The position numbers and the translations under genes are program-made. The notes beneath the pieces were generated by a model, which saw nothing but the letters and a program-made list of their open reading frames with translations, ran no database searches and was not told where the DNA came from. Source: Stieleria maiorica (GTDB lineage: Bacteria > Planctomycetota > Planctomycetia > Pirellulales > Pirellulaceae). From it: a stretch of DNA of 64,000 bases. Of this stretch, positions 1-64,000 are shown one piece after another (within the stretch, counting starts at the first letter, position 1; every line of letters starts with the position of its first letter). The DNA lies in the NCBI RefSeq assembly GCF_008035925.1, contig NZ_CP036264.1, positions 1,461,409 through 1,525,408 on the forward strand, written 5' to 3'.

Positions 1-824
1 ATCAGTTTGGCCTGGCCGTCGAGATCGAGTGTGGCGATGCGGCGGCGCGGGACGAGGAATCGGCGCGGAATCACCGCCGGGCATTTTTTCGCAACCTGTT
101 GGGCCGATACGGCGCCCGCTACCTTGCCCTGGGGCATTCTCGCGACGACAACGTCGAAACGGTGTTGTACCGGATGATGCGTGGCACCGGGCCGCTGGGG
201 ATGGCGGGCGTCGCTCCCTTTCGTCCGTTCAGCGAGCATCCCTCCGACAGCGATTTTGTGATCGCACGACCGATGCTCTCCCTCGGTCGCGACCAGATTC
301 GCGGCGCCCTGCGATCGATCGATGCGGCTTGGCGAGAGGACGCGTCGAATCAATCCAATACCTATCGGCGGAATTGGATCCGAAACGAATTGTTGCCCGC
401 GATGGAAACGCAGTTCCCCCACGCCGTGACGGCAATCGCACGCGCGGTCGAAGGCCAGCGACAATGGAAAGACGCCCTGCAGTCGGTGATCGATCGCTGG
501 ATCGAGGACCAGCAGGTCCGTGAAGCCCCGCTGACGCTGCGGCGTCTCGATCGGATCGGCGGTGGCGGCATGCCGGGCCGTGATTGGGAACAGGATTCCG
601 GTGCCGCGTCGCCGGCCGAGCAAGCCGTTGCGATCGAGGCCCTGCGCCGTTGTTGGCACCGCGCGGGGTGGCCGCTGCGTGACATGGGGCAACACCACTG
701 GACGCGGGTCGTCGAGATGCTTTACGGCGGCGGCCCCGACGCGCTGACCTTGCCCGGTGCCGTCGACGTGCGACGGGATCAGGAAGCGGTCGTCTTCGTC
801 CGTCGCGACCCCGTATTTCCGTAG
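1..824 (+). CDS. tilS: tRNA(Ile)-lysidine synthase, 3' part (start lies outside the window)
   Basis: TilS uses ATP to attach lysine to C34 of the CAU-anticodon tRNA(Ile), so that it reads AUA. The frame is open from base 3 to the TAG at 822-824. The visible N-terminal part contains ALGHSRDDNVETVLYRMMRG, which matches the conserved G-H-x-x-D-D-x-x-E-T core of the TilS N-type ATP-pyrophosphatase domain. A helical region with an RRNWIRNELLP stretch typical of the family follows. The PP-loop (SGGxDS) should lie upstream, outside the window. The stop codon falls on the first bases of a family C repeat (821-891), so the C-terminus may have been trimmed or replaced by the repeat. Identification is firm; the C-terminal end is less certain. 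Confidence 0.9.
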   Translation, partial: QFGLAVEIECGDAAARDEESARNHRRAFFRNLLGRYGARYLALGHSRDDNVETVLYRMMRGTGPLGMAGVAPFRPFSEHPSDSDFVIARPMLSLGRDQIRGALRSIDAAWREDASNQSNTYRRNWIRNELLPAMETQFPHAVTAIARAVEGQRQWKDALQSVIDRWIEDQQVREAPLTLRRLDRIGGGGMPGRDWEQDSGAASPAEQAVAIEALRRCWHRAGWPLRDMGQHHWTRVVEMLYGGGPDALTLPGAVDVRRDQEAVVFVRRDPVFP

Positions 825-891
825 CGGAACTCGCCAAGAGTTTCGGCCAACCCTGCGGTCTCGTGGCGAAAGCCTTGGCGGCTTCCGCTAC
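821..891. repeat. Family C palindromic repeat, copy 1
   Basis: An imperfect palindrome of about 71 nt. It opens with GTAGCGGAACTCGCCAAGAG and closes with CTTGGCGGCTTCCGCTAC. Related copies lie at 33259-33338 and 44947-45026. It supplies the TAG of tilS. The remaining bases up to the next start at 972 show no gene. Confidence 0.8.
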
Positions 892-971
892 GATCCACAT
901 CTACCGTCTCTCGCAGTTAGACTGTGGAAGGCATCGCTAATGTCATCGCCCCAACTAAACCTAATCTCTAA

Positions 972-3077
972 ATGAAGACAAAATACTTTCTGTCGTGGCT
1001 GATCCTGGCCGTGACGTTCACGCCGGCGACCGCCGACGAAACGACCAACGCAGACGTCGTGATCTATGGCGGGACGTCGGCGGCGGTGACCGCGGCCGTG
1101 CAGGTCAAACAGATGGGCAAGTCGGTGGTGATCGTCTGCCCCGACAAACACCTGGGCGGTCTTTCCAGCGGCGGTTTGGGATGGACCGACACCGGAAAGA
1201 AAGAAGTGATCGGCGGCCTGGCACGCGACTTCTATCACCGGATCTATTTGGAATACCAAAAGCCGGAATCATGGCAGTGGCAGACCCGTGACAGCTATGG
1301 CAACAAAGGGCAAGGCAATCGGGCGATCGACGGTGAAAACCGGACCCAATGGATCTTTGAACCCCACGTCGCCGAGAAGGTGTTCGAAGACTACATCGCG
1401 GAATATGCGATTCCGGTTCATCGCGACCGTTGGCTCGATCGCCAATCCGGCGTCGAAGTGGTCGACGGACGGATCGTGTCGATTCGCATGCTCGGCGGCC
1501 AGACGTACCAGGCCAAGGTGTTTCTGGACGCGACCTACGAAGGCGATTTGCTGGCCGCCGCCGGTGTGCCCTATCACGTCGGGCGTGAGTCTGTGGAGCA
1601 GTACGGCGAGAATTGGAACGGCGTGCAAACCGGTGTGTTGCACCACCAGCATCACTTCGGCAATTTGCCGCCGATCAGCCCCTACAAGACCCCCGGCGAT
1701 CCGAGCAGTGGGGTTCTGCCGCGAATCAGCGCTGATCCCCCCGGGGAAAAAGGGGCCGCCGATCATCGTGTCCAGGCATATTGTTTTCGGATGTGCTTGA
1801 CCGATCACCCGGAAAACCGCGTCCCGTTTGCCGAGCCGGAGGGATATGATCCGTCACAGTACGAGTTGCTCGCACGGATCTATCAAGCCGGTTGGCAGGA
1901 CACGTTCCGCAAGTTCGACCCGATCCCCAATCGCAAGACCGATACGAACAATCACGGGCCGATGAGCACGGATAACATCGGGTTCAACTATGACTATCCG
2001 GAAGCCTCCTACGAGCGTCGCCGCGAAATCATTCGCGAACATGAAACGTATCAAAAAGGCTGGCTCTACTTTCACACCACCGACCCGCGGGTTCCCGACG
2101 AGATTCGTACGGCAATGCAATCGTGGGGCTTGGCGGCGGATGAATTCACCGACAACGGGAACTGGCCACACCAGATCTACGTCCGTGAAGCGCGTCGCAT
2201 GATCGGCAAGTACGTGATGACCGAGAACGAACTTCAAAAGCGTCGGCCCACCCCGAAGTCGGTCGGCATGGGATCCTATTCGATCGATTCGCACAATGTT
2301 CAGCGCTACATCACGCCGGAGGGATACGTCCAAAATGAAGGTGACATCGGCGTGTCGACCGGCGGCCCGTACCAGATCTCGTACGATTCCCTGGTCCCGA
2401 AACAATCTGATTGCACCAATTTGCTGGTTCCGGTTTGCGTGTCCAGTTCGCACATCGCGTTCGGTTCGATACGGATGGAACCGGTCTTTATGATCCTGGG
2501 CCAAAGCGCCGCGACAGCGGCCGTGCTGGCGATCGACGGTGGGTCTGCCGTTCAGGACGTTCGCTATGAAGACTTGAAAGAGCGACTGGAAGCCGATGGG
2601 CAAGTGCTGCAGTACGAAGGCGGCGGGGGCAGCGGCGCGGCACTTCGTCCGGGTGATTTTTCCGGGATCGTGTTGGACAACGTTGCCGCGAAACTGGACG
2701 GTTCGTGGCAATCCAGCCAAGCCAATCACCCGCATTTTCTGGCCGGCTACCTGCATGATGGCAATGCAAACAAGGGGCAGTCGACGGCGACGTTCGAAGT
2801 CGCGTTGGACGCCGGGACGTATGACGTTCAAATCGCGTATCCCGTCAACAACAACCGCGCGAGCAATGTCCCGGTCCAAATTGCCCATGCCGAGGGGACT
2901 GAATCGGTAACGCTCAATCAGCGGAGTAAGCCGGCGGTCGAGGACACCTTCGCCTCGCTGGGACGCTACCGTTTTGACGCCGGCACCCCCGCCCGCGTTG
3001 TGATCACGAACGATGCCACCGATGGTTACGTGATCATCGATGCCGTTCGATTCGTGCCGGTGAAGGGGAGCGAGTGA
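972..3077 (+). CDS. Secreted FAD-dependent oxidoreductase with C-terminal golvesin/xanthan-lyase-like domain
   Basis: A 701-aa protein. Residues 1-22 form a signal peptide ending around ATADE, so it is exported. A dinucleotide-binding motif (VVIYGGTSAAVTAAVQ, about residues 29-44) opens an FAD_oxidored-type fold. About residues 30-560 resemble the FAD-dependent oxidoreductases that planctomycetes and Bacteroidetes often annotate as xanthan-lyase-related. The last ~135 residues (GTYDVQIAYPVNNNR ... DGYVIIDAVRFVP) match the golvesin C-terminal/xanthan lyase CBM-like beta domain. Substrate is unknown; a role in polysaccharide breakdown is inference. It stands alone, with a convergent antiporter gene downstream beyond palindromes. 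No clear Shine-Dalgarno site is seen before the ATG. Confidence 0.85.
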   Translation: MKTKYFLSWLILAVTFTPATADETTNADVVIYGGTSAAVTAAVQVKQMGKSVVIVCPDKHLGGLSSGGLGWTDTGKKEVIGGLARDFYHRIYLEYQKPESWQWQTRDSYGNKGQGNRAIDGENRTQWIFEPHVAEKVFEDYIAEYAIPVHRDRWLDRQSGVEVVDGRIVSIRMLGGQTYQAKVFLDATYEGDLLAAAGVPYHVGRESVEQYGENWNGVQTGVLHHQHHFGNLPPISPYKTPGDPSSGVLPRISADPPGEKGAADHRVQAYCFRMCLTDHPENRVPFAEPEGYDPSQYELLARIYQAGWQDTFRKFDPIPNRKTDTNNHGPMSTDNIGFNYDYPEASYERRREIIREHETYQKGWLYFHTTDPRVPDEIRTAMQSWGLAADEFTDNGNWPHQIYVREARRMIGKYVMTENELQKRRPTPKSVGMGSYSIDSHNVQRYITPEGYVQNEGDIGVSTGGPYQISYDSLVPKQSDCTNLLVPVCVSSSHIAFGSIRMEPVFMILGQSAATAAVLAIDGGSAVQDVRYEDLKERLEADGQVLQYEGGGGSGAALRPGDFSGIVLDNVAAKLDGSWQSSQANHPHFLAGYLHDGNANKGQSTATFEVALDAGTYDVQIAYPVNNNRASNVPVQIAHAEGTESVTLNQRSKPAVEDTFASLGRYRFDAGTPARVVITNDATDGYVIIDAVRFVPVKGSE

Positions 3078-3101
3078 TGGGCGGCTGTGCTGGTCGGGTG
3101 T

Positions 3102-3346
3102 TGTACGATGGCCCTTCCGGGCCGTCGTTTGAACCCTGCGGGTTCAGCCGGGGACTGAAGAAGAGGGCAACCCGGAAGGAATGTCCTACGTGGAGGACTG
3201 TACGACGGTCCCTTCCGGGCCGTCGTCCATGCGGCTCTCCGCGACGGCCCGGAAGGGCCGTCGTACAGGGTTGATCGGCTGTACGACCTCCTTTTTAGGT
3301 CGTCGTGCAAAGCCCTACGGGCGCCGGCCCGGAAGGGCCGGCGTAC
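3102..3346. repeat. Cluster of short GC-rich palindromes between convergent genes
   Basis: Copies of a hairpin with core CGACGGCCCTTCCGGGCCGTCG lie at 3102-3128, 3199-3226, 3242-3267 (opposite orientation) and 3323-3346 (GCCGGCCCGGAAGGGCCGGC). A looser copy lies at about 3280-3310. They fill the gap between the plus-strand oxidoreductase and the minus-strand antiporter. They could end transcription from both sides, but no T-run follows any stem, so that role is inference. Confidence 0.8.
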
Positions 3347-3357
3347 CCGGTGGGGAC

Positions 3358-5118
3358 TTACGGCCGCAGGCCGGCTTGATCGGCGGCGTCTTCCAGGAAG
3401 TAGTTGATATCGGCGTGCTTGTCGGCGTGCAGGACTTCGTAGGCGTGGGCGGCGCTGCGGGCGTGATAGAGTTGTTCGACCAGGTTGGCGTCACGGGTGA
3501 TGGCGGTCGCGAATGCCGACAGCACTTGCAGGTGACGACTGCGTTCCATCTCCGGCGTCGCCAGCAGCAATACGGCGTGGACGCGGCGGTCGTCAAAGGT
3601 GTCGAATTTCAGCCCTTCGGCACTGAGCCCCAGGACGCCACGAATCTCGTCGCCCTCCCCGTCGTCCAGGATCGCGTGGGGGATCATCAGCCCTTGTCCC
3701 AAGTAGGTTGACAGTTCGGCATCGCGAGCCAGCACCCGCGCGACAAACTCCTCCTGTGGGATTTGCATCTTTGACGTCGCGTACAGCTGCGACGCCAGTT
3801 GTCGGATCGTGCCTTCGCGATCGCTTCCGGACAGCCCCACGGTGATGCGATGTTCTTGCAGGAAGTCCAGCAGTCGTGGGCGGTCCTTGTGGTCTTCGTC
3901 GGCTCGTGACAGGGCGAACCGTGTCGCGCTCGGGCCGAGCAATTGGTTGATCGCCAGTGCGGACAATCCGACCGTGTTGACGATCGTTCGGACTTCCTCG
4001 CTGAAACCGGAGTCCTCGCCCGAGACCAACAGGATCAAGCCGACCGCGACGCCGCCGTGTGGCAGCAGCGCGATGCCCAGGTAGCCGCGCACGTTGGCCG
4101 TCACGCCGGCCAAAGACATGGCCGAAAACGCGCTGATGCATTTTCCGGCCAGGCGAGCGAAGAAATACAGTCCGACCAGAGCCGCGGCGCTGGGGACCAG
4201 GCCGAAATCCAGTCGCATGCCGGCAAAGGTGTAGAACAGAGCGAACAGCGCGCCGCCGATGGTTTGTAAATAGGCTTCGCCCGAACGAACCAGGTCGTGT
4301 TGGAAATTCGTCAGTACGATGCCCGCAAAGGTGCAAGCGAGGATCCCGCCGGAGGTGCCGAAACCGGCGGCAAAGCCCCACGAGCCGAGCACCGCGGCAA
4401 CGATCGTCGGTCCCAGAAATGCCGGGCTGACGATGATCCGCGTCAACGCGATCGCGATCAGGGCACAGCCGCCGCCGATCGCCAGCGTGATGCCGAATTG
4501 AACGACCACGCTTTGCAACGCATCGGACCATCCGGCTTGGGCGCCCAAGAAGGTCGTGATGAACACAAACACGGCCACAGCGACCATGTCGATCAAACCG
4601 ATCGCCGCCAACAAGGTGCGTGTCAAAATGCCCCGTGCCCGGGCTTCCTGGATCACCAAGACCGTCGTCCCGGGAGCCCCCGCGATCGCGATTGCCGCCA
4701 GCAACAACGCGGCCTGGGTCGTCATCGAATCGCCGCCGGGCAGCAGCGGCCCGGCAAAATAAAGCAGCGCGCCGACCAGCACCGGTGTCACCAACGTCTC
4801 GCCCAGCAACAACAGCCCGATGCGTTTTCCGGTGTTCCGCAGACTGGCGAAATACAGCGTCGCACCAACGGTGAACGCGATGAATCCGAGCACGAAGTGC
4901 ATGTAGGGCAAGAAGCGATCCAGGCATTTCGGATCCACTTCGGTGTTCATGCCGGGCAGCGCGAGCCAGCGCAGCACGATGCCGGTCGCGATCCAGCCGG
5001 TCACCTTGGGCATGCGGAGCAGTGCGAAGATTTCGCCGCCGACGATTCCGGTCACCAGCACCGTCGCCATGTTCAGCAGCGGATCTTCTAGGTGAAGATT
5101 AACGGAGTTGTGGAACAA
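3358..5118 (-). CDS. Cation:proton antiporter (CPA2-like) fused to a PTS EIIA type-2-like domain
   Basis: A 586-aa membrane protein. Residues ~15-405 hold about 11-13 hydrophobic helices in the Na+/H+ exchanger arrangement, which moves protons against Na+ or K+ across the inner membrane. Residues ~430-575 resemble the fructose/mannitol-type PTS EIIA domain. The phospho-accepting histidine is kept in GLMIPHAILDD (His about 481), and the later SRHLQVLSAFA resembles the conserved helix of that fold. EIIA-like domains fused to transporters are thought to regulate them by phosphorylation or as sensors; which applies here is not visible. The ATG at 5118 gives a protein starting with an amphipathic stretch before helix 1. 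No partner gene is adjacent. Confidence 0.85.
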   Translation of the reverse strand: MFHNSVNLHLEDPLLNMATVLVTGIVGGEIFALLRMPKVTGWIATGIVLRWLALPGMNTEVDPKCLDRFLPYMHFVLGFIAFTVGATLYFASLRNTGKRIGLLLLGETLVTPVLVGALLYFAGPLLPGGDSMTTQAALLLAAIAIAGAPGTTVLVIQEARARGILTRTLLAAIGLIDMVAVAVFVFITTFLGAQAGWSDALQSVVVQFGITLAIGGGCALIAIALTRIIVSPAFLGPTIVAAVLGSWGFAAGFGTSGGILACTFAGIVLTNFQHDLVRSGEAYLQTIGGALFALFYTFAGMRLDFGLVPSAAALVGLYFFARLAGKCISAFSAMSLAGVTANVRGYLGIALLPHGGVAVGLILLVSGEDSGFSEEVRTIVNTVGLSALAINQLLGPSATRFALSRADEDHKDRPRLLDFLQEHRITVGLSGSDREGTIRQLASQLYATSKMQIPQEEFVARVLARDAELSTYLGQGLMIPHAILDDGEGDEIRGVLGLSAEGLKFDTFDDRRVHAVLLLATPEMERSRHLQVLSAFATAITRDANLVEQLYHARSAAHAYEVLHADKHADINYFLEDAADQAGLRP

Positions 5119-5416
5119 TGGTGCGGTCCTCGCCGATAAGCCAACAAACGATGTGACACAGGTGGGTCACCCCCGGCCAGTGGCGGATCCCCCGCACACT
5201 GGTGTGTTCCGCCCCGATGCGCCCCTGTGGTGTTGAGTGCGTCCCCGAAGTCCGGTGAGCCCCCAATGTAAGGCCTTCACCGGCCAGCGGATACCTCAGC
5301 GCGCCGGCACCTCCTCGACCGAGTAACTACGATGAATGGATCGGCTCCGAGTGTTTCGTCTCTCCCGAAGTGGAACTCGCCTATGGCCTGTTGATGAATC
5401 GCAACTGAAACAATCG

Positions 5417-5494
5417 TGAGCCGATGGCGCTAGCCACGGGCCTCGAAGGGCGATGCTGGCACCGCTAGACCCGCGGCTAGCGCCATCGGCTCAC
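5417..5494. repeat. Family A palindromic repeat, copy 1
   Basis: The arms TGAGCCGATGGCGCTAGCC and its exact reverse complement (19/19) flank a ~40-nt loop. Other copies lie at 13824-13902, 18064-18141 and 37127-37203. Confidence 0.9.
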
Positions 5495-5709
5495 TAAATC
5501 GATCGCCCGCTTGCGCTTCGTGCTTGTCGCTTCCTGTTCACTTATCGAAAACGTTTAAATCAACAGACCGCCTAGAGTTTCGGCCGGCATGGCGCGAGCT
5601 GGCAGGGAGCTGAACGCATTGGCGGCTTCCGCTATGCATCGGGCTTCCGCTACGGGGCGAAACAGATCATTGAATTGCGGCGGAATGCCAGAATCGGGCC
5701 TACGAGTCT

Positions 5710-5715
5710 GGAGGA
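5710..5715 (+). promoter_or_regulatory. Ribosome binding site GGAGGA deciding the GTG start at 5724
   Basis: GGAGGA lies 8 nt before GTG 5724. It is the best Shine-Dalgarno match in this stretch, and it favours GTG 5724 over the in-frame ATG at 5589, whose extra 45 residues look non-coding. Confidence 0.75.
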
Positions 5716-5723
5716 ATCATCGC

Positions 5724-6308
5724 GTGGCTTTGATCATCAAGCCGACCGAGCGGCGGGAAATCGAAGCGATCTTTGCGCTGCGGCGCGACCCGGACGTGTT
5801 GTTGCACCAGTACCGTCCCCGCCGCAGCGAGACTCCGGAATCGTTTGCCCGCAAGCTGGATGCCCCGCCTGACCGACTCGGCATGTCATTTCGTTGCACG
5901 TCGATTCTGGTCGACGATGTTATGGTCGGACACGTGATGCAGCATTTCGGACCCGCTCCGGACCCCCGGCTCAACGCGTGTGAATGTGGCTGGAATCTCG
6001 CCAAGTCTCACTGGGGACAGGGCATCATGCCCCGAGCGCTCACGCTGCTGTTCGACCAGTTGTTTGAGGAGGATCCCAAGCTGTTGATTTTCGCCTCGTG
6101 TTTTACCTCCAATCACCGCAGTCGTCGGGTGATCGAAAAGCTGGGGTTCCAGCGAGATCAGATGCACTGGATCGTCTGGTTGACCCATTTGATTCGCAGC
6201 CGCGGGCGGCGGATCGAGCAGTTTCGCCTGGACCGGAGGGGATATCGGTTGGCGCTGGCGCATCTGGCCGCGGTTGAATCGTTGGAGCGGGAGTCGGCTT
6301 CGGATTAA
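5724..6308 (+). CDS. GNAT-family N-acetyltransferase
   Basis: A 194-aa protein counted from the GTG at 5724. It resembles RimJ/RimL-type GNAT acetyltransferases, which move an acetyl group from acetyl-CoA to an amine. The N-terminal part (FALRRDPDVLLHQYRPRRSE) matches the start of this family. The acetyl-CoA-binding segment is SHWGQGIMPRALTLLFDQLF, near the usual Q/RxxGxG/A pattern. The region ASCFTSNHRSRRVIEKLGFQ corresponds to the conserved N-x-x-S-x-x-x-x-x-K-x-G-F element. The substrate cannot be read from the sequence. It is a single gene, followed by the convergent rpsA. Confidence 0.85.
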   Translation: MALIIKPTERREIEAIFALRRDPDVLLHQYRPRRSETPESFARKLDAPPDRLGMSFRCTSILVDDVMVGHVMQHFGPAPDPRLNACECGWNLAKSHWGQGIMPRALTLLFDQLFEEDPKLLIFASCFTSNHRSRRVIEKLGFQRDQMHWIVWLTHLIRSRGRRIEQFRLDRRGYRLALAHLAAVESLERESASD

Positions 6309-6377
6309 CCCACGGATGTCACCCAGCCAAGGATCCGAGAGGGCAACTCGCCTTCGATGGGAGTCAGGCGAGGGAGG

Positions 6378-6408
6378 GCTGAATGATGCGGGGCAGAATG
6401 ATAAGTTG
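6378..6408. repeat. Short fragment of the family E module
   Basis: Bases around CTGAATGATGCGGGGCAGAA resemble the module in the 20.5-21.2 kb array (CAGAATGATTCGGGGCAGAA at 20861-20880). This appears to be a small relic. The rest of 6309-6485 shows no gene. Confidence 0.5.
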
Positions 6409-6485
6409 CGCGGAGTCCGGCGGCAGACCTTAAGTCGGCGCGGAAGGTTAGCAGCAGGTCGGCCACTGCGTTTGAACGGGGCAAT

Positions 6486-6519
6486 AAAAAAACGGAGCCG
6501 ATTCTGTCGGCTCCGTTTT
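6486..6519 (-). terminator. Rho-independent terminator of rpsA
   Basis: A 13-bp perfect stem (6489-6501 with 6507-6519, core ACGGAGCCGA/TCGGCTCCGT) closes a 5-nt loop. Read on the minus strand it is followed by a T-run (the A-run at 6486-6492 on the plus strand). It lies about 50 nt past the rpsA stop. Confidence 0.9.
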
Positions 6520-6570
6520 CATCGTTGGTGATCAACAGGACGCGTGGCGTTCCCTGTCGGCAGACTGCGA

Positions 6571-8364
6571 TCAGCCGCCGGTCGGGAACAGTGGGCCTTC
6601 GCCGCTTCCCAGGCCGCCCTTCAGGTCGCCTTCTTGGGCGGGCATGCTGCCGGTTTCGGCGGCTTCGGCTTCCGCCGCGGCACGTTCTTGCTCTTCGCCC
6701 CAGTCGACTCGTTTGAGCGACAGGCCGATCTTTCGCTCGTCGGTATCGACACGCAGCACCTTGACCTCGATCTCGTCGCCGACCTTGACGACTTCTTCCG
6801 GGTTTTCGACCTTGTGCTCGGCCAGTTCGCTGATGTGCAGCAAGCCTTCCAAGCCGTCTTCCAGGCCGATGAAGACACCGAAGTTGGTGATCTTGGTGAC
6901 GTTGCCCTTGACCAGTTGGCCGGGCTGGTACTTGTCCGGAATGTCGCCATCCCAGGGGTCGTTATCGAGTTGCTTCAGTCCCAACGCGATGCGGCGACGT
7001 TGTTCGTCGACGCTCAACACACGGCACTGCAGCTCTTGGCCTTTCTCCAACAATTCGCTGGGGTGACCGATCTTGCGGGTCCAGGACATGTCGCTGACGT
7101 GAAGCAGTCCATCGATACCTTCTTCGAGTTCGATGAACGCACCGTAGTTGGTCAGGTTGCGAACCTTTCCGGTCACGTCGGTGCCCTCGGGGTAACGCTC
7201 CAACACGTCGTCCCAGGGGTTCTTTTGGGTCTGCTTCATGCCCAACGACAGTTGCTGGCCTTCGGGGTCGACGCCCAGGATTTTGACCTGGATCTTGTCG
7301 CCGATGTTGACCAATTCGCTGGGGTGATTGACCCGCTTGGTCCAGCTCATCTCGCTGATGTGCACCAGGCCTTCGATGCCCGGTTCCAGTTTGACGAACG
7401 CACCGTAGCTCATCACGTTGACGACTTCGCCATCGTGGTTGGAATCCACCGGATACTTCTCTTCGATGTTTTCCCACGGGTTGCGGTCTTTTTGCTTCAA
7501 GCCGAGCGCGATCTTTTGCTTTTCGCGATCGATGTGCAGCACCTTGACTTCGATTTCTTGGTCGATTGAAACCATTTCGGTCGGGTGCGAGATGCGTTCC
7601 CAAGCCATGTCGGTGATGTGCAGCAGGCCGTCGATACCGCCCAGGTCCACGAAGGCACCGAAGTCGGCGATGTTCTTGACGATCCCCTTGCGGATCTGTC
7701 CGACCTCGAGTTCCTGCATCAGGTACGCGCGGTCTTCTTCGCGTTGGTTTTCGATCAGCGAACGTCGGCTGATGACGATGTTGCGGCGGGTGTCGTCGAT
7801 CTTCAAGACTTCGGCTTGGATCACGCGGCCGATGAAATCGCCGATGTCGCCGGGGCGTCGGATATCGACTTGGCTGCCCGGCAGGAAGACGTTGACGCCG
7901 ATGTCGACCAGCAAACCGCCTTTGATCTTGCGGATCACGGTACCGGTGACGACCTGGCCTTCACCGATCTTCTTGATGATGTGTTCCCACTCGATGATCT
8001 TTTCCGCTTTGCTCTTGCTCAGCGCGATCATTCCGTAGGGGTCGTCGGCAGCCCCGTAGTTGTCTTCCATTTCCTCGATGAGGACCTGGACGGTGTCGCC
8101 GACCTTGGGTTTGGTTTCGTCGGGGCCCCATTCGTTCAGGTTGACCGTGCCTTCGCTTTTAAAGCCGACATCGATCAGGGCCCATTCGTCGTTGATTTCA
8201 ACGATTTTGCCGTCAACGATTCGCCCTTGGGCGTATTCTTGCTGCTCGGCGTGCTGCAGGAAATCGAGCAGCCAATCCTCCGTCTCCTCCTCTGGCGCCA
8301 TGACGGCCAGATCGTTGAGCATGTCGTCGTCTTCGAGGGAACGGATCAGATTGCGGTTGACCAT
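6571..8364 (-). CDS. rpsA: 30S ribosomal protein S1
   Basis: A 597-aa protein counted from ATG 8364 (MVNRNLIRSLEDDD). An upstream in-frame ATG at 8466 would add 34 Arg/Ser-rich residues that look non-coding. Six S1 OB-fold repeats are visible. The first two are divergent (YAQGRIVDGKIVEINDEWAL; GQVVTGTVIRKIKGGLLVDI). The last four are canonical, each with a GAF(V/I) or GVF strand, then GL(L/V)H(I/V)S or GLLHITD. S1 binds mRNA and helps load it on the 30S subunit. The tail (GSMPAQEGDLKGG...) is low-complexity. The gene is monocistronic: its own terminator follows, and a 427-nt gap precedes it. Shine-Dalgarno is weak, as is common for S1 genes. Confidence 0.95.
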   Translation of the reverse strand: MVNRNLIRSLEDDDMLNDLAVMAPEEETEDWLLDFLQHAEQQEYAQGRIVDGKIVEINDEWALIDVGFKSEGTVNLNEWGPDETKPKVGDTVQVLIEEMEDNYGAADDPYGMIALSKSKAEKIIEWEHIIKKIGEGQVVTGTVIRKIKGGLLVDIGVNVFLPGSQVDIRRPGDIGDFIGRVIQAEVLKIDDTRRNIVISRRSLIENQREEDRAYLMQELEVGQIRKGIVKNIADFGAFVDLGGIDGLLHITDMAWERISHPTEMVSIDQEIEVKVLHIDREKQKIALGLKQKDRNPWENIEEKYPVDSNHDGEVVNVMSYGAFVKLEPGIEGLVHISEMSWTKRVNHPSELVNIGDKIQVKILGVDPEGQQLSLGMKQTQKNPWDDVLERYPEGTDVTGKVRNLTNYGAFIELEEGIDGLLHVSDMSWTRKIGHPSELLEKGQELQCRVLSVDEQRRRIALGLKQLDNDPWDGDIPDKYQPGQLVKGNVTKITNFGVFIGLEDGLEGLLHISELAEHKVENPEEVVKVGDEIEVKVLRVDTDERKIGLSLKRVDWGEEQERAAAEAEAAETGSMPAQEGDLKGGLGSGEGPLFPTGG

Positions 8365-8791
8365 GAAATTTTCCGATTCGGAATCTGTTGATGAGTCCAG
8401 GAGATGCCGGCGAGCCGAACGAGCAGGTTCGGCCGGGGAGCGCGGCGAAGCATGACGCCGCGGCAAAAGAGGCTTCTGCCGTCAAACGTCCCGCAGTTGG
8501 AGGGCGGTCTGGAGTTCGCGGCGACAGATTCGTGGGTTGGAGGAGTGAAATGACATCCGCTGCGGACGCCGTCCCTAAGTGATGGAAGGTCACGGCGAAA
8601 GCTGGCGATTGCGGCGGTCGGATTCAATCAAACTTCGATTGAAAAACTTCAATCGAACGCGATCCGACCGGCTGCACACGCCAGGCGCAGGGTCGGGCAA
8701 CATGCCCGAAAAATCGTAGCGGGGAAGCCTACCAGACCCCGAGGACCCCCACAACAGCATTTTTCGGTATTCGCGGATCGTTCCGGGCCGA
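8365..8791. other. Leader/promoter region of rpsA with a nested inverted repeat (427 nt)
   Basis: No gene is seen. The region must hold the rpsA promoter. At 8615-8670 lies a nested palindrome: outer arms CGGTCGGAT/ATCCGACCG and inner perfect 10-bp arms TTCGATTGAA (8634-8643) and TTCAATCGAA (8648-8657) around AAAC. It lies 120-175 nt past the dehydrogenase stop and some 250 nt before rpsA. It could end the dehydrogenase transcript, though no T-run follows, or act as an operator. Confidence 0.6.
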
Positions 8792-9895
8792 TCAGCCTTC
8801 GGCGATATCCACAAACACCTTCAAAGCGTCCTTGTCCTCGACCAACAACCGCATCATCTCCTGGTAGTTGTCCATTCCGTCGACCGGGTGGGTCAGGATT
8901 TTGTCCAGCACGCCGGGGAACATCATGTCGCCCAGCGCCAGATCTCGGATGCCGCTCTCGAAGTGCGTGCGGTTGGCATTGACGCTGCCGAGAAGCAACT
9001 TGTTGCCCAGCACCCAATTCAAATTGACGCTGTCGGAGGGGATTTCGATGTTTTCATCGCCCCCGGTGATGCTGGTCCAGACCACCACGCCGTTGTGCCC
9101 GACGTGTTGCATCGCCTGGAACGCCAACTTGCTGCTGCCGGTCGCGTCGACGATCAAGTCCGGTTTGCCCGTGTTGGCGACCAGTTCGTCCAGCGACGTT
9201 TTGCGGGTGCTGACATAGTTGGCCTCCATGCCGGTGACGATTTCGCTTTTCAGGTTCGGGGCTTCTCCGCGGGCCAGCGTGTAAACGTCCAGGCCGCGAA
9301 GTTTGAGGATCAGTGTGGTCAGCAAGCCGATTTGGCCCGACCCGAGCACGTAGGCCAGACGCGGCCGCCAGACCTTCATGCGGTGCTGAGCCTCATAGGC
9401 CTGTTGGACCGCCTTGGCCGCACAGCTCATCGGTTCTTGCAGCACGTGCAAATGCTTCAGCCCCTCGGGGACCCGAACGATGTACTCCTCCTCGTCGGCG
9501 AACTTCTCTGTCATGAAGCCGTGACGCAAGTTGATCCCACGCTCGTAGTACGTCTCCTCGCTGGTCATGTCGTTGGTCCCGATCACGTCATAGATCGATC
9601 CGCCCGGTCGACGGACCGTCGCGGTGACGTAGTCGCCCGGTTTGACGCGGCGGACGTTGGGACCGACCGCTTCGACGATGCCGAACGACTCGTGGCCGAT
9701 CACCAGGAAATCGTCGCCCTGCGGCGCGTTGCCGTACAGCGCCTCGTTGATCTCGCGGTCGGTCGCGTCCACCCCGACCTTCAGGGTCTTGACCAGCACC
9801 CCTTTGCCATCGGGGAACTGATCCAGCGACGGTTCTTCGATTTCGGTCAGGTGAACGCTATTGGGGGTGCCCGGGGTAACCGCGACAGCTTTCAT
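8792..9895 (-). CDS. Glucose 1-dehydrogenase-like zinc alcohol dehydrogenase (haloarchaeal type)
   Basis: A 367-aa medium-chain dehydrogenase. The N-terminal half has the GroES-like fold with [10 protein letters not shown] (Asp43), [10 protein letters not shown] (His68, Glu69) and [11 protein letters not shown] (Glu154). The second half is a Rossmann domain ([14 protein letters not shown]) for NAD(P)+. In the archaeal glucose dehydrogenases (Glu_dehyd_C family) these positions bind catalytic zinc. The haloarchaeal members use Asp where most relatives have Cys, and lack the four-Cys structural zinc lobe; both traits are seen here (TVRRPGGS...[12 protein letters not shown] has no Cys). [14 protein letters not shown] is also typical of the family. 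The likely reaction is beta-D-glucose (or another aldose) to the lactone. It is a single gene; the substrate is inferred. Confidence 0.8.
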
Positions 9896-10047
9896 CGGTA
9901 TCTACTAGGTCAAAAGGGGGGAGGCATTGAGCGGGGAGATTCACCGCCGAGGCTAAGATGGCCTGCGGCGGACGCGAAATCGTAGCAATCGGACGGGGCG
10001 GGGGTCAGGGGGCGCGATCGCTTCTTCGCCCGCCAGGCCCTCTGCCC

Positions 10048-10174
10048 CTCGTTCCCAGGCTCCGGCCTGGGAACGCGTCTCTTGTGTGGTCGCCCTCGTT
10101 CCCAGGCTCCGGCCTGGGAACGCGCTTCCCGTGTGGCTCCTGCCACACCCGGCCGGCAGCGCGAGGCGGAGCAT
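10048..10174. repeat. Family B repeat, compound copy
   Basis: Two direct units of CTCGTTCCCAGGCTCCGGCC + TGGGAACGCG occur at 10048-10076 and 10097-10126. A GTGTGGCTCCTGCCACAC palindrome and a GCGAGGCGGAGCAT tail follow. The same order of modules appears at 36116-36240, 36273-36397 and 45530-45622. Confidence 0.8.
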
Positions 10175-10281
10175 GGGCGGCGCAAAATCTGGATCTTGCG
10201 GTGGTTCAGAATTCACGCGAAATCATTCCGCGATGAATTGGTTGACTCACAGCCGCCATCGAGCGACGAAACACGAGTGAC

Positions 10282-10379
10282 ATCAGCCGATTCGCGCAAG
10301 CGTTCGGGCCCCCGGCTATCGGAGGCCCCGGCGTCTATCGGAGGCCCGTAGGCTGGCGCCAAACGGCTGATCCCAACAG
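10282..10379. repeat. Degenerate family D element
   Basis: ATCAGCCGATTCGCGCAAGC at the left and GTAGGCTGGCGCCAAACGGC + TGATCCCAACAG at the right match the interior of the complete elements at 20914-21040 and 25377-25503. The terminal inverted repeats are lost. Confidence 0.65.
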
Positions 10380-10680
10380 GGTTTCACGGAATCGAAAACG
10401 CCAAAATCCTCTCGCCTGTCCCCAGGCAGGAGCCCAGGGGGCGAGGGGTTGTCGCCCCCTCTGTTCCCACTGGCCGGCTGGGTTTTCAGCCGTGTTCCCC
10501 GGTGTCGATTCGTCGCAGTCGGGCGGGCGCAAGTGTCTTAGTGGGGGTGAGGTCCCCGTTGCCGCGTTGCAGCGGGGAATCTGCCGTTCTTTTTAAACAA
10601 CGATGGTTGTCAAAAATGGTCGATGCTGCAACAGTAGGGGTGTCGTCTTTCTCGTTCCAGACTCCCCAACAGGTCCCGCG

Positions 10681-11382
10681 ATGAAACCTGAGCCGTCACC
10701 GGAAAGCGGTCCCATCCGCTCGGTCGATCGCGAATTGCTGCTGGCGATGCGCAGCGGCGAGCTGTTCGGGATCGGAGAGCTGACCGAGGAGCTGAGCGTC
10801 ACCGCGACGGCGGTCCGCCAGCGGATCGAGCGGTTGCTCGCTCGCGGCTTGATCGATCGCGAGAAAGTCGTGGCCGGTCGTGGCCGGCCCACGTACCGTT
10901 ACCGAATCACCGAGCAAGGCAAGCGGATCACGGCAGCCGATTCGACCGAATTGGCCGAAGCGATGTGGCAGGAACTGCTGTCGATCGAAGACCCCGAGCT
11001 GCGAAACCGGATGCTTCGTAGCGTGGCGACGCGTTTGGGTCGCGAGTATGCGGCGCAGCTTGATGAGAACGCACCGTTGGAAGAACGCATGCGAGTGCTG
11101 TCGCGGTTGTTGAAGTCGCGGCGGGTCGTCAGCGATGTGATCTCGGCGGGTGAGTTGCCGGTTTTGGACATCAACGCGTGTCCTTATCCGACGCTGGCCG
11201 ATGGCAGCCAGGACCATTCGATGTGCCGGTTGGAAGAGCAGGTGCTGTCGGAGGCACTCGGCAAGCCGGTTCAATTGAGCCAGTGCCGACTCGATGGCGA
11301 CTCCTGTTGCCAATTTTCGCCGGCGGTGAATTCGTCAACCGCGAATTCACCTGGCGACGGCACGACCGCTGAAGTCGACTGA
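10681..11382 (+). CDS. sufR: SufR-type iron-sulfur transcriptional regulator of the suf operon
   Basis: A 233-aa protein from ATG 10681. Residues ~15-80 form a winged helix-turn-helix (ELTEELSVTATAVRQRIERL, then a GRGRPTYRYRIT wing). The C-terminal half carries cysteines at 167, 182, 202 and 209/210 (NACPYP, SMCRLEE, SQCRLDG, DSCC). In cyanobacterial SufR these bind a [4Fe-4S] cluster, and holo-SufR represses suf. The gene sits 51 nt before sufC on the same strand, as expected for a local regulator. The in-frame ATG at 10603 would add a Cys-containing extension with no family match, so 10681 is preferred. Confidence 0.85.
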   Translation: MKPEPSPESGPIRSVDRELLLAMRSGELFGIGELTEELSVTATAVRQRIERLLARGLIDREKVVAGRGRPTYRYRITEQGKRITAADSTELAEAMWQELLSIEDPELRNRMLRSVATRLGREYAAQLDENAPLEERMRVLSRLLKSRRVVSDVISAGELPVLDINACPYPTLADGSQDHSMCRLEEQVLSEALGKPVQLSQCRLDGDSCCQFSPAVNSSTANSPGDGTTAEVD

Positions 11383-11433
11383 CGCGACGGAACGATCAAA
11401 CACCTTTTTACACCCACCTTTGCAATCATAGAA

Positions 11434-12258
11434 ATGACTCACGTTCTGAAAATTGAAGACTTGCACGTGTCGGTCGGCGACAAGCCGATTCTCCGGGGCG
11501 TCAACTTGACCATCAACCATGGCGAAACGCACGCCCTGATGGGCCCCAACGGCAGCGGCAAGAGCACCTTGGGTTTGGCGATCATGGGCCACCCCGGGTA
11601 CGAAGTGACGTCGGGATCGATCACGCTGGACGGCAAGGACGTGTTGGAGATGGGGCCGGATGAACGGGCACGAGCGGGCATCTTCATGGCGTTCCAACGA
11701 CCGATGGCGATCCCCGGCGTGAAGATGGCGGATTTCTTGCGTCACGCGACCACCAACGTCCGACGCCCCGACCGCAAGGAAGGCGAAGAGTTGATTCCGA
11801 TGCGTGAGTTCCGCAAGGAGCTTCGCGAAAAGATGGAACATCTGCGGATGGACAGCGAATTCGCCCGCCGCTACGTCAACGACGGTTTCTCCGGCGGTGA
11901 AATGAAACGTGCCGAGATTCTGCAGTTGGCAATGTTGCAACCCAAATTTGCCGTGTTGGATGAAACCGACTCGGGGCTCGATGCCGACGCCGTCCGATTG
12001 GCAAGTGAGTCGATCGCGGACATCGGCCACCAGAAAATGGGACTGCTGATCATCACCCACCACGACAAATTGCTCGAACACAATCCCCCGGAATTCACCC
12101 ACGTCATGCTGGGCGGACGGCTGGTTGAAACCGGCGGCAAGGAACTGGCCGAAGAGCTGCACCAACACGGCTACGACCGCATCCGAAAAGCCTATCCGGA
12201 TGCCGAAGCGCTGAACCAAAAGCTGCTTGCCGAAGACGCCGAAGAGGCACTGGCGTGA
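11434..12258 (+). CDS. sufC: Fe-S cluster assembly ATPase SufC
   Basis: A 274-aa ABC-type ATPase without membrane partner. Walker A is GPNGSGKST (residues ~37-45), the signature is FSGGEMKRAE, and Walker B is FAVLDETDSGLD; the SGLDxDA segment is characteristic of SufC. SufC powers the cytosolic SufBCD scaffold on which Fe-S clusters are built. It is slightly longer than the usual ~250 residues because of a C-terminal tail. It is the first structural gene after sufR and is followed by sufB after a 95-nt gap. Confidence 0.95.
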   Translation: MTHVLKIEDLHVSVGDKPILRGVNLTINHGETHALMGPNGSGKSTLGLAIMGHPGYEVTSGSITLDGKDVLEMGPDERARAGIFMAFQRPMAIPGVKMADFLRHATTNVRRPDRKEGEELIPMREFRKELREKMEHLRMDSEFARRYVNDGFSGGEMKRAEILQLAMLQPKFAVLDETDSGLDADAVRLASESIADIGHQKMGLLIITHHDKLLEHNPPEFTHVMLGGRLVETGGKELAEELHQHGYDRIRKAYPDAEALNQKLLAEDAEEALA

Positions 12259-12353
12259 GCTCGCTTGGCAAGCTCGCGTAAGCTCGCTCGGCAACTCGCC
12301 CGGCAAACTGAACCCTACGAATCATTCCCATCTCCGTTTTGGAGCTCATCGAT

Positions 12354-13766
<1,413 letters not shown>

Positions 13767-13823
13767 GACCTGCTTTTGCCGGCCGAAGCCGTTCCCGGAT
13801 TCTCGCCTGGTGTGGCGGACAAC

Positions 13824-13944
13824 TGAGCCGACGGCGCTAGCCCGCGGGTGCCAAACGCGATCGGTGTCCAGGCAAGGCCCGAGGCTAGCGCCTTCGGCTC
13901 ACATAAATGCAAGGCCCGAGGCTAGCGCCTTCGGCTCACATAAA
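13824..13944. repeat. Family A palindromic repeat, copy 2, with a duplicated right arm
   Basis: The complete element is 13824-13902 (18/19 arm match). Its right arm, starting CAAGGCCCGAGGCTAGCGCC at 13873, is repeated directly from 13910 to 13944, a 37-nt period. It lies in the 239-nt gap between sufB and sufD, so it is presumably transcribed within the operon. Confidence 0.85.
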
Positions 13945-14005
13945 ACGAAGGGCCGACCGCCACGTCAACCCACACAGAAATCGAAACCAATCCAACAATT
14001 TTTCC

Positions 14006-15325
14006 ATGTCACAAACCATCACACACGCCTTTGATGCCGCCGGGTTCGACGCCTTGCTCGCTAGCCAATCCGAACCGGATTGGTTGACGACGCTGCGCCG
14101 CGAAGCATTCGAACATGCCCAGGCGATGCAGTGGCCCGAGCGCCGCCACGAGGAGTGGATTCGCACCGATATCCGGACGTTCCAACTGGCGAAGTTCGGT
14201 CTGCCCGTGCTCAACCCGTCCGGTTGTCAGCTCGCCGACACCGATCAGATACACCAACTGGTCGAAGGCGTCGACCTGGGCGGCCGCGTCGAAACGGTCG
14301 ACGGGTGCATCACCAAGGCATCGCTGGACGAAGACCTGGCGGCCAAGGGCGTTGTCTTCGGCAGCCTGTCCGAGATCGCACAGTCGCATCCCGAGCTCGT
14401 GCGTCCCTACCTGTTCACCGCGTTCGATCCCGACCATGACAAGTTCGCGGCGTTGCACGCGGCATTCATGTCCGGCGGCCAGTTCTTGTATGTGCCCCGC
14501 GGCGTTGTTGTCGATCGTCCGCTGCACATCGGATCGATCCTGACCGACGGCGGCACCGACACGACGCACACGCTGGTGGTTCTGGAGGATGGTGCCGAAG
14601 CCACTCTGCTGCACGAGTCCAACAGCACCGACGCCGGCAACGCGGGTTTGCACTTGGGGTCGATCGAACTGGTGCAAAAACCGGGCTCGCACCTCCGCTA
14701 TGTCAATCTGCAGGAGTGGGGGCACAAGACCTACCACTTCGCCCAACAAAAAGCTGTGATCGACCGCGATTGCTCGTTGCAGTGGACGATCGCAGCAATG
14801 GGATCGCTGTTGTCGAAGGTCAATCAGTCGGTCGATTTGATCGGCCCCGGGGCGTACAGCCAGGTCAACGGCGTGATGTTCACCGAGGCCCGACAGCACC
14901 TGGCCTATCACACCCTGCAGCACCACAAGGCCGAGAGTTGCCGCAGCGACTTTCTGTACAAGGCGGCCCAACAGGACAAGAGCCGAACGGTTTGGCGCGG
15001 GATGATCAAAGTCGATCCCGCGGCCCAAAAAACCGACGGCTACCAGCGAAATGACAATCTGGTGCTGTCCAATCACGCCCGAGCGGATTCCATTCCGGGA
15101 CTCGAGATCGAAGCCGACGACGTCCGCTGCACCCACGGCAGCACCACCAGCAAGGTGGACGAAGATCAGATCTTCTACGCCCGCTGCCGCGGTTTTACTC
15201 GCAAGGAAGCAACCCGTATGATTGTGACCGGGTTCTTCCAGCAGATTTTCGATCGAATCACGATCGAAAGCGTCCGGGAGGCCCTGGGAGCGGCGATTGC
15301 ACGCCAAGTCAGAGAATACGCTTGA
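14006..15325 (+). CDS. sufD: Fe-S cluster assembly protein SufD
   Basis: A 439-aa protein from ATG 14006 (MSQTITHAFDAAG). The frame is open upstream to 13907, but that part falls in the family A repeat. It shares the SufB/SufD beta-helix core. Typical segments are AALHAAFMSGGQFLYVPRGV, the SDFLYKAAQQDKSRTVWRGM-KVDPAAQKTDGYQ region, and LEIEADDVRCTHGSTTSKVD with the conserved His. The end (EATRMIVTGFFQQIFDRI) is also family-typical. SufD pairs with SufB and SufC in the scaffold complex. No sulfurase gene (sufS) or sufE/sufU follows in this window. Confidence 0.93.
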   Translation: MSQTITHAFDAAGFDALLASQSEPDWLTTLRREAFEHAQAMQWPERRHEEWIRTDIRTFQLAKFGLPVLNPSGCQLADTDQIHQLVEGVDLGGRVETVDGCITKASLDEDLAAKGVVFGSLSEIAQSHPELVRPYLFTAFDPDHDKFAALHAAFMSGGQFLYVPRGVVVDRPLHIGSILTDGGTDTTHTLVVLEDGAEATLLHESNSTDAGNAGLHLGSIELVQKPGSHLRYVNLQEWGHKTYHFAQQKAVIDRDCSLQWTIAAMGSLLSKVNQSVDLIGPGAYSQVNGVMFTEARQHLAYHTLQHHKAESCRSDFLYKAAQQDKSRTVWRGMIKVDPAAQKTDGYQRNDNLVLSNHARADSIPGLEIEADDVRCTHGSTTSKVDEDQIFYARCRGFTRKEATRMIVTGFFQQIFDRITIESVREALGAAIARQVREYA

Positions 15326-15441
15326 AGCCAGTTTCAAGCTGGTCGTTTCAAGTTTCAAGTTGGAGGGAAGAACGCTTTAGCGGAGAACTTGAGGCCTGAG
15401 ACTTGAAGCCTGAAACCCGAATCTTGAGAAAGGAACAAAAA

Positions 15442-15762
15442 ATGGCACTTGCCGAAGACAAGGTCCGTGAATCGCTGAAGCAGGTGATTGACCCCGAGTT
15501 ATACGTTAACATTGTGGATCTGGGGCTGATCTACGTCGTCGAGATTGGGGACGAGAAAGAAGACGGACGTCACGATGTGAAGATCGAGATGACGATGACC
15601 AGCCCGATGTGTCCTGCGGGGCCACAGTTGGTCGCCGGCACCAAGGCGGCGGCCGAAGAGCTTGAGGAAGTCGATGCGTGTGAAGTCAAAGTGGTGATGG
15701 AACCGGCGTGGTCGCCGGACCGCATGACGGACGAAGCACGCGATCATTTGGGCATTTTTTAA
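15442..15762 (+). CDS. MIP18-family (DUF59) metal-sulfur cluster assembly factor
   Basis: A 106-aa single-domain protein from ATG 15442, with an AGAAAGGAA ribosome site just upstream. It has the MIP18/PaaD/SufT fold: VIDPELYVNIVDLGLIYVV at the start, MTMTSPMCPAGPQL in the middle with the functional Cys, and VVMEPAWSPDRMTDEAR at the end. Such proteins help build or deliver Fe-S clusters. It follows sufD after 116 nt that contain short direct repeats of the CTTGAAGCC/TTTCAAG type (15326-15420), and is probably the last suf gene. Confidence 0.88.
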   Translation: MALAEDKVRESLKQVIDPELYVNIVDLGLIYVVEIGDEKEDGRHDVKIEMTMTSPMCPAGPQLVAGTKAAAEELEEVDACEVKVVMEPAWSPDRMTDEARDHLGIF

Positions 15763-15766
15763 GGGA
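15761..15766 (+). promoter_or_regulatory. mfnD: Ribosome binding site AAGGGA supporting the TTG start of mfnD
   Basis: AAGGGA lies 8 nt before TTG 15775 and overlaps the TAA of the MIP18-like gene. It supports the TTG start, because the family-typical N-terminus (KVFVGEYICGGG) begins directly there. Confidence 0.7.
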
Positions 15767-15774
15767 TTGTCGCT

Positions 15775-16791
15775 TTGAAGGTTTTCGTCGGGGAATACAT
15801 CTGCGGCGGCGGCGTCGCAGATCAAGCGATCGACCAGATTCCTCCTTCGCTTAGGAAGGAGGGTGAGGCGATGCTTCACGCTCTGGTGGAAGACCTGTCT
15901 GCGTTCTCCGAGACGACGGTCGTGCTGGAAGACCGATTCGAAATCGCGATCAACGCCACAAAGACGGTCTCGTTCGATGTCGGCAAGCCGCTGTGGGCAC
16001 AATGGGTCGCTGCGGCCAAAGACTGTGACGCGGCGCTGATCATCGCGCCGGAGACGGACGGTTTGATGGCCAAGGGGGTCGCAGCGCTTCGCAGCAGCGG
16101 CGTGGAGGTGATCGCGGGCAGCGGCGATTTCTTGCGGGTCGCCAGCGACAAACTTCTCACCGCACAAGTGTTGCACAGTTCCGGCGTCGCACACCCACCG
16201 TATATCGCCGTCGGAGACGAACGGATGGTCGGCGTGGTCGCCGGCTGCGAACGATTCGTCGTCAAGCCGCGCGACGGTTGCGGTACGCTGGCGATCCAGA
16301 CCTACGACGATTTCCGCGAAGCACGCAAGGCGCTCAACCAAGGCACCCTGATGCAAGGTTGGGTCCCCGGCCGCAGCATCTCGATCTCGCTCCTTTCCTC
16401 CGGTAATTACCAGACGTTCCTGCCGGCGGTGTCCCAGGAGATCAGTGACGGCGTCTGTGAATACATCGGCGGCTGCGGCCCGCTGAACAACAACGCCCAA
16501 CGCCGTGCCACCGCATTGGCCGCTCGAGCCATCGCCGCGATGCCGCCCACCGCGCGCGGATTCGTCGGATTGGATCTGATTCTCGGTGAATCGCCGAGCG
16601 ACGACTGCGTTGTCGAAATCAATCCCCGCCTGACAACCTCTTATGTCGGTTTGCGTGAAATGATTCACGGCAACCTGGCGGCACGCCTGTTCGATATCGA
16701 AACCGGACCGGTCAGTTGCAAGGCCAGCGTCAACTCGGTCCATTGGACCGCCGACGGGAAGGTGGAAATCGACACGCCCGAGACGGTGTAG
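15775..16791 (+). CDS. mfnD: ATP-grasp ligase, probable tyramine-L-glutamate ligase of methanofuran biosynthesis
   Basis: A 338-aa ATP-grasp protein starting at TTG 15775. The N-terminal KVFVGEYICGGGVAD is typical of the archaeal/bacterial MfnD group. ATP-grasp signatures are ERFVVKPRDGCGT (nucleotide-binding lysine) and VGLDLIL followed by VVEINPRLTTSY (Mg2+-binding E-x-N). MfnD joins glutamate to tyramine in methanofuran synthesis. The neighbours mfnF and mfnE on the same strand support this assignment. The gene begins 12 nt after the MIP18-like gene, so it may be co-transcribed with suf. ATP-grasp families are broad, and the exact substrate here is inferred from context. Confidence 0.8.
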   Translation: MKVFVGEYICGGGVADQAIDQIPPSLRKEGEAMLHALVEDLSAFSETTVVLEDRFEIAINATKTVSFDVGKPLWAQWVAAAKDCDAALIIAPETDGLMAKGVAALRSSGVEVIAGSGDFLRVASDKLLTAQVLHSSGVAHPPYIAVGDERMVGVVAGCERFVVKPRDGCGTLAIQTYDDFREARKALNQGTLMQGWVPGRSISISLLSSGNYQTFLPAVSQEISDGVCEYIGGCGPLNNNAQRRATALAARAIAAMPPTARGFVGLDLILGESPSDDCVVEINPRLTTSYVGLREMIHGNLAARLFDIETGPVSCKASVNSVHWTADGKVEIDTPETV

Positions 16792-16837
16792 TTCTGTGGA
16801 TTAGGCTTCCACTATTCCATTTCAGCTTGGTCTTCGG

Positions 16838-16903
16838 GTAGTGGACGAGGCGACGAGTCCTTCCGAATTGCAAACGGCGAGGACTCCTCGCGTCGTCCAC
16901 TAC
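16838..16903. repeat. Imperfect inverted repeat between mfnD and mfnF
   Basis: The arms are 16838-16861 and 16880-16903 (24 nt, two mismatches). The outer part is GTAGTGGACGA/TCGTCCACTAC. It lies in the 233-nt gap and may be a further small repeat family or a processing hairpin. Nothing else is recognisable in the gap. Confidence 0.7.
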
Positions 16904-17024
16904 CGTTTGCCGCAGTCGCCGTCCTCTCCGAGGTCAGCGCGGGTCAAAGCTTCGGTTTTAGAGCGCCGAGTTCGGAGAACACGGCGACACTCCGAACGCC
17001 ACACACACTCTCTTTCCCGCCACC

Positions 17025-18080
17025 ATGTTAACCCCATCCCCCGAATCGCAGTCTGTCACACTAGGGGTCGATATCGGCGGGGCCAACCTGAAGTACGCCG
17101 ACACCGCGGGCCGTGCTTCGTCGGTCGAATTCCCTCTCTGGATGCGGCCCGATGATTTGGCCGGCCAGCTGCAGTCGGATTTCGCCCGCTATCCCGATGT
17201 CGCGCAGCTGGTGGTGACGATGACGGGCGAGCTGGCGGATTGTTTTCTCGATCGCGGCGCCGGTGTGCAGCACATCGTCGATCAAGTCTGCCGGGCGGCG
17301 AAACGATGCGAATGGCCGGCACCGAGTTTCTATGCCGTCGACGGGCGATTTCACTCTGCCGATTGGGCGATCCAAAACGTTGATCTGGTCGCCGCGTCGA
17401 ATTGGCACGCGCTGGCAAACTTGGTCGCTAAGCGTTTTGCCCCACAGTTGGCGTCCGGCGGATTGTTGGTCGACATCGGTTCGACGACCACGGATCTGAT
17501 CCCGCTGCGTGCCGGATCGATCGCCACCAACAGTCGGACCGACTTCGATCGATTGGCCGAAGGATCACTCGTCTACCTCGGCGGCGGACGCACGCCGGTT
17601 TGCTCGCTGGTCGATCATCTGGATCTTGATGGGCGTGCGGTTCCGGTGATGCGCGAAGTGTTTGCGACAATGGACGACGTGCGATTGCTGTTGGGGTTTC
17701 AGCCCGGTGACGCATCGGATTGCCGCACTGCCGATGGCAAGCCCCGCGACAGCTTTCATGCCGCCAACCGAATCGCTCGGATGATCGGGCTGGATCATCG
17801 AACGTTTGCGACCGAGACGGCGATGGAGTTGGCGGTCCAAGTGCATCAGCGGGGGCGTGATCTGGTGCGTGCTGCGATCGAGGCACTGGGAAGCGAGGGG
17901 CCGCTGATTGTCAGCGGGCATTGCGGCGATTTGTTGCCCGACAACGCCCTGGGCCGCGAGATCATTTCCCTGCCCGAAACGCTCGGAGACCAGGTTTCTC
18001 GCTGCGCCCCGGCTTATGCTATGGCAAAGTTATTCGCCCAGGATCGCCGCCAGGCGCGGCGCGTGAGCCGACGGCGCTAG
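17025..18080 (+). CDS. mfnF: H4MPT-linked C1 transfer pathway protein / methanofuran synthase (MfnF family)
   Basis: A 351-aa protein of the hydantoinase/ASKHA-type fold. LGVDIGGANLKYADTAG opens the ATPase-like domain and GGLLVDIGSTTTDLIPL is the second phosphate-binding motif. Both are diagnostic for the family annotated as H4MPT-linked C1 transfer pathway protein. In methanogens MfnF joins the phosphorylated aminomethylfuran unit to gamma-glutamyltyramine. The last residues (VSRRR) and the TAG stop lie inside a family A repeat that starts at 18064, so the native C-terminus has probably been altered by repeat insertion. It lies between mfnD and mfnE. Confidence 0.85.
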   Translation: MLTPSPESQSVTLGVDIGGANLKYADTAGRASSVEFPLWMRPDDLAGQLQSDFARYPDVAQLVVTMTGELADCFLDRGAGVQHIVDQVCRAAKRCEWPAPSFYAVDGRFHSADWAIQNVDLVAASNWHALANLVAKRFAPQLASGGLLVDIGSTTTDLIPLRAGSIATNSRTDFDRLAEGSLVYLGGGRTPVCSLVDHLDLDGRAVPVMREVFATMDDVRLLLGFQPGDASDCRTADGKPRDSFHAANRIARMIGLDHRTFATETAMELAVQVHQRGRDLVRAAIEALGSEGPLIVSGHCGDLLPDNALGREIISLPETLGDQVSRCAPAYAMAKLFAQDRRQARRVSRRR

Positions 18081-18141
18081 CCGCGGGCCCTGCGGTGACA
18101 ACATTGACCGTGGGGGCCCGTGGCCAGCGCCATCGGCTCAC
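18064..18141. repeat. Family A palindromic repeat, copy 3, overlapping the mfnF stop codon
   Basis: The left arm TGAGCCGACGGCGCTAGCC encodes the end of MfnF and contains its TAG (18078-18080). The right arm matches 17 of 19 bases. Confidence 0.9.
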
Positions 18142-18213
18142 GATTGTTTCGGTTGGGTTTATCTCGCGTGCGCGTCGGGCTCGTACTTGTTGACCAATAC
18201 CACATTCACCCCC

Positions 18214-18789
18214 ATGCGACGTGTCCTTAAAATCGGCGGTAGCCTGCTCTTGCGAGAATCACTTGCCGGATCGATCCAGTCGTGGGTCGCGTCGCAACCG
18301 CCGGCGCAGACCATCGCGATCGTCGGCGGCGGAGAATTGATCGATGCGGTACGTCGTCTGGACGCCATGTTCCCCAGCCCACCGACCTGGGTGCATTGGC
18401 AGTGTGTCGGCTTGTTGCGAACGACGTTTGAGTGGCTGGGACGACAATTAGACCCGTGGCAGCTTGAATCGACGGCAGAGGACTTCGCACAGATGAAGCG
18501 GGCCAATGGATGTCAGAATCATCTGGTCGCCGTCGATGCGTTTTATCACGCCGCGTCCGTTTCGCCGTTGCCCGAAGACTGGACTACGACCACCGACGCG
18601 ATCGCGGGTTGGCTGTCGATCCTGACGGATGCCGATGAATTGGTGTTGTTGAAATCCTGCGACGTCGACGACTCACTGTCCCTGGACGAACTGGCACGAC
18701 GGCAAATCGTCGATCCCGCCTTGCCGAATTTGGCCGGTCAATTGCCGCCGCTTCGAATCGTCAACTTTGCCGCGGAGGCCGGTCGATGA
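18214..18789 (+). CDS. mfnE: Amino-acid-kinase-fold protein, probable aminomethylfuran phosphate kinase
   Basis: A 191-aa protein from ATG 18214 (MRRVLKIGGSLL); the TTG at 18187 gives an unlikely extension. It has the amino-acid-kinase fold: KIGGSLL phosphate-binding start, IAIVGGGELIDAVRRLD glycine-rich loop, and a late TTDAIAGWLSILTDADELVLLKS region typical of the aspartate/glutamate/uridylate kinase superfamily. In methanogens MfnE converts the aminomethylfuran phosphate into the diphosphate used by MfnF. It is shorter than generic amino-acid kinases, as MfnE is. Its TGA overlaps the ATG of the carbamoyltransferase (ATGA, 18786-18789), which indicates translational coupling. Confidence 0.82.
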   Translation: MRRVLKIGGSLLLRESLAGSIQSWVASQPPAQTIAIVGGGELIDAVRRLDAMFPSPPTWVHWQCVGLLRTTFEWLGRQLDPWQLESTAEDFAQMKRANGCQNHLVAVDAFYHAASVSPLPEDWTTTTDAIAGWLSILTDADELVLLKSCDVDDSLSLDELARRQIVDPALPNLAGQLPPLRIVNFAAEAGR

Positions 18790-20519
18790 CGGCGATTCTG
18801 GGATTGTCCGCCTTCTACCACGATTCTGCCGCCGCGTTGTTGGTCGATGGTGAAGTCGTCGCCGCGGCACAAGAGGAACGGTTCACGCGCAAGAAACACG
18901 ATGCCAGTTTCCCTACCCACGCGATCGACTTTTGTTTGAACCAAGCCGGCATCACCGCCGGCGAGTTGGACTACGTCGGCTTTTACGAAAAGCCGCTGCT
19001 GAAGTTTGACCGCTTGCTGGAAACGTACCTCTCGTTTGCCCCCCAAGGGTTCCGGTCGTTTTGGAAGGCGATGCCCGCGTGGATGACGGAAAAACTGCAT
19101 CTGCGGCGTGAGATCCGACGCGGGCTCGGGAACGAATACCGGCGGCGGATCGCGTTCGGTCATCACCATCAGTCGCATGCCGCCAGCGCGTTCTACCCCT
19201 CGCCCTATGACCAGGCCGCCATCTTGACCATGGACGGCGTCGGCGAATGGGCTACGACGACGATGGGGATGGGGCGAGGCAGTTCGATTGAGTTGACCGA
19301 CGAAATCCGATTCCCCCACTCACTCGGTCTGCTCTACTCGGCCTTCACCTACTACTGTGGTTTTCGAGTCAATTCGGGTGAGTACAAGCTGATGGGGCTG
19401 GCCCCCTACGGACGGCCCAAGTATGTCGACCTGATCAAGGATCGCTTGGTGACGATTCATGCCGATGGTTCCTTCCATTTGAATCTCGACTACTTCGGCT
19501 ATTGTCAGTCGTTGCGGATGACGACGCCAAAGTTCCATCGTTTGTTGGGACGGTCGCCGCGGCAAAGGGACAGCGAGATCGAGGATCTGGATCGCGACTT
19601 GGCCGCTTCGGTGCAGGTGGTGACCGAAGAGATCGTGTTGCGGTCGGCGCGACATCTTCATGAAACGACGAAAGCCACCAACCTCTGCTTGGCCGGCGGC
19701 GTCGCACTCAATTGCGTCGCCAACGGACGCGTGCTTCGCGAAGGCCCCTTCGATTCGATCTGGATTCAACCGGCCGCCGGCGATGCCGGTGGCGCCTTGG
19801 GCATCGCACAGTTCATCTGGCATCAACTGCTCGGCAAGCCACGGCGACCCCTGCCGTGCGACTCGCAACGCGGCAGCCTGCTGGGGCCGGAGTACTCGAG
19901 CGAACAGGTGCGCGCGGTGCTGGATCGTCACGGTGCGGTTTACGAATCGATCACTGATACCGGAGAGCTCGACCGCAGGGCGGCGGCATTGTTGGCCGAT
20001 GGGATGGTGGTGGGGCGATTCGCCGGGCGGGCGGAATTCGGACCGCGGGCACTGGGCAACCGCAGTATTCTGGGCGACCCGCGGCGAAGCGACATGCAGT
20101 CGACGATGAATTTAAAAATCAAGTTTCGTGAATCGTTCCGGCCCTTCGCGCCCGCCGTTTTACTGGACCATGTCGGCGACTATTTTGCGTTGGACGACAG
20201 ACAGACCAGCCCCTACATGTTGCTGGTGTGCCAAACGAAAAGCGATGCCTTGCCGGCGGTAACGCACGTCGACGGATCGGCCCGTGTGCAGACGGTGGAC
20301 CAGGAACAGAATCCGCGATTCGAAGCGCTGCTTGCGGAGTTCTACCGTCAAACCGGCTGCCCGGTGCTGATCAACACCAGCTTCAACGTCCGTGGCGAGC
20401 CGATCGTCGGTTCACCGGACGACGCGTATCGCTGCTTCATGAAGACCCACATGGACGCACTGGTGGTCGGCGATTGTTTGTTGGTGAAGGAGCGGCAAAG
20501 AGGACGGATGGCAGAATGA
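18786..20519 (+). CDS. NodU/CmcH-family carbamoyltransferase
   Basis: A 577-aa protein. The N-terminal part (ILGLSAFYHDSAAALLVDGE, then EERFTRKKHDASFP) and the HHHQSHAASAFYPSPYDQAA segment with TMDGVGEW match the Kae1-like domain of NodU/TobZ carbamoyltransferases. The C-terminal domain has GRAEFGPRALGNRSILGDPR and PVLINTSFNVRGEPIVGSP, also family hallmarks. Such enzymes make carbamoyl-AMP from carbamoyl phosphate and ATP and transfer the carbamoyl group to a hydroxyl of a sugar or natural product. The acceptor is unknown. The gene overlaps mfnE by ATGA; further on come SxtJ-like and DUF5989 genes, common companions. The last codons and TGA resemble the family E repeat that follows. Confidence 0.92.
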   Translation: MTAILGLSAFYHDSAAALLVDGEVVAAAQEERFTRKKHDASFPTHAIDFCLNQAGITAGELDYVGFYEKPLLKFDRLLETYLSFAPQGFRSFWKAMPAWMTEKLHLRREIRRGLGNEYRRRIAFGHHHQSHAASAFYPSPYDQAAILTMDGVGEWATTTMGMGRGSSIELTDEIRFPHSLGLLYSAFTYYCGFRVNSGEYKLMGLAPYGRPKYVDLIKDRLVTIHADGSFHLNLDYFGYCQSLRMTTPKFHRLLGRSPRQRDSEIEDLDRDLAASVQVVTEEIVLRSARHLHETTKATNLCLAGGVALNCVANGRVLREGPFDSIWIQPAAGDAGGALGIAQFIWHQLLGKPRRPLPCDSQRGSLLGPEYSSEQVRAVLDRHGAVYESITDTGELDRRAAALLADGMVVGRFAGRAEFGPRALGNRSILGDPRRSDMQSTMNLKIKFRESFRPFAPAVLLDHVGDYFALDDRQTSPYMLLVCQTKSDALPAVTHVDGSARVQTVDQEQNPRFEALLAEFYRQTGCPVLINTSFNVRGEPIVGSPDDAYRCFMKTHMDALVVGDCLLVKERQRGRMAE

Positions 20520-20913
20520 AATGCCAGCGGGAAGCGTGAGCGAGCGGCCCATGCTTCCGATAGCGTGCAACGGGAAGGCGGCAAAACGATGGGGGCAAAA
20601 CGATGAGTGAGAAATGCCAGCGGGAAGCGTGAGCGAGCGGCCCGAGCTTGGGACAGCGTACAACGGGAAGAGGGCAAAACGATGGGGGCAAAACAATGGG
20701 AGAGAAATGCCAGCGGGAAGCGTGAGCGAGCGGCCCGAGCTTGGGACAGCGTACAACGGGAAGAGGGCAAAACGATGGGGGCAAAACAATGGGAGGGAAA
20801 TGCCAGCGGGAAGCGTCAGCGAGCGGCCTGTGCATGGGGCAGCGTGCAGCGGGAAGGAGGCAGAATGATTCGGGGCAGAATGATGGGAGAGAAATGCCAG
20901 CGGGAAACGTCAC
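20518..20913. repeat. Family E tandem array, 93-bp period
   Basis: Units start with GAAATGCCAGCGGGAAGCG at 20518, 20611, 20704, 20797 and 20891, spaced 93, 93, 93 and 94 bp. Units 2 and 3 are almost identical. Each unit ends in G/A-rich blocks of the kind GGCAAAACGATGGGGGCAAA. The fifth unit is interrupted after CGTCAC by the family D element and resumes at about 21041 as AGTCAGCGAGCGGCCC. Since 93 is divisible by 3, open frames run through the array; they are not considered genes. There are no variable spacers, so this is not CRISPR. Confidence 0.9.
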
Positions 20914-21040
20914 GGCCTGTTGATTTAATTCGATCACACGTGGGATCAGCCGTTTCGCGCAAGCGTACGGGCCTCCAATACCAAGAAAATGCACTGTCGC
21001 CCGTAGGCTCGCGCCAAACGGCTGATTAAATCAACAGGCC
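20914..21040. repeat. Family D element with perfect 16-bp terminal inverted repeats, inserted in the family E array
   Basis: The terminal repeats are GGCCTGTTGATTTAAT (20914-20929) and its exact complement (21025-21040). The interior holds a second palindromic pair (ATCAGCCGTTTCGCGCAAGC and GCTCGCGCCAAACGGCTGAT). There is no room for a transposase, so it is a MITE-like non-autonomous element. TCA on both sides may be a short target duplication. Confidence 0.85.
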
Positions 21041-21275
21041 AGTCAGCGAGCGGCCCAAGCTTGGATTTGCGTGCCGCGGTAAGGAAACCGAATGATGCGG
21101 GGGAAAATGTTTGGGGGCAGGGATGGCATGTGGTAAACAGGATTAGAATGACAGGTCTACCGACATGTTGAGCACAACGATTCTTTCATTGTTTTGCCCC
21201 CATCGTTTTGCCACTGCTCCGATCCCCAGCTAAGTTGTCGTCCCCTGAGACCCCGCCTTTAATCATCACCTCACC
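21041..21275. other. End of the repeat region before the SxtJ-like gene
   Basis: After the rest of unit 5 of family E, 21187-21212 is an exact reverse complement of 20673-20698 (GGCAAAACGATGGGGGCAAA...). The E array is therefore bounded by inverted modules. Bases 21213-21275 should hold the leader of the next gene. No coding sequence is seen. Confidence 0.65.
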
Positions 21276-21668
21276 ATGCCCCCCCCGACCGCCTCACAAC
21301 AACGCTATTTCGGGATCGCCATCGCGGCGGCATTATTGATGCTGTCGTGGATCGGTTGGCGTGCGATCGGTTCGCCGCTGCTGTCCGGCGGGTTGGTTGT
21401 CGCGGCGTTGGGCCTGGCGCCTGTGTATTATTTATTCCCGGCATCGCAGCCAAAACTGATGGCGTTATTTCACGCGATCACGTTTCCGATCCGCTGGACT
21501 GCCACGATCGTTGTGCTGGGAATCGTTTATTATGCAGTGGTGACGCCGGTGTCGATTTGGTTTCGCCTGAGCGGCAAATCGATTCGCAAATCCGATCCCG
21601 ACGCACGGTCCAACTGGCGGTCGATCGAATTGCCATCCGAACCGGAATCCTACTTCAGAACCTTCTAA
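21276..21668 (+). CDS. SxtJ-family small membrane protein
   Basis: A 130-aa protein with three hydrophobic segments (about residues 9-29, 33-51 and 68-92), then a basic, soluble tail (SGKSIRKSDPDARSNWRSIE). TPVSIWFRLSGK and the spacing of helices match the SxtJ family, named after a gene of the saxitoxin cluster that accompanies carbamoyltransferases in cyanobacteria. The molecular role is unknown. It is followed 8 nt later by the DUF5989 gene. The matching carbamoyltransferase lies 756 nt upstream, beyond the repeat array. Confidence 0.78.
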   Translation: MPPPTASQQRYFGIAIAAALLMLSWIGWRAIGSPLLSGGLVVAALGLAPVYYLFPASQPKLMALFHAITFPIRWTATIVVLGIVYYAVVTPVSIWFRLSGKSIRKSDPDARSNWRSIELPSEPESYFRTF

Positions 21669-21676
21669 GCGCCACG

Positions 21677-21907
21677 ATGACGACGCCCCACAGCCCGTCC
21701 GAGCAACCTCAAGACGAACAAGGCGACAAGTCCTTCGACTCGATGGCCGAGGGATCGGATCCGGGGATCTTGCGCGAGTTCATCTGGTTTGTGAAGTACA
21801 ACAAGAAGTGGTGGTTGACGCCCATCCTGGTCGTGTTACTGCTGTTGGTCGTCCTGGCCTTCGTCACCAGTTCCCCCGCCGCCCCCTTCATTTACACGTT
21901 GTTCTGA
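21677..21907 (+). CDS. DUF5989-family small membrane protein
   Basis: A 76-aa protein: an acidic, probably unstructured N-terminal part to about residue 33, then LREFIWFVKYNKKWWLTPIL followed by one transmembrane helix (VVLLLLVVLAFV) and a short tail. The FxxxxKKWWLxPI pattern is the DUF5989 signature. The ATG at 21677 lies 8 nt after the SxtJ stop, so the two are coupled. Its function is unknown; members often travel with SxtJ and carbamoyltransferase genes. Its 3' end overlaps the convergent export-domain gene by 72 nt. Confidence 0.8.
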   Translation: MTTPHSPSEQPQDEQGDKSFDSMAEGSDPGILREFIWFVKYNKKWWLTPILVVLLLLVVLAFVTSSPAAPFIYTLF

Positions 21908-23152
21908 CTTTGCGTTATCGTCCAGAACGTCACCGACGATTTCATGCCACCGCTTGGCAATTTTTCTGTACTGACTGTACTTGAGCTCTGCACTTTGGTT
22001 TTCCACCTCTGCTTGTACCGCTTGAGATTTCACATCGGATAGCTCAGCAGAGGTCGTCGCTCCCGATGTAAAAAGTTGTTCGGTAACGCCAAGCTTTGCT
22101 TTTGCTTTCTCAAATAGTTCTTGTTTTGAGCGAAGCTCTGTTGCTAGCTGTTGAATCACATCCGCCATGTAGTCTCTTTCTAATTCAAGACGAAAGCGTT
22201 TGGTTTCTTGGAGGGGTTTAAGGTTTGCGATGGCTTTAGTGATATTCCTACGACTTTGGTCGCTCTGCACCGGCATTCTTTCGAGCGTTTGTCGCCAGGC
22301 ATCACCTTTCTCCTGTAGCGAGCGGATTTCTGCGACCAACTCCCTCGCTCTGTCGAGACGGCCGTAGGTGTCTTCGAAGGACGCCACACCGGTGGGAAGT
22401 GGGGATGCAGATGCGCTGCCAAGCACATTTTCAATCAAAACCGGAGACGGCTCATTCGACTGCAGCGAGGCTTCTCCTTTCGGGATCAACGTCAGCATCG
22501 GACGCGCCTTCCCGGGACGCAAGATGTCTTCGCCGATGTAGGTTTGCGCGATTTTTTCTTCCGCCTGACGCACCGTCAGCCCGGCGACTTCGATCGGGTC
22601 AACCATCGGCAGCGTGATCGCGCCGTCGGAGCCGACGGCCAGTGGGAATCCGGTGACCAACCGCCCCGAATTCATCACGGTGACGTTGGGCGGAATCGGC
22701 GGCCCTTTGGCGGGGCCCATCGGCAGGATGCCCGGCAGGTAGACCGCGACGGTGTCACCGATGCCGATGACGTCAAAGAATTCGTCTTCTGGCGGAGTGT
22801 TGGCTTGCCAGTCCGCGACTTGCTCGGACAGCAAGTCTTCGACTTTGCGGTCGATGATCCGGTCTCGGATCGCCTCGCGGTTCTCGAGCGTTTCCTCTGC
22901 CCGACGCAACTTCTCTCGCATCTCCCGGATCTGCTCGCGCTGGGCCGTCTGGCGAGCGTCGAAACTCTGCTCGACGAGCGTCCTGACTTTCGTCTTCAAC
23001 AGCGATTTGGAATCTGAGTCGCCTTGCGTGCTTCGGTACTCCGCCGCAATCGACTCGGCGTCTCGAATCAGTTTTTGATGGTTCTCATCGGCCAATCCGT
23101 GAGTCGAGCCGGCGATGGCGAACCACACGATCATCACTGTTACAGATCTCAT
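21836..23152 (-). CDS. Secreted coiled-coil protein with polysaccharide-export-like (Poly_export) domain
   Basis: A 438-aa protein. Residues 1-21 form a signal peptide. Residues ~25-115 are charged coiled coil (REQIREMREKLRRAEETLEN). Residues ~125-215 resemble the Poly_export/Wza N-terminal domain: FDVIGIGDTVAVYLP, then ITLPMVDPIEVAGLTVRQAE. The rest is a long coiled coil ending in GGGGGTGDEGQDDQQQ. Wza-like domains occur in outer-membrane polysaccharide exporters, but the SLBB and helical pore parts are not seen, so it is not a complete exporter. Its ATG overlaps the kinase stop (ATGA, 23149-23152), making it the third gene of the sigma/kinase operon. Its 3' end overlaps DUF5989. Confidence 0.7.
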   Translation of the reverse strand: MRSVTVMIVWFAIAGSTHGLADENHQKLIRDAESIAAEYRSTQGDSDSKSLLKTKVRTLVEQSFDARQTAQREQIREMREKLRRAEETLENREAIRDRIIDRKVEDLLSEQVADWQANTPPEDEFFDVIGIGDTVAVYLPGILPMGPAKGPPIPPNVTVMNSGRLVTGFPLAVGSDGAITLPMVDPIEVAGLTVRQAEEKIAQTYIGEDILRPGKARPMLTLIPKGEASLQSNEPSPVLIENVLGSASASPLPTGVASFEDTYGRLDRARELVAEIRSLQEKGDAWRQTLERMPVQSDQSRRNITKAIANLKPLQETKRFRLELERDYMADVIQQLATELRSKQELFEKAKAKLGVTEQLFTSGATTSAELSDVKSQAVQAEVENQSAELKYSQYRKIAKRWHEIVGDVLDDNAKSEQRVNEGGGGGTGDEGQDDQQQ

Positions 23153-24579
23153 TCGACTTCTCCCGTTTGATCGTTCTGTTCAATGCCTAGGTCCAAATCG
23201 CTCAACTGTCGGTCAAGCTCGTTCAATATCTGACCGACCCCATCGTCCCACTCCGCGGAGACGACGGGCGGGGGCTCCGTGTCCACGGTCGGTGGGTGCG
23301 GTCTCGAGGGCTGGACAGGGGTTACGGCCGGCCACATCACCACGCCTGCAATGACACCAGAGACGGTCACGATCAAAAACAGAATCGCGATGATTGCGCG
23401 ATGCCATGCACGTTGCCGTTTCGGAAGCAGTTCCTGCGGCAGACGATGGCGTGGATCGTGAAGATGATTGAGGCATTGACGCAGTGTCTTTGCCACGATC
23501 GAAGCGCTGCCCATTCGGCGGTCCCGGTCCTTTTCCATCAGCCGGGCGACCAACTGGCACATCCAATCGGGAACGTCGGGATTGAACTGGCTGATCGGGC
23601 GCGGTGATTCTTCGACGATCCGACGGAGCACTCCGTAACAACTGTCTGACGTGTAAGGTGGGTGTCCGGTACACATCGCGTACAGGACACTTCCCAGGCT
23701 AAACAGATCCGTTCGATGATCGATCGTCTCTCCACGAGCCTGTTCCGGCGACATGTATTCCGGTGTTCCGGCCAGCGTGCCGCTGCGGGTCAAGCCGAGA
23801 TCGTCGACGGCGCGGGCGAGCCCGAAATCGGTCAGCTTCAATCGTTCGATGCCGTCACCCAACAGGATGTTGCTCGGTTTCACGTCGCGATGGATCAGCC
23901 CTTTGTCATGGGCCGCTGCCAAGCCGTCGGCTACCTGACAGGCGATATGCAGCATCGCTTCGGTCGACATCGGCCATGATCGTTCGATGCGTCTTGCCAG
24001 CGACTCGCCGCGGACATAGGGCATGACCAGATACGGAAGACCATCGACTTCGCTGACCCCGTGAATCTCGATCACGTTTTCATGAACGATCGAAGCGGCG
24101 GCGCGGGCTTCCCGCGCGAACCGTTTTCGCGAGATCGGTGAAGCCGCCAAGGTGGGACGCAACAACTTGATCGCGACAAATCGATTAAGAGCTCCGTCAA
24201 ACGCTTTCAGAACGACCGCGGTCGCACCCGCCCCGACGATTCCGACCACTTCATAGACACCCAGTCGTCCGATCTTGCTGGGGTCGTCTGTCGGAGCAAG
24301 CAGGTTATGGATCTGTTGGTCTTCGACAAACCAAAGCTCGTCCGGCGAAGCATGCGTTCGCTCGGCATCGAGCGTGACGATCCTCTCGGGCGTCGAATCG
24401 GACAGGCACCCCGAGAGGGCCTGCCACCAATCCTGACCCGCTGCGATCGATTCCAGGTTGTTCTGGCAGGTTCGACATTCACCCAGATGGGTCTCAATTT
24501 CTTCCGCTCTCTCCCTCGGCAGGTCTTCGCACAGATACTGAAGCAGTGTCTCCGCCGCGGGGTGAAGTTCAGGGTTCAT
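23149..24579 (-). CDS. Membrane Ser/Thr protein kinase with N-terminal anti-sigma-type zinc finger
   Basis: A 476-aa protein from ATG 24579, preceded by GGGAG on the minus strand. Residues 31-38 give H-x3-C-x2-C (HLGECRTC), the anti-sigma zinc-finger pattern. The kinase domain spans ~108-370: VGAGATAVVLKA glycine loop, FVAIKLLRP lysine, LIHRDVKPSNILL catalytic loop, LTDFGLA metal loop, and AGTPEYMSPEQARG. A single membrane helix (AIIAILFLIVTVSGVIAGVV) follows, then a proline-rich and acidic tail outside. The start overlaps the ECF sigma gene by 11 nt. The fusion suggests one protein that both holds the sigma factor and relays a signal by phosphorylation; that is inference. Confidence 0.9.
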   Translation of the reverse strand: MNPELHPAAETLLQYLCEDLPRERAEEIETHLGECRTCQNNLESIAAGQDWWQALSGCLSDSTPERIVTLDAERTHASPDELWFVEDQQIHNLLAPTDDPSKIGRLGVYEVVGIVGAGATAVVLKAFDGALNRFVAIKLLRPTLAASPISRKRFAREARAAASIVHENVIEIHGVSEVDGLPYLVMPYVRGESLARRIERSWPMSTEAMLHIACQVADGLAAAHDKGLIHRDVKPSNILLGDGIERLKLTDFGLARAVDDLGLTRSGTLAGTPEYMSPEQARGETIDHRTDLFSLGSVLYAMCTGHPPYTSDSCYGVLRRIVEESPRPISQFNPDVPDWMCQLVARLMEKDRDRRMGSASIVAKTLRQCLNHLHDPRHRLPQELLPKRQRAWHRAIIAILFLIVTVSGVIAGVVMWPAVTPVQPSRPHPPTVDTEPPPVVSAEWDDGVGQILNELDRQLSDLDLGIEQNDQTGEVE

Positions 24580-25222
24580 CGGGTGATTCTCCCGATGAGT
24601 CTTCCGGCATGAGACTTTCATCGAATCGCTGCACCTCTTCGCGCAGCCGTCTCATGATGCGTGAGCGGCTTGTGTAAACCGCGCCGACGGATCGTCCGAG
24701 CTGCTCGGCGACCGTGTCGACGCTCTGTTGTTCGACCGACGTTTTCCAGAATGCCATCCAAGATGACTCGGCAAACTCTCCACGGATTCGCCCGGCCGCC
24801 CAGCGGAAAATCTCGTTGCGGCTTTCGTGACACATGACTCGATCAAACGCCTGCTGGTCACCCATATCCGTCAACTGCGCCAGTTGGTCATGGACTTCGG
24901 TCAATCCGCTGGCTTGCTCACGCGGCCGTCGGCGATGGTGATCGATGATCGCGGATCGGATGACCTGCCCCAGCCAGGTGCGGAATCGCGCCTGGTTGGA
25001 ATCGTGATCAAACCCGACGATCCCCTTGCTGACGCGAATCAAAACCTCTTGAACGATGTCCGACGCGTCGGCTTCCTGTAACCCGTAGCGGATCGAAACG
25101 CGGCGGATCACACCGCGATAGACCTGGACAAACTGCTGCCACGCCTCGCGATCACTGTGGTCACGCAGCCGTATCAGGATACTCGGTCGTGTATCTGGAG
25201 CGTTCAAAATCAAATCGTCCAA
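24569..25222 (-). CDS. ECF-type RNA polymerase sigma factor
   Basis: A 217-aa protein. Region 2 covers ~25-95: WQQFVQVYRGVIRRV, DASDIVQEVLIRV and FRTWLGQVIRSAIIDHHRR. Region 4 covers ~150-200: AFWKTSVEQQSVDTVAEQLG and SVGAVYTSRSRIMRRLREE, a helix-turn-helix for the -35 element. This is the pattern of planctomycete ECF groups paired with protein kinases. It is the first gene of an operon with the kinase and the export-domain protein (overlaps of 11 and 4 nt). A 576-nt repeat-filled gap lies upstream. Confidence 0.92.
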   Translation of the reverse strand: MDDLILNAPDTRPSILIRLRDHSDREAWQQFVQVYRGVIRRVSIRYGLQEADASDIVQEVLIRVSKGIVGFDHDSNQARFRTWLGQVIRSAIIDHHRRRPREQASGLTEVHDQLAQLTDMGDQQAFDRVMCHESRNEIFRWAAGRIRGEFAESSWMAFWKTSVEQQSVDTVAEQLGRSVGAVYTSRSRIMRRLREEVQRFDESLMPEDSSGESPDEP

Positions 25223-25798
25223 AGACGGGGGATTGAGAATCAGCAGATTACACGCAGGGAGTTCGGGGATCTGTCAGCGGATTGAAAGATTTTGGGATTA
25301 AAAAGGCAGAATGATGGGGGCAACGGGATGAAAGGGGGCAAGGCGATGGGAGAGAAATGCCAGCGGGAAGCGTCACGGCCTGTTGATTTAATCAGCCGTT
25401 TGGCGCGAGCCTACGGGCGCCGGTGCGTTTTCTTGGTAGAAGAAGCCCGTACGCTTGCGCGAAACGGCTGATCCCACGTGTGATCGAATTAAATCAACAG
25501 GCTGGTCAGCGAGCGGCGCGTGATTGGAGAAGCGTGCGGTGGGATGGGGGCAAAACGATGGGTGGGAGAGCGCGGTCGCGAATCCCTTCTGTCTGCCATC
25601 ATTCTGCCCCGTATCATTCTGCCATTATTTTCTCCACCTCCGCGAAAGCCTCCGCCGACCGAAAGCCCCCGCATGGTTTTGACCGCAGTTGGCTCGCGTT
25701 GGTGTTTCGCCTTTAGGCGATTCCTTGTCGCTGCGACGTAGCGACCGTGGGCTAACGCCCGCACAACAACATCAATGCCTGCGCCTTATCGCGTGTGG
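25223..25798. other. Repeat-filled intergenic region (576 nt) between the ECF operon and mlaD
   Basis: A second family E locus spans about 25302-25640. It has one unit that is interrupted by a family D element, and inverted end modules (GGCAGAATGATGGGGGCAAC near 25302; CATCATTCTGCCCCGTATCA + TTCTGCC near 25597). The remaining bases up to mlaD show no gene. The ECF sigma promoter should lie near 25223-25300 but is not identified. Confidence 0.65.
25377..25503. repeat. Family D element in opposite orientation, again inside family E sequence
   Basis: The terminal inverted repeats match 15 of 16 bases (25377-25392 and 25488-25503). The interior reads as the reverse complement of the copy at 20914-21040. 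The flanks are the same: GCCAGCGGGAAGCGTCAC before it and GTCAGCGAGCGGC after it, so both copies sit at one site of the E unit. Confidence 0.85.
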
Positions 25799-27049
25799 CT
25801 ACTTCAACCCCAGCCCGCTGCCGCGTTTGTCGAGGGCTCCTTTGACGCCCAGTTGCCTCGGGTCACGGGCGATTTTGTCGCTGAAGACTCGGACGTCGTC
25901 CAGGATCGGGCGGATTTTGGCGGTCGCCATCTCGACGTTCTCGATCGTGCGGCGGAGTTGCCAATAGATGTCTTCATCGTCCAGCAGGCGGCGGATCGTT
26001 CCGTTGCTGTTGTTCAACCCGGCACCGAACGCTTCGACCTGCACTAAAGTGCGGTCCAGGTTAGCCAAGCTCTTGAGGACTTGGACCACCAACTGGTCGC
26101 TGTTCGCTGCGATGGGATCGGTGATTTTTTCGAGGTTTTCGATCGTCCCCTGAGCGGATTCGATCGCTTCGCGAACACTGTCGATGGTTTGGTCCACGTT
26201 TTGAACCGTCTTTTCCGCGGCGACGCCGACGTTTTCGAACCGCTGCCCGACGCGTTCAAAGCTTTCGAACGTTTTCTGAGTCGACTGAAGAGTGTTCTGT
26301 GCTTCGTTGAGTACGACCGGTAATTCGCGAAACGCTTCGGCCAGACTGTCGCGGAGTTCCGGGTTTCCGATCACGTTGCGAATGTCGCGCATCGCGCCTT
26401 GGAATTCGATCAACGCGTTGCGAGCGTCTTGGGCGACGTCGCCGATTTGCCCTTCGGCATTCTGGACGACGCCGTCCGCGTTTTGAACCAACTGGTTAAC
26501 GTTGTCGCCGACCGATTGCAGCGACCCGCTGGCCGACTGCACCGCCTCCAACGTCTTCCGCATCTCGTCTTCCAGATTCAAAACCAAACTAAATGGGTCG
26601 GACGCCGGTGATCCGTAGGAGATGAACTGATCGTCGGTGTACGTTTGCGTGCGAATCGTATCCAGTCGACCTTCATGAATCGCCTGCAATTCGTCCTCGT
26701 CCCCTTTGACGAATTCCAACTTGGAGTCCCCAGTGATGATCGACTTCGTCTTGATCTTGGGGATGTATTCGTGGGTCAGGTTTTTGCGGTACTTGCTGTC
26801 GATCCCGATAGTCAGCAAGACACCATTCTCGCGCAGTTCCTTGTCGATGACGCGTCCAATTTCGACGCCTCGCAACAGCACCGGCGAGTTGGAATTGATG
26901 CCGTCGGCGGCCGGGAACTCGACCAGCAATTGGTATTCACCGGTCAACACGCGCGGCACGGCGCCGAACAAAAAGGTCAAGATGATTCCGATGCCGATGG
27001 CGGCGATGACTAAAACGCCGACACCGAATCTAAGCCTGTTGTCGTCCAT
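25799..27049 (-). CDS. mlaD: MlaD-type MCE-domain lipid transport protein
   Basis: A 416-aa protein. One N-terminal membrane helix (RFGVGVLVIAAIGIGIILTF) is followed by an MCE domain at ~38-115 (YQLLVEFPAADGINSNSPVL, then LRGVEIGRVID). A very long C-terminal coiled-coil region follows (~165-390; VQNVDQTIDSVREAIESAQG). MlaD forms a hexameric periplasmic ring on the MlaFE transporter that moves phospholipids between inner and outer membranes. It is far longer than E. coli MlaD (183 aa) because of the coiled coil, which may form a tunnel as in other MCE proteins. It starts 2 nt after mlaF in one operon. Confidence 0.87.
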   Translation of the reverse strand: MDDNRLRFGVGVLVIAAIGIGIILTFLFGAVPRVLTGEYQLLVEFPAADGINSNSPVLLRGVEIGRVIDKELRENGVLLTIGIDSKYRKNLTHEYIPKIKTKSIITGDSKLEFVKGDEDELQAIHEGRLDTIRTQTYTDDQFISYGSPASDPFSLVLNLEDEMRKTLEAVQSASGSLQSVGDNVNQLVQNADGVVQNAEGQIGDVAQDARNALIEFQGAMRDIRNVIGNPELRDSLAEAFRELPVVLNEAQNTLQSTQKTFESFERVGQRFENVGVAAEKTVQNVDQTIDSVREAIESAQGTIENLEKITDPIAANSDQLVVQVLKSLANLDRTLVQVEAFGAGLNNSNGTIRRLLDDEDIYWQLRRTIENVEMATAKIRPILDDVRVFSDKIARDPRQLGVKGALDKRGSGLGLK

Positions 27050-27051
27050 GA

Positions 27052-27855
27052 TTATCCCGTTATCTCCATCAGCCGCTGCCCGGCTTCGCCGCGGACGAAT
27101 TGTCGAACGCGTTCGTCAGCGGATTGATCCAGCCCGGCCGGTGGGCCGTCGTACAGCACTTGCGGTTGCCCCTTGTTCAGTCTGGTCCGCGGGTAAAACA
27201 TCAGCACGCGATCGGCGACCTTTTGGGCCGTCCGCATGTCGTGCGTGACGATCACGCTGGTGACCGGATAGCGGCTACGCACGTCCAGCATCAGTTCGTT
27301 GATCACGTCGCTCATGATGGGGTCCAGTCCCGTCGTCGGCTCGTCGTACACGACCAGTTCGGGTTGCAAGATGATCGCACGGGCAATGCCGACGCGTTTT
27401 CGCATGCCGCCACTCAATTCGCTCGGTCGTTTGGAAACCACCGTCGGCGGCAGCCCGACCTCCTGAAGATGTTTCAGCACGGCGTCGTGTATTTCGTCCT
27501 CACCCGCATCGGTCGACTGCCGCATCGGAAAGGCGACGTTGTCGAAGATGGTCATGCTGTCGAACAACGCTGCGTTTTGGAACACGAATCCGAAACGTCG
27601 GCGGACATCACTGAGCGCGGCCGGTGACAGGGTCGACAGATCTTGTCCATCAAAGTGGATCGTGCCACGTGTCGGTGCAATCAGACCGACGATCGTTTTC
27701 ATGAACACGGTCTTGCCGCAACCGCTTTCACCGATCACCGCGACCGTCTCGCCGGCTTCGATGGCGACATTGATGTCCTTCAACACCGTCTGGCCGTGAA
27801 AGGTGACGTCCAAATTGCGCACTTCGATCAGGTGTTCCTTTGGCGAATCGCTCAT
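27052..27855 (-). CDS. mlaF: ABC transporter ATP-binding protein MlaF
   Basis: A 267-aa ATPase from ATG 27855 (MSDSPKEHLIEVRNLDV). The open frame upstream runs inside mlaE and is ignored. Walker A is GESGCGKT, the signature is LSGGMRKRVGIARA, and Walker B is LVVYDEPTTGLDP; the SGGMxKRVxxARA form is typical of MlaF/Mkl-type ATPases. It drives the MlaE permease. It overlaps mlaE by ATGA (27852-27855). The operon lacks mlaB and mlaC, so the soluble parts must be elsewhere or absent. Confidence 0.92.
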   Translation of the reverse strand: MSDSPKEHLIEVRNLDVTFHGQTVLKDINVAIEAGETVAVIGESGCGKTVFMKTIVGLIAPTRGTIHFDGQDLSTLSPAALSDVRRRFGFVFQNAALFDSMTIFDNVAFPMRQSTDAGEDEIHDAVLKHLQEVGLPPTVVSKRPSELSGGMRKRVGIARAIILQPELVVYDEPTTGLDPIMSDVINELMLDVRSRYPVTSVIVTHDMRTAQKVADRVLMFYPRTRLNKGQPQVLYDGPPAGLDQSADERVRQFVRGEAGQRLMEITG

Positions 27856-28742
27856 AGGATATTCGCCCCCGACGGATACATCATGAAGTAGATCTTGTCC
27901 AAGATGATGTTCAAGAACAAATCGATGGCCAGGATCATCACGAAGGAATACACAAAGGCCTGCGTCGCCGCCTTGCCGACGCCTTCGGCGCCCGGCTTGC
28001 AATGAAACCCTTGGTAGCAGCTGATCACGGCAATCATTCCGCCAAAGAAGACGCTCTTGAACACGCCGCTGAACAAGTCAAATCCGACCACGCCGTCGCG
28101 TGAGTGCGTCAGGTAGGCCGCGTGATCGATTTCCAGCACCATCACGCTGTAGAAGTAACCTCCGACGATGCCCATGAAGTCCGCCATGATGGTCAGCGCG
28201 GGAATCAAAAAGATGCAGGCCAGAAACCGCGGGACCACCAGATAGTGAATCGGGTCGGCCCCCATCGTCGTCAGTGCGTCGATCTGCTCGGTCACCCGCA
28301 TCGTCCCCAACACCGCCGCCATCGCACTGCCGACGCGACCGGCCAGCATCGTCGCCGCCAGCACCGGACCGAGTTCGCGAACCAACGAGGTGTTGATCAC
28401 CACACCCAGATGACTTTCCAGCCCGAGCGCGTGAAACTGGTAATAGCTTTGGACGGCCAACACCATCCCGATGAACGTGCCCGTCAACGCCACCACAGGC
28501 AGGCTGAGCACACCGATTTGATAAAAATTGATCAGCAGCGTTCCCCGTTGGGGCAACCGCGTGAAAATCCAGACCAGCATCTGCCAAGCGAACAGCGCGA
28601 TGTCGCCCACCGTCGCGACCCCATCGACGACGGCCGATCCCCACTGAACCACCCACGCGTAAAGCATGTCTCGTACCGTGGCGGACCCGTTTTCCGGATG
28701 CCTGGGCGGCAGTTCGTTCTGAGTGGAAACCGAAGCGGACAT
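27852..28742 (-). CDS. mlaE: MlaE-type ABC transporter permease
   Basis: A 296-aa protein from ATG 28742 (MSASVSTQNELPP). The upstream frame to 29024 has repetitive, Arg/Ala-rich sequence from a tandem repeat and is rejected. About five to six membrane segments lie between residues 65 and 290. Family hallmarks are GTFIGMVLAVQSYYQF, LVRELGPVLAATMLAGRVGS and GAMRVTEQID-like TMRVTEQIDALTTMGADP. It is the inner-membrane permease of the phospholipid transporter. It is the first gene of mlaE-mlaF-mlaD and is divergent from ileS. Confidence 0.92.
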   Translation of the reverse strand: MSASVSTQNELPPRHPENGSATVRDMLYAWVVQWGSAVVDGVATVGDIALFAWQMLVWIFTRLPQRGTLLINFYQIGVLSLPVVALTGTFIGMVLAVQSYYQFHALGLESHLGVVINTSLVRELGPVLAATMLAGRVGSAMAAVLGTMRVTEQIDALTTMGADPIHYLVVPRFLACIFLIPALTIMADFMGIVGGYFYSVMVLEIDHAAYLTHSRDGVVGFDLFSGVFKSVFFGGMIAVISCYQGFHCKPGAEGVGKAATQAFVYSFVMILAIDLFLNIILDKIYFMMYPSGANIL

Positions 28743-29124
28743 CAACGGAAATGGCGTGGGGCGTGGGGCGGAGCGCAACCACGGCGCTACACAGTCGATT
28801 TTATCGGCAGGGCAGACTTTGTGGATGAGTGAAAATGAGAGGGCGGGCTGGCGGCGGGCTGGCGCGGTGGTCAGGCGGCGGGCTGGCGCGGTGGTCAGGC
28901 GGCGGGCCGCCCGAGGGGAATTCAGGCTGGGATAGGACCGATACGACACATGGGACCTACACGTCCTCTCTGTCCTATTGGTCCCATTTGCCGGCTGCCC
29001 CCTCGGCCCCGCTGGGGCCGACACCGCATCTGCCGTTCGCCCAGCACTCCGGCTACGGCAAACGGCCCGCTGCCATTACAATTCCCCCCTCTGAATTCGC
29101 TCCGAACACCCGTTTCAGTTTCCC
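28743..29124. other. Divergent promoter region between mlaE and ileS (382 nt)
   Basis: It contains a 24-bp tandem repeat (28842-28908) and, further right, a stretch with inverted motifs GGGATAGGAC (from about 28929) and GTCCTATTGGTCCC (from about 28972). No T-box leader structure is evident before ileS. No gene is seen. Confidence 0.6.
28842..28908. repeat. Tandem repeat, 24-bp unit
   Basis: GGCGCGGTGGTCAGGCGGCG + GGCT occurs at 28861-28884 and again at 28885-28908 with one change. A partial copy (GGCGGGCTGGCGGCGGGCT) precedes it at 28842-28860. Confidence 0.85.
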
Positions 29125-32100
29125 ATGACTACGACGTCTGATTCTGCTGCCCCGTTTCGTGCCGCTCCCGCCAGCCCTAAATTCCCGGCTCTGGAAGAAC
29201 AGATGCTGGAATTCTGGCAGCAAAACGACATCTACAAGCAATCGCTCGAGCGTCGCGCCGATGCCCCTCCCTTCGTCTTTTTCGAAGGCCCCCCGACGGC
29301 CAACGGGATGCCCCACCCGGGCCATTGTCTGACCCGAGCGATCAAAGACGTTTTTCCTCGCTACAAGACCATGCGGGGCTACCGTTGCGAGCGGAAAGCC
29401 GGCTGGGACACGCACGGATTGCCCGTCGAAGTCGAAGTCGGCAAGGAATTGGGCATCCACAGTAAGGAGGAAATCGAGGCCTACGGGATCGAACCCTTCA
29501 TCCAGAAATGCCAGCAATCCGTTTGGCGGTACATGCAGCAGTGGCAGCGGCTGACCGAGCGGTTGGGGTTTTGGGTGGATTTGGAACAGGCCTACGTGAC
29601 GTATCACCAGAGTTACGTCGAGAGCGTTTGGTGGAGTTTGAAAAATCTGTTCGATCGCGGATTGCTGTACCAGGGTCACAAGATCGTCTGGTGGTGGGCC
29701 CAAGGCGGCACGGCGCTGTCCTCGGGCGAAGTCGGCCAGGGGTACCGCGAAGTCGCCGACCCGAGCGTCTATGTGAAATTCCCCCTGGTGGATGATCCCT
29801 CGCGCAGCCTGCTGGTCTGGACAACGACCCCGTGGACGCTGCCGAGCAACATGTACGCCGCCGTGCATCCGGAACTGGAGTACTCGCTGGTCAAACACGG
29901 TGAAACGGGCGAGCAGTTTTACCTGGCGTCCGCGTTGGTCAAGACGATCGCAGACAAGGCCAAGTGCGAATTCGACGTCTTGGAAATCTGTCGCGGAACC
30001 GATCTGATCGGTCTGCGCTACACGCCCCCATTTGACGGTTACCTGAAGTCGACCGGCGATCCGACCGGAACGCTGCGGACGCCAAACGGCGACCAGAAAA
30101 TCGAACACCACTATTGGCGTGTCGTCGCGGCCGACTTCGTCACCACCGACAGCGGTTCGGGGATCGTTCACCAGGCGGCGGCGTTCGGTGAGGTCGACTA
30201 CGAAGTCTATGACGAACAACGGCGGCGGTTCGTCGACGGCGAACAACCCGAACTACTGTGTGCGGTCGGCCCGGACGGGAAATTCACCGAAGCGGTACCG
30301 GAGGCGTTTCTCGGTGTGTGGGTCAAGGATGCCGACAAGGCCCTTTCCCGCGACCTGAAAGAACGCGGATTGATGTTTTTGCAAGAACAGTACCTGCACG
30401 ATTATCCGTTCTGTTGGCGTGCCGATCAGGATCCGCTGATTCAGTACCCGCGACGCAGTTGGTTCATCCGCACGACCAAGTTCCGCGACTTGATGCTGAA
30501 GAACAACTCGCAAATCGGTTGGCAACCCGAACACATTCGTGACGGACGGTTCGGTAACTTCCTGGAATCGAACGTCGATTGGGCGTTGTCTCGCGAACGG
30601 TATTGGGGCACGCCGCTGCCGATCTGGGTTTGCGAAGAAACCGGTCGAATGGAAGCGGTTGGCAATTACGAGGAATTGCTGGCCAAGCCGGGAATCCAAG
30701 GCACCGAGGTCTGGCAGGAAGCCAAAGCCGCCAATCCCGAACTGGTCGACGACCTGCGAGTTCACAAACCCTACATCGATGCGGTCACCTACGACTCGCC
30801 CTTCGCCGACGGCAAACGGATGCGACGGGTCAGCGAGGTCATCGATTGTTGGTACGACAGCGGCGCGATGCCGTTCGCCCAATGGGGCTGGCCGCACACC
30901 GGTGACCAGCAGTTCCAATCACAGTTTCCCGCCGATTTTATCAGCGAGGCGATCGACCAAACGCGGGGCTGGTTCTACAGCCAACTGGCGATCGCGACGA
31001 TGTTGTTCGGCGAAGGGGCGTCGGTGGCCGAACCGGGTTGCGACGTCGCGGCGATGAAGGTCAAGGACCTGGACTATCCGCTGCCGTTCCGCAATTGCAT
31101 CGTGCTGGGGTTAATGCTTTCTCAGTGGTGGGAGCACGAAGACGACCAGAAGAAGAAAACGATTCTGTTGGAAGAATCGGAGACCAAGCAGCATTCCGGC
31201 AAGAAGTTCAGCAAGCAAGTCGGCAAGATGTCCAAGAGCCTGCGGAACTACCGCAGTCCCGAAGAGATCTTTGACCGCTACGGCGCCGACGCGTTGCGAT
31301 GGTACCTGTTCGCCAACCAGGCACCGTGGAATTCGATCATCTATGCCGAGCAATCGATCAAGGATTCGATCCCTGAGTTCTTGCTTCGCCTGTGGAACAC
31401 GTTCAGCTTCTTCACGATCTATGCGGAAATCGATGGCTTTGACCCACGTGATGCGGTGGCGGCTGACGAACAGTTGACGCCGGCGTCGCTGGCGTCGGCG
31501 CCGAAGTATCGGCCCGCATCGCAGCGCAGCGAGATCGATCGATGGATCTTGTCGGAATTGAACCAGGCGACGGCCAAGGTGATCGACCGCATGGACGCGT
31601 TGGACAACTACAACGCCTGCCAGGCGATTTCGTCGCTGTTGGACGGGCTGAGCAATTGGTATGTCCGCCGCAGCCGCGATCGCTTCTGGGCCAGCGACAA
31701 GGACTCCCAGGAAAAGCACGACGCCTACTGGACGCTTTATGAAACGTTGTTGGAGCTGGTCAAGCTGGCCGCCCCGTTCACACCGTTCTTGGCCGACACG
31801 CTGTGGCAACGATTGACCGAACCCTTCGGCGACAAGACCCTGTGCAGCGTTCATCTGTGTGATTTCCCCGAGGTCGACGCGGACCGGATCGACACGGATT
31901 TATCGGATTCGATGCGACTGTTGCGCGAGATCGCTTCGCTGGGTCGTGCGGCGCGGGCGAGCGAGAAGTTGAAGGTGCGACTGCCGCTGTCAGAGGTCAC
32001 GGTGATCTTGACCGATGATTCACAGATCGCTTGGCTGCAAAACCATGACGCTTTGGTCCGCGAGGAATTGAACGTCAAAGCGGTCCATTACACCACCGAA

Positions 32101-32643
32101 GGCGACCAGTACGTCCAGTACACCGTCGTTCCGAACTTCAAACGGTTGGGGCCGAAGGTCGGCAAGCAAGTCCCGGCGGTCAAAAAGGCGTTGGCCGAAG
32201 CCGACGGAAACGAACTGCTGGGCCAATTGCAATCCGATGGCGTCGTCAAGCTTCAGCTCGGTGACAGCGTGATCGAGTTGGATGGCGAGGACATCGAAGT
32301 TCGATTGCAGGCCAAAGAGGGCTGGGCCGCGGCACAGGGGATCGGTTCGGTCGTCGTGCTGCACACCGAAGTCACGCCAGAATTGCAACGTGAAGGGATC
32401 GCCAACGATCTGATCCGCGCGATTCAGAACCAGCGCAAGGCGATCGATTGTCAATACACCGACCGGATTCGCGTGGCGATCGATTCGGCCAACGACGAAG
32501 TGTCCAAAGCGATCCAGGAACACCGGGAAAACATCTCCAGCGAAACGCTTACCGATTCGCTGGAGATCGGCACGATCGACGGCGTCGATGCGGCGGCTTC
32601 GGAACACGGCGGCGTGTTCGTCGCCAAGGCGACCACGTCATGA
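29125..32643 (+). CDS. ileS: Isoleucyl-tRNA synthetase, eukaryotic/archaeal-like type
   Basis: A 1172-aa class I synthetase that charges tRNA(Ile). The HIGH motif appears as HPGH (residues 64-67, in [12 protein letters not shown]) and KMSKS lies at 701-705 ([10 protein letters not shown]). Between them are the editing domain and the [18 protein letters not shown] segment. Length, the [14 protein letters not shown] segment and the long C-terminal part lacking a zinc-binding Cys cluster fit the IleS2 type. IleS2 enzymes are commonly resistant to mupirocin, which is family knowledge and not shown here. The stop overlaps the purN start (ATGA, 32640-32643). Confidence 0.95.
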
Positions 32644-33224
32644 GCGAGGCGTCAACGAAACTGCCGATCGCCGTGTTCTTAAGCGGCGGCGGCCGAACGC
32701 TGGAGAATCTGTTGCGGCATCGCGATCAGCATGACTTGCCGATCGATGTCCGGTTGGTGATCAGCAGTCGCAGCGGCGTTCGTGGGATCGAGATCGCCCA
32801 GAACGACGGCATCGAAACGTTGGTGATTCGCAAACGCGACCACGACGATGCGAAGTACAGCAAGGCGATGTTTGACCCGGTTCGCCGGTGTGGGGCGAAG
32901 TACGTGGTGATGGCCGGTTTTTTGAAGCACGTGTTGATTCCCGACGATTTCGAAAACCGCGTGATCAACATTCACCCGTCGCTGCTGCCGTCGTTCGGCG
33001 GCCATGGCATGTACGGCCACAACGTCCACGCGGCGGCGATCGAGCGTGGTGTCACGATCAGCGGCTGCACCGTGCACTTCGTCGACAATCAGTACGACCA
33101 CGGGCCGATCATCTTGCAGCGTGCCTGTGAGGTGCGTGCCGATGACACGCCTGATTCGCTTGCCGCGCGAGTTTTCGAGCAAGAGTGCGAGGCGTTGCCG
33201 GCGGCCTTGCGGACGCTGCTCTAG
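32640..33224 (+). CDS. purN: Phosphoribosylglycinamide formyltransferase
   Basis: A 194-aa protein from the ATG overlapping the ileS stop. PurN transfers formyl from 10-formyl-THF to GAR in purine synthesis. The [13 protein letters not shown] segment binds phosphate. Catalytic Asn110 and His112 sit in [11 protein letters not shown], and Asp153 in YDHGPIILQ. Length is close to the usual 190-215. The coupling with ileS is unusual but clear from the 4-nt overlap. Confidence 0.93.
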
Positions 33225-33258
33225 TGGTCAACCGCAGCTTTATTGTCGGATTCGTGTC

Positions 33259-33338
33259 GTAGCGGAAGCCGCCAAGGCTTTCGGTCCCCCCGTGCGACGT
33301 TGCCGCGCCCGTGCAAAACTCTTGGCGAGTTCCGCTAC
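33259..33338. repeat. Family C palindromic repeat, copy 2
   Basis: It starts GTAGCGGAAGCCGCCAAGGC and ends CTTGGCGAGTTCCGCTAC. It lies between the convergent ends of purN and the transglutaminase-like gene; nothing else is seen in that gap. Confidence 0.85.
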
Positions 33339-33393
33339 CCGAACACGGAGATGCTGCACCCTAAGTTTAAGAGTTAACGATCTACTCGCCTCG

Positions 33394-35196
33394 TCAGTCG
33401 TCTTGCTTGGCGACAAGCCGGGCACGGATGCGGTTGCCGTGTTCTTGCGGTTCACCGACTCGTTTGTACATTTCGACCGCCTTGTCGGTTTTGCCGAGGG
33501 CTTCGGCCAGGCGGGCCAGATTGTAGCGGGCCGCCGGAGTCCAAAACGATTGCTGCTCCTCGGGCAGCACGCGTTTTTCCAGCCATCCCTCGGCGGTCTC
33601 CAGTCGTCCGTCGTCGGCCTGCAGCAGGCTTAACCAATAGGTCGCGGTGCGTTTGCCCATCCGCATCAGCCCCTGGATCTGGGCGACTTGTTGGTCATAG
33701 GTTGCCGAGTCGACTCCCAGTTCACGCCGAATCCCATATTGTTTTTGAAGGTCGACGTCGATCCGCAGGTCTTCGATTTCGAACTCCGGTGCCCGTTGGT
33801 TCATGTACAACGTCCGCGCCCCGGTGATGCTTTCTTCTTCGATGTCACCGAATTGTCCGGTCAGGTGTTGCCAGCGACCGAGGGTCAGTTGACGTGCGCT
33901 TTCGAATCCGGCGTCCATCATCGCCCAGCGGGCCATGTACCAAAACGCGAACACGGGGTCGCGTTGGGCATATTGTTCACAGACTTGGCGATAGACTTCC
34001 GTTTTCAATGGCACATCCCAAATCCGCACCGAGCTGATGCCCGTGACCGCATCAAGCTGTTGGGCAATCTTGTCCGCGTCCACGTAAACGTTCATGCGGC
34101 GATCGCCGGTCAGTCCGGATTGCAGTTTCTTCATCCGCGGGCTGATCGTTTCGGGAGACAGATTCAGCAGCGCGACGCATTGCTGGGCGTCTTCCTTGGT
34201 CACCGGATAGGTGAATTGATCCAGACCGGCGATGCCCAGGCGCCGCAGGACGACGGCATCGCGACGTGCCTCGGCCAGCGTGGCGATCCCGACTTGATTC
34301 GGCCCCGGGACATGCACGCCCAGGGTCGGTTCGAACAAATAGATTTCATCGCCCGCCAGCACGCCGACACAGAACGGTTTCACTTCACCACTGGTACCGT
34401 CGATCGTACCCAGGACCGCCGCCGGGATACCCGCTTGTCGGCACAGCTGGGTGAAGACTCCGGCACGCTGCAGGCCGTCGCCGGTACCACGCATCACCGT
34501 TTGATAGTCGCTTTGGCGGTACCCGGCACCCTGAAACTTCATGCCCAGCGGAAACTCGGGGCCTTGCGGTGCGGGGGCGGATGGATCGTCGGGCTCCAGT
34601 GCGATGTTCCGCACCGTCCAGTCGAACAAACGCGTCGCGGTGACCAGTCGGTCGACCGATTCTGCGCCCAACGATTGACGCTGCTCGGTGAACCAGTCCG
34701 TCAATAGTTTTTCGTCCAGTCGCGGTGTGTCCACCCAGGTGTACAACGAGTGAAACAGGTAGCTGTCGCGCAGGTGCAGCACATCGCCGGGCAGGAACGT
34801 GCGGCCGGCGACGCGTTCGGTTAACGCATCCGCCGAGATCACGTCGCGGAGTGTGTCGGCCAATTCCGGTTCGGTGGCCTCGCTCGGCGGGCGGGTCGCG
34901 CTCCAGCCATTGAGATGGAACGCGATCTGTTCTTGAGCCATTTCCGGGGCCAATTCGACGTACTTACGCAGCAGCACAAACGCTTCGCCCAGGTGATCGC
35001 GCCGGGCCTGTGTTTCCTGCTGCGCCTGGCGTTGGCTTTGGATTTTTCGAACCAGTGCGGTGTCGTCTTGGCACCCGACGCCGGTGATCAGGACCATCAG
35101 GGTGATCAACAGACTGCCGCGACGACGGATTTCAGCGGTCTGGCGATCGGGGCCGAAAAGGGGAAAGCAGAATCTAGGAAGCTTGGGCGGTGCCAT
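33394..35196 (-). CDS. Probable lipoprotein with a degenerate transglutaminase-like domain
   Basis: A 600-aa protein. After a basic stretch comes a hydrophobic segment ending ITGVGC (Cys ~42), a possible lipobox. About residues 190-320 look like a transglutaminase core. However, the segment [20 protein letters not shown] has Gly where the catalytic Cys of the usual G-x-G-x-C pattern should be, and the His and Asp positions (near [18 protein letters not shown]) are also changed. It is therefore probably not an active transglutaminase. The C-terminal ~100 residues are helical and TPR-like ([20 protein letters not shown]). The start overlaps the kdsA end by 23 nt; a later start before the hydrophobic segment is possible. 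Confidence 0.7.
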
Positions 35197-36052
35197 TCAA
35201 TTGGCCAACGGAATTGATCGTGTGTCGAATCTGGAGCAGGCGATCGACCAAGCCCTCGAATCGGCCCAGCGGCACCATGTTGGCACCGTCACTGGGGGAG
35301 GAATCGGGTTCCGGGTGGGTCTCGAAAAAGATCGCGTCGATACCGATTGCTACGGCCGCGCGGGCCAATGGTTCGACCATTTCCCGGTTTCCACCGGTCG
35401 ATCCCTGCCCGGATCCGGGCCGCTGCACGCTGTGTGTGGCGTCGAACACGACCGGAACCCCCAGCGACCGCATGATCGGCAGCGATTGCATGTCGTTGAC
35501 CAGCCTGCCGTAGCCGAAAAAGGTGCCCCGTTCGCACAGCATCACGCCTCCGTTGCCCGCCGCCGTGGCTTTGTCAACGACGTAACGCATGTCTTCGGGG
35601 GCCATGAATTGCCCCTTTTTGACGTTCAACGGCCGGCCGGTTTTCGCCGCAGCCACGATTAAATCGGTCTGGCGAGCCAGAAACGCGGGGATTTGAAGCA
35701 GGTCGCAGACCTCCGCCACCGCAGCGGCCTGATCGGGCAGATGGATGTCGGTCGTGACCGGCAATCCGGTCTGGTTCGCGATCCGCCCGAGCATCTCCAA
35801 CCCCTCCGCCATCCCGGGGCCGCGGATCGCCGCGGCGCTGGTCCGGTTGGCTTTGTCGAAGGAGGCTTTGAAAACAACGTTGACATCGTCACGCTCGTTG
35901 ATTCGAGTCAATACCTCGGCGATCTGCGATGAAATCGCGTCGGATTGCAACACGCACGGACCGGCGATCAACATCAGCGGCTGATCGTCGCCACATTGAT
36001 AGGGGCCGACGGAGACGGTTCGAACGCCACGGGGAATCTCTGGAGTGCTCAT
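35174..36052 (-). CDS. kdsA: 3-deoxy-8-phosphooctulonate synthase (KDO-8-P synthase)
   Basis: A 292-aa enzyme joining phosphoenolpyruvate and arabinose-5-phosphate to KDO-8-phosphate for the lipopolysaccharide core. Diagnostic segments are [61 protein letters not shown] and [16 protein letters not shown] 36052 ([13 protein letters not shown]) is chosen; the open frame to 36340 runs through a family B repeat and is spurious. Presence of kdsA supports a Gram-negative outer membrane with Kdo. Confidence 0.95.
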
Positions 36053-36115
36053 ACGCCTGAGTTTGGGCGATCGGCCGGTTTCTGGCAATCGCAGTGTCGC
36101 GTAGGAAAGCCCCCT

Positions 36116-36240
36116 GCCTCGTTCCAGGGCTCCGCCTTGGAACGCACGGCGTGTGTGGCTCCCGCCACACGCGGCACATGCAACTCGAGGCGGAGCCTCA
36201 GGATATCTCCGTTCCCAGGCGGAGCCTGGGAACGAGGGTA
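36116..36240. repeat. Family B compound repeat, direct copy a (125 nt)
   Basis: Order of modules: GCCTCGTTCCAGGGCTCCGC + CTTGGAACGC, a GTGTGGCTCCCGCCACAC palindrome, CTCGAGGCGGAG, then GTTCCCAGGCGGAGCCTGGG + AACGAGGGTA. Copy b is at 36273-36397. Confidence 0.9.
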
Positions 36241-36272
36241 GGAGTGTCGGATCGGCCACAGGCCGTTTACAT

Positions 36273-36397
36273 GCCTCGTTCCAAGGCTCCGCCTTGGAAC
36301 GCACGGCGTGTGTGGCTCCCGCCACACGCGGCACATGCAACTCGAGGCGGAGTTTCAGGATATCTCCGTTCCCAGGCGGAGCCTGGGAACGAGGGTA
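36273..36397. repeat. Family B compound repeat, direct copy b (125 nt)
   Basis: It has the same length and module order as copy a and differs at only a few positions (for example GGAGTTTCAGG instead of GGAGCCTCAGG), which suggests a recent duplication of the unit. Confidence 0.9.
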
Positions 36398-36406
36398 TGT
36401 CCCGCG

Positions 36407-37012
36407 TCACATTTCCTTGAGTCGCTGGACGGCTTCGCGGGCGCGTTTCAAGAAGGCGTTTTTGGGTTCGCCGGATTCCAGAAAGATCGGCGCCCCGATC
36501 GTGATGCAGCTCAACAGCGGCACCGGCAACACTTCGCCGCGCGGCAGGATCCGATTGACGTTGTCGATGTAGACCGGGACCAATTCCAAGTCGGGACGCT
36601 TTTTCCCCATGTAGTACAGCCCGCTTTTGAACTCGCCCATCTCCTCTCCGGCACTCCGCCCGCCTTCGGGAAACACGATCAGCGAATAGATGTCGCCCAT
36701 TTCTTCCAGCATGATGTCGATCGGGCTGCGGTGCACCTTGATCTGTTTGCGATCGATCAACAACGCGTTAAAGCTGCGCGCCATGTGTGGCTTGACCCAA
36801 CCGGAACTCCAATAGTCCTTGGCGGCGACCGGCCGAGTGACCGCGCGGATTTCTTTGGGCAGCGCAGACCACAACACCACCGCGTCCAAGTGGCTGGTGT
36901 GATTGGCAAAATAAATTCGCTGACAGGTGTCCGGCTGGCAATCCACCCAGCGCACGGTGAAGCCGCTGAACAGCTTCGCCAAAAGGACGATTACATGACT
37001 AGTGAGGGTCAT
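36407..37012 (-). CDS. PlsC-like lysophospholipid/glycerolipid acyltransferase
   Basis: A 201-aa protein with an N-terminal hydrophobic stretch (HVIVLLAKLFSGF). The catalytic H-x4-D motif is NHTSHLD. The glycerol-phosphate-binding FPEGGRS, and the later VPVYIDN region, also match the 1-acyl-glycerol-3-phosphate acyltransferase family. It would transfer a fatty acyl chain to a lysophospholipid or related acceptor at the inner membrane. Substrate cannot be told. It is upstream of kdsA on the same strand, with repeats between. Confidence 0.87.
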   Translation of the reverse strand: MTLTSHVIVLLAKLFSGFTVRWVDCQPDTCQRIYFANHTSHLDAVVLWSALPKEIRAVTRPVAAKDYWSSGWVKPHMARSFNALLIDRKQIKVHRSPIDIMLEEMGDIYSLIVFPEGGRSAGEEMGEFKSGLYYMGKKRPDLELVPVYIDNVNRILPRGEVLPVPLLSCITIGAPIFLESGEPKNAFLKRAREAVQRLKEM

Positions 37013-37085
37013 GCACCAAGTCTAATCATCGACTGCATCGAGAATAAGTGGTCGCAACGGGCACACTTGTCGGCGGCCTATTGAG

Positions 37086-37282
37086 TTCATCAGCCGTTTG
37101 GCGCTTGCCCAATGTCACCAACTCTATGAGCCGACGGCGCTAGCCGCGGGCCTCGGATAGACCTTCGCGACTTGTAAGGCCCGAGGCTAGCGCCTACGGC
37201 TCAGTTTGTGATCGAAAGTCGCCGGCCCGTACGCTCGCGCGAAACGGTTGATCCCACGTGCGATCGGACGAAATCCATCGGC
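37086..37282. repeat. Family D element split by a family A element
   Basis: CATCAGCCGTTTGGCGCTTG at about 37088-37107 is the left interior of D. GCCCGTACGCTCGCGCGAAACGG + TTGATCCCACGTGCGATCG near 37224-37266 is the right interior. Between them sits family A (37127-37203). The D ends are eroded. The right edge comes within 3 nt of the glycosyltransferase stop codon. Confidence 0.7.
37127..37203. repeat. Family A palindromic repeat, copy 4 (nested)
   Basis: The arms TGAGCCGACGGCGCTAGCC and GGCTAGCGCCTACGGCTCA match at 17 of 19 positions. It is nested in a family D element. Confidence 0.88.
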
Positions 37283-37284
37283 CG

Positions 37285-38517
37285 CTAGCGCTGCGTGATC
37301 GTATTAAGTCCAGTTCCGTGGGACGTGGCGCTGTCCGCGAGAACACGCGAGCCCTGGGCACAGGCCCGGTCGTAAAGTGACGTGGCCAGGTTCTGGTACC
37401 CCGACACCATCGACTGCAGTGATCCGGTTTGCAGCACCAAATCACGGCCCGCTTTCCCCAATCGCTGTCGACCGGACTGGTCATCGATCAGCTTCCCGAT
37501 TGCCTGGACCATCGCGTCGAGATCCTCCGATGCGAACAGGTGGCCGGTTCGGTTTTCGATCACGGTTTCGCCGACCGATCCCACGTCGCTTGCCACCACG
37601 GGGACTTCACAGGCCAACGCTTCCAGGATCGAAACCGGTGACGCTTCGTTGAGCGAACAGAGCGTGAAGACGTCCAGCGCCGAAAGCAGACGCGGCGTGT
37701 CGTGACGCGTTCCCAGCAGGTGGATTCGATCGGCCACCTGCAACTGCCGGGCAAGGTTTTCGATTCCTTCACGTTCGGGCCCATCCCCGACGACCAACCA
37801 GTGCAAATCGGGATGACGTTCGTGCAGGCGTGCCGCGGCACGGACCAACAAGGCGTGGTTCTTTTCACTCCTCAGCGCCGCCACGATGCCGACCAGTGGT
37901 GCCGACGATGGCACGTTCAATTCGGCCCGCACCTCGGCGCGGTTCGTTTCATCGGCCCGAAAGCGTTCACAGTCGACGCCGTTGCGAATCACGTGGACCT
38001 TAGCTTCTGGAAAGCCTTCGAATTGATGCAGAAACTCGCCGTGCGAATCGGCCACCGCGATGAAGGCATCGGTCAGCGGCGTCAGCATGCGGTTCAAGCG
38101 GCCCACGCCGTCGGGCCATCCGGTACTGTGCAAGGCCGATGCGATCACCGGAACGCCCGCCAGAAACGCCGCCAGACGCCCCCAGAACATCTTGTCGCCC
38201 GCGCCAACGGTGACGACGACATCGGTTTGACGACGTCGCATCAGTCGGGCCAACCGGAACAGCACGCCGACGTCCCACTTGGACCGGATCAGATCGCTGT
38301 GCACGGGAAACTCGTCGGCGATCACTTCCCCCAGCGGGCCGGGTTGCTTCAAGCAGACCACTTCGGGGCGAACGACGGCCGGGTCCAGCCGCCGCAACAG
38401 GTTGACCAACAACGTTTCCGCACCGCCGACCGGCATGCTGGTGATCACGAATTGCATCCGCAGCGGGCCGACATGTTGGCGTGGCGGAACGCGTCTCCAC
38501 CAGCGACGAGGAATCAT
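37285..38517 (-). CDS. GT4-type glycosyltransferase
   Basis: A 410-aa GT-B fold enzyme. The N-terminal half has MPVGGAETLLVNLLRRLDP, typical of GT4 enzymes in cell-surface polysaccharide synthesis. The C-terminal half has HVIRNGVDCERF, LVGIVAALRSEKNHALLVRA and the E-x7-E nucleotide-sugar motif in NEASPVSILEAL, followed by EVPVVASDVGSVGE. The donor and acceptor sugars are unknown. The start is uncertain: ATG 38517, or ATG 38457 directly before the first strand (MQFVITSMPV). It stands between repeats and is not in a tight operon. Confidence 0.88.
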   Translation of the reverse strand: MIPRRWWRRVPPRQHVGPLRMQFVITSMPVGGAETLLVNLLRRLDPAVVRPEVVCLKQPGPLGEVIADEFPVHSDLIRSKWDVGVLFRLARLMRRRQTDVVVTVGAGDKMFWGRLAAFLAGVPVIASALHSTGWPDGVGRLNRMLTPLTDAFIAVADSHGEFLHQFEGFPEAKVHVIRNGVDCERFRADETNRAEVRAELNVPSSAPLVGIVAALRSEKNHALLVRAAARLHERHPDLHWLVVGDGPEREGIENLARQLQVADRIHLLGTRHDTPRLLSALDVFTLCSLNEASPVSILEALACEVPVVASDVGSVGETVIENRTGHLFASEDLDAMVQAIGKLIDDQSGRQRLGKAGRDLVLQTGSLQSMVSGYQNLATSLYDRACAQGSRVLADSATSHGTGLNTITQR

Positions 38518-38796
38518 AGCAGTGGTCTTCTAGAAAAAAGGGGCAGCAGAATCAGCGGTGTTCACCTGTCGATCGACGAACACCGTTAAGGGTTTACCTC
38601 ACGGATGACGCCGGCGCGGCCGATTCCGGGGCCTGTCTGGATGTCGCTTCCCCGCCCCCCCGATTCGCGCGAACTTTAGCGGTTTTGCGGAATTCGAGCC
38701 GAAAAACCAGGTTTTCGCTTTGGTTGGACTTTCAGCAAAATTAGCGGTTTTGTTAAAGCCGTGGTGCATTTTCTTTTCCGCACAGGCTTTCCGATC

Positions 38797-39738
38797 ATGC
38801 GACGAACCAATTCGAAACGTTTGGCCCCAGCCCCCATGACCGCTGTGACCCATGTTCTGCTCTCCGCAGCGGCATTGTTGTTCATGGCCGGCTGCCGCAA
38901 CACGAGTACGCCGGTCTCGCCGCTGGGAGGCTCGTCGATGCTTTCGCCGCTCGCCCCGGTTCAAGGCACCGCGACGCTCTCTCCGATCCAGCCGGCATCG
39001 GGCATCGGGACCTTTGGGGCACCCACCCGAGTGCCCCCGCCGCCGACCGGGTCCTATCGATCACCGAACAACTATGGTGCTCCGTCGACCTATAGCGCTC
39101 CGACCAGCAACTATGCCCCGCCCAGCAGCTTCCCACAGCACAGCACGGCGCCTCCTTCGGGCGCCTCGCTCGGGTCGACCGGAATGACACGCGGACTGAC
39201 GGACCTGAGTGCGCCCAATGCGTATGACGGCGGCGTGCGACAAGCCGGATGGGTGGGCGATGCTTCGCAGGGTGCGTCGGGTTTTGCAAACGAAAACGAT
39301 CCGCGACTTGCACCGACCAATCACGGCTTGCCGACGACCGATCCCGCAGCCAGTCCCCGTGCGGGAGGCATGCAGGTGATCGATTTGACCCATGCCCCCT
39401 ATCCCCCAGGCTATGTGCCGCCGCAGAATCGTCCGGGAGCAGGGACTTTCCCTTCGACCGCCCCCTACCCGCAAGCCCCCACTCAACTGGCCCCCAATCA
39501 AGTCGCCCCCGGCAATCAGCTCCGCAGCAGCCAACCGGCGATGGGCCAGCCGACCAATTCGACCTTTGTGCGATCGGCGGGCGGCTTTGCCGACGTGTCC
39601 GGCTGGGGCGACAGTTCGAACGTCCAAACCGCTGGCCGGCCCGTGGACTCCCAGCTGCCGTCGACCGAACCGTTCGCCGAAACGGAAAGCAGCGGGGGAG
39701 ACGCATTGCAGTGGCGGCGTCCCTCGCCCCGTTTCTAG
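38797..39738 (+). CDS. Proline/serine-rich probable lipoprotein
   Basis: A 313-aa protein from ATG 38797. A basic N-terminus and hydrophobic stretch end in ALLFMAGC, a lipobox-like site (Cys ~34). The mature part is low-complexity, rich in Pro, Ser, Thr, Gln and Gly (SAPTSNYAPPSSFPQ, YPPGYVPPQNRPGAG), without a recognisable domain. It is probably an extended outer-membrane or surface protein. No function can be given. A nearby pair of direct repeats (TTAGCGGTTTTG at 38676 and 38741) lies before it. Confidence 0.65.
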   Translation: MRRTNSKRLAPAPMTAVTHVLLSAAALLFMAGCRNTSTPVSPLGGSSMLSPLAPVQGTATLSPIQPASGIGTFGAPTRVPPPPTGSYRSPNNYGAPSTYSAPTSNYAPPSSFPQHSTAPPSGASLGSTGMTRGLTDLSAPNAYDGGVRQAGWVGDASQGASGFANENDPRLAPTNHGLPTTDPAASPRAGGMQVIDLTHAPYPPGYVPPQNRPGAGTFPSTAPYPQAPTQLAPNQVAPGNQLRSSQPAMGQPTNSTFVRSAGGFADVSGWGDSSNVQTAGRPVDSQLPSTEPFAETESSGGDALQWRRPSPRF

Positions 39739-39934
39739 CGGGATTGCCCGGTCGTCCGAGCGATGATCGCCCGAGCGTGCAAACTATCGGATCGACGCGT
39801 TGTCGGCGGTGAAGTGATGGCGACAACTCGGTTGCCGGGCTTTTCGAAACCACCCGCAGGACGCCGCAGTTATACTATGAGTCCGCGACGGTTCCTCCGT
39901 CCGCATCAACTCCTCACCCGCGGTTGCTTTCCCC

Positions 39935-40534
39935 ATGACTCGTTTGGTCCTCTTGAGTGTCTTGGTTGCATGTTTCTCCGGTAGCCTGGTCGCCGAGGTG
40001 GTGATCAACGAATCCGATTATGGGGATGATTTCAGCAACCTGCCCAACGCACCGACTGACTTCGGCACGTTGGAACTCGGGGAGACAACGGTCAACGGCT
40101 TGACGTCTTACATCAACTTTTTTGAAGACCCGGACATCTTCACCTTCACGGTTGCTCCCGGGCAGCGGCTCGATTCGGTTTCTTTTTTGTCGTTTGATGA
40201 CGACGGACATTTCTTCGGTCTCGATGCTGGATCGACATCGGACAGCGGAAATGGAACTCAGTTGCTGATCGCGACCCTTGTCGGGGGGCCTGATTTGAAC
40301 GTCAACTTGTTGAACCTGACGCCATCGGAGCAGGACTTTGGCGGAACCCACACGCCCGGTCCACTGGCGGCGGGGGACTATACGATTTGGATTCAGGAAA
40401 ACACGATTGAAGGCGTGTTTGGTTACTCGCTGGCACTGCAAACAAGTGCCGTCGCGATCCCCGAACCGTCGTCGGCATTTGCTTTGTGCGTTCTGGGGGG
40501 CGCCCTTCTGATCCGCCGCCGCCGCGAAATTTGA
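39935..40534 (+). CDS. PEP-CTERM sorting-signal protein
   Basis: A 199-aa exported protein. Residues 1-20 form a signal peptide (LVLLSVLVACFSGSLVA). The C-terminus is IPEPSSAFALCVLGGALLI followed by RRRREI: the PEP motif, hydrophobic helix and basic end recognised by exosortase. The central part is beta-rich and acidic (FFEDPDIFTFTVAPGQRLDS), reminiscent of pre-peptidase-like beta-sandwich domains. It is likely exported and cleaved for surface or extracellular-matrix attachment. The exosortase gene is not in this window. Confidence 0.88.
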   Translation: MTRLVLLSVLVACFSGSLVAEVVINESDYGDDFSNLPNAPTDFGTLELGETTVNGLTSYINFFEDPDIFTFTVAPGQRLDSVSFLSFDDDGHFFGLDAGSTSDSGNGTQLLIATLVGGPDLNVNLLNLTPSEQDFGGTHTPGPLAAGDYTIWIQENTIEGVFGYSLALQTSAVAIPEPSSAFALCVLGGALLIRRRREI

Positions 40535-40634
40535 TTCCGGCCTGACGCCGGCAAGGCGTTTCGACGGATGTCGAGCAGCCTGAGAGCTCTGGGGACGTTC
40601 TGCGACGGGTGGGTTAGGGGTTGCGTGCGACTGA

Positions 40635-41945
40635 TCACTCGCGTCCGGCTGTCACGATCAACCCGTCGACCGCACGGCCGCGTTCCATTCGCAGGGTACC
40701 GGTTTCGATGCGGATCACGGATAACCCGGCCTGGTCGAGGGATCGTCGCACAAAGGATTCATCGTGGCGATAGCGTCCATTGGGCTGCAGCTCGTATGAC
40801 TTTTCTTCGTCCGTTTCGAAGCGTTCGACGGTGAAAAGAACGTGTCCGCCGGGTTTGAGGCACGTGTGGAACCCCGACAGCACCTCGACCAACTGTCCGA
40901 AATAGCACAACGTGTCACCACAGATGATCAAGTCGAACGGGCCGGCGCCGGAAATCAAGAACTGCGTCAGCTCTCGTTCGTAGAGCTCGTCGTAGGCGTT
41001 TCGCTTTTTGGCCTCCTGCAGCATGTCGTCAGACAAATCGACGCCGACCAAATGTCTCGCCAGTGGGCGCAACGCGTCGGCGCACAACCCGGTTCCACAT
41101 CCGGCGTCGAGGACGATCAGGTCATCGCGATCGATCCCCAGCGACTCGATCGACCGGGCGACGAGTTGCGGAACGTTGTAGCCGATTCGCTGCAGTTGAT
41201 GCTCGTAGGATTTGGCGAAGTTCTCGTCAAAGGTCTCGCGGACGTAGTCATCGTCACATCGCGGCGGTGCACCCTCGCCGGTGATCGAGGCGACCATGTG
41301 CCTGGCGACCGCACTCTCGGGATCGTGTTCCAACCAAGCTCTCCAAACCACCAACGCCTCGTCATAGCGTGTCACGTCGGAGAGGGCACGACCGAGGTTC
41401 TCGCGGGCACTGGCAAAGTCCGGGTCCAAGTCGATCGCCCGCCGGAATTCATCGATCGAATCGTTGTACTCTCCGGCGTCCTGCAACACGTTGGCCAAGT
41501 TGAAGTGCACAATACTCTCGTCGGGGAACCGCTTTCCCAAGTCACGAAAGTGTCTCACCGCATCGGTGGTTTCGCCCAATTCGACCAGGCAGTTTCCCAG
41601 GTTGTTCTGGGCTTCCAGAAAGTCGGGCTGAATCGCCACCGCCGCGCGATAGGCTTTCACCGCGCCGTCTTTGTCCATCAAGTTTTGATAGGCCAAGCCG
41701 AGGTTGTAGTGGTAGATCGCCACGTCGTCGCAAAGTGCAATCGCCTTTTCAAAGCGTTCGGCGGCCTCGGCCAACTCGTTCTGTTGTGCATGAACGATTC
41801 CCGACAGGTGCCACGCCTTGGCGTTGTTCGGATCAGCGGCCAGCACGTGGTTGCAGATGCTCTCGGCCTCCGGCACGTCACCTCGTGCTAACGAATCAAT
41901 AGCCGACGCCAGGGAGGGAACATATTCAGCCACGGCAACACTCAC
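40635..41945 (-). CDS. TPR-repeat protein with C-terminal SAM-dependent methyltransferase domain
   Basis: A 436-aa protein. Residues ~8-215 hold about six TPR units (AKAWHLSGIVHAQQNELAEA; YHYNLGLAYQNLMDKDGAVK; AQNNLGNCLVELGETTDAVR). Residues ~225-430 form a class I methyltransferase: LIVLDAGCGTGLCADALRP binds SAM, LVGVDLSDDML is motif II, and PFDLIICGDTLCYFGQL is motif IV. Planctomycetes have many such fusions. The substrate is unknown; TPRs would bind a protein partner. It is a single gene flanked by gaps. Confidence 0.9.
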   Translation of the reverse strand: MSVAVAEYVPSLASAIDSLARGDVPEAESICNHVLAADPNNAKAWHLSGIVHAQQNELAEAAERFEKAIALCDDVAIYHYNLGLAYQNLMDKDGAVKAYRAAVAIQPDFLEAQNNLGNCLVELGETTDAVRHFRDLGKRFPDESIVHFNLANVLQDAGEYNDSIDEFRRAIDLDPDFASARENLGRALSDVTRYDEALVVWRAWLEHDPESAVARHMVASITGEGAPPRCDDDYVRETFDENFAKSYEHQLQRIGYNVPQLVARSIESLGIDRDDLIVLDAGCGTGLCADALRPLARHLVGVDLSDDMLQEAKKRNAYDELYERELTQFLISGAGPFDLIICGDTLCYFGQLVEVLSGFHTCLKPGGHVLFTVERFETDEEKSYELQPNGRYRHDESFVRRSLDQAGLSVIRIETGTLRMERGRAVDGLIVTAGRE

Positions 41946-42287
41946 GTGACGGTGTGATCGACCTGTGTTTGACCCTCAGTGTAGCAAAATTGCACGCGCT
42001 GGTCATCGATCTTCTTTGTTAGCCCAGAAGGCTGTTTCACGATGCAGCGGAATTCATTCCGCTGCACTTGCCCAAAGGGCATACACATCCATAGCCTGGG
42101 GTTACGCCCGGATTCGCTGGGGCTCATCCGGTCTCACCCCAGGCTAAGTTCTCGATCGCCGTTGGCGAACCGAGCGGAGTGATCTTGGATGACGCACGGA
42201 ACAAAAGCAACTGAATCCATCAGTAATACAATCGACGTCCCTCGCAGCGAGCGTGTGCGGCTAAAGCCTGGACACCAGCGTGTGTGA
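41946..42287. other. Intergenic region with two palindromes (342 nt)
   Basis: GCAGCGGAAT/ATTCCGCTGC (42044-42053 and 42056-42065) and TAGCCTGGGGT/ACCCCAGGCTA (42092-42102 and 42136-42146). The second pair encloses 33 nt and may be another repeat family. There is no gene. The TPR-methyltransferase promoter would be at its left end. Confidence 0.65.
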
Positions 42288-43766
42288 CTAATACGCCGTC
42301 TCCTGTTTCCAAACCACCAACACGGTTTTGAACAGGATCTTCAAATCCAGCCACAGCGACCAGCGGCGGATGTATTGATGATCCCACTGGATCCGCTGTT
42401 CCATCTTTTCAATCGTCTCCGTTTCGCCGCGGCATCCGTTGACCTGGGCCAAGCCGGTGATGCCCGGTTTGACCTTGTGCCGCAACATGTAACCGCGAAT
42501 CTGACCCCGATACTGTTCGTTGTGGGCGCTGGCGTGCGGCCGTGGGCCGACCAGCGACATGGTGCCTTCGATCACGTTGAACAATTGCGGCAACTCGTCC
42601 AGGCTGGTCTTGCGTAAGATCGCCCCCAGCTTTGTGATTCGTGGATCGCCCTTGGTCGCCTGCTTGACGACCGGTCCGTTGTCGCAGGTTCGCATCGAGC
42701 GGAATTTCCACACCAGGATTTCTTTTCCGTCCAATCCGTAGCGTTTTTGACGAAAGAAGACCGGGCCTTTGCTGGTCAGTTTGACGGCGATCGCGATCAT
42801 CGTCATCGGAATCGCGGCGACCAGCAATGCGGCCGAGGCGATCGTGACATCGGCGATCCGCTTCAGCACGCCGTCGACGCCGAACAACGGGTTCTCGAAC
42901 ACACTGACCGCCGGCAAGCCGCCCATGTTGGTCCAGCGTGAATGCAGCAGTTCAAACACGAAGAAATCGGGAACGATGTAAACCGAAACCGTCGAATCAC
43001 TCAGTTGGTCCAGCAGGTATCGAATCCGGTCCTCGGCGCGCATCGGCAAGGTCACCATCACGGTATCGATCTGACCGCCACGGCATTGATCGACCAGTTC
43101 CGACAGGTTACCCGACAACGTCGCGTTGTCATCCGGGGCCGCTTCGGATCCGAGGTTGTCTTTCATGTCCGAGACGGACTGCGTCGGGCGGTCTTCGACT
43201 CGGTCGTCAAAGAAGCCGACCAGATTGAACCCCAACGCCGGTTCGGCATCGATGTTCTTGGCGGTTTGCCGACCGAGTGTGTTCAGCCCCGCGATCGCAA
43301 CCCGGCGTGTTCCGTAGCCGCGTCGCTTGGCCGATTGTTGGATGATCCGCAGCAGCATCCTGGACAGTGCGACCATCATGGGTGCAATGACCGCCCAGAT
43401 GAACATCAAGCTGCGCGCAAACACCTCCCCATAACGGGTCGCGAATCCGATCACCGTCAACGACATCACGGTCATCACCCAAGTGACCATGATCGCCGTG
43501 ATTTCGTCATTGGCATTGCCGCGGTCACGCGTTCGTGACACGCCGGTGATTTTGGACAGGATCAAAAAGATGATCACGGCCAAAAGCCCCAAGACCATCC
43601 CCGCATCGTCCATCCAGCCGCGGGCCACCTGTTTCACCACATACAGCGATCCCAGGATGGAAATCGCGTCCAGGGTCGGTTGCAACAAATCCAGGGAGTG
43701 GCGTTCACCGGCGATCGGCGAACGTTTATCGAAAGAACTCTCAGGCATCGAGGTGTGGGGCGTCAA
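42288..43766 (-). CDS. Undecaprenyl-phosphate sugar phosphotransferase (WbaP/WcaJ family)
   Basis: A 492-aa membrane protein. Four N-terminal helices (~30-150) are followed by a CoA-binding-like domain (RRVAIAGLNTLGRQTAKNI), a fifth hydrophobic segment (VTIASAALLVAAIPMTMIAI), and the catalytic C-terminal domain: VFFRQKRYGLDGKEILVWKF, TSLDELPQLFNVIEGTMSLV, GPRPHASAHN, KPGITGLAQVNG. Such enzymes move a hexose-1-phosphate from a UDP-sugar to undecaprenyl phosphate to start exopolysaccharide or O-antigen synthesis. It ends in the WDHQYIRRWSLWLDLKILFK block typical of the group. The only nearby glycosyltransferase is about 4 kb away. Confidence 0.92.
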   Translation of the reverse strand: MTPHTSMPESSFDKRSPIAGERHSLDLLQPTLDAISILGSLYVVKQVARGWMDDAGMVLGLLAVIIFLILSKITGVSRTRDRGNANDEITAIMVTWVMTVMSLTVIGFATRYGEVFARSLMFIWAVIAPMMVALSRMLLRIIQQSAKRRGYGTRRVAIAGLNTLGRQTAKNIDAEPALGFNLVGFFDDRVEDRPTQSVSDMKDNLGSEAAPDDNATLSGNLSELVDQCRGGQIDTVMVTLPMRAEDRIRYLLDQLSDSTVSVYIVPDFFVFELLHSRWTNMGGLPAVSVFENPLFGVDGVLKRIADVTIASAALLVAAIPMTMIAIAVKLTSKGPVFFRQKRYGLDGKEILVWKFRSMRTCDNGPVVKQATKGDPRITKLGAILRKTSLDELPQLFNVIEGTMSLVGPRPHASAHNEQYRGQIRGYMLRHKVKPGITGLAQVNGCRGETETIEKMEQRIQWDHQYIRRWSLWLDLKILFKTVLVVWKQETAY

Positions 43767-43814
43767 AGGAGCGGCGTGCAGAAATGAGACTCCAACCCGA
43801 GTCTCCGCCGAATC

Positions 43815-44744
43815 CTAGGTCGCCGATGCGTCGTACCAATCCAGCCCCAGGTCCAACCATGTCGCTTGGTGCGTCAACGCGCCGCTGCTGATGCGTTCCA
43901 CGCCGGTCGCAGCGATCGCAGCGATCGTGTCAATCGTGACGGTTCCGGAGACTTCCAATTCGACCGCCGGATTGAGTTCGTCGCGAAGCTGGACGGCCGC
44001 CCGGATGTCGTCCAACGAGAAGTTGTCGATCAACACGATGTCGGGGCCGGCCGGCAGCACCTCGCGCAATTGGTCCAACGTGTCGACTTCGATCTCGACG
44101 ATCGGCGGCGCCGTCATCCGCCGGATCTGGCCGCCCCGCCACTGCAACGCCTTTTCCACCGCGACACGCGGCGACATCGGCCGGCCGGCGGTGCCGCCGA
44201 GTTGCAAGTGGTTGTCCTTGATCAAGAATCCGTCATACAGTCCACGACGATGATTGCGGCCTCCGCCACACGTCACCGCGTACTTTTCCAGCAATCGCCA
44301 GCCGGGGGTGGTTTTCCGCGTGTCATAGACCGATGCCTTGGCACCGGCGATCGCGTCCACGTAGGTTTTCGCCTGTGTCGCGACGCCGCACAGACGCGAC
44401 AGCAGATTCAAAATCGTCCGTTCGCTGGTCAGCAGATCTCGGACGTTGCCACGCAATCGCGCGATCGCTTGCCCGGGGACCAACGCCTGGCCGTCCTCGC
44501 CGAGCACTTCCAATTCGAGATCGGCTTGGAATTCATCCACGATCCAGGGCAGGACCGCCATCCCGGCCGTCACGCCCGATTCCCGCGGCACGATTTCACA
44601 ACCGCCACGCCGCTCGTCGTCGACCATGCAAACACTGGTCCAGTCCACCGAATCGCTCAGGTCCTCGGCGATCGCCAAACGGACCAGCAATCGGGTATCG
44701 TTCTCCAGAGATGAATCCGCGGTGACGGTGACGTAGTCGGGCAT
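43815..44744 (-). CDS. nadC: Nicotinate-nucleotide pyrophosphorylase (quinolinate phosphoribosyltransferase)
   Basis: A 309-aa enzyme converting quinolinate and PRPP into nicotinate mononucleotide, CO2 and PPi for NAD synthesis. Conserved segments are TILNLLSRLCGVAT, VYDTRKTTPGWRLLEKYAV, GGGRNHRRGLYDGFLIKDNH and VEIEVDTLDQLRE, IVLIDNFSLDDIR, and the late ISSGALTH. Length is slightly above the usual ~290. ATG 44744 gives a normal N-terminus. No other nad gene is adjacent. Confidence 0.95.
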   Translation of the reverse strand: MPDYVTVTADSSLENDTRLLVRLAIAEDLSDSVDWTSVCMVDDERRGGCEIVPRESGVTAGMAVLPWIVDEFQADLELEVLGEDGQALVPGQAIARLRGNVRDLLTSERTILNLLSRLCGVATQAKTYVDAIAGAKASVYDTRKTTPGWRLLEKYAVTCGGGRNHRRGLYDGFLIKDNHLQLGGTAGRPMSPRVAVEKALQWRGGQIRRMTAPPIVEIEVDTLDQLREVLPAGPDIVLIDNFSLDDIRAAVQLRDELNPAVELEVSGTVTIDTIAAIAATGVERISSGALTHQATWLDLGLDWYDASAT

Positions 44745-45111
44745 GATGATTGGGCGGGTGGGTGGAAGACGCTAGCAATATCTATTTGAAGAAAGTCGGC
44801 CCAAGATCGTATCAAACGTCTTGCGGCCGCCGATGCGATGCAAAACCATGACATCGGTGGCGGAAACTCTAACGCGACTCGGTGTCGGCGTCCAAGCGGG
44901 CGTCTCGGTCGCAACTAGCAGTCCGCCGCAGCTCATGGCTCGGGTCGTAGCGGAAGCCGCCAAGGCTTTCGGCCTCCCGGCGCGGCGTTGCAGCGCCAGT
45001 GCGAAACTCTTGGCGAGTTCCGCTACCCGAAAACCAAGCTGCCGCGGCCGATTAGTGAATCAATGGGATTGGCGGGTGACAAACCGGTCTCCAGTGCACA
45101 GGCAGGGGCGG
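44745..45111. other. Intergenic region upstream of nadC and the ComEA-like gene (367 nt)
   Basis: The region contains a family C repeat (44947-45026). It separates divergent genes. The open frame that runs through the repeat into the ComEA-like gene yields a repeat-derived peptide (AEAAKAFGLPARRC) that also appears in frames crossing other C copies, so it is not coding. Confidence 0.6.
44947..45026. repeat. Family C palindromic repeat, copy 3
   Basis: It starts GTAGCGGAAGCCGCCAAGGC and ends ACTCTTGGCGAGTTCCGCTAC, in the same orientation as copy 2. Confidence 0.88.
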
Positions 45112-45522
45112 ATGAACGCGGAAACGGACCGGAGTTTACCATCGCTGTTGCATCCGGCGATTCAAAACGCCACCGCCACGCTGTCATTGGTTGCCATGGT
45201 GACGATCGCCGGGCTGGCGTATTGGACCGGAATCTCGGGACGGCCGATCGATCGGGAAGCCGCCCGGGCCGTCCAGTCGACCTTCCAAATCGATCTCAAC
45301 CGGGCCGAGAAGCGTGAATTGATGCTGTTGCCCGGAGTCGGGGAGCGGACGGCCGAACGGATTTTGGAAGATCGCGAGCGCAACGGTCCGTTTCTTTCGT
45401 TTCATGATCTGCAGCGGGTGCCCGGAATCGGCCCAAAAACGATCCAAGAGATTTCGCCGCATTGCCGCCCGGTGACCGACTCGGGCGGTCCGTCGGGCGA
45501 TCGGTTGGTGGCCGAGCGGTAG
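45112..45522 (+). CDS. Membrane-anchored ComEA-like helix-hairpin-helix protein
   Basis: A 136-aa protein from ATG 45112, with a GGGG ribosome-site-like run just before. It has one membrane helix (~22-42; TLSLVAMVTIAGLAYWTG), a short linker, then two helix-hairpin-helix motifs (~60-120): IDLNRAEKRELMLLPGVG and FHDLQRVPGIGPKTIQEI. This is the layout of ComEA-type DNA-binding proteins, which bind incoming DNA in natural competence. Small proteins of this kind also occur without other competence genes, and none is seen nearby. Confidence 0.82.
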   Translation: MNAETDRSLPSLLHPAIQNATATLSLVAMVTIAGLAYWTGISGRPIDREAARAVQSTFQIDLNRAEKRELMLLPGVGERTAERILEDRERNGPFLSFHDLQRVPGIGPKTIQEISPHCRPVTDSGGPSGDRLVAER

Positions 45523-45529
45523 CAACGTT

Positions 45530-45622
45530 GCCTCGTTCCCAGGCTCCGCCTTGGAACGCGCTGCCGGTGTGGCTCCCGCCACACACCGTGAGCAAGCCCA
45601 GGCAGAGCCCGGGAACGAGGCA
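45530..45622. repeat. Family B compound repeat, shorter copy
   Basis: GCCTCGTTCCCAGGCTCCGC at the left, GTGTGGCTCCCGCCACAC in the middle, and AGAGCCCGGGAACGAGGCAG at the right. It begins 8 nt after the ComEA-like stop, between convergent genes, and may serve as a transcription end signal. Confidence 0.88.
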
Positions 45623-45662
45623 GTGAGGCAGCGTGGCGATCGTACGCGGAGTCGCCCGGCGA

Positions 45663-47003
45663 TCAAATCAGCCGCTTGGCCGCGTCGCACAGTGATTGGG
45701 CTTGGGATTCGGATTCCGCCTCGGCGATCATCCGCACGATCGGTTCGGTGTTGCTGCCGCGGACCAACAACCAGCGATCGGGCCAGGCCAGTCGCAGCCC
45801 GTCACTTTGGTCGACGCTGGCGTCGGAGAATTTTTCGCAAAGTTGTTGAAAAAGTTCTGGTAAGCGATCGGTCGATACCGCTGCTTTGTCTTTGCAGATG
45901 GCCAGTTTGGGGAGCGCATCGGCAAGCTCCGCCAACGATTTGCCGGTCGAGGCCATCAGGTCCAACACCTGGGCCATGGCGACGAAGCTGTCGCGGACGT
46001 AACCGACCCGCGGGTCGATCGGCCCACCGTTGCCTTCGCCGCCGTAGGTGGCTCCGTTGGCGATCATTTTGTCGGCCACGTTGGCTTCACCGACGGCGCT
46101 GCGATAGGCCGGGACGCCGGCTGCTTCGGCCAACCGTTCGCTCATCCCGCTGGTCGCCCCGTTGATGACAATCGGGCCGCGAGTCGCATCGTCGGTCAGG
46201 GCGCGTTGAACGCACAATGCCAACGTGTACTCTTCGCCGATGTAGCGACCCTCGCCATCAATCAACGCCAACCGGTCGGCGTCGGGGTCTTGGCAGAATC
46301 CGACGGCGCACCCGGATTTGGAAACCGTCTCGGCGACACCGGCCAAGTTTTCCGCGGTCGGTTCGGGGACGTGTTCGAATTGGCCGTCGGGGGTTGCACC
46401 GAGCGCGGTCACGTCGCAACCGAGTGCCGTCAGCAAACGCACGCCCAACAAGCCCCCGGCACCATGATTGCTGTCGATCAGGACCCGGTACTTTGCCGCC
46501 CGAATCGCATCGACAGCGACGGTCTTGAGGACGGCATCTAGGTGGGCTTGGTGCGGATCGGACTCGGTGCTCACGTCGCCGATTTCGTCGAAGGGGCACC
46601 AGGCGGCGGTTCCGGCCAAATAGGCGTCACGGATTTTAGCGCCGGTGTCTGCGTCGAGCACTCGGCCGTCGCCGCCGAACAGCTTGATCCCGTTGTAGGG
46701 CGGCGGGTTGTGGCTGGCGGAGATCTGGACGGCACCGGCGGCGCCGGTGTGTTTGACCAGCACACCGATCGTGGGTGTGGACGCCACGTCGGCGTCAATC
46801 ACGTTGCGACCGCAGGCCCGGAGCGCGGCGACGATCGCGTCACGCAGCATCGGGCCGCTGCTGCGTCCGTCGCGGCCGACGATGATCGTGCCCGCCGGCA
46901 GTTGTGCGGCGAATGCCGCCACGTAGCCGCCGGCGACGACGGGGGTCAACGTTTCGCCGACGATTCCGCGAAGTCCGCTGACACTGATGATTAACTTGCT
47001 CAT
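45663..47003 (-). CDS. Phosphoglucosamine mutase-like phosphohexomutase
   Basis: A 446-aa alpha-D-phosphohexomutase that swaps phosphate between C1 and C6 of a sugar. The active Ser97 lies in QISASHNPPPYNGIKLF, the Mg2+ loop is DPDADRLAL, the sugar-binding loop is GGEGNGGPI, and the phosphate-binding loop is RGSNTEPIVR. Length and the GEGNGGPI loop favour phosphoglucosamine mutase (GlmM-like, glucosamine-6-P to glucosamine-1-P), but phosphomannomutase activity is possible. It is divergent from a second, larger mutase with 183 nt between. Confidence 0.9.
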   Translation of the reverse strand: MSKLIISVSGLRGIVGETLTPVVAGGYVAAFAAQLPAGTIIVGRDGRSSGPMLRDAIVAALRACGRNVIDADVASTPTIGVLVKHTGAAGAVQISASHNPPPYNGIKLFGGDGRVLDADTGAKIRDAYLAGTAAWCPFDEIGDVSTESDPHQAHLDAVLKTVAVDAIRAAKYRVLIDSNHGAGGLLGVRLLTALGCDVTALGATPDGQFEHVPEPTAENLAGVAETVSKSGCAVGFCQDPDADRLALIDGEGRYIGEEYTLALCVQRALTDDATRGPIVINGATSGMSERLAEAAGVPAYRSAVGEANVADKMIANGATYGGEGNGGPIDPRVGYVRDSFVAMAQVLDLMASTGKSLAELADALPKLAICKDKAAVSTDRLPELFQQLCEKFSDASVDQSDGLRLAWPDRWLLVRGSNTEPIVRMIAEAESESQAQSLCDAAKRLI

Positions 47004-47186
47004 CCAATGGTTCCGATTGCGCTAAAGATTCGGTACAAGGCGCCGTTGCCCCCCATGACTCTGGTTCGACCGGCGGTCGAGTCAACCGGTCGTTGCAATG
47101 CACACCGGTAAATAAATAGAATCGCCGGCGACCGTATCGGCAAGAACACGTGATCGCCTCTCCGCTGAACCACAGGCACCCTCTCG

Positions 47187-49001
47187 ATGAACGCTACCGA
47201 CGCCCTGGCCGCCGCGAAACAAGCGGTTTCCGACGGAAAACTGAGCGAAACGGCTGTTGAAAATATCCAGCGTTGGCTGACCGAAGATCGTTACGCGCAG
47301 TACCGCGATCAGGTCGCCACAGAGATTAGGCAGCAGAAGTGGCAAGCACTCGACGACGCGTTCTGGACCATCATCCCGTTCGGAACCGGCGGCCGCCGCG
47401 GTCGCATGCACCCGATCGGTTCCAATGCCATCAACGACCGCACGATCGGTGAAAGCGCCCAGGGGCTTGCCGACTATGTGGTCGACTACCACAAGGGGCA
47501 AAAGGATCTGTCGTGCGTGATCGCATACGACACGCGGCACCAATCGCGACATTTCGCCGAACTGTGTGCCGGAATCATGGTCGCGGCCGGGTTCAAGGTC
47601 TATTTCATCGACGACTATCGCGCCACACCCCAACTGTCGTTTGCCGTCAGGTACAAGAACTGTGATTGCGGCATCATGGTCACCGCCAGCCACAATCCGC
47701 CCAGCGACAACGCCGTCAAAGTCTATTGGTCCAGCGGCGCGCAAGTCCTGCCGCCGCACGACAAAGCCATCATCGATCGAGTGATGAGCTGCGAAGAGAT
47801 CCGCGTCACACCCTTCGCAGAGGCTCAAGCCGAAGGCAAGGTCGAGATCATTACCGCAGAAATCGACGAAGCTTTTGTGAAGGTTGCTTCCGAGCAAGCG
47901 TTCGAAGGTTCGCGTGACGTCCGTATTTTGTACACGCCGCTGCACGGGGTGGGCGCCGAAGCCGTGATGCCGTTGTTGGCCGCCGACGGTTTTTCGGACG
48001 TCGAAGTGTATGGTCCGCATGCCGAAAAGAGCGGTGATTTTCCCAATGTCCCGGGGCATGTTTCCAACCCCGAGAACAAAGCCGTTTTTGATGCTCCCGT
48101 CGAATACGCCCAAGCGGGCGGTTTCGACTTGGTCTTGGCCACCGACCCGGATTGTGACCGATTGGGCGTCGCCGCACCGTTGACGTTGGATCCGTCCGGC
48201 CCTTGGGGCACGTTCAACGGAAATCAAATCGGCGCGCTGTTGGCCGACTACATTTTGGGCAAACGCAAACAAGCGGGCACGCTGTCGGCCGACCACTACG
48301 TGATCAAGACCCTGGTGACGACCGAGCTGGTCCGCAGCCTGTGTGACAGCTATGGCGTGCGATGCGTCGGGGATCTGTTGGTCGGATTCAAGTACATCGC
48401 CCAGGCCATGGATGCCAACGGCCCGGACAAGTTTGCGTTCGGCACCGAAGAATCGCACGGCTACCTGGTCGGCCAGTACTGCCGCGACAAAGACGGCGCG
48501 GTCGCCTGCATGTTGCTCAGCGAATTGGCGGCCGATTTGAAACAACGCGGCGTGTCGATGCACGAACATCTGGCCACGCTCTACCGAACACACGGGCTGC
48601 ACCGCGAACAGCTGATCAATCTGTTCATGGAAGGCAGCGAGGGGATGGCCGCGATGCAGCGTTTGATGAAGGCGTTCCGTGAATCGCCGCCGGAGGCGAT
48701 GGCCGGCATCCCGGTGACGCGCGTCCGCGATTACCTGAACAGTGTCGCCACGGACACCGCGACCGGTGAATCGTCGCCGCTGGGTGATCCGGTCGGCAAT
48801 CTGATCATCATGGATCTGGCCGAAGCAGGGAATTACGTCGCCGCCCGGCCCAGCGGCACCGAGCCCAAAATCAAGCTCTACGTGTTCACCAAACTGAGCG
48901 CCGAGGAGTCCCAAGACCTGGATGCCGCCGCGGAAAAACTTGGCCAGCGACTCGAGGCACTCGAATCCGACATGCGAGCCTTCGCCAAAGCCAATAGCTG
49001 A
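47187..49001 (+). CDS. Phosphoglucomutase/phosphomannomutase (PgcA-like)
   Basis: A 604-aa phosphohexomutase of the longer PgcA/PGM2 type. The N-terminal part is WTIIPFGTGGRRGRMHPIGS, the catalytic Ser168 lies in GIMVTASHNPPSDN, the Mg2+ loop is ATDPDCDRLGV, the sugar loop is FGTEESHGYLVG, and the phosphate loop is RPSGTEPKIKLY. It likely interconverts glucose-1-phosphate and glucose-6-phosphate to feed UDP-glucose and glycogen. It is oriented away from the GlmM-like gene. All catalytic loops are intact. Confidence 0.92.
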   Translation: MNATDALAAAKQAVSDGKLSETAVENIQRWLTEDRYAQYRDQVATEIRQQKWQALDDAFWTIIPFGTGGRRGRMHPIGSNAINDRTIGESAQGLADYVVDYHKGQKDLSCVIAYDTRHQSRHFAELCAGIMVAAGFKVYFIDDYRATPQLSFAVRYKNCDCGIMVTASHNPPSDNAVKVYWSSGAQVLPPHDKAIIDRVMSCEEIRVTPFAEAQAEGKVEIITAEIDEAFVKVASEQAFEGSRDVRILYTPLHGVGAEAVMPLLAADGFSDVEVYGPHAEKSGDFPNVPGHVSNPENKAVFDAPVEYAQAGGFDLVLATDPDCDRLGVAAPLTLDPSGPWGTFNGNQIGALLADYILGKRKQAGTLSADHYVIKTLVTTELVRSLCDSYGVRCVGDLLVGFKYIAQAMDANGPDKFAFGTEESHGYLVGQYCRDKDGAVACMLLSELAADLKQRGVSMHEHLATLYRTHGLHREQLINLFMEGSEGMAAMQRLMKAFRESPPEAMAGIPVTRVRDYLNSVATDTATGESSPLGDPVGNLIIMDLAEAGNYVAARPSGTEPKIKLYVFTKLSAEESQDLDAAAEKLGQRLEALESDMRAFAKANS

Positions 49002-49119
49002 GGGATCGGTGGGAGAGGCTTCCAGCCTGTCCGTACGGGTCTCAATCTCGCGTAGCGGAACTCGTCAGCGGTTTGGCGTGTCGGATAGATCAACAAGCCC
49101 TTGACGACTTCCGCGACCA

Positions 49120-51429
49120 CTAGAATTCGTCGGGCAATGCCAACAACCGTTTGGACTCTTCCAACAAAAACTCGGCGTCCATGAACGGTTCGTAGCTGAT
49201 GTCTTGCCAACGCACGTGTCCTTGCCCGTCGATCAAGAAGGTTCCGTGCAAGGGTTGGTCTTCGAAATCATCCCAGCAACGAAATGTTTTGAACACCTGT
49301 TGCTCGCCATCAGAATACAGCGGCAAGTCGAGTTTCTTGTCAAAGGCCTTGATTCCGGTCATCAAATCATCGGGCGACTCGGTGCTGATGCCGACCAGAT
49401 CGATGCCGGCCTTGCGAAAGGCATCCACGTGCGGCGAAAACGCGTGCAGTTGTTCGACGCAGTGCAAGCAGCCGAAGCCGAGATAGAAAATCAGGATCCT
49501 GGGGCGGTTGCCAAGTTCGACGTCCGTGACGACATCACCCTCGGGCGTTTTCGCTTGCCACGATTCACTCATGGACGGTTGCCAGCGGAACGGGCCCAGT
49601 TCATCGAGCGGAGGCCGCGCGCCGAGGTCGTTTGCCGGGGCGGGCTTCTTGCGCCAATCCGCTTCGGCGCCGGCCGATTCGGCCACGTCGGCCAGCGTGG
49701 CCAGTAAGGGGGTGTTCAGGTCCGCTTCGGCGGCGACGGTTCGCAGTTCTTCAAACCGCTTTTTTGCCTGGTCCTGTTTGCCGTCTTTCCACAACAGGTC
49801 GACCAGAACGGCCAGCGGGCGAACCTCGGATGGACCCGATTTGACGGCCCGCTCGGCCGCTTTGATGGCGGCGGCGCGGTCACCGGCCATCCCCAACCAC
49901 CGGGCCTCCATGGTCGCGTCCAGTTTGGCGGCCTTGAGGTGCTTGTTCAGCGCCGCGACGTCCTTGCGTTTGACCGCCGCTGCTGCTGCGACTCGGGCGA
50001 TGACTTGGCGCAACGATTCCAGTTCCTTCTTCAACTCCTTCGGTGCGTCGTTGTCTTCCGCAGTTTCACTGTCCGCGGTTTCACTGTCCGCGGTTTCACT
50101 GTCCGCGGCGTCCAGCAGACGCGATTGCAATTCGATTCGCTGGCGTTGCAGTTTGCGAAGCGATTTCGCACCGTCGGATTTGGCCCCCGTCATGAACTGT
50201 GCCACGCCCAGCCAGCCGAGTTCGTTTTGGCGTGTCTCTTGATGTTCGGTCGGCGGCAAGTACTGGCCGCCCAATTCATCAATCAGTTGTTGCCACAATC
50301 CATAACCGGTCAACGTTTGCACCAGACGTTGCCGGCCGTATTGATAGCTGCCGCGTTTTTCCAGCGAGTTGTACTCGGGGTGCCGCGGTAAGGAGACCAG
50401 ATTTCGCGCCAGATCGACGGCTTCGTCGACGCGTCCGATGTGATTCAGATTGCGGACCAGCCATTCGTTGTTGTGCGCGAAGTTGTGAATCTGGTCGGGC
50501 ATCAGCCGTGTGCGAATCATGTGTGAGTGGTCGACGCGTGCGGAGGCTTCTTGTTGCCAGGCGGCATCGGAGTATCGTTTCAGCTTGGAGTAAATGTGGC
50601 CGGGCATGTGCCACATGTGGGCGATCCCCGGACTGGACGGACCGCACTCGGCCGCCGAGACCAACGCGTTTTCCGGGCGTGCCGAATCCCACAAGTGGAT
50701 TCGATAGTGATGGGCCGGATGATCCGGATTGGCGGCAAAGATTTCCGCCAGCAACGCTTCGACGGCATAGCGGCTGGTCAGTTTGACGCCGTAGCGGTCC
50801 CCCATCCACAGCTGGACTACCAGGAATGCTTTGGCTTCGATGTCGTCGGGAGACTCGTGCAAGATCTTTTCCAGATCGGCGATGTAACGTTCACCACGTT
50901 TCGTCTTTTCCTCCTTCTCGCGTTCTTTCCGGTCTTTTGATGGCTCGTCGTCATCGTCTGTTTGGTCCTGCTTGGGCAGGAAACGATCCAGAGCATCGAT
51001 GTAGAGTTTCTCTCGCTTGGACGTGTTTTTCGCTGATTTCTCTTTGGCCTCGTCGATAAACCCCCGGGCCCTATCGTCGTTGTTGACATTGGCCATCGCC
51101 ATGCCCCAGTACGCGATCGCCAGATCGGGATCCTCCTTGGCGGCTTGGCGAAACGAGCGTTCGGCTTCCAGGTACCAGAACCCGTGCAGCTGAGCGATCC
51201 CTTGTTCGATAAAACCTTGGGCAGCTTCGGACTCTGTCGACGTGGGGAACTCGATTTTCGCCATCCCCGGCATCATCACCGCGGCTTGGCGTGGGCCTTG
51301 GTTGAAGGCTTCGCCGTGGTAGCTGTGACCGGCGGCGACCGAATCGGTTGCCGCAGAGTCGGCGGCATCAAGAGGTGACGCAGTCGAACCGACGAGCAAA
51401 ACGATGCAGAAGACACGAAAAAAAGACAT
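49120..51429 (-). CDS. Secreted TPR protein with C-terminal redoxin (AhpC/TSA-like) domain
   Basis: A 769-aa protein from ATG 51429, opening with a signal peptide (FFRVFCIVLLVGSTASPLDA). Residues ~50-620 are helical and TPR-like (WYLEAERSFRQAAKEDPDLA; AIAYWGMAMAN), with low-complexity charged and Ser/Glu/Thr/Ala/Asp stretches. The final ~140 residues form a thioredoxin-fold redoxin: RILIFYLGFGCLHCVEQL with a C-x-x-C pair, then HGTFLIDGQGHVRW. CxxC suggests thiol-disulfide exchange outside the cytoplasm. The redox partner is unknown. A triple 15-bp repeat at about 50063-50107 encodes SETAD units. Confidence 0.85.
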   Translation of the reverse strand: MSFFRVFCIVLLVGSTASPLDAADSAATDSVAAGHSYHGEAFNQGPRQAAVMMPGMAKIEFPTSTESEAAQGFIEQGIAQLHGFWYLEAERSFRQAAKEDPDLAIAYWGMAMANVNNDDRARGFIDEAKEKSAKNTSKREKLYIDALDRFLPKQDQTDDDDEPSKDRKEREKEEKTKRGERYIADLEKILHESPDDIEAKAFLVVQLWMGDRYGVKLTSRYAVEALLAEIFAANPDHPAHHYRIHLWDSARPENALVSAAECGPSSPGIAHMWHMPGHIYSKLKRYSDAAWQQEASARVDHSHMIRTRLMPDQIHNFAHNNEWLVRNLNHIGRVDEAVDLARNLVSLPRHPEYNSLEKRGSYQYGRQRLVQTLTGYGLWQQLIDELGGQYLPPTEHQETRQNELGWLGVAQFMTGAKSDGAKSLRKLQRQRIELQSRLLDAADSETADSETADSETAEDNDAPKELKKELESLRQVIARVAAAAAVKRKDVAALNKHLKAAKLDATMEARWLGMAGDRAAAIKAAERAVKSGPSEVRPLAVLVDLLWKDGKQDQAKKRFEELRTVAAEADLNTPLLATLADVAESAGAEADWRKKPAPANDLGARPPLDELGPFRWQPSMSESWQAKTPEGDVVTDVELGNRPRILIFYLGFGCLHCVEQLHAFSPHVDAFRKAGIDLVGISTESPDDLMTGIKAFDKKLDLPLYSDGEQQVFKTFRCWDDFEDQPLHGTFLIDGQGHVRWQDISYEPFMDAEFLLEESKRLLALPDEF

Positions 51430-52214
51430 GTGACGGTGCAAGCGATCGAGGTGGGGAGATTGGGTGGGAAGCGAATTGTAGTGCAATCGATTGCCAAATT
51501 CATTTTCTTACCCCCCAAATATTCTTACCGCTTTCCCGCGCTACCCACGCGCATTTCATCACCAGACGCCTTGTCCGCAGCGCGAACCCCTTTGGACCGG
51601 GGGTGTCCGATCGGTAGCGATCCTTGCTACCGACAGTGTTGAAAAGGGGCTTTGACCGGCCCCCGACTTGTCTGATTCATGGGGATTTGTTTGTCGCTCG
51701 GTAGACTTTCGACGGCGAATCCCGCGGGGCCGTGTCATCACAGCGGCTACTCGTGTGGGAGCAGCCGGATACGGAATCTCGGATTTCATTAGACCACTCG
51801 TATGAAGTCCGTTTGGATACGATGCGCCGCATCGTCTCGGGGCTTCGCCCCAACTGTGAACCGATTCAGACAGGTTGATCATGCGTCGAATCCTGAAAAC
51901 AGAACGAATGCCACCGGCAAGATCAGGCGCATGCCGCTTACCGGGGGCCAGGAAGACGGGCGGTTGAGTCCATCGCTGAGAACGCAACGGGCGTTCCCGG
52001 CGAACATTGGACCATCGTTTTCTGGGGACAGGAATTCGATCGCGACGAGAACGCTGACTCGATGCAAACTATGCCGATGGCTTGTTGCTCGCTGTGGCGA
52101 AACGGCACATTCTTTCGCCTCAGCGGGCCAGCCCATCGGTCGCTTCTGATAAAAAATTGTCGTGTCGTGGACTTCTCCGCGTGCACGACCGAATTGCAGT
52201 TGTAGGAATCGTCC
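51430..52214. other. Long intergenic region (785 nt) with no confident gene
   Basis: It contains a palindrome TCGGTAGC/GCTACCGA (51611-51618 and 51626-51633). An open frame on the plus strand runs from about 51903 to a TAG at 52203-52205. Its later part has normal-looking residues (GEHWTIVFWGQEFDRDENAD), but the only ATGs are near its end (52062; 47 aa). It may be a gene remnant, a tiny gene or chance. The promoter for the large 52215 gene should lie here; AGGA about 8 nt before its ATG is its ribosome site. Confidence 0.5.
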
Positions 52215-55200
52215 ATGCGTGATCTCGATCTCTGGCTTGCCTTGGGCGATAGCGATTCGGTTGCCGACTTGGCAATTCAGATCGATGCGCTTGCCCATGC
52301 GCCGCTGCACCGCCGCACACCGTTTTTCGCTCGGCTTTTGCCACTGGCGCGTCACGCGGATCCGGGGGTGCGTCGGGCCACGCTGAAAACGTTTGCCGGT
52401 TGCGATGGGTTGCGGGTGCGGCGTGAATGCGTGGTGGCGTTGGACGATGAAGCACCCGAGGTCGTCTCGACGGCGCTTGACGTGATCGCGTCGGCCCCGC
52501 GACGGTCCACATGGGCGCATGCCCTCTTTCATCGACGCTCTGAAGTGCGTCGTGACGCGGTGGCGATTGCGATGGGCGGCGGTTCACAGGGCCGCCCCCA
52601 GGCCCACGACGCCGATCTGTCGTTGTTCTTGCTGGCCGATGTCGACAGCCAGGGCGTCGTTGTCGACCACTTGGACGAACTGCAACTGGACCATGTTCCG
52701 TTTCATTTGCTGATCGATTTGCATCGCACCGGTCATCTGGATGATGGAATCGCCCGGCGGTTGGTATTGAGGTCGTCGGTTGACGATCTGCTGATTTTCA
52801 TTCGCGAGGGGCTGTCCGCCGACAGCAGCAAGCCCGACGTCGGTTGGTTGATCGATCTGTTTTGGGAGGCGGGCGATCTGAACGACGTGGAATACACTTC
52901 GTCGCGTTTCCCGCGTGGTGTGTTTGCATCGTTGTGCGAATCGATCGCCGCCAAGCGTGGTTGGTGGTTGGACCAAGACTTTGTCCTGTTATGCCAAGAC
53001 ATCGCGAGACAACGCGGGCATTGGAATTTGGAGATCGCCCGGATTTGTGTGTTGGACATGGCACAGGAAGCGGCGTGGTTGTACGAGAAAATATTGCCCG
53101 CGGATGTTTTTCGAACCTCCATGGAAGTGCTTTACGAACGTGGGCTCGCCCGCGATGAAGTCAGCGGGACGATCGTCGACCAGCTTCTGCAGTTGCCGTT
53201 TTGCCGACGACCGAGCGGGCAACTCGACTTGTGGACACTCGGCGCGATCCTGCATTTGCGCCGCCGAGACGGATTCAAACGATTGCTCGGCATTTACAAA
53301 TCCTCTCAGATCGCCGCCGGATTTGACGAACATCCCGAGGAATCGGTGCGGTTGTTTTCGTATCCCGGGGCCACTCGCCAGCGCAGCGATCTGATTGAGG
53401 CGGTTTTCGCGCGGCGCCGAAAAGATCCCTTGGCGGTCGCAGTGATGATGTGCGCGTTGCCGGCCGACGGACTGGCTTTTGCCGCGCGTTTGACGGCGCA
53501 TGAGACGGTCAAGGCACTGCGCGCCCTAGCGGAACTGTGTGTGCGCCAGGGGTGGTCGGTTTCAGCCAACAAATCGGCAGCGATCTCCCATCAGCTCTCT
53601 CGGCGATTCTTCGTCGGGGACACCTTGCATCATGACGCCTTTGCCACCTTCCTGAATCAGTGGCTGCAAGGCGAGTGGTCATCGTTTGGCGATGTCCAGG
53701 ATCGTCTCCGGGACGAGATCGCAGTCGATTCTGACCATCGGGTTGTGCGTCACTGCGCAGACTTTTCGGTCGCCGTTGACGTGATGACCGACGTCGTGCG
53801 ACGGATGGACACCGCGGACATTGCCAAGTGGATTCGCGAAACGCTACCGCCGGCGACGATCGCAAGGTTTTTGTCGTTGATGCCTTGCTGCAGCGGTCTG
53901 TCGTACGCACTGGAGATCGCGTTAGCGCAGGAATTGGCGGGGCATGCGGACCCGGCAATTGCCCGCTGGGCCGGTGATCGTGTCGTGATCGCCGATCGGG
54001 GAACGAGTCATCATCAAACGCTCGCCGAAATCGATGAAACGAGCCGGATGACGCCGATATCGGATGCTTTGGCCCAAGAAATCCGTACCGCGGCCCCGCA
54101 TCGGTTGGAGTCGGTTGTGCGACCGTTGGGGACGGGGCGTCGTCGCGGGATCGCGGCGGCGTTTGCCGATCGTGCCGACCCGGTCAACCACGACGAAAGG
54201 GTTTGGGCGTGCGTCGCACTGCTCTGTTCCGGGGACGGAATCGATGACGTTGCGGCGGGCGTTGCACGCTATTCACTGGACCAAGACGGCATCATTAACG
54301 CGGCCGCCAATGAGCTGACATCGCTGGGGGATTTTGCCAATCTCGGAACTCTGGGCCTGGTCGTGATGTATCGCTGGGAGGCTGCCGCGTTCGCGTTCGC
54401 CCAGCGGTGCATGCGGAAGGACGATGAATGCATCGGCTGGATTCGTTTCGCCGACGAACTGGTTTCGAAGACGCTCGCCCATGACGTCGTTCAATGTCTC
54501 GCGCGCGTGCTGGCCTTGTTGATCGCGCGGGATTCGCCCCGTGCGACCGAACTGCTCACCGAATCTCATCTGGCGGCTTGGCTGGAACGGTTACCAACGA
54601 GCGGCGGAAAGCAAGCCGCCGGCGTGCTGATGCGGACGTTCAAGGCAGGATTGAACCCATCGGCAATGGCCGCACTGCGTGATCGAGCCGCCGAGATTCT
54701 GCCCAACGTGTCGGATGAACTTCAATTTGCACTTCGACCGTGGGTCGATGCGGCCGACCTTGGTTCGATGGCGATCACCGCCCGCGTTCGCAAGGAACCC
54801 AGCAGTCCCGATCTTGCGAGTGAGATCGCCGAATGTACAGACCTGCAGCGGCTATCCGATTGGCTTGAAGATCGAAACAGTGGGGGCGTCAGTGATGCCG
54901 CCGTGCGTCTGGTGGAACTCGGTCAGGCAGGGATCTGGAGCTTGGTTTCCACTTTGACCAAGCCGAATCCGGTGCGCTGCGTATCGATGATCGCGGAAAC
55001 CATTGCACTTTGGCCGACCGAATCGATCGAACTCCTGAGGGAGTTGATCGATGGAGATCGCCCGCTGCCCGATTCGGTCCGATTTCTCGTCGCATTGGAA
55101 GCGTTGGATGCGTTTGGTGCAGAAAACGCCGACGCTCCGGGTATCCCGATCAACGCGACGCTGGATGCTGTCGCCCAATGGTTACTGCGACCGTGTGATG

Positions 55201-57437
55201 TCTCGTGGGTCCATGTGCTGGACATGCAACGCTTGATTCAGTGGTTTTCGCCATCTGCCAAGGACACCTGCGCGGCAATGTGGGTGGATTCCCCGCATCC
55301 GAATGTCTACCGATTTGCCGTCGCCCACAACATTGCCCGTCTGAACATGATCGATGACGAAGCGACATCCGAGGTCCGTTCGGTTGAAGCGGCCCTGGTG
55401 CGTTTTTTGCAGCACGGGACCGATCGCGATTCCACCTCGCGTTTGTCGGCATCGGTGGCACTCGCACGGCGTGGGAATTGGATCGGGTTTCCGATCCTGT
55501 TGTCACATCGGCTTTCAAAGGAGTTTGGAAAGCCATACGACCCACTGGAATCCATGCCGGAAAAGTTCTGCCCCGACGAGCTTGTGGTCGAAGTGACTCA
55601 GTCGCTGCTGATGGCGGGACCCAAGGCGGTTGCGGAGACGACTATCGCGTCGCTGGTCGATTTCTATCGAAGCAGCGAAAACGTCGTTGCCGCGGGGCGT
55701 TTGGTCATGCGTGAAGCGATCAACGAGAACGTTCGTCAAACAGCGGCTCAATTGATGCGCAGCGACGTCCATCGCCAAGCCAAGCTGCGCCGGATCGCAA
55801 CCGTGTTTCAACGCGGCGTCCGGCTCGGACGCGAGCTGACCGGAAGATTATTCACAATCGAAATGATCGGCGGGTCCGATTTCGGTTACACCCGATTGAA
55901 CGCCGACCGTGTGTCTATCAATCCGATGCCGCTGCTTAACGGAACGGCCAATGCCGAAGACATTGTTGAAGGGTTGATTCTGCACGAACTCGGTCATCAC
56001 CTTTACCACCGAGGCGAGCAGCAGCAGGCGGTTTGGGAGCGAGCCGATTCGATGGGGATGGGCAAGCTGTTGAATCTGGTGGCCGACGAACACCTGGAAC
56101 GCAATCTCCGCGCGCTCGATCGGTCTTACGGCGACCAGTTGAAACGTTTGGGGGCCTATGCGTTCAATCGAAGCGCAAAGGAATTCGATGTGGACTATGT
56201 CTTGAACCTGCTCGGCCGGCACATCGCGGCGGTCTTTCAAATGCATCCGCCTGGTGTCGCCCGCAATCCCGCTTGTTTGCGCGTTCGCGGTGGAGCGTTG
56301 TTGCAGGAACTGGAACGATCGGGGAGCAGTTTTTCGCGGTTCTTTCGTGCGCTGCGTCTGGGGTTGGGGAATCGACACGATGATCCCAAAGTCGCCGAGG
56401 GGCTGGCACTGTTTGACAAGGGGTTTCGCAAGTTGCAGATGCCACAATTGTTGGAGATTTGCAAACGTCTGCGTGAAATCTTTGGCGATGAAGCCTGTAT
56501 GCAACGTTGCCTGTCGGTCGACGATTTGATTTCCGACCCCGATGGCGACGTGGTCGTCAAAGCTGATGGTCTGTCCAATGACGAACTGCAGTCGGAAATT
56601 CAACGCATACATCGAAAGCCGAGCGAGTCGTCGGAGTCTGGCGGCAGCGGGGGTGTCCGTGCGATCAACGTCGGTGAGGACGTGCAATTCGATTTGATCA
56701 CCCAGATTCGTCGTTTGCCGTTTCATCCGGCGACGTATCAACCGTACGCCCGACAAGTTGCCGCCACTTCCAGACGGTTTCGCGGTTTCCTGCGAGATCT
56801 CGGGCTCAGTAATGTGCGATGTCCGCGACGGATCCGGGGGCGTCAGGTCGACGGGGCGAGTCTAAAGCAGCTCGTGATCAAGGGTGATCCGCGGGTGTTG
56901 GTGGCACGCGAGATGCGTTATCACAACGATCTGTTCTTGTCGGTTGTCGTCGACTGCAGCGGGTCGATGGAATTCGGCGACAACATGTCAAAGGCAAAGT
57001 TGTTTGCCGCCATGATGGCCGAAGCCTGTCGTGAACTCGAGGGCGTCGATTTGCGTCTGTTCGGATTCACCGACGCGGAGATCTATGACGCCGGCGATGC
57101 ACGTCGGCCAGCGGTCGCGGAACTTCGGCCCGGCGGTGGGAACAACGATGCCGCCGCTTTGTGGCACGCGGCGGAGGTGGCATCAAAGTCCAAACGCAGT
57201 GCCAAAGTGGTGGTGATGATCAGCGACGGCTTGCCCACCGAATGCAGCACCGAAGCACTCAAGGCACTGGTCGCTCGTCTGTCGCGTCGTCGGGATCTGG
57301 TTTGCGCCCAAGTCGCCGTGCAATCGTTGGAAGAAGTTTGTTTTTCACATTACATCGAGTTGACCGACGCGGACACAATGGTCTCCGTCCAACGCTTCGG
57401 CGCGATCGTCGCCAGACTGGTCAAAAGCATTCTGTAA
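52215..57437 (+). CDS. Giant HEAT-like / zinc-metallopeptidase-like / VWA-domain protein
   Basis: A 1740-aa protein without signal peptide or membrane helix. Residues 1-~1190 are helical, HEAT-like repeats (LARHADPGVRRATLKTFAGC; FHRRSEVRRDAVAIAMGG). About 1190-1500 hold a metallopeptidase-like part with LILHELGHHLYHRG (H1257, E1258, H1261), followed by LVADEHLERNLRAL, where a third metal ligand could sit. The C-terminal ~170 residues are a VWA domain: VVVDCSGSM gives the D-x-S-x-S MIDAS (D1580, S1582, S1584), then GGNNDAAALWHA and VMISDGLPTE, resembling the CobT chelatase VWA. A CobS/MoxR-like ATPase gene starts 10 nt downstream. Such AAA+/VWA pairs remodel or insert metals into partner proteins. 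The true function is unknown. Confidence 0.85.
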   Translation: MRDLDLWLALGDSDSVADLAIQIDALAHAPLHRRTPFFARLLPLARHADPGVRRATLKTFAGCDGLRVRRECVVALDDEAPEVVSTALDVIASAPRRSTWAHALFHRRSEVRRDAVAIAMGGGSQGRPQAHDADLSLFLLADVDSQGVVVDHLDELQLDHVPFHLLIDLHRTGHLDDGIARRLVLRSSVDDLLIFIREGLSADSSKPDVGWLIDLFWEAGDLNDVEYTSSRFPRGVFASLCESIAAKRGWWLDQDFVLLCQDIARQRGHWNLEIARICVLDMAQEAAWLYEKILPADVFRTSMEVLYERGLARDEVSGTIVDQLLQLPFCRRPSGQLDLWTLGAILHLRRRDGFKRLLGIYKSSQIAAGFDEHPEESVRLFSYPGATRQRSDLIEAVFARRRKDPLAVAVMMCALPADGLAFAARLTAHETVKALRALAELCVRQGWSVSANKSAAISHQLSRRFFVGDTLHHDAFATFLNQWLQGEWSSFGDVQDRLRDEIAVDSDHRVVRHCADFSVAVDVMTDVVRRMDTADIAKWIRETLPPATIARFLSLMPCCSGLSYALEIALAQELAGHADPAIARWAGDRVVIADRGTSHHQTLAEIDETSRMTPISDALAQEIRTAAPHRLESVVRPLGTGRRRGIAAAFADRADPVNHDERVWACVALLCSGDGIDDVAAGVARYSLDQDGIINAAANELTSLGDFANLGTLGLVVMYRWEAAAFAFAQRCMRKDDECIGWIRFADELVSKTLAHDVVQCLARVLALLIARDSPRATELLTESHLAAWLERLPTSGGKQAAGVLMRTFKAGLNPSAMAALRDRAAEILPNVSDELQFALRPWVDAADLGSMAITARVRKEPSSPDLASEIAECTDLQRLSDWLEDRNSGGVSDAAVRLVELGQAGIWSLVSTLTKPNPVRCVSMIAETIALWPTESIELLRELIDGDRPLPDSVRFLVALEALDAFGAENADAPGIPINATLDAVAQWLLRPCDVSWVHVLDMQRLIQWFSPSAKDTCAAMWVDSPHPNVYRFAVAHNIARLNMIDDEATSEVRSVEAALVRFLQHGTDRDSTSRLSASVALARRGNWIGFPILLSHRLSKEFGKPYDPLESMPEKFCPDELVVEVTQSLLMAGPKAVAETTIASLVDFYRSSENVVAAGRLVMREAINENVRQTAAQLMRSDVHRQAKLRRIATVFQRGVRLGRELTGRLFTIEMIGGSDFGYTRLNADRVSINPMPLLNGTANAEDIVEGLILHELGHHLYHRGEQQQAVWERADSMGMGKLLNLVADEHLERNLRALDRSYGDQLKRLGAYAFNRSAKEFDVDYVLNLLGRHIAAVFQMHPPGVARNPACLRVRGGALLQELERSGSSFSRFFRALRLGLGNRHDDPKVAEGLALFDKGFRKLQMPQLLEICKRLREIFGDEACMQRCLSVDDLISDPDGDVVVKADGLSNDELQSEIQRIHRKPSESSESGGSGGVRAINVGEDVQFDLITQIRRLPFHPATYQPYARQVAATSRRFRGFLRDLGLSNVRCPRRIRGRQVDGASLKQLVIKGDPRVLVAREMRYHNDLFLSVVVDCSGSMEFGDNMSKAKLFAAMMAEACRELEGVDLRLFGFTDAEIYDAGDARRPAVAELRPGGGNNDAAALWHAAEVASKSKRSAKVVVMISDGLPTECSTEALKALVARLSRRRDLVCAQVAVQSLEEVCFSHYIELTDADTMVSVQRFGAIVARLVKSIL

Positions 57438-57447
57438 ACGTGGATTC

Positions 57448-58563
57448 GTGAATATGGAAAAATGGAACATCGATGACCTGTCAGTCGGCATGCTGGTCGA
57501 AGCCACGTTTTGGGCTAATCCGGTCCAAACGAGCGACTTTCGCTTTCGTGCAACGCATCTCGACGGGCGCCGTGCCCCGAAGGTGGTGCTTTGCGACGAC
57601 ATGCGGATCGTCCCCGGAACGCCGTGTCGTGTCAGAATCAAAGCGATCAAGAAACCGGCACGCGAGGATCGCGGTTCGATCGAAGTCGAGTTCGATCGTT
57701 TGATGGAGTTCCGGCTCGACGGCGTGTACCTGGATCCGGTGGTCTCCAAAAAACTTCAAGTGTTGTTGGAGAGCGGGCTGAACATCTTGCTGGACGGGCC
57801 CCAGGGATGTGGAAAGACGGTCACGGCGCGTTCGATCGCCCAGACTTTGGGGATGGAGTTTGTGTTCTTCAACTGTGGCGCGGTCATCGATGCCAGCGAC
57901 TTTTTGGCGACGATTCAAGTTCGCGCGTCGGAATCCGGATCACCCGTGACCGACTTTACCAAAACCGAGGTGTTGGAGGCACTGGAGGATGCCCTCGAAT
58001 CGCCGGAAAAGCGTTACCTGATCTTTCTGGACGAGTTGAATCGCTGTCCCGAAAGCGCCCGCAACGCGTTGATGCCCGCACTCGATTCATCCCGTCGACT
58101 CTTTCACCCGATCGAAAACCGGTTCATCCGAATCGGTGACAACGTTCAATTCGTCGCGGCGGTCAATCGTGGCGGCGAGTTTTCGGCAACCTTTGGGATC
58201 GACGCCGCCCAATTGGATCGATTCGCGCCGGTCCAAATGGATTACCTGCCCGCGGACGAGGAGGTGAAATTGTTGAAGTCGCGGCACCCCGAATTGAGTG
58301 AAGCGATCTTGAAACGGATCGTCTCGCTCGCGGCAAAAGTCCGTCAGGCGGCCGAGATTTCGGGCGGATTGTCGGTTCGTGCGACCGACGAAGTTTGCGT
58401 TTATCTGAAGCATCCCCTGTTTGCCGAGCAGCCGCACAAAGACCTGCCCGAGATATTGAAGTCGTCTTTCTGCGGCCGCTTCGCCGGACGTTGGGATGAC
58501 GTCACGACCGATGCCGGTGCCGTGTGGGCATTGATCCAGCGGGGGGCGACGAAAGAGGCTTGA
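57448..58563 (+). CDS. CobS/MoxR-like AAA+ ATPase with an extra N-terminal domain
   Basis: A 371-aa protein starting at GTG 57448 (or ATG 57454, two codons later). Residues 1-~95 form a beta-rich extra domain (VGMLVEATFWANPVQTSDFR ... RVRIKAIKKPARED) not usual in MoxR proteins. The AAA+ core follows: Walker A LDGPQGCGKTVTA, Walker B YLIFLDELNRCPESARNA, sensor-1-like FVAAVNRGGEFSATFGIDAA, and QLDRFAPVQMDYLP. The spacing and the A-x-L-D-R-F end match CobS and MoxR ATPases, which work with VWA partners. The partner is the giant VWA protein directly upstream (10-nt gap), so the two are almost surely one operon. Confidence 0.9.
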   Translation: MNMEKWNIDDLSVGMLVEATFWANPVQTSDFRFRATHLDGRRAPKVVLCDDMRIVPGTPCRVRIKAIKKPAREDRGSIEVEFDRLMEFRLDGVYLDPVVSKKLQVLLESGLNILLDGPQGCGKTVTARSIAQTLGMEFVFFNCGAVIDASDFLATIQVRASESGSPVTDFTKTEVLEALEDALESPEKRYLIFLDELNRCPESARNALMPALDSSRRLFHPIENRFIRIGDNVQFVAAVNRGGEFSATFGIDAAQLDRFAPVQMDYLPADEEVKLLKSRHPELSEAILKRIVSLAAKVRQAAEISGGLSVRATDEVCVYLKHPLFAEQPHKDLPEILKSSFCGRFAGRWDDVTTDAGAVWALIQRGATKEA

Positions 58564-58626
58564 TGGGCGGCGGGCAATGGTTCCCGATGGGACGGCGGGA
58601 CCACTTTTTTCTTCGTGAATGATCCA

Positions 58627-59229
58627 ATGACCGAATCGATTTCAAAAGTCGCCGAGCGCGCGGGGCAATTCTTCATGGGGCAATCACCGATTCATCAGGC
58701 GATGCTGCGTCTGACCAAAGCTCTCGGCGAAATGAAAATCCCCTTCGCGATCGCCGGCGCGATGGCTGCCAATGCCCATGGTCACCGGCGAACGACAGCC
58801 GATATCAATATCCTGCTCCGCGATGAGGATCTGCAGAAATTCAAGCAGCAGTACATCGGTCGCGGTTGGGTCAACAAATTCGAGGGTTCCAAGAACTTTC
58901 GCGATGCGGTGCGCGCGGTCGACATCGACGCGTTGATCGTCGGCGGTTACCCCGGCGACGGGTTACCCAAGCCGGTCGCCTTCCCCGAACCGGAACGCGT
59001 CTGGGAGGTCAAGGAAGACGGGATCCCGTTTGTTTCGTTGAAGACCTTGCTGGAGCTGAAACTGGCCAGCGGCATGACGGCTCCGCATCGGATGCAAGAC
59101 ATGGCTGACGTGATGAACCTGATTCGTGCCAACGACCTGCCCCAAGACTACGCCGAGACCCTGGAGCCCTACGTCGCCGAAAAGTTCGGCGAGTTGTGGC
59201 AGGCGGCTCAGATCAGCGACGAGCACTAA
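58627..59229 (+). CDS. Nucleotidyltransferase-fold protein (AbiEii/MNT-like)
   Basis: A 200-aa protein from ATG 58627 (GTG 58615 is an alternative). Residues ~30-80 give IPFAIAGAMAANAHGHRR and TTADINILL, resembling the G-G/S-x8-12-T-x-D-x-D start of nucleotidyltransferases, with Asn replacing the second metal Asp. A possible third acid is VDIDALIVG. The rest (FVSLKTLLELKLASG, HRMQDMADVMNLI) matches AbiEii-like toxins and related proteins. With the missing Asp, activity is doubtful. It begins 63 nt after the ATPase gene, on the same strand, so it may be the third gene of the module. The convergent sulfatase gene ends 2 nt further on. Confidence 0.75.
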   Translation: MTESISKVAERAGQFFMGQSPIHQAMLRLTKALGEMKIPFAIAGAMAANAHGHRRTTADINILLRDEDLQKFKQQYIGRGWVNKFEGSKNFRDAVRAVDIDALIVGGYPGDGLPKPVAFPEPERVWEVKEDGIPFVSLKTLLELKLASGMTAPHRMQDMADVMNLIRANDLPQDYAETLEPYVAEKFGELWQAAQISDEH

Positions 59230-59231
59230 AA

Positions 59232-60764
59232 TCACTCGTACGTCCACTTCAGGATCCAGGGGTCGTCAAACTCCTTTTGCATCGCCTTCAGTTTCGCTTT
59301 GTACTTCTCCAACACATCGGCGTGCCCCGCGCTGGTCGCCAGGTTGGTTGATTCGTTGGGGTCGGTCCGCATGTCATACAACTCGAATTCGGGACGCTGG
59401 ACGTAGCGTCCGACCGTCATCTGGCCGTAGGGTGCATCCTCGCCCTTGGCCAATTGGGCTTGCCAGCTGCTGGCGGCCCACAGATCCGAAGCGAACGGAT
59501 AGGGAAGCGGGTGGGCGATGTTCCAGATCAATTTGAAATCCTGGTCGCGGACGACACGCATCGGATAGTACATCTGGATCTCGTGAAATGTATGCGACGC
59601 CATGATGGTTTCATGGTGCGGTTGGTCGGGGTTGGCCAACACAGGCATCCAGGACTTGCCATGGTACGACACAAACGGTTTGTTTCCGTTGCGGTTTTCC
59701 TTGAGTGCCTCGCCACGCTGCTTCCAAAACTTGTTGGCGTTCAAGGGATTTTTGGGACCGTTGGTTTCGGGATCCAAGCCGCCGGCGAAGTCGAGCAGGC
59801 TGGGGGTGATGTCGATGTGGCTGACCAGTGATTCCGATTCAACACCTCGCTCGGGTTGATACGGATCGCGAACGACAAACGGGACCCGCAAACCGCCTTC
59901 GTAAACCGTCGTCTTTCCACCGGCAAACGCCATCCCGTGATCGCTTGTGAAGACGATCATGGTTTTGTCGTACAGGTCGGCTTCTTTCAAAATCTGGACC
60001 AGTCGTGCGACGCCGGCATCGATTCGCGAGCATGACTGGTAGTACTGAGCCAGCTCTTCACGCGTTTCGGGCGTGTCGGGCAAGAACGGAGGGACGGTGA
60101 CGTCGGCGGGATCAAAGAAGACTTCCTCGACGCCGGGAAAGGAGCCTCGATTCGGTTTGTTGCCGAACAGGTTGGGTTTCAATTCCGATTCGCTGGTCCG
60201 ATCGACCCCGCCGCCGCGGTGGGGGTCGGAGGTCCCAAAGTACAGGAGGAACGGGCGGTCATCTTCGTTGTCGGTCAGGAACGCCTTCGACGTTTCCGCC
60301 ATCTCGACCGCGTTTCGCGAGTTGGCGTTCAGGTAGGTTTCGAACTGATAAACCGTTTCCGGGGCGACGTGGTATTTGCCGATCTGGGCGGTGCGGTAGC
60401 CGGCTCGCTGCATCACCCGTGGCAAGGCGAGGGAGACGACGTCGTGAAAGGAGGCGAATTTGTGATAGTGATGCTGGTGTCCGAATTGTCCGTTACGGTG
60501 ATTGTGCAAACCGCTCATCACGACGCTGCGACTGGCGCTGCAGGAGGCGGTCGTCGCAAACGCGTTGCGAAAGACCATGCCGTCGGCGGCCAACGCGTCG
60601 ATCGCCGGAGTTTTCGCCGCGGTGTCGCCATAACACCCCAGCGTCGGGCTTTCATCGTCGGTGATGATGAAAATGACGTTCCGCTCGGCGGCGAGGCTGG
60701 CCGTTGTCAGCAGGAGTGACGAAGTGAAGACGGTGAGGAGGCAAAGCGAGATTCGGGCGAGCAT
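59232..60764 (-). CDS. Secreted sulfatase (arylsulfatase/heparan-type)
   Basis: A 510-aa protein from ATG 60764, with a signal peptide (LARISLCLLTVFTSSLLLTT, cut near SLAAE). The N-terminal metal site is IIFITDDESPTLG-like (NVIFIITDDES). The catalytic Cys75 lies in the TASCSASRSVVMSG signature, a C-x-A-x-R form matured to formylglycine. FTSDHGMAF and GKTTVYEGGLRVP are also family motifs. It cleaves sulfate esters, probably from sulfated polysaccharide, in the periplasm or outside. The start could be ATG 60809, but the signal peptide begins at 60764. No formylglycine-generating enzyme is in this window. Confidence 0.93.
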   Translation of the reverse strand: MLARISLCLLTVFTSSLLLTTASLAAERNVIFIITDDESPTLGCYGDTAAKTPAIDALAADGMVFRNAFATTASCSASRSVVMSGLHNHRNGQFGHQHHYHKFASFHDVVSLALPRVMQRAGYRTAQIGKYHVAPETVYQFETYLNANSRNAVEMAETSKAFLTDNEDDRPFLLYFGTSDPHRGGGVDRTSESELKPNLFGNKPNRGSFPGVEEVFFDPADVTVPPFLPDTPETREELAQYYQSCSRIDAGVARLVQILKEADLYDKTMIVFTSDHGMAFAGGKTTVYEGGLRVPFVVRDPYQPERGVESESLVSHIDITPSLLDFAGGLDPETNGPKNPLNANKFWKQRGEALKENRNGNKPFVSYHGKSWMPVLANPDQPHHETIMASHTFHEIQMYYPMRVVRDQDFKLIWNIAHPLPYPFASDLWAASSWQAQLAKGEDAPYGQMTVGRYVQRPEFELYDMRTDPNESTNLATSAGHADVLEKYKAKLKAMQKEFDDPWILKWTYE

Positions 60765-60912
60765 CGGAGGTTTGTGTGCGGGGCGGAAGGGGGGAACCGA
60801 AGGCTCCATATTCTAGTCGAATCCGCAGCGTCGAGTGGACGAGTGGCCGGCGGTGGTGTGGTTTCGACGTGGGCCGTTCGCTGACGCTTCCCGCTGGCAG
60901 GTGTTGGACGAT

Positions 60913-61170
60913 CTAAATCCCCATCTGCGCCAGCATGTCGGCGATGCGGCCGACCGTCCGAGTCAGTACCGGGTGCGATTCCTGGAACGCTTCGGTTTGC
61001 TCTTGCAACCGTTTGGCGAGCGACGCCGAATCCACTTCTTGTTCGTCCAGCGTGCTGGAGATCTCTTCGGCGGCCCGCCGCAGCCGCTCCGCCTCATCGG
61101 GCTCCAGGGTCTCGATCGACTCCAGGGCCGTGTGGAGTTGTCGGAGGGCTTCTTCGAGTTCGTTTCGCAT
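60913..61170 (-). CDS. DUF4404-family small coiled-coil protein
   Basis: An 85-aa protein, almost wholly helical and highly charged (LEEALRQLHTALESIETLEP; EAERLRRAAEEISSTLDEQE), ending HPVLTRTVGRIADMLAQMGI. Both the leucine spacing and the C-terminal L-x-x-x-V-x-x-I-A-D-x-L-A-x-M-G-I match DUF4404. Function unknown; likely cytosolic. It is near a REP-like palindrome and the CBS-domain gene. Confidence 0.75.
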   Translation of the reverse strand: MRNELEEALRQLHTALESIETLEPDEAERLRRAAEEISSTLDEQEVDSASLAKRLQEQTEAFQESHPVLTRTVGRIADMLAQMGI

Positions 61171-61225
61171 CGCTGGTTTTTATCTCGCCAAATCGCTCAT
61201 CACTGGTGGGCCCGAGGGGGCGGCC

Positions 61226-61303
61226 GCGGAAAAGGGGTCAGGTACCAAAAATGCGAAGCACCCTTCGGGCCATTTGGTTTTTGGTACCTGACCCCTTTTC
61301 CGC
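61226..61303. repeat. Perfect 26-bp inverted repeat (REP-like)
   Basis: The arms 61226-61251 and 61278-61303 are exact complements (core AAAAGGGGTCAGGTACC and GGTACCTGACCCCTTTT); the loop contains CGAAGCACCCTTCG, itself near-palindromic. It lies about 63-140 nt past the CBS-gene stop in the direction of its transcription and may also end that transcript. Confidence 0.9.
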
Positions 61304-61365
61304 TCGACAAACGCAACCCGAAAATTTAACGCTGACAAAGCACGAGGGGCCTGAATCCTATTAGA

Positions 61366-61848
61366 CTATTCTGGGAATGCGTCTGCAAACTCCCCCAGGA
61401 TATCCATGGTCGAAATGATCCCGACCAGACGGCCGTTGTCATCCAGTACCGGCAAATGATGGATTTGGTCCTTCAGCATCGTGCGAACGGCTTTCAGGAT
61501 GGTGGCCTTGGCGTCGACCGTGCAAACCGTTTCACTCATGAAGGATTGAATCGATTCGCTGCCCATGCTGTGGATCAATTTCTCGACCAAAAAGCGTTGG
61601 CTGGCCGGATCGGCATGGTCCAGTTCGTAGACGTCGTCGTCGACATCGCGGGTCATGTCCACCAAGTCCGATGTCGATAGGATTCCGACACAATGATCGT
61701 CGTTGTCGACCACCGGCAGCGTGGAGACACGATTCTCTTCCATCAGAATCAACGCTTCGTGAATCGTTCCGGCCGCGTTAATCGTGACCACATCGCGATT
61801 CATGATGTCTTTGATGGGGCGGGAATAAACATCTTGTTGGGCAACCAT
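61366..61848 (-). CDS. CBS-domain pair protein
   Basis: A 160-aa protein from ATG 61848 (MVAQQDVYSRP); AAGGGA lies 7 nt before it, and ATG 61851 is also possible. The first CBS unit is IMNRDVVTINAAGTIHEALI ... VSTLPVVDNDDHCVGILSTS; the second is FMSETVCTVDAKATILKAVR ... IHHLPVLDDNGRLVGIISTM. CBS pairs bind adenine nucleotides and regulate a partner. Here the protein stands alone, so it likely acts on another protein in trans. A 212-nt gap without a gene precedes it. Confidence 0.9.
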   Translation of the reverse strand: MVAQQDVYSRPIKDIMNRDVVTINAAGTIHEALILMEENRVSTLPVVDNDDHCVGILSTSDLVDMTRDVDDDVYELDHADPASQRFLVEKLIHSMGSESIQSFMSETVCTVDAKATILKAVRTMLKDQIHHLPVLDDNGRLVGIISTMDILGEFADAFPE

Positions 61849-62064
61849 CATTGTGTCCCTTGTGAGAAAAAACATCGACGTGAGCAGAACTCGTGATCGG
61901 CTCAATCAACAAGCCGTGATAAGCCATCGATGTCCGCACATCGCGTGCCAGCAGGCGGCAAAGATGAATGTTCGCTGTTTACAGCACAGATGCGTGCGTG
62001 GGTGTCACAGGCTGTGCGTCGAAGCCCGCTTTGCGATGAATCCGCTGAGCGTTTATGACGCACA

Positions 62065-64000
62065 TCAGGCGACGGGGACGACGATCCGACCGGCAATCGA
62101 GTGGATGTCTTGCATCACCAGTCGCGTGGTGCCTTCGTCCCCCAATTCCGCAAAGCGTTCCATCGCCAACGTCGGCGTGTTGAACTGCGGCAGTCCCAAC
62201 GAGCCGCTGGTGCCGCGCAGCCAATGCGCCAGTGAGGCAACGTCGTCCCAGCGATGCTGATCAATCGCCTGATCCATTTCCGACAATTTGTCATCCAGGC
62301 GTTGCAAGAAGTCGACCACGATCTCGCGGAATTCCGGATCGTCCATCGGCAGCGCCGAATGGATCGGATGTTGATCGGGATCCGCCGCCGACGATCGGTC
62401 GGACGGCTCTGCGCTGCTGACCGGGGCGGCCAACGGGATCGGTGACGCGGCCACATCGCCGGGCAGGTCGATCCGTGAGGCCAGGTTATACAGCTGTTGC
62501 AGGGGGGCCTGACAGGCGTCGGCATCGTGGGCCTTGGCTTGCCGCTCCAACGCATAGGCGGGATCGACAAACTGTTCAAAACCCGCGCTGCCGCTGACGC
62601 CCTTCAACCAGTGGGCTTCGGCGGCCAGCTGGCTGAACTGTTGTTGCTGCAGCAGTTGCCCCAAGCCCGGCAATCGCGATCGCAAGGCATCGACGAAGTC
62701 TTGGGCGATCTCCAAAAAGTCGGGGTCGTCCAGCGGATAACTGCAGGTGACTTTCTCGACGTCCGATGCGGACGATTCGGTCGCGGCGGTCGGCGTCTCG
62801 ATCTCGCGTGTCTCGGTCTCCGCTGTCACCTCCGACGGGGTGTCCGGTGCAGCAGCGGACTTCGAGCTGGAATCGTCGTACGGTTCCCCATCGAGTTCTT
62901 CACCGAGTTCTTCAGCAAGTTCTTCAGCAAGGGTTTCCAGCAGGTGATCGATCTTGATCGGCTTGGACAGGAATCCGCTGCAGCCGGCGTCAAAGCATTT
63001 TTCTTGATCGCCCTGCATCGCGTTTGCCGTCAGCGCGTAGATCGGTTTGGTGTACCCGTCGGCGCGCAACGTGCGTGTCGCGGTGTAGCCGTCCATCACC
63101 GGCATCTGCATGTCCATCAAGATGATGTCGAAGGATTGTTCGGTCGTCGCATCGATCGCCAGTTGGCCGTTTTCCACCGCCACGACTTCGGCGCCGGCTT
63201 GGCCCAGGACCAGTTGCAGCAGTTTTCGGTTGGGCGAACCGTCGTCGGCGACCAGAATCCTGCACGGAGGCAATTGCCGCACCTTGGCTCTCTCGGCGGT
63301 CGATTGCGTCTCCGATTCGGCCAGGTCGGCCGGGTCGATCAGTTCCAATTCGTCGGGGCTGCCGATCGTGATTCGAATCGTGAACGTCGTACCTTCGCCG
63401 GGCGTGCTGACCAGCGAGATGTCGCCACCCATCGCTTCGGCCAGTTGCTTGCTGATGGCGAGTCCCAGGCCGGTTCCGCCGAACCGTCGGGTGATCGAGG
63501 TGTCGGCTTGGGCGAACGGTTCAAACACTTTCGCTTGGGCTTCGGGAGAGATCCCAATTCCGGTGTCGGCGACATCGATCGCCAGAACGAGGTTCTTGTC
63601 GGTGCGTTGTTTGGTGGCTTCCTGATCGATCCTGGCGATGATTTCGACGCTACCTTCGTCGGTGAATTTGATCGCGTTGCCGGCCAGGTTCATGATCGCC
63701 TGACGCAGCCGTACCGAATCGCCTTGGATGGTCTTGGGCAACAGCCCGTCGTTGCGAAACTTGAGTGCGATGTCTTTTTCGTCTGCTTTGCTGCGGAGCA
63801 ATGAGACGACTTCTTTGATCAGTTTGTAGGGCGAGCAGGGGCCGAGTTCCAATTCCATCTGCCCGGATTCAACCTTGGACAAATCCAAGATGTCGTTGAT
63901 CAACGCCAGCAGGTGTTCGCCGCTGCCGTGGATTGTATCCAAGTACTCTTGTCGGTCGGCCACCGAGGTGTCGAAACCGCGGCGGAGCACGTCGGTGTAT
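62065..64000 (-). CDS. Hybrid sensor histidine kinase with receiver and two Hpt domains (5' end outside window)
   Basis: At least 645 residues are present. The protein begins in the HisKA helices ([20 protein letters not shown]); the phospho-accepting His lies upstream of the window. The ATPase domain has the N box [11 protein letters not shown]1 [11 protein letters not shown], the F box and [15 protein letters not shown]. The receiver has [13 protein letters not shown] and the phospho-Asp in [13 protein letters not shown]. After an acidic linker come two Hpt-type domains, each with a conserved His: [17 protein letters not shown] and [17 protein letters not shown]. Signal goes His to Asp to His, then probably to a response regulator elsewhere. 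The sensor part is not visible. Confidence 0.9.

Follow-up and report, generated by a model that had tools for sequence, protein, structure and literature searches.

In the 64,000-nt stretch of the Stieleria maiorica genome analysed here (the window), three co-directional open reading frames at positions 52215–59229 raise two questions: what a 1740-residue protein with a helical arm, a peptidase-like domain and a VWA domain might do together with the AAA+ ATPase encoded next to it, and whether the nucleotidyltransferase (NTase)-like gene that follows belongs to the same module. The source genome is a single 9.89-Mb contig. The three reading frames lie where the original prediction had placed them, and the 10-nt gap between the giant and the ATPase gene was correct; the 63-nt gap given for the second interval is obtained when the NTase-like gene starts at an ATG at 58627. 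The nearest named relatives of the giant are found in Stieleria neptunia (75% identity over the whole protein) and S. varia (51–52%). Other genes around the module in the window encode a TPR/AhpC protein, two phosphomannomutase-like proteins, a sulfatase, a CBS protein and a histidine kinase. The two phosphomannomutase-like genes (47187–49001 and 45663–47003) are adjoining and divergent. The features discussed below are collected in Table 1.

Table 1. Features of the locus in window coordinates.
Feature	Residues	Position	Strand	Remarks
Giant adaptor protein P0001	1–1740	52215..57437	+	1740 aa ORF
N-terminal arm	1–1180	52215..55754	+	HEAT at ~41–123; remainder predicted helical
Zincin-like metallopeptidase domain (candidate)	1190–1440	55782..56534	+
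HELGHH motif	1257–1262	55983..56000	+	HExGH in 120/120 listed relatives (query plus 119 homologues)
NLVADEHLERNLR	1287–1299	56073..56111	+	N1287, D1291, E1292, E1295 in 57/57
C-terminal region: predicted pore finger (~1505–1569) and VWA	1495–1740	56697..57434	+	PF05762 above cut-off
MIDAS DCSGS, with T1619 and D1671	1580–1584	56952..56966	+
AAA+ ATPase P0002	1–371	57448..58563	+	371 aa from GTG; alternative ATG 57454
Walker A GPQGCGKT	117–124	57796..57819	+
Walker B D195/E196, sensor N240, R258, S309/R311		elsewhere in ATPase gene
NTase-like gene P0003	1–204	58615..59229	+	204 aa from GTG; neighbour outside module
Empty-site junctions		51529/58489 (G211); 51430/58530 (G203, G200); 51723/58468 (G210)

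Architecture of the giant protein

A search of 5.8 billion proteins yielded 160 relatives of the giant at E ≤ 1e-3. Motifs were counted in the best 120 of these, the query included, most of which are full length; alignment A1 holds 57 of the 120, and alignments A2 and A4 hold 41 rows. The arm is fast-evolving, with a mean identity to P0001 of 20–33% across 56 homologues. The conserved C-terminal 550 residues average 52.7% (residues 1190–1440) and 54.8% (1501–1740). Between the source genome (G000) and the related genome G199, identity is 68% in the arm, 89% in the peptidase domain, 90% in the VWA domain and 95% in the ATPase. The domain order of the giant is constant, and no swapped effector domains were seen.

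At E ≤ 1, Pfam detects no HEAT repeat in P0001 itself. The profile of its family matches designed HEAT proteins over profile positions 41–123 (best E 1.6e-25), a precomputed HEAT or HEAT_2 label is attached to 49 of the 119 listed homologues, and in five homologues picked for carrying that label a Pfam rescan placed the matches only within the first ~170 residues. HEAT repeats beyond about residue 123 rest on the helical secondary structure of residues 1080–1210 in the C-terminal model and on the sister family described below. The profile thus bears out the HEAT-like part expected from the sequence near the N-terminus only, and the sister family has HEAT repeats too.

The HELGHH motif does begin at H1257, and HExGHH is found in 117 of the 120 sequences. 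Downstream, DE[H/Q/R]LER is present in all 120 and the distance from H1257 to its D is identical in every one. H1257, E1258, H1261 and H1265 are invariant in the 57 aligned rows; with E1292 and E1295, also present in 57/57, the first three make up the gluzincin signature of HExxH and a downstream Glu. E1292 or E1295 is a candidate third zinc ligand. Because the VWA domain filled the match list when the C-terminal model was compared whole, the peptidase domain was folded separately. Its top structural rows were then the minigluzincins abylysin, jannalysin and selecase, which have the small HExxH zincin fold predicted for the giant's domain but are stand-alone archaeal proteins of ~105 aa, and the match is weak. 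No single peptidase family was reached among the families in the VIA list.

The MIDAS predicted at D1580 is likewise present: DCS[G/S]SM occurs in 120/120 sequences (DCSGSM in the query), D1580, S1582, S1584 and D1671 in 57/57 rows and T1619 in 52/57. The VWA domain passes the Pfam CoxE cut-off (26.9 against 26.4 bits), and its nearest folds are those of NorD and the MDN1/Rea1 MIDAS, with the Rea1 MIDAS nearest in VIA. VIA pairs model 409–658 with NorD 354–638, including the NorD finger; the giant's own stretch there has low pLDDT, the finger tip included.

The AAA+ ATPase

P0002 has complete Walker, sensor and arginine residues, and G117, P118, Q119, G120, G122, K123, D195, E196, N240, R258, S309 and R311 are invariant in 56 ATPase sequences. 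The protein passes the Pfam AAA_5 cut-off (48.3 against 22 bits) and is 62–76% identical across loci. Midasin, NorQ and CobS are among the best solved chains. The nearest is midasin, with E values of 2.9e-24 for the single sequence and 1.2e-21 for the profile; by profile NorQ reaches 3.5e-7 and CobS 1.7e-6. An N-terminal part of ~97 residues with conserved positions precedes the AAA+ core. The H2i motif of NorQ/CbbQ, GRxL[L/I]xxxxT, occurs in 0/29 ATPase rows, as does each of the VMAP-type MoxR motifs WxhapG and PsWRxa. Within its own genome P0002 has only seven relatives, all distant (27–31%). These comparisons support the original view of HEAT, peptidase-like and C-terminal VWA parts in one protein, coupled to an AAA+ ATPase of the CobS/MoxR/midasin type.

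A sister family and related proteins

A sister family of ~880–1410 aa carries canonical HEAT Pfam labels and has the peptidase and VWA parts in common with the giant; HExGH is present in 37/37 and DxSGSM in 31/37 of the members examined, one of which (P0281) resembles a piece of a long-type protein. At two loci (L155 and L156) an ATPase 52–54% identical to P0002 lies upstream of the sister-family giant. The three-part architecture with its ATPase therefore occurs in two forms, which differ in the order of the two genes.

Proteins combining DUF2201_N (PF13203) with VWA show a similar layout, HExxH...N-x-x-x-D ahead of the VWA domain (L160) and an adjoining AAA+ gene. They differ in being without the HEAT arm, and comparison of the peptidase-part profiles gave a probability of 0.2%, with the DUF2201 alignment (A5) dominated by one subfamily. 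PF13203 had no match in P0001 at E ≤ 1, among the A2 members at E ≤ 0.1 or in the giant's own genome. The profile comparison rules out the giant as a member of DUF2201_N despite the similar motif layout. The source genome has a separate AAA+/DUF2201-VWA pair (L158, G000:C1:1689569-1690075), whose peptidase motif looks degenerate.

The giant and the ATPase are linked and are lost together

The giant and ATPase genes are strongly linked. Among 46 loci from named genomes, 28 have the ATPase gene no more than 400 nt downstream of the giant, including one (L058) in which the two form a single protein of 2144 aa. The interval is 1.4–4.7 kb at four loci, at one locus (L040) the ATPase gene lies at a distance of ~14 kb in the opposite orientation, four stop at a contig edge and eight are without an ATPase in the flank. 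The proteins encoded between the two genes at L023 and L038, a cyclase-type protein and two with weak Glucodextran_B matches, form no pattern. At L054 (1877-13311) the order is giant–ATPase–giant with a short gap; there, one ATPase may serve two adaptors. When whole genomes were searched, the ATPase was found in 13 of 14, the exception (L066) being a short Chloroflexi fragment.

Presence is patchy. The giant (cut-off E ≤ 1e-20) was detected in 5 of 60 related genomes and the ATPase (cut-off E ≤ 1e-40) in the same five; in one of them (G229) the two are ~3 Mb apart. Of 199 genomes surveyed in the phylum, three have the ATPase, each together with a giant; one genome (G037) has a giant-like VWA fragment and no ATPase, and 13 further genomes gave weak matches only, mostly at VWA level. 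The family as a whole is found across large-genome Planctomycetota and Myxococcota.

Four related genomes (G211, G203, G210 and G200) have syntenic flanks and no module. At all four empty sites (L147, L148, L149 and L150) the last 34–96 nt of the ATPase gene are fused to the upstream flank. In a tree built from three flanking proteins, G000 and G211 are split with full support from G199, G203, G200 and G210 (inner nodes of this second clade, 50–68%). Full and empty sites occur in both clades, which requires at least two losses of the pair. The junctions, three in number, are nested, and within one clade the scars could derive from a single old deletion that eroded later; the need for two losses is unaffected, because it follows from the mix of full and empty sites on both sides of the tree.

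The same sites bear on the third gene. P0003 is kept in all four empty-site genomes and therefore lies outside the module. It is present in 16 of 60 related genomes, together with the module only in G000, G199 and G201 (a distant copy, 29%), and is absent from all 46 other loci. Locus counts, module-free genomes and deletion sites together rule it out as the third component that the original prediction had made of it. The NTase reading is itself weak (12 bits against NTP_transf_5, cut-off 31.2). NTases of this kind usually carry a DxD-type motif; P0003 has TADIN in its place and may be inactive.

No other third gene is fixed across 48 loci, and the module looks self-contained. The largest other neighbour cluster comprises 12 proteins at 10 of the 48 loci, Ser/Thr protein kinases (7 of 12 checked) whose position varies. 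The next cluster, at eight loci, is antisense to the AAA+ gene: a shadow frame, an artefact of ORF calling.

A proposed mechanism

On the basis of the observed architecture with its invariant motifs, of the gene linkage and of an NTase gene outside the module, we propose that the giant and the ATPase form one ATP-driven remodelling machine, predicted to cut a client at a chosen site (probability about 0.5). If NorQD and midasin are a guide, the ATPase would form a hexamer on which one giant would dock by way of its VWA domain, and the segment that precedes this domain would reach into the pore as a finger. The putative client might then be gripped at two points, by the fast-evolving arm and by the MIDAS metal; ATP hydrolysis would twist the VWA domain against the arm and so expose a site, at which the gluzincin-like domain, placed between arm and VWA, would clip the client. 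With a finger occupying the pore, there would be no threading of the client of the kind seen in FtsH or ClpXP, which makes limited cleavage likelier than processive degradation.

A narrower form of this proposal, which we put forward tentatively, is a two-protein bacterial counterpart of midasin with its own protease, in which the ring would twist a MIDAS/HEAT adaptor and the zinc peptidase would clip one bond. Midasin (MDN1/Rea1), a single chain carrying six AAA+ units, is the nearest solved AAA+ protein by sequence, offers the nearest VWA fold in VIA and has a MIDAS that docks on the ring, but its client is the ribosome, whereas here the ring and the MIDAS are two proteins and a peptidase domain and a HEAT arm are added.

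In NorQD a finger occupies the pore and the adaptor is twisted against its client, according to the accessible parts of two reports (PMC13036017; PMC9976466). NorQ/NorD and CbbQ/CbbO, as far as their accessible descriptions go, resemble the present pair in the type of AAA+ hexamer, the MIDAS VWA adaptor, a finger-like segment before the VWA domain and an N-terminal client part; they differ in that those descriptions report no peptidase or HEAT part, while here the H2i motif is absent and a 97-residue part precedes the core. It had been stated that no described system has all three fused parts in this order. This held in the literature, with few subscription journals covered, where no HEAT–peptidase–VWA protein with an AAA+ partner was found, but a pair with two of the parts is known. 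In jumbo phages of group 2.2, MoxR is encoded beside a gene with a metallopeptidase N-terminal to vWA, so that an AAA+ gene adjoins a metallopeptidase-vWA gene as here, and its authors propose peptidolytic processing combined with chaperone action (PMC7824862, accessible text). That pair is likened to ours by description only; it is viral, tied to virion assembly and, in the same text, not mentioned with a HEAT arm. A viral origin of the module was rejected: viral contigs gave only VWA-level matches, at three loci and with 28–29% identity.

Alternative functions

That sequence does not decide between protein maintenance, metal insertion and immunity, as first stated, stands. A metal or cofactor insertase like CobST or NorQD, in which HExxH would bind or hand over a metal or be structural and nothing would be cleaved, is a doubtful alternative. 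Among AAA+/VWA pairs of known activity, the nearest ones insert metals, according to the accessible part of one source (PMC13036017). The CobT VWA is the sole solved chain with a significant match to the C-terminal profile (2.4e-6, 1.9e-5), making it the nearest by sequence profile, and CobT_C is matched by 34 of 41 giant-family members. Against this reading, HExxH with the helix of the invariant Glu is a peptidase signature, kept in every row (57/57); the CobT N-terminal family PF06213 is absent from this genome, and no cobalamin genes were among the neighbours listed. Nor is any further family fixed in the neighbourhood. Among 137 neighbouring proteins (from 140 drawn at random out of 174, with three L066 rows left out), no Pfam family occurs in more than three (best 25 of 94 families), and iron-containing alcohol dehydrogenase matches 3 of 137. 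In the neighbourhoods scanned, homologues of the giant do not sit with one chelatase or dehydrogenase-activation operon, though rare chelatase neighbours are possible.

Less probable again is a conflict or defence system in which the module would use the arm to sense an intruder or its protein and would respond by cleavage or remodelling. It would suit the patchy presence (5/60), the repeated joint loss and the pace of the arm (68% against 89–95% in the peptidase, VWA and AAA+ parts), and conflict systems of the MoxR-vWA kind are frequent among multicellular planctomycetes and myxobacteria (PMC7159879, accessible text). The VMAP ternary conflict system has the order VMAP–MoxR–vWA and a third core gene, whereas here the VWA protein precedes the AAA+ protein and no third gene is fixed. 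PADLOC lends no support to the immune option of the original prediction: neither the giant nor the NTase-like protein had a match, the ATPase had no more than weak, partial matches to P-loop entries (best 2.8e-6), and at most 3 of the 137 neighbours match any listed PADLOC family (25 of 51), those listed being of kinase type. The constant domain order and the low level of the viral matches also count against it.

An assembly chaperone, whose HEAT arm and MIDAS would help to assemble a large complex, in the way that midasin acts in ribosome assembly, agrees with an AAA+ profile and a VWA fold nearest midasin, but is improbable, as the inert scaffold it makes of the peptidase-like domain would not be expected to keep all candidate zinc ligands (57/57; HExGH 37/37 in the sister family).

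If the proposed remodelling and cutting machine is real, it would represent AAA+ proteolysis unlike that of FtsH, Lon or Clp, with the protease in the adaptor, which also fills the pore, and the motor separate. In the narrower, midasin-like form proposed above, it would be a protease that uses ATP to grip and twist its client instead of threading it. The pair would also provide a compact bacterial model of how a MIDAS grips its clients, which is hard to study in midasin.
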